Of a stretch of 11,966 nucleotides of DNA, positions 1 to 11,966 are shown in pieces. Made by a program: the position numbers and the translations under genes. The stretch is from Bacillota bacterium (GTDB taxonomy: Bacteria; Bacillota; Bacilli; Bacillales_B; DSM-18226). Numbering within the stretch: the stretch's first letter is position 1; each line of letters begins with the position of its first letter. Under the pieces are notes generated by a model. The model was not told the origin of the DNA. It worked only from the letters and a program-made list of their open reading frames with translations, and did not search any database. Location of the stretch: the NCBI GenBank assembly GCA_030705665.1, contig JAUZQA010000066.1:1-11966 (forward strand), given 5' to 3'.

Positions 1-1
1 A

Positions 2-727
2 GAGAAGTTTCAGTTTAAAGGAAACGATATTGGGATTCTCATTTCACACGGTTTTGTAGGTACGCCGCAAAGTGTACGGTATCTTGGGGAAAGACTTGCA
101 CATTATGGTTATTCCATTTTGGCTCCTAGATTACAGGGACATGGAACCCATTATTATGATTTAGAGAAGTGCAGCCAAGAAGATTGGTTTGCATCTTTGG
201 AAATGGGATATCAAGAACTAAAACAGCAATGCACCCAAATCTTCGTGTTGGGGCAGTCAATGGGTGGTACCTTGGCACTTTGGCTTGCCCATAAATACCA
301 AGATATTAATGGGATTATGTTAATTAATCCAGCCCTTTCTGTTCCTTCATACGATAAATTTAAAGAAAAAACGAATCCGAGATTCCTGGAGGAGGGGGAG
401 CCGGATATTAAAGCTAAAGAGGCCTATGAAATCACTTATCACAAAGTACCAATAACAGCGATTCACGAACTGCAAAAATTAATGGAACTTACACCTCCCA
501 TTTTGTCAGGCATTCATTGCCCTGTCTTGGGAATTAAATCAGCAGAAGATCATGTGGTTCCACCGCAGAATACAGATTTTATACTTGAACACATTGGATC
601 AGAGAGGAAAGGAGAGAGCGTATTACAAAACTCTTTCCATGTAGCATCCCTGGACAATGACAAGGAGCAGATTGTTAGGGATTGTCACCTGTTTGTTCAG
701 CGCCAACTCGGCCAGGGAGTAGCTTAG
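2..727 (+). CDS. Monoacylglycerol lipase / carboxylesterase-like alpha/beta hydrolase (5' end cut by window)
   Basis: Serine hydrolase of the alpha/beta fold, probably cytoplasmic, acting on short or monoacyl esters. The reading frame is open to the left edge, so the N-terminus lies outside the window; the first in-frame start-like codon (TTG at 119) is internal. Visible motifs are the oxyanion-hole segment SHGFVGTPQS (about 41-70), the nucleophile elbow GQSMGG with Ser at 257-259, an acidic residue in EDHVVPP with Asp at 548-550, and the catalytic His in SFHVASLD at 638-640. The RLQGHGTHYYDLE segment and the overall spacing resemble, from memory, the Bacillus sp. H257 monoacylglycerol lipase and Geobacillus Est30, which are about 250 residues long; about 241 residues are present here. 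It has no obvious tie to the sulfur genes that follow 160 bases later. The family is secure; the substrate is inferred. Confidence 0.85.
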   Translation, partial: EKFQFKGNDIGILISHGFVGTPQSVRYLGERLAHYGYSILAPRLQGHGTHYYDLEKCSQEDWFASLEMGYQELKQQCTQIFVLGQSMGGTLALWLAHKYQDINGIMLINPALSVPSYDKFKEKTNPRFLEEGEPDIKAKEAYEITYHKVPITAIHELQKLMELTPPILSGIHCPVLGIKSAEDHVVPPQNTDFILEHIGSERKGESVLQNSFHVASLDNDKEQIVRDCHLFVQRQLGQGVA

Positions 728-781
728 TTTCCATCTCATGCAGTAAGCGTAATAGAATTTATTAATCTGCAAAATAAATTT

Positions 782-827
782 TCCTATCAGTAAAAGTATT
801 GCTAAAAAAAACCATCAAATGATAGGA
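782..827. promoter_or_regulatory. Inverted repeat in the promoter region of the monooxygenase gene
   Basis: TCCTATCA at 782-789 is repeated as its exact reverse complement TGATAGGA at 820-827, with 30 bases between. A weak sigma-A-like promoter lies across it: TTGCTA at 799-804, then 18 bases, then TAGGAT at 823-828. The arrangement would suit an operator controlling the sulfur cluster. The regulator is unknown and the promoter match is poor (4 of 6 in each box). Confidence 0.3.
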
Positions 828-842
828 TAGTCACAACACCAA

Positions 843-854
843 AATAATATTATT
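843..854. repeat. Perfect 12-bp AT palindrome upstream of the monooxygenase start
   Basis: AATAATATTATT is its own reverse complement. It lies just downstream of the candidate promoter and 36 bases before the ATG. AT-only palindromes occur by chance in DNA of this composition, so a role as a regulator site is only a possibility. Confidence 0.25.
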
Positions 855-890
855 CTTATCAAAAAACTCGGATATAAGAGAGGGATAAAA

Positions 891-2225
891 ATGTCTAATA
901 AAAGGAAATTAAAGTTAGGCGCCATAATACATGGGGTTGGTGGGAACATAGCAGGCTGGAGACATCCTGAAATTCAGGCCGACGCAAGTGTAAGCCTTAA
1001 TTTTTACAAGGAGCAGGCACAGAAGGCTGAAAAAGGAAAGTTTGATTTAGCCTTTATTGCAGATGGGTTGCACATCAACGAGAAATCCATGCCACATTTT
1101 TTAAATCGGTTTGAACCGATTACAATTTTATCGGCTCTTGCTGCAGTGACATCAAGAATTGGTCTTGTTGGTACCTTATCGACTTCTTATAGTGAACCAT
1201 TTAATGTTGCACGCCAATTTGCTTCTCTCGATCAGATCAGCCATGGTCGGGCAGGCTGGAATGTTGTCACCTCGCCATTGGAGAAAACCGCTTTAAACTT
1301 TAGCAAGACAATTACGGAACATCCTGATCATGCTAAACGATACAAAATCGCCGCTGAATACCTCGAAGTGGCAAAAGGATTATGGGATTCCTGGGAAGAT
1401 GATGCATTTGTCCGTGATAAACAGTCCGGTGTGTTTTTCGATCCTGATAAATTGCATCCATTGAATCATAAAGGTGATTTTTTCTCAGTAGCAGGTCCAC
1501 TAAACATAGCAAGATCCAAACAAGGGAGACCAATTATTTTTCAAGCCGGATCATCTGAAGCCGGAAAAAATCTGGCAGCAAAAGAGGCAGATGCAATATT
1601 TACAGGGCATCCAACCTTGGAGGCAGCCAGAAATTTTTATCAGGATGTAAAGGAGAGGGCAAAAAGCTTTGGCCGTAATCCAGATGAACTCGTGATTCTA
1701 CCAGGAATCGCACCAATAATTGGGGCAACAGAGGAAGAAGCAGAAAGGAAATACCAAGAAATTGCCAATCTAGTATCTATCGATAAGGCACTTGATTACT
1801 TAGGCCGATATTTTGAACATCATGATTTCTCACAATATCCTCTCGATGAACCATTCCCGGAACTTGGTGAGTTAGGAAAAAATAGTTTTCAAAGCCATAC
1901 CGATCGTATTAAACGGGAAGCAAAAGAGCAAAACCTAACACTTCGTCAGGTGGCATTAAGAGAAACAACCCCAAGGACTACATTTATCGGTACACCTGAA
2001 AAAGTGGCTGACCTGATTCAAGAATGGTTTGAAGGAAGGGGGGCTGATGGATTCATTATCGGTTCAGCGGTTCCAAATGGATTAAACGATTTTGTAGACT
2101 TTGTAGTTCCAATTCTCCAGGAACGTGGACTGTATCGAACAGAATACGAAGCTGATACATTAAGGGGCAACTTGGGGCTGCCTTTTCCAAAAAACCGTTA
2201 TTCAAAACAACCAATAAAACATTGA
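891..2225 (+). CDS. ytnJ: FMN-dependent C-S bond monooxygenase (NtaA/SnaA/DszA family, YtnJ/CmoJ/YxeK type)
   Basis: Two-component flavin monooxygenase of the bacterial luciferase-like superfamily. It uses FMNH2 supplied by a separate reductase, and none is encoded here. Family members in B. subtilis (YtnJ, renamed CmoJ, and YxeK) cleave the C-S bond of N-acetylated S-alkyl or S-succino cysteine. At 444 residues it has the usual family length. Visible blocks are HGVGG and GWRHP (residues 14-26), FIADGL (55-60), RFEPITIL (73-80), [14 protein letters not shown] (91-104), [12 protein letters not shown] (117-128), [13 protein letters not shown] (213-225) and a late [12 protein letters not shown] motif. 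These closely match my memory of YtnJ, more than YxeK. The start is set by GAGAGGG at 878-884, six bases before the ATG. It is the first gene of the cluster. The family is firm; the exact substrate is inferred from the acetyltransferase and deacylase downstream. Confidence 0.88.
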
Positions 2226-2278
2226 TTTAGGAAGTGTATATTCTATTGATTGAAAAGTATTGGGGTGAAAACAGATGT

Positions 2279-2299
2279 GCCGACTAGATAACTGGAGGC
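2279..2299 (+). promoter_or_regulatory. Leader hairpin, copy A of a two-copy motif (putative antiterminator)
   Basis: GCC (2279-2281) pairs with GGC (2297-2299) and CTAG (2284-2287) pairs with CTGG (2292-2295) through one G-U. The stem is interrupted by a GA/A internal loop and closed by the tetraloop ATAA. The 3' arm shares AGGC with the terminator that follows, so only one of the two can form. Copy B at 11881-11903 has the same fold, with CTAG/CTAG in place of CTAG/CTGG, so pairing is kept where the sequence changes. No convincing promoter was seen directly upstream. Confidence 0.5.
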
Positions 2300-2341
2300 T
2301 CGCTATTTAAGACATTTATATCTTGAAAAGCGGCCTTTTTT
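2296..2341 (+). terminator. Intrinsic terminator/attenuator in front of the aminotransferase gene
   Basis: AGGC-(T)-CGCT (2296-2304) pairs with AGCG-GCCT (2329-2336), with further TTT/AAA and AAGA/TCTT pairing inside. Six T residues follow at 2336-2341. It lies between two genes pointing the same way, only 26 bases before the first possible aminotransferase start. It is therefore better read as a conditional attenuator than as an operon end, especially as the preceding hairpin can capture its 5' arm. Confidence 0.65.
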
Positions 2342-2396
2342 GTTCTCCTCACAGATATGAAACATAATGGTTCAGTATAAAGAAAAGAGTGATAAA

Positions 2397-3608
2397 ATGC
2401 CAGAAAATTCTGGATACAACTATAATCAATTTTTACCTGCAACTCCTTCCATAGGTGGCACAACTGGTGCTGTAGCAGATCATGTTCACTTTTCATTTGG
2501 GTTCCCAAATTCAGCACTCTTTCCATTAAAAGAACTGGCCGAGGCAGCAAAAAAAGCAACGTTATTACATGGGCATCTCGCATTACATTACACCGGCGGC
2601 CCAGGAACAATGAAAATTCGTCAATGGATTGCTAATCGAGTTCACAGGCGAAAGATTGAGAGTAAGCCGGAAGATGTACTAATTACAGCGGGTGCAGGTC
2701 AAGCCATAGATGTAGCCGCAAGAGTATTGATTAATCCAGGGGATGAAGTCTGGGTAGAAGCGCCATCTTTTTTTAGTGCATTGCGTTCGTTTGAAATGGC
2801 AGGTGCTGCCGTACGGGCATTTCCAATCGATGAAAATGGATTGCAAGTGGAATTGGTGCAAGATGCACTTGAGTCTGCAGTGTCCAATGGAGCCAAATTG
2901 CCAAAATTTATCTATGTTATGCCTAATTTTCATAATCCAGGCGGAGTGAATCTTTCTGAAGAGCGCCGAAAACGATTAGCGTCTTTGGCATTAAAATATA
3001 ACTTCTATATTTTAGAAGATGATGCTTATGCGGATATAAATTTTCAAAATCGAATATTACCTTCTATTTATTCTTACGCCCCTGAGCGGGTTGTTTATAT
3101 TGGAACATATTCTAAAATCATTGGGCCGGGAATTCGTCTGGGTTGGACGATTGCGAACCCGGAAATACTGCGTTATTTTCGCTTGTTTCTGCTAGGGAGT
3201 CAAACGAATCCATTCATGCAGGAAATTATAGCAGGTTTATTGGAAAATTTAGAGTTTGACCAATATCTTAATGAAATTAATCGCACTTATTCACTTCAAC
3301 TTGATGTAATGATCCATGAACTCCAAAGACATTTTGGCAATGAAATAATTTTTAACAAGCCAAGCGGAGGATTCTTCTTACTCTTGAAATTTAGAGATAA
3401 AGTAGATGTTTCAGCACTCGTTGCCCTGGCAGAAAAAAAAGGCGTAAGTGTTGTGAGCGGCACAGAGTTTTATCTGAATAAATCGGATGTAAATGAAATT
3501 AGATTATGTTTTACTTATTCATCCAAAGCTCAAATTCAAAATGGCATAGAGCGTTTAGCTGAAGCTTATAAAGAAATGAAACATTCTGTAATAAATGTTG
3601 AAGTTTAA
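2397..3608 (+). CDS. PLP-dependent aminotransferase, class I/II (LysN / MocR-domain-like)
   Basis: Fold-type I pyridoxal-phosphate enzyme, stand-alone and without a GntR DNA-binding domain. Numbered from the ATG at 2397 (403 residues): TAGAGQAID near 97-105 (phosphate-binding loop), Asn180 in PNFHNPGG, Asp208/209 and Tyr211 in EDDAYAD (pyridine N and ring contacts), the Schiff-base lysine Lys240 in GTYSKIIGPGIRLGW, and the substrate-carboxylate arginine Arg369 in IRLCFTY. All key residues are present. The start is uncertain: an ATG at 2367 would add ten residues but lacks a ribosome site, while 2397 has a weak AAAAGAGTG before it. The gene is preceded by the attenuator and followed by the glutaredoxin gene. 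B. subtilis ytm/yxe operons lack such a gene as I recall, so its role is open: transamination of an S-modified cysteine, or a side reaction on the released fragment. Confidence 0.85.
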   Translation: MPENSGYNYNQFLPATPSIGGTTGAVADHVHFSFGFPNSALFPLKELAEAAKKATLLHGHLALHYTGGPGTMKIRQWIANRVHRRKIESKPEDVLITAGAGQAIDVAARVLINPGDEVWVEAPSFFSALRSFEMAGAAVRAFPIDENGLQVELVQDALESAVSNGAKLPKFIYVMPNFHNPGGVNLSEERRKRLASLALKYNFYILEDDAYADINFQNRILPSIYSYAPERVVYIGTYSKIIGPGIRLGWTIANPEILRYFRLFLLGSQTNPFMQEIIAGLLENLEFDQYLNEINRTYSLQLDVMIHELQRHFGNEIIFNKPSGGFFLLLKFRDKVDVSALVALAEKKGVSVVSGTEFYLNKSDVNEIRLCFTYSSKAQIQNGIERLAEAYKEMKHSVINVEV

Positions 3609-3631
3609 ATTTGTTAAAGATTTTCTTAATC

Positions 3632-3638
3632 AAGGAGG
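3632..3638 (+). promoter_or_regulatory. Strong ribosome site fixing the glutaredoxin start
   Basis: AAGGAGG lies eight bases before the ATG at 3647. It rules out the upstream in-frame ATG at 3611, which would add an odd MLKIFLIKEELL leader and overlies this site. Confidence 0.8.
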
Positions 3639-3646
3639 AATTGTTA

Positions 3647-3919
3647 ATGGGAAAAGAATTATCTGTTGTTGTATGGGCGAAACAAGGTTGCCACTATTGT
3701 GGAGAGGTCAAAAACTATTTGGAGCAAAAAGGTATTCATTACAAAACGGTTGATGTGACGAACCACGATGAACGCCGCGATATTTTGGAAATCAAATATG
3801 GTGTCCGCCATGTACCGGTTGTTGAAATTGGTGTTGGTGATGTGTATAAAGGTGTATCGGAAGTCGGAATTGAACATCTGGAAAAGGCATTAGAGGAAAT
3901 AGAGAAGATTAAGAGGTAG
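3647..3919 (+). CDS. ytnI: Small glutaredoxin/thioredoxin-fold protein (YtnI type)
   Basis: Cytoplasmic thiol-disulfide protein of 90 residues, the usual length for NrdH/YtnI-like glutaredoxins. It opens with a beta strand (ELSVVVWAKQ) followed by the redox motif Cys-His-Tyr-Cys (GCHYCGEV, about residues 14-21). The helix NYLEQKGIHYKTVDVTNHDE follows, then the cis-proline motif HVPVVEI that binds the partner peptide or glutathione/bacillithiol. In B. subtilis a similar protein, YtnI, sits beside the YtnJ monooxygenase. A likely job here (inference) is reducing a mixed disulfide, sulfoxide-derived or sulfenate intermediate formed during S-substituted cysteine breakdown. It lies 38 bases after the aminotransferase gene, so the two are probably co-transcribed. 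The fold is certain; the partner is not. Confidence 0.85.
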   Translation: MGKELSVVVWAKQGCHYCGEVKNYLEQKGIHYKTVDVTNHDERRDILEIKYGVRHVPVVEIGVGDVYKGVSEVGIEHLEKALEEIEKIKR

Positions 3920-3972
3920 GGATGATTTCGATTCCAACTAAATTGTTATTAAAAAACGACTGAACAAATAGT

Positions 3973-4017
3973 GCCCGCAAGATTACCTTAACATGCGGGC
4001 TCCACCGTTAGGAAGGC
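3973..4017 (+). promoter_or_regulatory. Stem-loop with possible pseudoknot in the leader of the ABC importer genes
   Basis: GCCCGCA (3973-3979) pairs perfectly with TGCGGGC (3994-4000). The 14-base loop contains CCTTAAC (3986-3992), which can pair with GTTAGG (4007-4012) downstream with one bulge, as in an H-type pseudoknot. No T tract follows on the + strand, so it is not an ordinary terminator. In front of a transporter gene it could be a cis-regulatory RNA, an RNA processing site or a stability hairpin. Confidence 0.4.
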
Positions 4018-4056
4018 AAAGAAGTGCATAACTTTCAAAAAAAGAAAATTGAGAAT

Positions 4057-4073
4057 GTAATTGGAGTAATTAC
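4057..4073. repeat. Short inverted repeat just before the binding-protein gene
   Basis: GTAATT (4057-4062) and AATTAC (4068-4073) form a perfect dyad around five bases, 20 bases before the ATG. It could be a regulator site or chance. It is too AT-rich and short to make a stable RNA hairpin. Confidence 0.2.
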
Positions 4074-4093
4074 TGTATTGGGGGAAAATTATC

Positions 4094-4936
4094 ATGTCTA
4101 AAAAGTATTTTGCAAGTCTGCTCATCATTTTTGCTGTACTTATTTTCGCTGGCTGCAGTGCAGCCTCCGACAAAGCAAGCTCCGTTTCAACTAAATCCAG
4201 CAAATCCAACAATGCTCAAGAGATCATCGTTGGAACAAGTCCATCTTTTCCTAAAGTTACGTTTCTAGATCAGAGTGGAAAGCTAACCGGATTTGATATT
4301 GAATTGGTTAAAGAAATCGATAAACGGCTCCCTAATTATAAATTTAAGTTTCAAACAATGGATTTTCCTAATTTATTACTTAGTTTAAATACAAATAAGA
4401 TTGATTTTGTTGCGAATGAAATGGAAAAAAACAAAGATCGATCGGAAAAATATTTATTTAATAAAGTTCCATATGCGTTCTGGAAAACTTACATTATTGT
4501 AGCAAAAACGAATAATCAGCCAATCCATTCACTTGATGATCTGAAAGGGAAAAATGTGTTAACAACGGCCACAACAGCTGAAGCCAATTTACTGGAGAAT
4601 TATAATAAAAGCCATAATGATGCCATTCATATTGTGTATACGAACGGGGCGTCGAATGATACTGTAAGTCAGGTCACATCTGGACGTGTGGATGCTACAC
4701 TTGGTGCTGATTTTTCACTTTCACTGATTGACCCTCAAGGTAAGCTTAAAATTGTGGGCCAGCCAATTGCAAGTAATGGCGTCTATTTCGTTTTTCGCAA
4801 AAATGATAAAAAAGAACAGGATGTTGCGAATCAAATTGACCACGCTCTAACTCAAATTAAGCAGGATGGAACTCTTTCAAAACTTAGTAAGGAATGGTTG
4901 GGACAGGATTATACAAAATCATCTGATGCAAATTAA
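4094..4936 (+). CDS. Amino-acid ABC importer substrate-binding lipoprotein (family 3, TcyJ/TcyK type)
   Basis: Extracellular lipid-anchored receptor that delivers a polar amino acid, here probably cystine or an S-substituted cysteine, to the permease pair encoded next. It has a lipoprotein signal peptide of about 20 residues (MSKKYF, hydrophobic core, then FAGC with the lipidated Cys at 21), followed by a Ser/Lys/Ala-rich linker and an SBP_bac_3 domain. Visible domain features are VGTSPSFPKVTF, LTGFDIELVKEI, MEKNKDRSEKYLFNKVPY (the Arg expected to bind the ligand carboxylate) and SGRVDATLGAD (Asp expected near the amino group). Its 280 residues are typical. The ribosome site GGGGGAAAATT is not the consensus but is well placed. 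B. subtilis has two such proteins, TcyJ and TcyK, for this transporter; only one is present here. Substrate assignment rests on context. Confidence 0.9.
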   Translation: MSKKYFASLLIIFAVLIFAGCSAASDKASSVSTKSSKSNNAQEIIVGTSPSFPKVTFLDQSGKLTGFDIELVKEIDKRLPNYKFKFQTMDFPNLLLSLNTNKIDFVANEMEKNKDRSEKYLFNKVPYAFWKTYIIVAKTNNQPIHSLDDLKGKNVLTTATTAEANLLENYNKSHNDAIHIVYTNGASNDTVSQVTSGRVDATLGADFSLSLIDPQGKLKIVGQPIASNGVYFVFRKNDKKEQDVANQIDHALTQIKQDGTLSKLSKEWLGQDYTKSSDAN

Positions 4937-4975
4937 TCGATATATGCAAAATATCCAAAAGGAGGGGTCCGGAAA

Positions 4976-5758
4976 TTGGGGAAAAAGTTTGATATCACAT
5001 ACGTTTTTTTACACCTTCCTAAATTAATGAGCTGTATAAATACTACTCTATTAATTGTTTTTTTCTCTATACTGCTTGGATTAGTTATTGGTCTGCTTGT
5101 CGCTTTACCCAGACTGTATAAAATACCTGTTTTGCAGAGATTCTCTGAAATCTACATTTCGTTTTTTCGTGGGACTCCTATATTAATTCAACTGTTCTTA
5201 ATCTACTATGGATTGCCAGAGATTTTATTGATGGTTCATATGGATATCTCTAAAGCGCCTGTTTTGGATTTTGTCATATTAACCTATGCACTTAATAGCG
5301 GTGCATTTCTATCGGAAGCGATCCGTTCAGCAGTTCTTTCAGTTGATAGGGGGCAGGTAGAGGCGGCATATTCCATCGGGATGACGGGGTATCAGGCTTT
5401 TACAAGGGTTGTTATGCCTCAAGCTATAGCTATTGCTATACCTGTGTTTGCCAATTTGGTTATTGCCAATCTAAAGGACACCTCATTGGCATTTACCCTT
5501 GGTGTGATGGACTTAACAGGGAAAGCTCAAACACTTGCCCAATTAACACAGCATTTTATGGAAACCTATATTGCACTTGCTTTCATTTATCTTGCTATTA
5601 GTCTTTTATTGGAGAAATTATTTGCAATGGGAGAAAAACGTCTATTAAGATATGAAACTCAGCTTGAAAGAGGCAAGAGGATTTTGACAGACAAAAAGAG
5701 GTTAACAGGTATATTTTCATCAGGTATTAACCTCCAAAAAGGAGGCTCACGTTTATGA
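4976..5758 (+). CDS. tcyL: Amino-acid ABC importer permease 1 (HisM family, TcyL type)
   Basis: Integral membrane subunit, 260 residues, with about five hydrophobic segments. It begins with TTG at 4976, supported by AAAAGGAGGGG (4957-4966) nine bases upstream. Family marks are ISFFRGTPILIQLFLIYYGLPE (about residues 60-81) and the EAA loop VEAAYSIGMTGYQAFTRVVMPQA, which docks onto the ATPase. The C-terminus is longer than usual: a basic tail of some 25-30 residues (KRILTDKKRLTGIF and onward) whose codons also carry the ribosome site for the next gene. Its stop overlaps the next start by four bases (ATGA), giving translational coupling. It forms a heterodimer with the following permease. Confidence 0.9.
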   Translation: MGKKFDITYVFLHLPKLMSCINTTLLIVFFSILLGLVIGLLVALPRLYKIPVLQRFSEIYISFFRGTPILIQLFLIYYGLPEILLMVHMDISKAPVLDFVILTYALNSGAFLSEAIRSAVLSVDRGQVEAAYSIGMTGYQAFTRVVMPQAIAIAIPVFANLVIANLKDTSLAFTLGVMDLTGKAQTLAQLTQHFMETYIALAFIYLAISLLLEKLFAMGEKRLLRYETQLERGKRILTDKKRLTGIFSSGINLQKGGSRL

Positions 5759-6465
5759 AAATGGATCCCGGTTTTATTTTTACAGCTTTTATTAGTCTCT
5801 TAACGGCTTTGCCTGTAACCTTGGAAATCACGGTAGTCTCTGTTCTGTCTGGCTTTATCATTGGTACTATTGTTGCCATGATCCGTTATTATGAAATTCC
5901 TTTTTTTCGCACAATAGCACGATTGTATGTAGTCATTATTCGTGGTACGCCGATGATTACTCATTTATTAATAATCTATTTTGGCTTTTCTGAATTGATA
6001 GATGGATTTGCTCCACACTTTGGTTGGAACTTTACTTCATCTGTCATTCCTTTAATTGACTTTGCTTATCTATCTTTTTCAATTACTGCAGGTGCCTATC
6101 TTTCTGAAATTATCCGTTCTGGGTTACTTGCGGTGAATAAAGGACAATTAGAAGCTGCTTTTTCAATCGGAATGACTCCATTTCAAGCATTAAGGAGGAT
6201 TGTTTTCCCTCAAGCCTTGGCTGCAGCATTGCCAAACTTTTCGAACTTTTTGATTGGAATGCTTCATGGAACTACATTAGTTTTTGCTGTGTCAGTAGTG
6301 GACATTAATGCGAAAGCGCAAATAGTCGCATCAACAAACTGGAAATTTTTCGAATCTTACATTGCTGCTGCGATCATCTATTGGAGTTTAACTATTTTAA
6401 TTGAAAGATTAACGGGATTACTTGAAAATCGAATCAATCGTTTTAACAGAGGGGGTGTCGCATGA
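5755..6465 (+). CDS. tcyM: Amino-acid ABC importer permease 2 (HisM family, TcyM type)
   Basis: Second membrane subunit of the importer, 236 residues, about five hydrophobic spans. Shared landmarks with its partner are [21 protein letters not shown] and the EAA loop [23 protein letters not shown], showing that the pair arose by duplication. The start ATG lies inside the previous gene's stop (ATGA at 5755-5758) behind AAAAAGGAGG, and its own stop overlaps the ATPase start in the same way. The transporter is therefore tightly coupled in translation. Assignment to cystine or S-modified cysteine uptake is by comparison with B. subtilis TcyLM and by the surrounding enzymes. Confidence 0.9.
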
Positions 6466-7232
6466 TTCAGTTAGCAAATATCTCCAAATCATTTGGGGAG
6501 CATGAGGTTCTTAAAAATATAGATTTAACCGTAAATAAAGGAGAAGTAGTTGTAATCTTAGGGCCAAGCGGTTCGGGAAAGACGACTTTGCTTCGCTGCT
6601 TAAATTATTTAGAAAAGCCAAATACCGGGAGCGTAAAGATTGGGGATTTTACAATGGACTATGTACATCCAAGTAAAACCGAAATTTATCAACTCCGCAG
6701 GAAAACGGCAATGGTTTTTCAACATTACAATTTATTTAAACATAAGACAGTCCTGGAAAATGTAATGGAAGGGCTTGTGATTGTTCAGAAAATGCCAAAA
6801 CCGGATGCACGGGTAAAAAGTATCGAGGTTTTGAACAAAGTTGGCTTAGGAGAAAAGCTGGATTCTTTTCCGAGCCAATTGTCAGGAGGACAGCAGCAAA
6901 GGGTAGGAATCGCAAGGGCACTCGCGTTAAATCCTGAAGCCATTCTATTTGATGAACCAACATCTGCACTCGATCCTGAATTAGTCGGGGACGTGCTTGA
7001 GGTGATTAAATCGATTGCACAAGAAGGGATTACCATGGTGGTTGTTACACACGAAATGGGTTTCGCAAGAGAGGTAGCGGATCGGGTATTGTTTATGGAT
7101 GGAGGAGTGATCGTAGAAGAAGGAACACCTTTTGAAATTTTTAATGATGCGAAAGAAGAACGTACACGCCGATTCTTGCAACGTATATCTGGTATAACTA
7201 CTAAGACTGATTTGCAAGAACAGATGAATTGA
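6462..7232 (+). CDS. tcyN: Amino-acid ABC importer ATPase (TcyN type)
   Basis: Cytoplasmic ATP-binding subunit, 256 residues, powering the permease pair. All nucleotide-binding elements are intact: Walker [10 protein letters not shown] (34-42), Q-loop Gln87 in MVFQHYNLF, signature LSGGQ (140-144), Walker B ILFDEP (161-166), D-loop SALD, and switch His197 in [10 protein letters not shown]. The [14 protein letters not shown] and [14 protein letters not shown] segments are typical of the polar amino-acid (GlnQ/TcyN) subfamily rather than the sulfate subfamily encoded later in this window. It starts in a four-base ATGA overlap behind AGAGGGGG. The acetyltransferase gene follows 32 bases after the stop. 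Confidence 0.92.
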
Positions 7233-7248
7233 GGAACAGATCAACGAC

Positions 7249-7256
7249 AAAGGTGG
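7249..7256 (+). promoter_or_regulatory. Ribosome site deciding a GTG start for the acetyltransferase
   Basis: AAAGGTGG lies eight bases before the GTG at 7265. The longer alternative, TTG at 7229 overlapping the tcyN stop, has no ribosome site and would add twelve residues ([12 protein letters not shown]) that do not look like the start of a GNAT fold. Confidence 0.6.
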
Positions 7257-7264
7257 GAATTATA

Positions 7265-7774
7265 GTGATAAAGCAAATCATTATTGATGAAATTAAGGAA
7301 GAAGAGAAAGAAGAAGTTCGCAGAATACTAGTAGAGAGTTATCAGCAATATGCCCATTCTTACACAAATCATGACTTATGGATAGAGTATTTATCGAATA
7401 TTAAAGCATCTGTTGATAATCCGGATGTAGACAAAATATTGGTCGCCAAATCTAATCAGCAAATTCTTGGAACTTTACAGTTATTTGAGTCTTCCGAAAA
7501 AGCCTATCAAAGACCTGAATTGAATATTTTTTCACCCATTATTCGCCTTCTGGCCGTCCACCCTACGGCAAGAGGGCGTGGTGTAGCACAGGAATTGTTA
7601 AAAGCAGGAGCGGAATATGCGAAGTCTAAAGGAGCAACCAAATTGTATTTGCATTCAGGTGATCGGATGTCAAAAGCCATTCGTTTATATGAATGGCTTG
7701 GTTATAAGCGGGATCACTCGAAAGAGTTCATGAACAATGACATATTAGTCAAGTGCTTTAGACTAGATTTATAG
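7265..7774 (+). CDS. GNAT-family N-acetyltransferase (YtmI/SnaA-like role)
   Basis: Acetyl-CoA-dependent N-acetyltransferase of 169 residues from the GTG start. The acetyl-CoA pyrophosphate loop is clear: LLAVHPTARGRGVAQELL, with the R/Q-x-x-G-x-G/A signature at about residues 103-108. Motif B follows as LYLHSGDRMSKAIRLYEWLGYKRD, the usual late helix-strand of the fold. In B. subtilis, acetyltransferases in the equivalent operons (YtmI/SnaA and YxeL/SnaB) N-acetylate S-alkyl or S-(2-succino)cysteine before oxidative C-S cleavage. The position between the importer ATPase and the deacylase fits the same protecting-group role. I cannot claim one-to-one orthology with either. The stop is 13 bases before the next ATG. 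Confidence 0.83.
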   Translation: MIKQIIIDEIKEEEKEEVRRILVESYQQYAHSYTNHDLWIEYLSNIKASVDNPDVDKILVAKSNQQILGTLQLFESSEKAYQRPELNIFSPIIRLLAVHPTARGRGVAQELLKAGAEYAKSKGATKLYLHSGDRMSKAIRLYEWLGYKRDHSKEFMNNDILVKCFRLDL

Positions 7775-7787
7775 AAAGGAGATCCCA

Positions 7788-8924
7788 ATGAATCAAGCAG
7801 AATTAGAGACTCACTTGATATCTATACGACGCCACCTGCACCGACATCCGGAATTGTCTAATCAAGAATTTGAAACGACCCAATTTATTAAAACGTGGCT
7901 GCAGGAAATGAATATTCCAATTAGGGAAACAGAATTAGCTACAGGTGTTTTTGCTGACATAGAAGGAAGGAAACCTGGCCCAATTGTTGCATTGCGTGCA
8001 GATATTGATGCCCTCCCGATTGAGGAAAAAACGGGACTTTCTTTTGCTTCAAAATATAAAGGGATCATGCATGCTTGTGGCCATGATTTTCACACAGCGG
8101 CACTTATAGGTGCCGCGTATCTTTTAAAATCAAAACAATCAGAACTAAGAGGGACAGTACGCCTTTTATTTCAGCCTGCAGAAGAATTAGGGGGCGGGGC
8201 TAGGCTTGTGATGAAGGATGGCCAGCTTGATGGAGTCCAGGCGATAATCGGCCTTCACAATAAACCTGACTTGCCGGTGGGGACCATTGGGTTAAAAGCT
8301 GGGCCCTTAATGGCGGCAGTGGATCGTTTTCATGTTACCCTATATGGTAAAGGAAGCCATGCAGGGATACCTCAAAATGGATGTGATCCAATAGCAGCTG
8401 CAGGGCAACTTATTACGGCTCTTCAGACGGTCGTCAGCAGAAATATTTCCCCGATAAAAAGCGCTGTATTGAGCGTGACGAAAATTCAAGGCGGCAGCAC
8501 ATGGAACGTTATCCCAGATCAAGTCGTTCTGGAGGGGACGATTCGATCTTTTGACACCACTATTCGGAAAGATATAAAAGAGAGATTTTATACGATTGTA
8601 AATGCAGTAGCAGCAGCATTTTCGCAGGAAGCGGAAATCAAATGGTTCCCAGGTCCACCCCCGGTTGTTAACCATGAGGCGGTGACAGAAATTACACGTA
8701 CAGCTGCTCTTCAGCAGTCATTAGTGGTTATAAATCCCGAATCTTCCATGGCGGGTGAAGATTTCGCTTATTATCAGGAACAGATCCCTGGAAACTTTGC
8801 TTTTTTTGGTACAAGTGGAAGCGAGGAGTGGCATCACCCGGCATTTACCCTTGATGAATCTGCCATCATTAAAGCAGCTTTTTACTTATACGAAAGTGCT
8901 AAAAGGATTTTAGAATGTCAATAA
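7788..8924 (+). CDS. M20-family metal-dependent amidohydrolase / N-acyl-cysteine deacylase (YtnL/YxeP type)
   Basis: Cytoplasmic amidohydrolase of 378 residues, normal for the M20D peptidase/HipO/YxeP group. It removes the N-acyl group from an amino acid. Visible elements are IRRHLHRHPELS (13-24), ALRADIDALPIEE (68-80), HACGHD with metal ligands Cys97 and His99, LLFQPAEE with acidic residues Glu132/133, GLHN with His157, the small dimerisation domain from about 175 to 290 (GKGSHAGIPQNGCDP onward), and SMAGEDFAYY plus WHHPAF (His349/350) closing the metal site. All expected ligands are present. The ribosome site is AAAGGAGAT. In the B. subtilis pathways the homologue (YtnL/SndA or YxeP/SndB) frees cysteine from N-acetylcysteine as the last step, and it is the last gene of the cluster here. 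Alternative substrates such as other N-acyl amino acids cannot be excluded. Confidence 0.87.
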   Translation: MNQAELETHLISIRRHLHRHPELSNQEFETTQFIKTWLQEMNIPIRETELATGVFADIEGRKPGPIVALRADIDALPIEEKTGLSFASKYKGIMHACGHDFHTAALIGAAYLLKSKQSELRGTVRLLFQPAEELGGGARLVMKDGQLDGVQAIIGLHNKPDLPVGTIGLKAGPLMAAVDRFHVTLYGKGSHAGIPQNGCDPIAAAGQLITALQTVVSRNISPIKSAVLSVTKIQGGSTWNVIPDQVVLEGTIRSFDTTIRKDIKERFYTIVNAVAAAFSQEAEIKWFPGPPPVVNHEAVTEITRTAALQQSLVVINPESSMAGEDFAYYQEQIPGNFAFFGTSGSEEWHHPAFTLDESAIIKAAFYLYESAKRILECQ

Positions 8925-8926
8925 CA

Positions 8927-8964
8927 AATAAAGAGCAATACTCTTTTGAGCATTGCTCTTTATT
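8927..8964. terminator. Strong hairpin between convergent operons (bidirectional terminator)
   Basis: A 17-bp stem (8927-8943 with 8948-8964) with a single A-C mismatch and a TTTT loop begins two bases after the deacylase stop and ends eight bases before the cysA stop. T-rich sequence follows in the - direction (TTTATTTGTTATT) and lies in the descending arm in the + direction. It therefore most likely ends both convergent transcripts. Confidence 0.8.
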
Positions 8965-8972
8965 GAAAAAAG

Positions 8973-10061
8973 TTAAATATAAATAGGCATTGGATCAATT
9001 TTATTTCTATTTTCCAACATCCGGGTTTCTGAAGGTGTAAACAATGAAAGTTGATGGATTAATAGATTAACCTTGTCACCAGGTTGGAAAACCTGTTGGT
9101 TAATTGCTTGATAGGCATATAAAGTAGCATTGTTCGAAATTTCAATTTCAAGAAACCAGGAATCCCCGCGAAAGTGAACATGTTTGACTGTTCCTTCCTG
9201 CCCAGCACTTGCAAGATAGGTAGTATTATTGGGGCGAACCTCTATCCATTCAGGGCGAATCAGTACTTGAACATCCGAATTTGAAAGGTTAGCATCCTGA
9301 TGATCCATTAGTTCAGGAAAACCAGTAAGAGAAATGGGTACATCTATTTTGTTTGATTCGCCGATAAAGGAGGCTACAAATGCTGAAGCTGGCTTGTTGT
9401 AGATCTCCCATGGTGTACCCTGCTGTTCAATCTCACCCTTTTGAACAATAATAATCTGATCCGCAACTTCAATCGCTTCATCCTGATCATGGGTAACAAA
9501 AATAGTGGTGATCCCGAACTCACTAATAAGATTACGAAGCCACAACCGCAGTTCCTTACGAACTTTTGCATCTATAGCTGCAAAAGGTTCATCCAGCAAC
9601 AATAGTTGAGGTTCGGGTGCAAGCGCTCGGGCAAAGGCAACCCGCTGCCGTTGCCCTCCTGAAAGCTGGTGAGGGAATTTGTTCTCTGTACCTTCTAATC
9701 CCATCAATTTTAAAAGGTAGAAAACTCGTTCCTTAATTGCCATACGATTCTGTTTTTTGACCTTTAAGCCATATGCTATATTATCAAAGACTGTCATATG
9801 CTTAAACAAGGCGTAGTTCTGAAAAACAAACCCAATTCCGCGTTCTTGTACGGATAACGAATTGGCCAGTGTTCCATTGAAATATATTTCTCCGGAATCA
9901 GGCTGCTCAAGCCCTGCAATCATTCGCAGGATAGAGGTCTTACCCCCGCCGCTTGGTCCGAGAAGACCGACCAGATGTCCTTTTTCAATTGTAAAACTGG
10001 TTTTATTGATAGCGTGGAACGCACCGAAATGTTTTTCCAAATCTCTAACTTCAATGTGCAT
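8973..10061 (-). CDS. cysA: Sulfate/thiosulfate ABC importer ATPase CysA
   Basis: Cytoplasmic ATPase of 362 residues energising sulfate or thiosulfate uptake. It has an N-terminal ABC domain: Walker A GPSGGGKTS (35-43), Gln81 of the Q-loop in VFQNYALFKHM, LSGGQ (133-137), Walker B LLLLDEP (153-159) and His191 in FVTHDQDEA. A C-terminal regulatory part of about 110 residues follows, with the TOBE-like segment VLIRPEWIEV and HVHFRGDSWFLEIEI. FQNYALF with FVTHDQDEA and the C-terminal domain are typical of CysA. It is the last gene of the - strand operon, and its ATG overlaps the end of cysW by 11 bases behind GAAGGGAAG, so translation is probably coupled. B. subtilis 168 instead takes up sulfate through a permease of another family. 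Confidence 0.92.
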   Translation of the reverse strand: MHIEVRDLEKHFGAFHAINKTSFTIEKGHLVGLLGPSGGGKTSILRMIAGLEQPDSGEIYFNGTLANSLSVQERGIGFVFQNYALFKHMTVFDNIAYGLKVKKQNRMAIKERVFYLLKLMGLEGTENKFPHQLSGGQRQRVAFARALAPEPQLLLLDEPFAAIDAKVRKELRLWLRNLISEFGITTIFVTHDQDEAIEVADQIIIVQKGEIEQQGTPWEIYNKPASAFVASFIGESNKIDVPISLTGFPELMDHQDANLSNSDVQVLIRPEWIEVRPNNTTYLASAGQEGTVKHVHFRGDSWFLEIEISNNATLYAYQAINQQVFQPGDKVNLLIHQLSLFTPSETRMLENRNKIDPMPIYI

Positions 10062-10860
10062 GATATTTTTCTTCCCTTCTATTTTTCATCCATTCCAGAA
10101 ACAGCAGGACCATAACAGAAAAGAGTCCAAGCAAGAGCGCCACACTGTTAGCGGCAACGATATTGTTATCCACCGAGTCTTGATAGACTAAAGTTGTTGC
10201 GGTTTGAGTCTGATTGATAATATTACCGGAAACAACCAATACGGCACCAAATTCTCCAACAGATCTTGCTATGGTTAGGACAAGACCGTAATATACGGCC
10301 CACCGAATCGAAGGCCAGGTAACCTGAAAAAAGGTACGTACTGGACTGGCGCCTAAGGTGGCTGAAGCTTCTTCGGAACTGATGCCAAGCTCTGATAGGA
10401 TTGGAACAATTTCACGAATCATTAGCGGGAAGGTGACAAAAACCGTAGCCATAACCATACCAGGAAGTGCATAGACGATTTTTACACCTGCATTTTCAAA
10501 AAACATCCCCAATAGCGTATTTGGGCCAAACAGAAGGATGATCATTAACCCGCCAATGACAGGGGAAACTGAAAAGGGCAAATCGACAATAATATTAATG
10601 AAGGTCCGAACCCATTTTGGCAACCAAGTGCCGCGGACCATTTCTAATGAAAGCAGTATGCCAATTAACGTGTTCAGCAAAACTACTATTATGACAATAA
10701 TTAAACTTACCGATAAAGCATGAATGGTTTCCGGGCGCTTTAAAGCATCGAAAAACAGTCCAGCACCATTTTGGAAGGCACTCACTACAATACTGGAAAA
10801 TGGCAGGATAAGAATGAGGAGAACTAGTAAAACAGTTATGGAAATAAAGAGCCTTCTCAT
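10051..10860 (-). CDS. cysW: Sulfate ABC importer permease CysW
   Basis: Membrane subunit of 269 residues with about six hydrophobic spans. It pairs with CysT to form the sulfate channel. Recognisable blocks are PFSVSPVIGGLMIILLFGPNTLLG, VTFPLMIREIVPIL, the EAA loop SSEEASATLGASPVRTFFQVTWPSI, and the conserved ARSVGEFGAVLVVSGNI. The last of these, together with QTATTLVYQ, is characteristic of the CysT/CysW family. The start ATG overlaps the cysT stop by four bases (ATGA) behind AAAAAGGAGGGG ten bases upstream. A charged C-terminal tail (MKNRREEKYHAH) runs into the cysA start. Distinguishing CysW from CysT rests on gene order and sequence feel. Confidence 0.9.
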   Translation of the reverse strand: MRRLFISITVLLVLLILILPFSSIVVSAFQNGAGLFFDALKRPETIHALSVSLIIVIIVVLLNTLIGILLSLEMVRGTWLPKWVRTFINIIVDLPFSVSPVIGGLMIILLFGPNTLLGMFFENAGVKIVYALPGMVMATVFVTFPLMIREIVPILSELGISSEEASATLGASPVRTFFQVTWPSIRWAVYYGLVLTIARSVGEFGAVLVVSGNIINQTQTATTLVYQDSVDNNIVAANSVALLLGLFSVMVLLFLEWMKNRREEKYHAH

Positions 10861-11663
10861 ACTTGTGTACCCCTCCTTTTTTGAAAGACATTAACTACTA
10901 GTAAAACAAGTAACGAAAGAGTTATTAATACAATAGAAACAGCCGCAGCCCCTTGGGTGTTATAGTTTTCTATTTCGCCATAAATGTACACCGAGGCTAC
11001 CTGTGTTTTCCCAGGAAGGTTGCCAGATATAAGAGAGAGAGCTCCAAATTCTGATAATGCTCTGGAAAAGGCGAGCATGCTCCCTGCTAGAATGCTAGGA
11101 ACGATGGAAGGAAGCAGTACCTTAAAGAAGGTAAACACTTTCCCTGCACCGAGCGTATAACTAGCTTGTTCTTCAAACGGATCAAATTGCTCGATCATCG
11201 GCTGGACTGTCCGAATAACAAAAGGAAATGTAATAAAAACCATGCCGATTACAATAGCTGCCTGATTGTAAAGCAGATGGATGCCGACGGACCCCAGCCA
11301 TTTCCCGATTGGATTTTGTGGGCCTAAAAGTGACAACAGCATTAAACCAGAAACAGCAGTCGGCAGTGAAAATGGAAGATCCACCATACTGCTTATCATC
11401 CGGTTACCAAAAAAACGGTAACGAACCAAAACGAATGCGATAAAGGTCCCGATCACCGCCTGAATCAAAGTAGTGATTATACTAAGTTTGAACGTTAAAA
11501 GAATTGCTTTCCAGGCTATGACACCGGAAACAGCTTTCCAAAACGGCTCCCAGCCGAGAGAAAAACCTTTTACATATACAGCTGATATCGGTAAAACCAC
11601 AAGGATGAGAAGATAACCAATAAGAATGGAACGCATTGCCACTTGATAACTTTTTATTTTCAT
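10857..11663 (-). CDS. cysT: Sulfate ABC importer permease CysT (CysU)
   Basis: First membrane subunit of the sulfate importer, 268 residues, about six spans. Key segments are DLPFSLPTAVSGLMLLSLLGP, ITFPFVIRTVQPMIEQFDP, the EAA loop EEQASYTLGAGKVFTFFKVLLPSI, and FSRALSEFGALSLISGNLPGKTQVASVYIYGEIE. The start is taken at the ATG at 11661-11663 (MKIKSYQ), with CGGAGTG (11669-11675) in front. A longer frame back to TTG at 11750 is rejected because that TTG is the first half of the -35 box and the transcript would begin inside it. No sulfate-binding protein gene is found next to it within the window, although sbp/cysP usually leads such operons. Confidence 0.9.
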   Translation of the reverse strand: MKIKSYQVAMRSILIGYLLILVVLPISAVYVKGFSLGWEPFWKAVSGVIAWKAILLTFKLSIITTLIQAVIGTFIAFVLVRYRFFGNRMISSMVDLPFSLPTAVSGLMLLSLLGPQNPIGKWLGSVGIHLLYNQAAIVIGMVFITFPFVIRTVQPMIEQFDPFEEQASYTLGAGKVFTFFKVLLPSIVPSILAGSMLAFSRALSEFGALSLISGNLPGKTQVASVYIYGEIENYNTQGAAAVSIVLITLSLLVLLVVNVFQKRRGTQV

Positions 11664-11720
11664 ATCAACACTCCGAAGTTTAAGTATTCTTACCTGATTA
11701 GTATGAATTAAATTATAAAG

Positions 11721-11750
11721 ATAATAACAATATGAAGATACTTCTGTCAA
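11721..11750 (-). promoter_or_regulatory. Sigma-A-type promoter of the cysTWA operon
   Basis: Read on the - strand, a perfect -35 TTGACA (11745-11750) is followed after 18 bases by TATTAT (11721-11726), five of six to consensus. The predicted transcript starts near 11713, giving a leader of about 50 bases to the cysT ATG. Confidence 0.65.
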
Positions 11751-11762
11751 TAAAAAAATAAA

Positions 11763-11777
11763 ATATTCTAATAATAT
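11763..11777. promoter_or_regulatory. 15-bp dyad upstream of the cysT -35 box (possible activator site)
   Basis: ATATT-CTAAT-AATAT is an inverted repeat of the ATA-N9-TAT form, 13 bases upstream of the cysT -35 box. LysR-type regulators, which often control sulfur genes (CysL and YtlI in Bacillus), bind sites of this general shape at this distance. The AT-rich composition makes chance occurrence likely, so the call is tentative. Confidence 0.25.
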
Positions 11778-11827
11778 CTGAGGTTGGTGTAAGCAATTGG
11801 AAGACAGTTTTTTTAACTAAAACAAAC

Positions 11828-11857
11828 TTGACAGATTGGAATTATATGATTTAAAAT
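11828..11857 (+). promoter_or_regulatory. Strong sigma-A-type promoter reading out of the right edge
   Basis: TTGACA (11828-11833), 18-base spacer, TAAAAT (11852-11857). The transcript should begin near 11864, about 17 bases before the copy B hairpin. The spacer holds GGAATT (11838-11843), a short string that also occurs in sites of the Bacillus cysteine repressor CymR as I recall them. That alone is weak evidence. Confidence 0.6.
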
Positions 11858-11880
11858 ACAAATAATTCAAAAATGATCTC

Positions 11881-11903
11881 AGCCGACTAGGCATCTAGAG
11901 GCT
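11881..11903 (+). promoter_or_regulatory. Leader hairpin, copy B of the two-copy motif (putative antiterminator)
   Basis: AGCC (11881-11884) pairs with GGCT (11900-11903), and CTAG (11887-11890) with CTAG (11895-11898), around the loop GCAT, with the same GA/A internal loop as copy A. Outside the four loop bases, 18 of 19 positions of GCCGACTAG...AGGCTC match copy A. The 3' arm is shared with the terminator at 11897-11948. Confidence 0.55.
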
Positions 11904-11948
11904 CTCAATTCAAGGTGACAATCCTGAATTGGGAGCCTCTTTCTTTTT
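11897..11948 (+). terminator. Intrinsic terminator/attenuator overlapping copy B
   Basis: A 16-bp stem (11897-11912 with 11925-11940) is perfect apart from one G-U pair, and a T-rich run follows at 11940-11948. It comes only about 33 bases after the predicted transcript start, so it would end transcription before any gene unless the preceding hairpin forms. Its T tract faces right, so it belongs to a + strand transcript and not to cysT. Confidence 0.75.
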
Positions 11949-11966
11949 GCACAAAATATTTTAGGG

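Follow-up and report, generated by a model that had tools for sequence, protein, structure and literature searches.

A terminator-coupled hairpin family of sulfur-assimilation genes, with YezD/OscA as its suggested protein partner

Two copies of a 21-nt hairpin occur in the window, the whole 11 966-nt stretch of Bacillota DNA analyzed here, and comparison with other genomes supports their membership in a widespread family of transcription attenuators of sulfur-assimilation genes. Both copies are probably best explained by the small protein YezD/OscA binding the hairpin under sulfur limitation and thereby blocking the terminator that overlaps it. When sulfur is plentiful, the nascent leader would fold into the long terminator and transcription would stop. 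When sulfur is short, YezD/OscA would bind the emerging 21-nt hairpin (NYY-GA-YYRG-N4/5-CYRR-A-RRN) and hold its 3′ arm, such that the base of the terminator stem by the U-tract could not form and readthrough would result. We infer the binding by YezD, its direction (binding giving readthrough) and the sulfur signal from the comparisons described below; what these suggest as new is the partner protein.

Searched for with up to three mismatches allowed, the GCCGACTAGNNNNCTRGAGGCTC pattern occurs just twice in the window, each time without a mismatch and on the plus strand (2279–2301 and 11882–11904), and not at all in 200 dinucleotide shuffles of the window. This bears out the claim of an earlier note on this DNA that the same hairpin occurs twice; both copies lie where that note located them, except that its start for the second, 11881, takes in one extra A and the motif begins at 11882. 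As also described there, 18 of the 19 non-loop bases are identical between the copies, and the sole A/G difference still pairs with U. Copy 1 is built of 3 bp, a GA/A internal loop, 4 bp and a 4-nt loop, and both copies fit the consensus of the proposed YezD/OscA-linked hairpin family with its overlapping terminator. The folds agree with the earlier reading that in both copies the hairpin 3′ arm doubles as the 5′ arm of a T-tailed terminator: 5 and 6 nt of the 8-nt hairpin arm, respectively, pair downstream in the terminator folds, and folding stability relative to shuffles gives z-scores of −3.5 for the copy 1 region and −5.4 for the copy 2 region. With filters off, our final model (R2) finds the two copies in the window at E-values of 5e-8 and 1e-6, the next best match being at 0.5.

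Copy 1 is intercistronic, 53 nt past the stop of the monooxygenase gene (Table 1), and the pair thus does not bracket the whole sulfur locus, which the copies had been thought to flank. The gene downstream of copy 2 is beyond the window end. The promoter-like site in front of copy 2 is weak by itself, as the window contains 36 such sites compared with 31.7 expected in shuffles. A screen of the window with a loose residue pattern found no ORF of DUF2292 (PF10055), the family of YezD/OscA.

Table 1. Features of the window and the basis for each assignment
Feature	Position	Strand	Basis
NtaA/DmoA family FMN-dependent monooxygenase gene, upstream of copy 1	891–2225	+	TIGR03860 over cut-off
Copy 1 hairpin, GCC-GA-CUAG-AUAA-CUGG-A-GGC	2279–2299	+	Pattern and R2 model match
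Copy 1 intrinsic terminator	2294–2341	+	Fold; 5′ arm GGAGGC (2294–2299) is the hairpin 3′ arm; T-rich tail 2335–2341
PLP aminotransferase, first gene 3′ of copy 1	2367–3608	+	PF00155
Glutaredoxin-like protein	3656–3919	+	Matches below cut-offs
Cystine-type ABC transporter (binding protein, two permeases, ATPase)	4094–7232	+	Profile and position; 4094–4936, 4976–5758 and 6462–7232 closest to cystine models, below cut-offs; 5755–6465 by position
GNAT acetyltransferase and amidohydrolase	7265–8924	+	Profile search
Sulfate ABC transporter genes (CysA, CysW-like ORF, CysT), divergent from copy 2	8973–11663	−	8973–10061 and 10857–11663 by profile; CysW-like 10051–10860 by position
Promoter-like site TTGACA-18-TAAAAT, 5′ of copy 2	11828–11857	+	Consensus match only, 11/12
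Copy 2 hairpin, GCC-GA-CUAG-GCAU-CUAG-A-GGC	11882–11902	+	Pattern and R2 model match
Copy 2 intrinsic terminator	11897–11948	+	Fold; AGAGGC (11897–11902) common with hairpin; tail 11941–11948

Further copies of the hairpin, which the earlier note had proposed to seek with a model, are found in many genomes ahead of sulfur genes. Bacilli commonly have them, with many in Ectobacillus funiculus (G003), and they are also seen in Clostridia and in one Treponema and one Oryzomonas MAG; the genes 3′ of them are cysH, ssu/tau, LLM monooxygenase, FMN reductase, flavokinase, met, nitrogenase-like and methyltransferase genes. In loci L120 and above, 62 of 64 matches to an earlier model, R1, have an overlapping terminator that starts in the hairpin 3′ arm, while among shifted positions this is so for 31 of 631. 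Seven of the 64 matches had also served as training rows. One R1 match (L195, genome G044) sits in a tRNA-like stretch and looks false. Out of 45 terminator-flagged pattern matches, visual inspection removed 11 as chance (L010, L030, L038, L049, L064, L065, L080, L086, L097, L110 and L113), and L056 was omitted from alignment A2 as a near copy of L012. Alignment A5 began with 139 regex rows; taking out 6 chance rows and then the duplicates left 127. These were chosen for pairing and terminator, so that the alignment's own pair count and overlap count (123 of 127) are not independent tests. With a median fold energy of −6.4 kcal/mol, against −24.0 kcal/mol in the case of the terminator, the hairpin must be stabilized by something.

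Because two copies cannot reveal covariation, it was judged on relatives. Changes on both sides were found for six of the seven pairs in alignment A3 (34 hits) and for all seven in alignment A4, with 97.5% and 96.5% of cells paired, respectively, against at most 54% when the pairing is slid; the stem covariation that the earlier note had looked to as a check is present. The core is also a near-perfect inverted repeat at the DNA level, as would suit a CTAG-N4-CTAG operator bound by a repressor dimer, but we regard this as highly improbable. The G-U pairs spread through A3 (UG nine and six times and GU three times at three inner pairs, which have a single unpaired cell) fit RNA, while the same changes would break a DNA palindrome, with the outermost pair, unpaired in 5 of 34 cells, as the exception. 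Nor would an operator explain why the GA/A bases are asymmetric and why the element keeps its position at the foot of a terminator.

Comparison with the covariance models of Rfam 15 places the motif outside the known classes, in line with what had been surmised: at the two copies, the only match with E ≤ 5 is a weak one to sok on the opposite strand (17.4 bits, gathering score 59). Across the window and 19 motif loci, no S-box, T-box or PyrR match over the element reaches the gathering score, and the one SAM riboswitch match (L039, 4355–4466, plus strand) lies away from the element at 3423–3452 on the minus strand. The Rfam PyrR model gives no match at E ≤ 5 in the window and stays below its gathering score in 10 motif loci. 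Together, the further copies, the terminator overlap, the covariation and the lack of an Rfam match support the earlier view that the copies represent a single kind of attenuator connected with sulfur genes. S-box (SAM-I) and T-box leaders likewise place Bacillota sulfur genes under terminator control, but neither copy has a SAM or T-box match. The RAT hairpins of the LicT/SacY/BglG antiterminators are small and overlap the terminator 5′ arm with their 3′ arm, as our element does, and are protein-bound, as is proposed for ours, yet our element has another sequence, another internal loop, and sulfur instead of sugar genes. The PyrR binding element resembles it in being short and in its GAGGCU-like end. 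In the passages covered, a Bacillus methanolicus study lists ‘(SAM)-(PyrR)’ ahead of ssu and met operons (PMC4342826), and its ‘(PyrR)’ sites may be this hairpin under a wrong name. A 2010 paper (PMC2965389) mentions that a sulfonate ABC operon in Bacilli has an attenuator in common with an unknown gene; this may be our element, and there too a premature terminator serves a sulfonate transporter operon along with another Bacilli gene. However, that mention is one sentence, and the main-text passages covered give no sequence, wider regulon, structure or protein partner, the alignment being in the supplement. The earlier suggestion of an undescribed or little-known RNA agrees with the Rfam result, but its novelty is qualified by this possible mention. 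A literature search with the literal motif sequence returned unrelated papers only.

The hairpin is almost confined to genomes encoding YezD/OscA, which suggests this protein as the missing switch. Among 299 Bacilli genomes, DUF2292 is found in 120 and the R2 hairpin in 117, with 110 having both, 7 only the hairpin, 10 only DUF2292 and 172 neither, a co-occurrence that is partly built in because R2 was trained partly on yezD-adjacent sites (28 of 127 rows from protein-fetched loci). R1 was trained before YezD was noticed and has no such co-occurrence built in; it finds the hairpin in 43 of these genomes, of which 41 have DUF2292. Similarly, DUF2292 is present in 22 of 24 genomes with terminator-coupled pattern matches versus 2 of 25 with chance matches, in a comparison of 25 real loci (24 of the 31 A2 loci plus L098) with 25 chance loci. 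The two chance genomes with DUF2292 are those of L010 and L030, earlier terminator-flagged. In 118 Clostridia genomes, eight have the hairpin, nine DUF2292 and six both. Hairpins without a DUF2292 match occur in the Oryzomonas MAG (G005), Metabacillus niabensis (G315), 7 of 117 Bacilli genomes and 2 of 8 Clostridia; the reverse holds for 10 of 120 Bacilli genomes and 3 of 9 Clostridia. A sample of 94 Gammaproteobacteria genomes has DUF2292 in two, Pseudomonas among them, and the hairpin in neither; R2 finds none in the sole Pseudomonas genome with oscA (L240). The generality of the YezD–hairpin pairing is weakened by this Pseudomonas genome and by the Oryzomonas MAG.

Among the 150 R2 sites listed, 48 follow a listed yezD on the same strand by no more than 400 nt, 8 precede one by up to 800 nt, and the other 94 do neither. 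yezD therefore mostly stands before the terminator, as a regulator can, while a target would follow it. With several copies intercistronic (copy 1 and the 48 sites downstream of yezD), constitutive partial terminators could set gene ratios, the hairpin being a processing or stability element without regulated readthrough. We hold this to be very unlikely, as promoter-proximal copies exist (copy 2, with its promoter-like site) and a plain terminator would not need conserved sequence and shared arms. A less remote alternative, though still an unlikely one, is a very small riboswitch or tRNA-like sensor of a sulfur metabolite (for example O-acetylserine, APS or a thiol), with YezD as a regulon member. 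It would fit the terminator overlap, the tandem copies (at 8121 and 8260 in L153, and 8932 and 9051 in L158), the metabolic targets, the Bacilli genomes with YezD alone and the eight sites with yezD downstream. However, the conserved unpaired bases are few (GA, A and an A-rich loop end), so that not much is left to form a pocket for a metabolite, and the usual place of yezD, ahead of the terminator (48 sites versus 8), also speaks against it. The link to YezD is also tighter than that to SsuD, a main target: in the 299 Bacilli genomes, phi with the R2 hairpin is 0.88 for DUF2292 and 0.47 for SsuD over its cut-off, and the hairpin is in none of three genomes with SsuD but not YezD and in 66 of 75 with YezD but not SsuD. 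As to the ligand or RNA-binding protein that the earlier note had offered as sensor, genome comparison favors the protein, YezD/OscA, over the ligand.

YezD has about 50 residues, predicted as one helix and a beta-hairpin (pLDDT 79, pTM 0.49), and the NCBIfam model for OscA, ‘sulfur starvation response protein’ (NF033785), matches all five YezD sequences tested, one of them over the cut-off. In Pseudomonas corrugata 28, oscA is in one unit with sbp, and its inactivation raises chromate sensitivity (Viti et al. 2009, via passages of PMC2996968 and PMC3596284); this sulfur context is shared with the hairpin-linked genes, but neither a molecular function nor an RNA target is given in those passages. 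Deletion of yezD had no effect on viability in starvation (PMC6385201). The literature passages covered connect OscA/YezD with sulfur starvation and chromate resistance but give it no molecular role. With a specific RNA target, a list of regulon genes and a subtype code, that question would be directly testable. If true, our proposal would add a very small antiterminator family and a sulfur-replete/starved annotation for many uncharacterized operons, including nitrogenase-like and methyltransferase clusters.

The suggested subtype code consists of matched protein and hairpin variants. YezD with H at one strand residue (H-type, as in Ectobacillus funiculus locus L151) pairs with a CC outer hairpin stem in 43 of 48 cases and Q/E-type YezD with a CU outer stem in 21 of 21, the p-value of 2e-13 for this association being inflated by shared ancestry, like all those of the co-occurrence and subtype comparisons. 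This co-segregation may also come from co-inheritance of neighbors. A different RNA-binding protein could read the hairpin with YezD as its co-factor or signal protein, given that YezD is tiny with no recognizable RNA-binding fold (fold and sequence searches gave no link to a known RNA-binding protein), that hairpins without a DUF2292 match exist, and that several loci have DUF2325, of unknown function, beside yezD or 3′ of hairpins. We judge this slightly less probable than the metabolite sensor, since the subtype co-segregation points to YezD itself and the loci read, to which this comparison is limited, show no other constant partner. We would give roughly even chances to a broader proposal, in which YezD/OscA, with its 50 or so residues, acts alone as an RNA-binding antiterminator and controls a sulfur-starvation regulon through one 21-nt hairpin in several phyla, with H- and Q-type proteins matched to CC- and CU-type hairpins so that paralogous switches could coexist in one cell. 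In the profile search of loci behind the subtype comparison, 44 of 113 distinct YezD ORFs are without a downstream hairpin and 69 have one, the latter including a gammaproteobacterial locus (L315) with a hairpin-like stretch and no clear terminator.

Both copies of the hairpin in the window match one 23-nt pattern exactly, and no third match was found there even at up to three mismatches, nor any in shuffled sequence, confirming that the same element occurs twice as the earlier note had claimed. Each hairpin reads GCC-GA-CUAG-N4-CURG-A-GGC. When folded, the GGC and its preceding bases re-pair in both copies with the 3' arm of a T-tailed terminator, so the proposed sharing of the hairpin's 3' arm also stands. 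Copy 1 lies 53 nt past a monooxygenase gene and 67 nt ahead of an aminotransferase gene; copy 2 is divergent from sulfate transporter genes.

Coordinates of the hairpin copies and of neighboring features (L numbers are loci examined in other genomes)
Feature	Location	Remark
Copy 1	window 2279-2301 (+)	
Copy 2	window 11882-11904 (+)	
Promoter-like site	window 11828-11857	upstream of copy 2
17-pair stem	window 8927-8964	between convergent amidohydrolase and CysA genes; resembles a shared terminator
DUF2325	L009:5302-5598; L212-L214, L217, L221, L223, L226	adjoins yezD or sits 3' of the hairpin
Protein type of 124-137 aa	L153:4836-5249; L165:6452-6826	no Pfam match; adjoins hairpins in two genomes
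HEARO RNA (RF02033)	L150:15398-15627	near a hairpin site, beside an RRXRR-like ORF (named by eye)

A pattern scan of one genome per species matched at least 119 stretches. Among the matches listed (121 including the two window copies), a terminator sharing GAGGC accompanies 33 of the 46 with a 4-nt loop versus 12 of the 75 with other loop lengths. Because so short a pattern gives many chance matches, 11 of the 45 terminator-flagged matches were discarded by eye. The first hairpin model, R1 (30 positions, 33 rows, two of these from the window), gave several matches at E≤0.5 in each of 12 individually searched genomes, among them Ectobacillus funiculus with twelve. At E≤0.01 it found a match in 43 of 299 Bacilli genomes, which establishes further copies by model search. 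Hairpins also occur two in a row, some 120-140 nt from each other (L153, L158), or head to head at a spacing of roughly 170-200 nt (L174, L180, L188, L189, L061).

The R1 hits used for structure tests were fitted to the model and not selected for a terminator. Covariation, raised earlier as a check, is present: both sides change in 6 of 7 pairs in alignment A3 (34 rows) and in all 7 in alignment A4 (62 distinct rows). Paired cells amount to 97.5% (A3) and 96.5% (A4); shuffled versions reach 91.6 and 90.4%, and slid ones no more than 54%. A terminator begins in the 3' arm of 62 of 64 R1 hits in loci L120 onward versus 31 of 631 shifted positions, with seven of the 64 being R1 training rows and one of the two misses a likely false hit. 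In a wider set the loop consensus is W-H-N-A, the final A occurring in 95 of 109 four-nt loops.

A recurrent short ORF type in the motif loci was identified as DUF2292 (YezD/OscA), which is present in 120 of the 299 Bacilli genomes, also searched with both hairpin models, and in 41 of the 43 with an R1 hit. Variant hairpins that R1 had missed turned up just 3' of yezD in loci retrieved solely with the protein profile, among them GCU-GA-CCGG-N4/5-CCGG-A-GGC ahead of cysH. The wider model R2, trained on 127 rows including 28 from loci fetched by the DUF2292 protein, matches in 117 of the 299 genomes: 110 have both hairpin and protein, 7 the hairpin alone, 10 the protein alone and 172 neither. 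SsuD exceeds its cut-off in 48 of these genomes, and phi with the hairpin is 0.88 for DUF2292 versus 0.47 for SsuD; the hairpin tracks DUF2292 both with and without SsuD. In a set mixing Bacilli and others, DUF2292 accompanies terminator-coupled hits in 22 of 24 genomes and chance hits in 2 of 25. Among 118 Clostridia genomes, the hairpin is found in 8, DUF2292 in 9 and both in 6, and two Clostridia genomes have weak DUF2292 matches (23-27 bits) directly before the hairpin. Of 94 Gammaproteobacteria genomes, two have DUF2292 and a different one the hairpin. One gammaproteobacterial DUF2292 gene (L315) is followed by a hairpin-like UU-GA-CCAG-UCAA-CUGG-A-AA without a clear terminator.

Among 150 listed R2 sites and 138 listed yezD places, 48 sites lie within 400 nt downstream of a yezD, 8 within 800 nt upstream and 94 in neither position. 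Of 113 distinct YezD ORFs in the loci examined, 69 are followed by a hairpin within 200 nt. In several Brevibacillus-like loci, the genus being a guess, the hairpin lies ahead of a yezD-DUF2325 pair. In L236, L237, L239 and L245, a gene resembling, by eye, the sulfite reductase flavoprotein closely follows yezD without the hairpin. When YezD is classed by one strand residue, the outer-stem class is CC in 43 of 48 H-type and CU in 21 of 21 Q/E-type cases (p 2e-13), and five-nt loops accompany 2 of 48 and 10 of 21, respectively. This subtype match could also come from co-inheritance of neighbors.

Median fold energy is -6.4 kcal/mol for the hairpin alone and -24.0 kcal/mol for the terminator; with a weak hairpin and a strong terminator, termination would therefore be the default. 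A factor holding the hairpin would keep the last terminator-stem pairs from closing beside the U-tract, and YezD is the best candidate for it. From genome comparison we infer that YezD may bind the hairpin, that binding would mean readthrough, and that YezD may respond to a sulfur signal.

No Rfam family fits either window copy on the coding strand at E≤5, and the hairpin RNA is absent from Rfam 15. Within the open-licence literature, which lacks most subscription papers, we found no publication describing the hairpin RNA or a molecular role of DUF2292. The suggestion that the RNA is undescribed thus holds for Rfam, but PMC2965389 speaks of an attenuator in front of both a sulfonate operon and an unknown gene in Bacilli. 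That mention lowers novelty for the RNA, not for the partner. In a riboswitch table for Bacillus methanolicus, PMC4342826 lists '(SAM)-(PyrR)' ahead of ssu and met operons, and these PyrR calls may be hairpins of this family. The kind of mechanism is already known; the hairpin family and its candidate protein are not.

The downstream ORF was taken as the longest one that begins no more than 600 nt from the hairpin and has 90 aa or more, a rule by which some assignments may be wrong. The 115 such ORFs from the 127-row set match, in Pfam at E≤1e-5 and with overlapping families, PAPS reductase (cysH; 14), luciferase-like monooxygenase (10), NMT1 (substrate-binding, SsuA type; 9), ABC ATPase (8), flavokinase, FMN reductase, permease and radical SAM (5 each), SBP_bac_11 and DUF2325 (4 each), and Cys/Met enzymes, TauD and NIL (MetN) (3 each). 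This gene set, with the genes named next, fits a sulfur-scavenging regulon. Single scans of hairpin loci also found nitrogenase-like D/K proteins, a NifB-like protein, an MtaA/CmuA-like methyltransferase and CysK, as well as an arylsulfatase with its FGE factor inside one cluster. MarHDK-like nitrogenase homologues and MtaA/CmuA-like methyltransferases are tied to sulfur salvage in PMC10418091. Nitrogenase-like D/K and NifB-like genes cluster with hairpins in L158, L159, L166 and L156-L157, which suggests that such sulfur-salvage reductases are under the same hairpin control.
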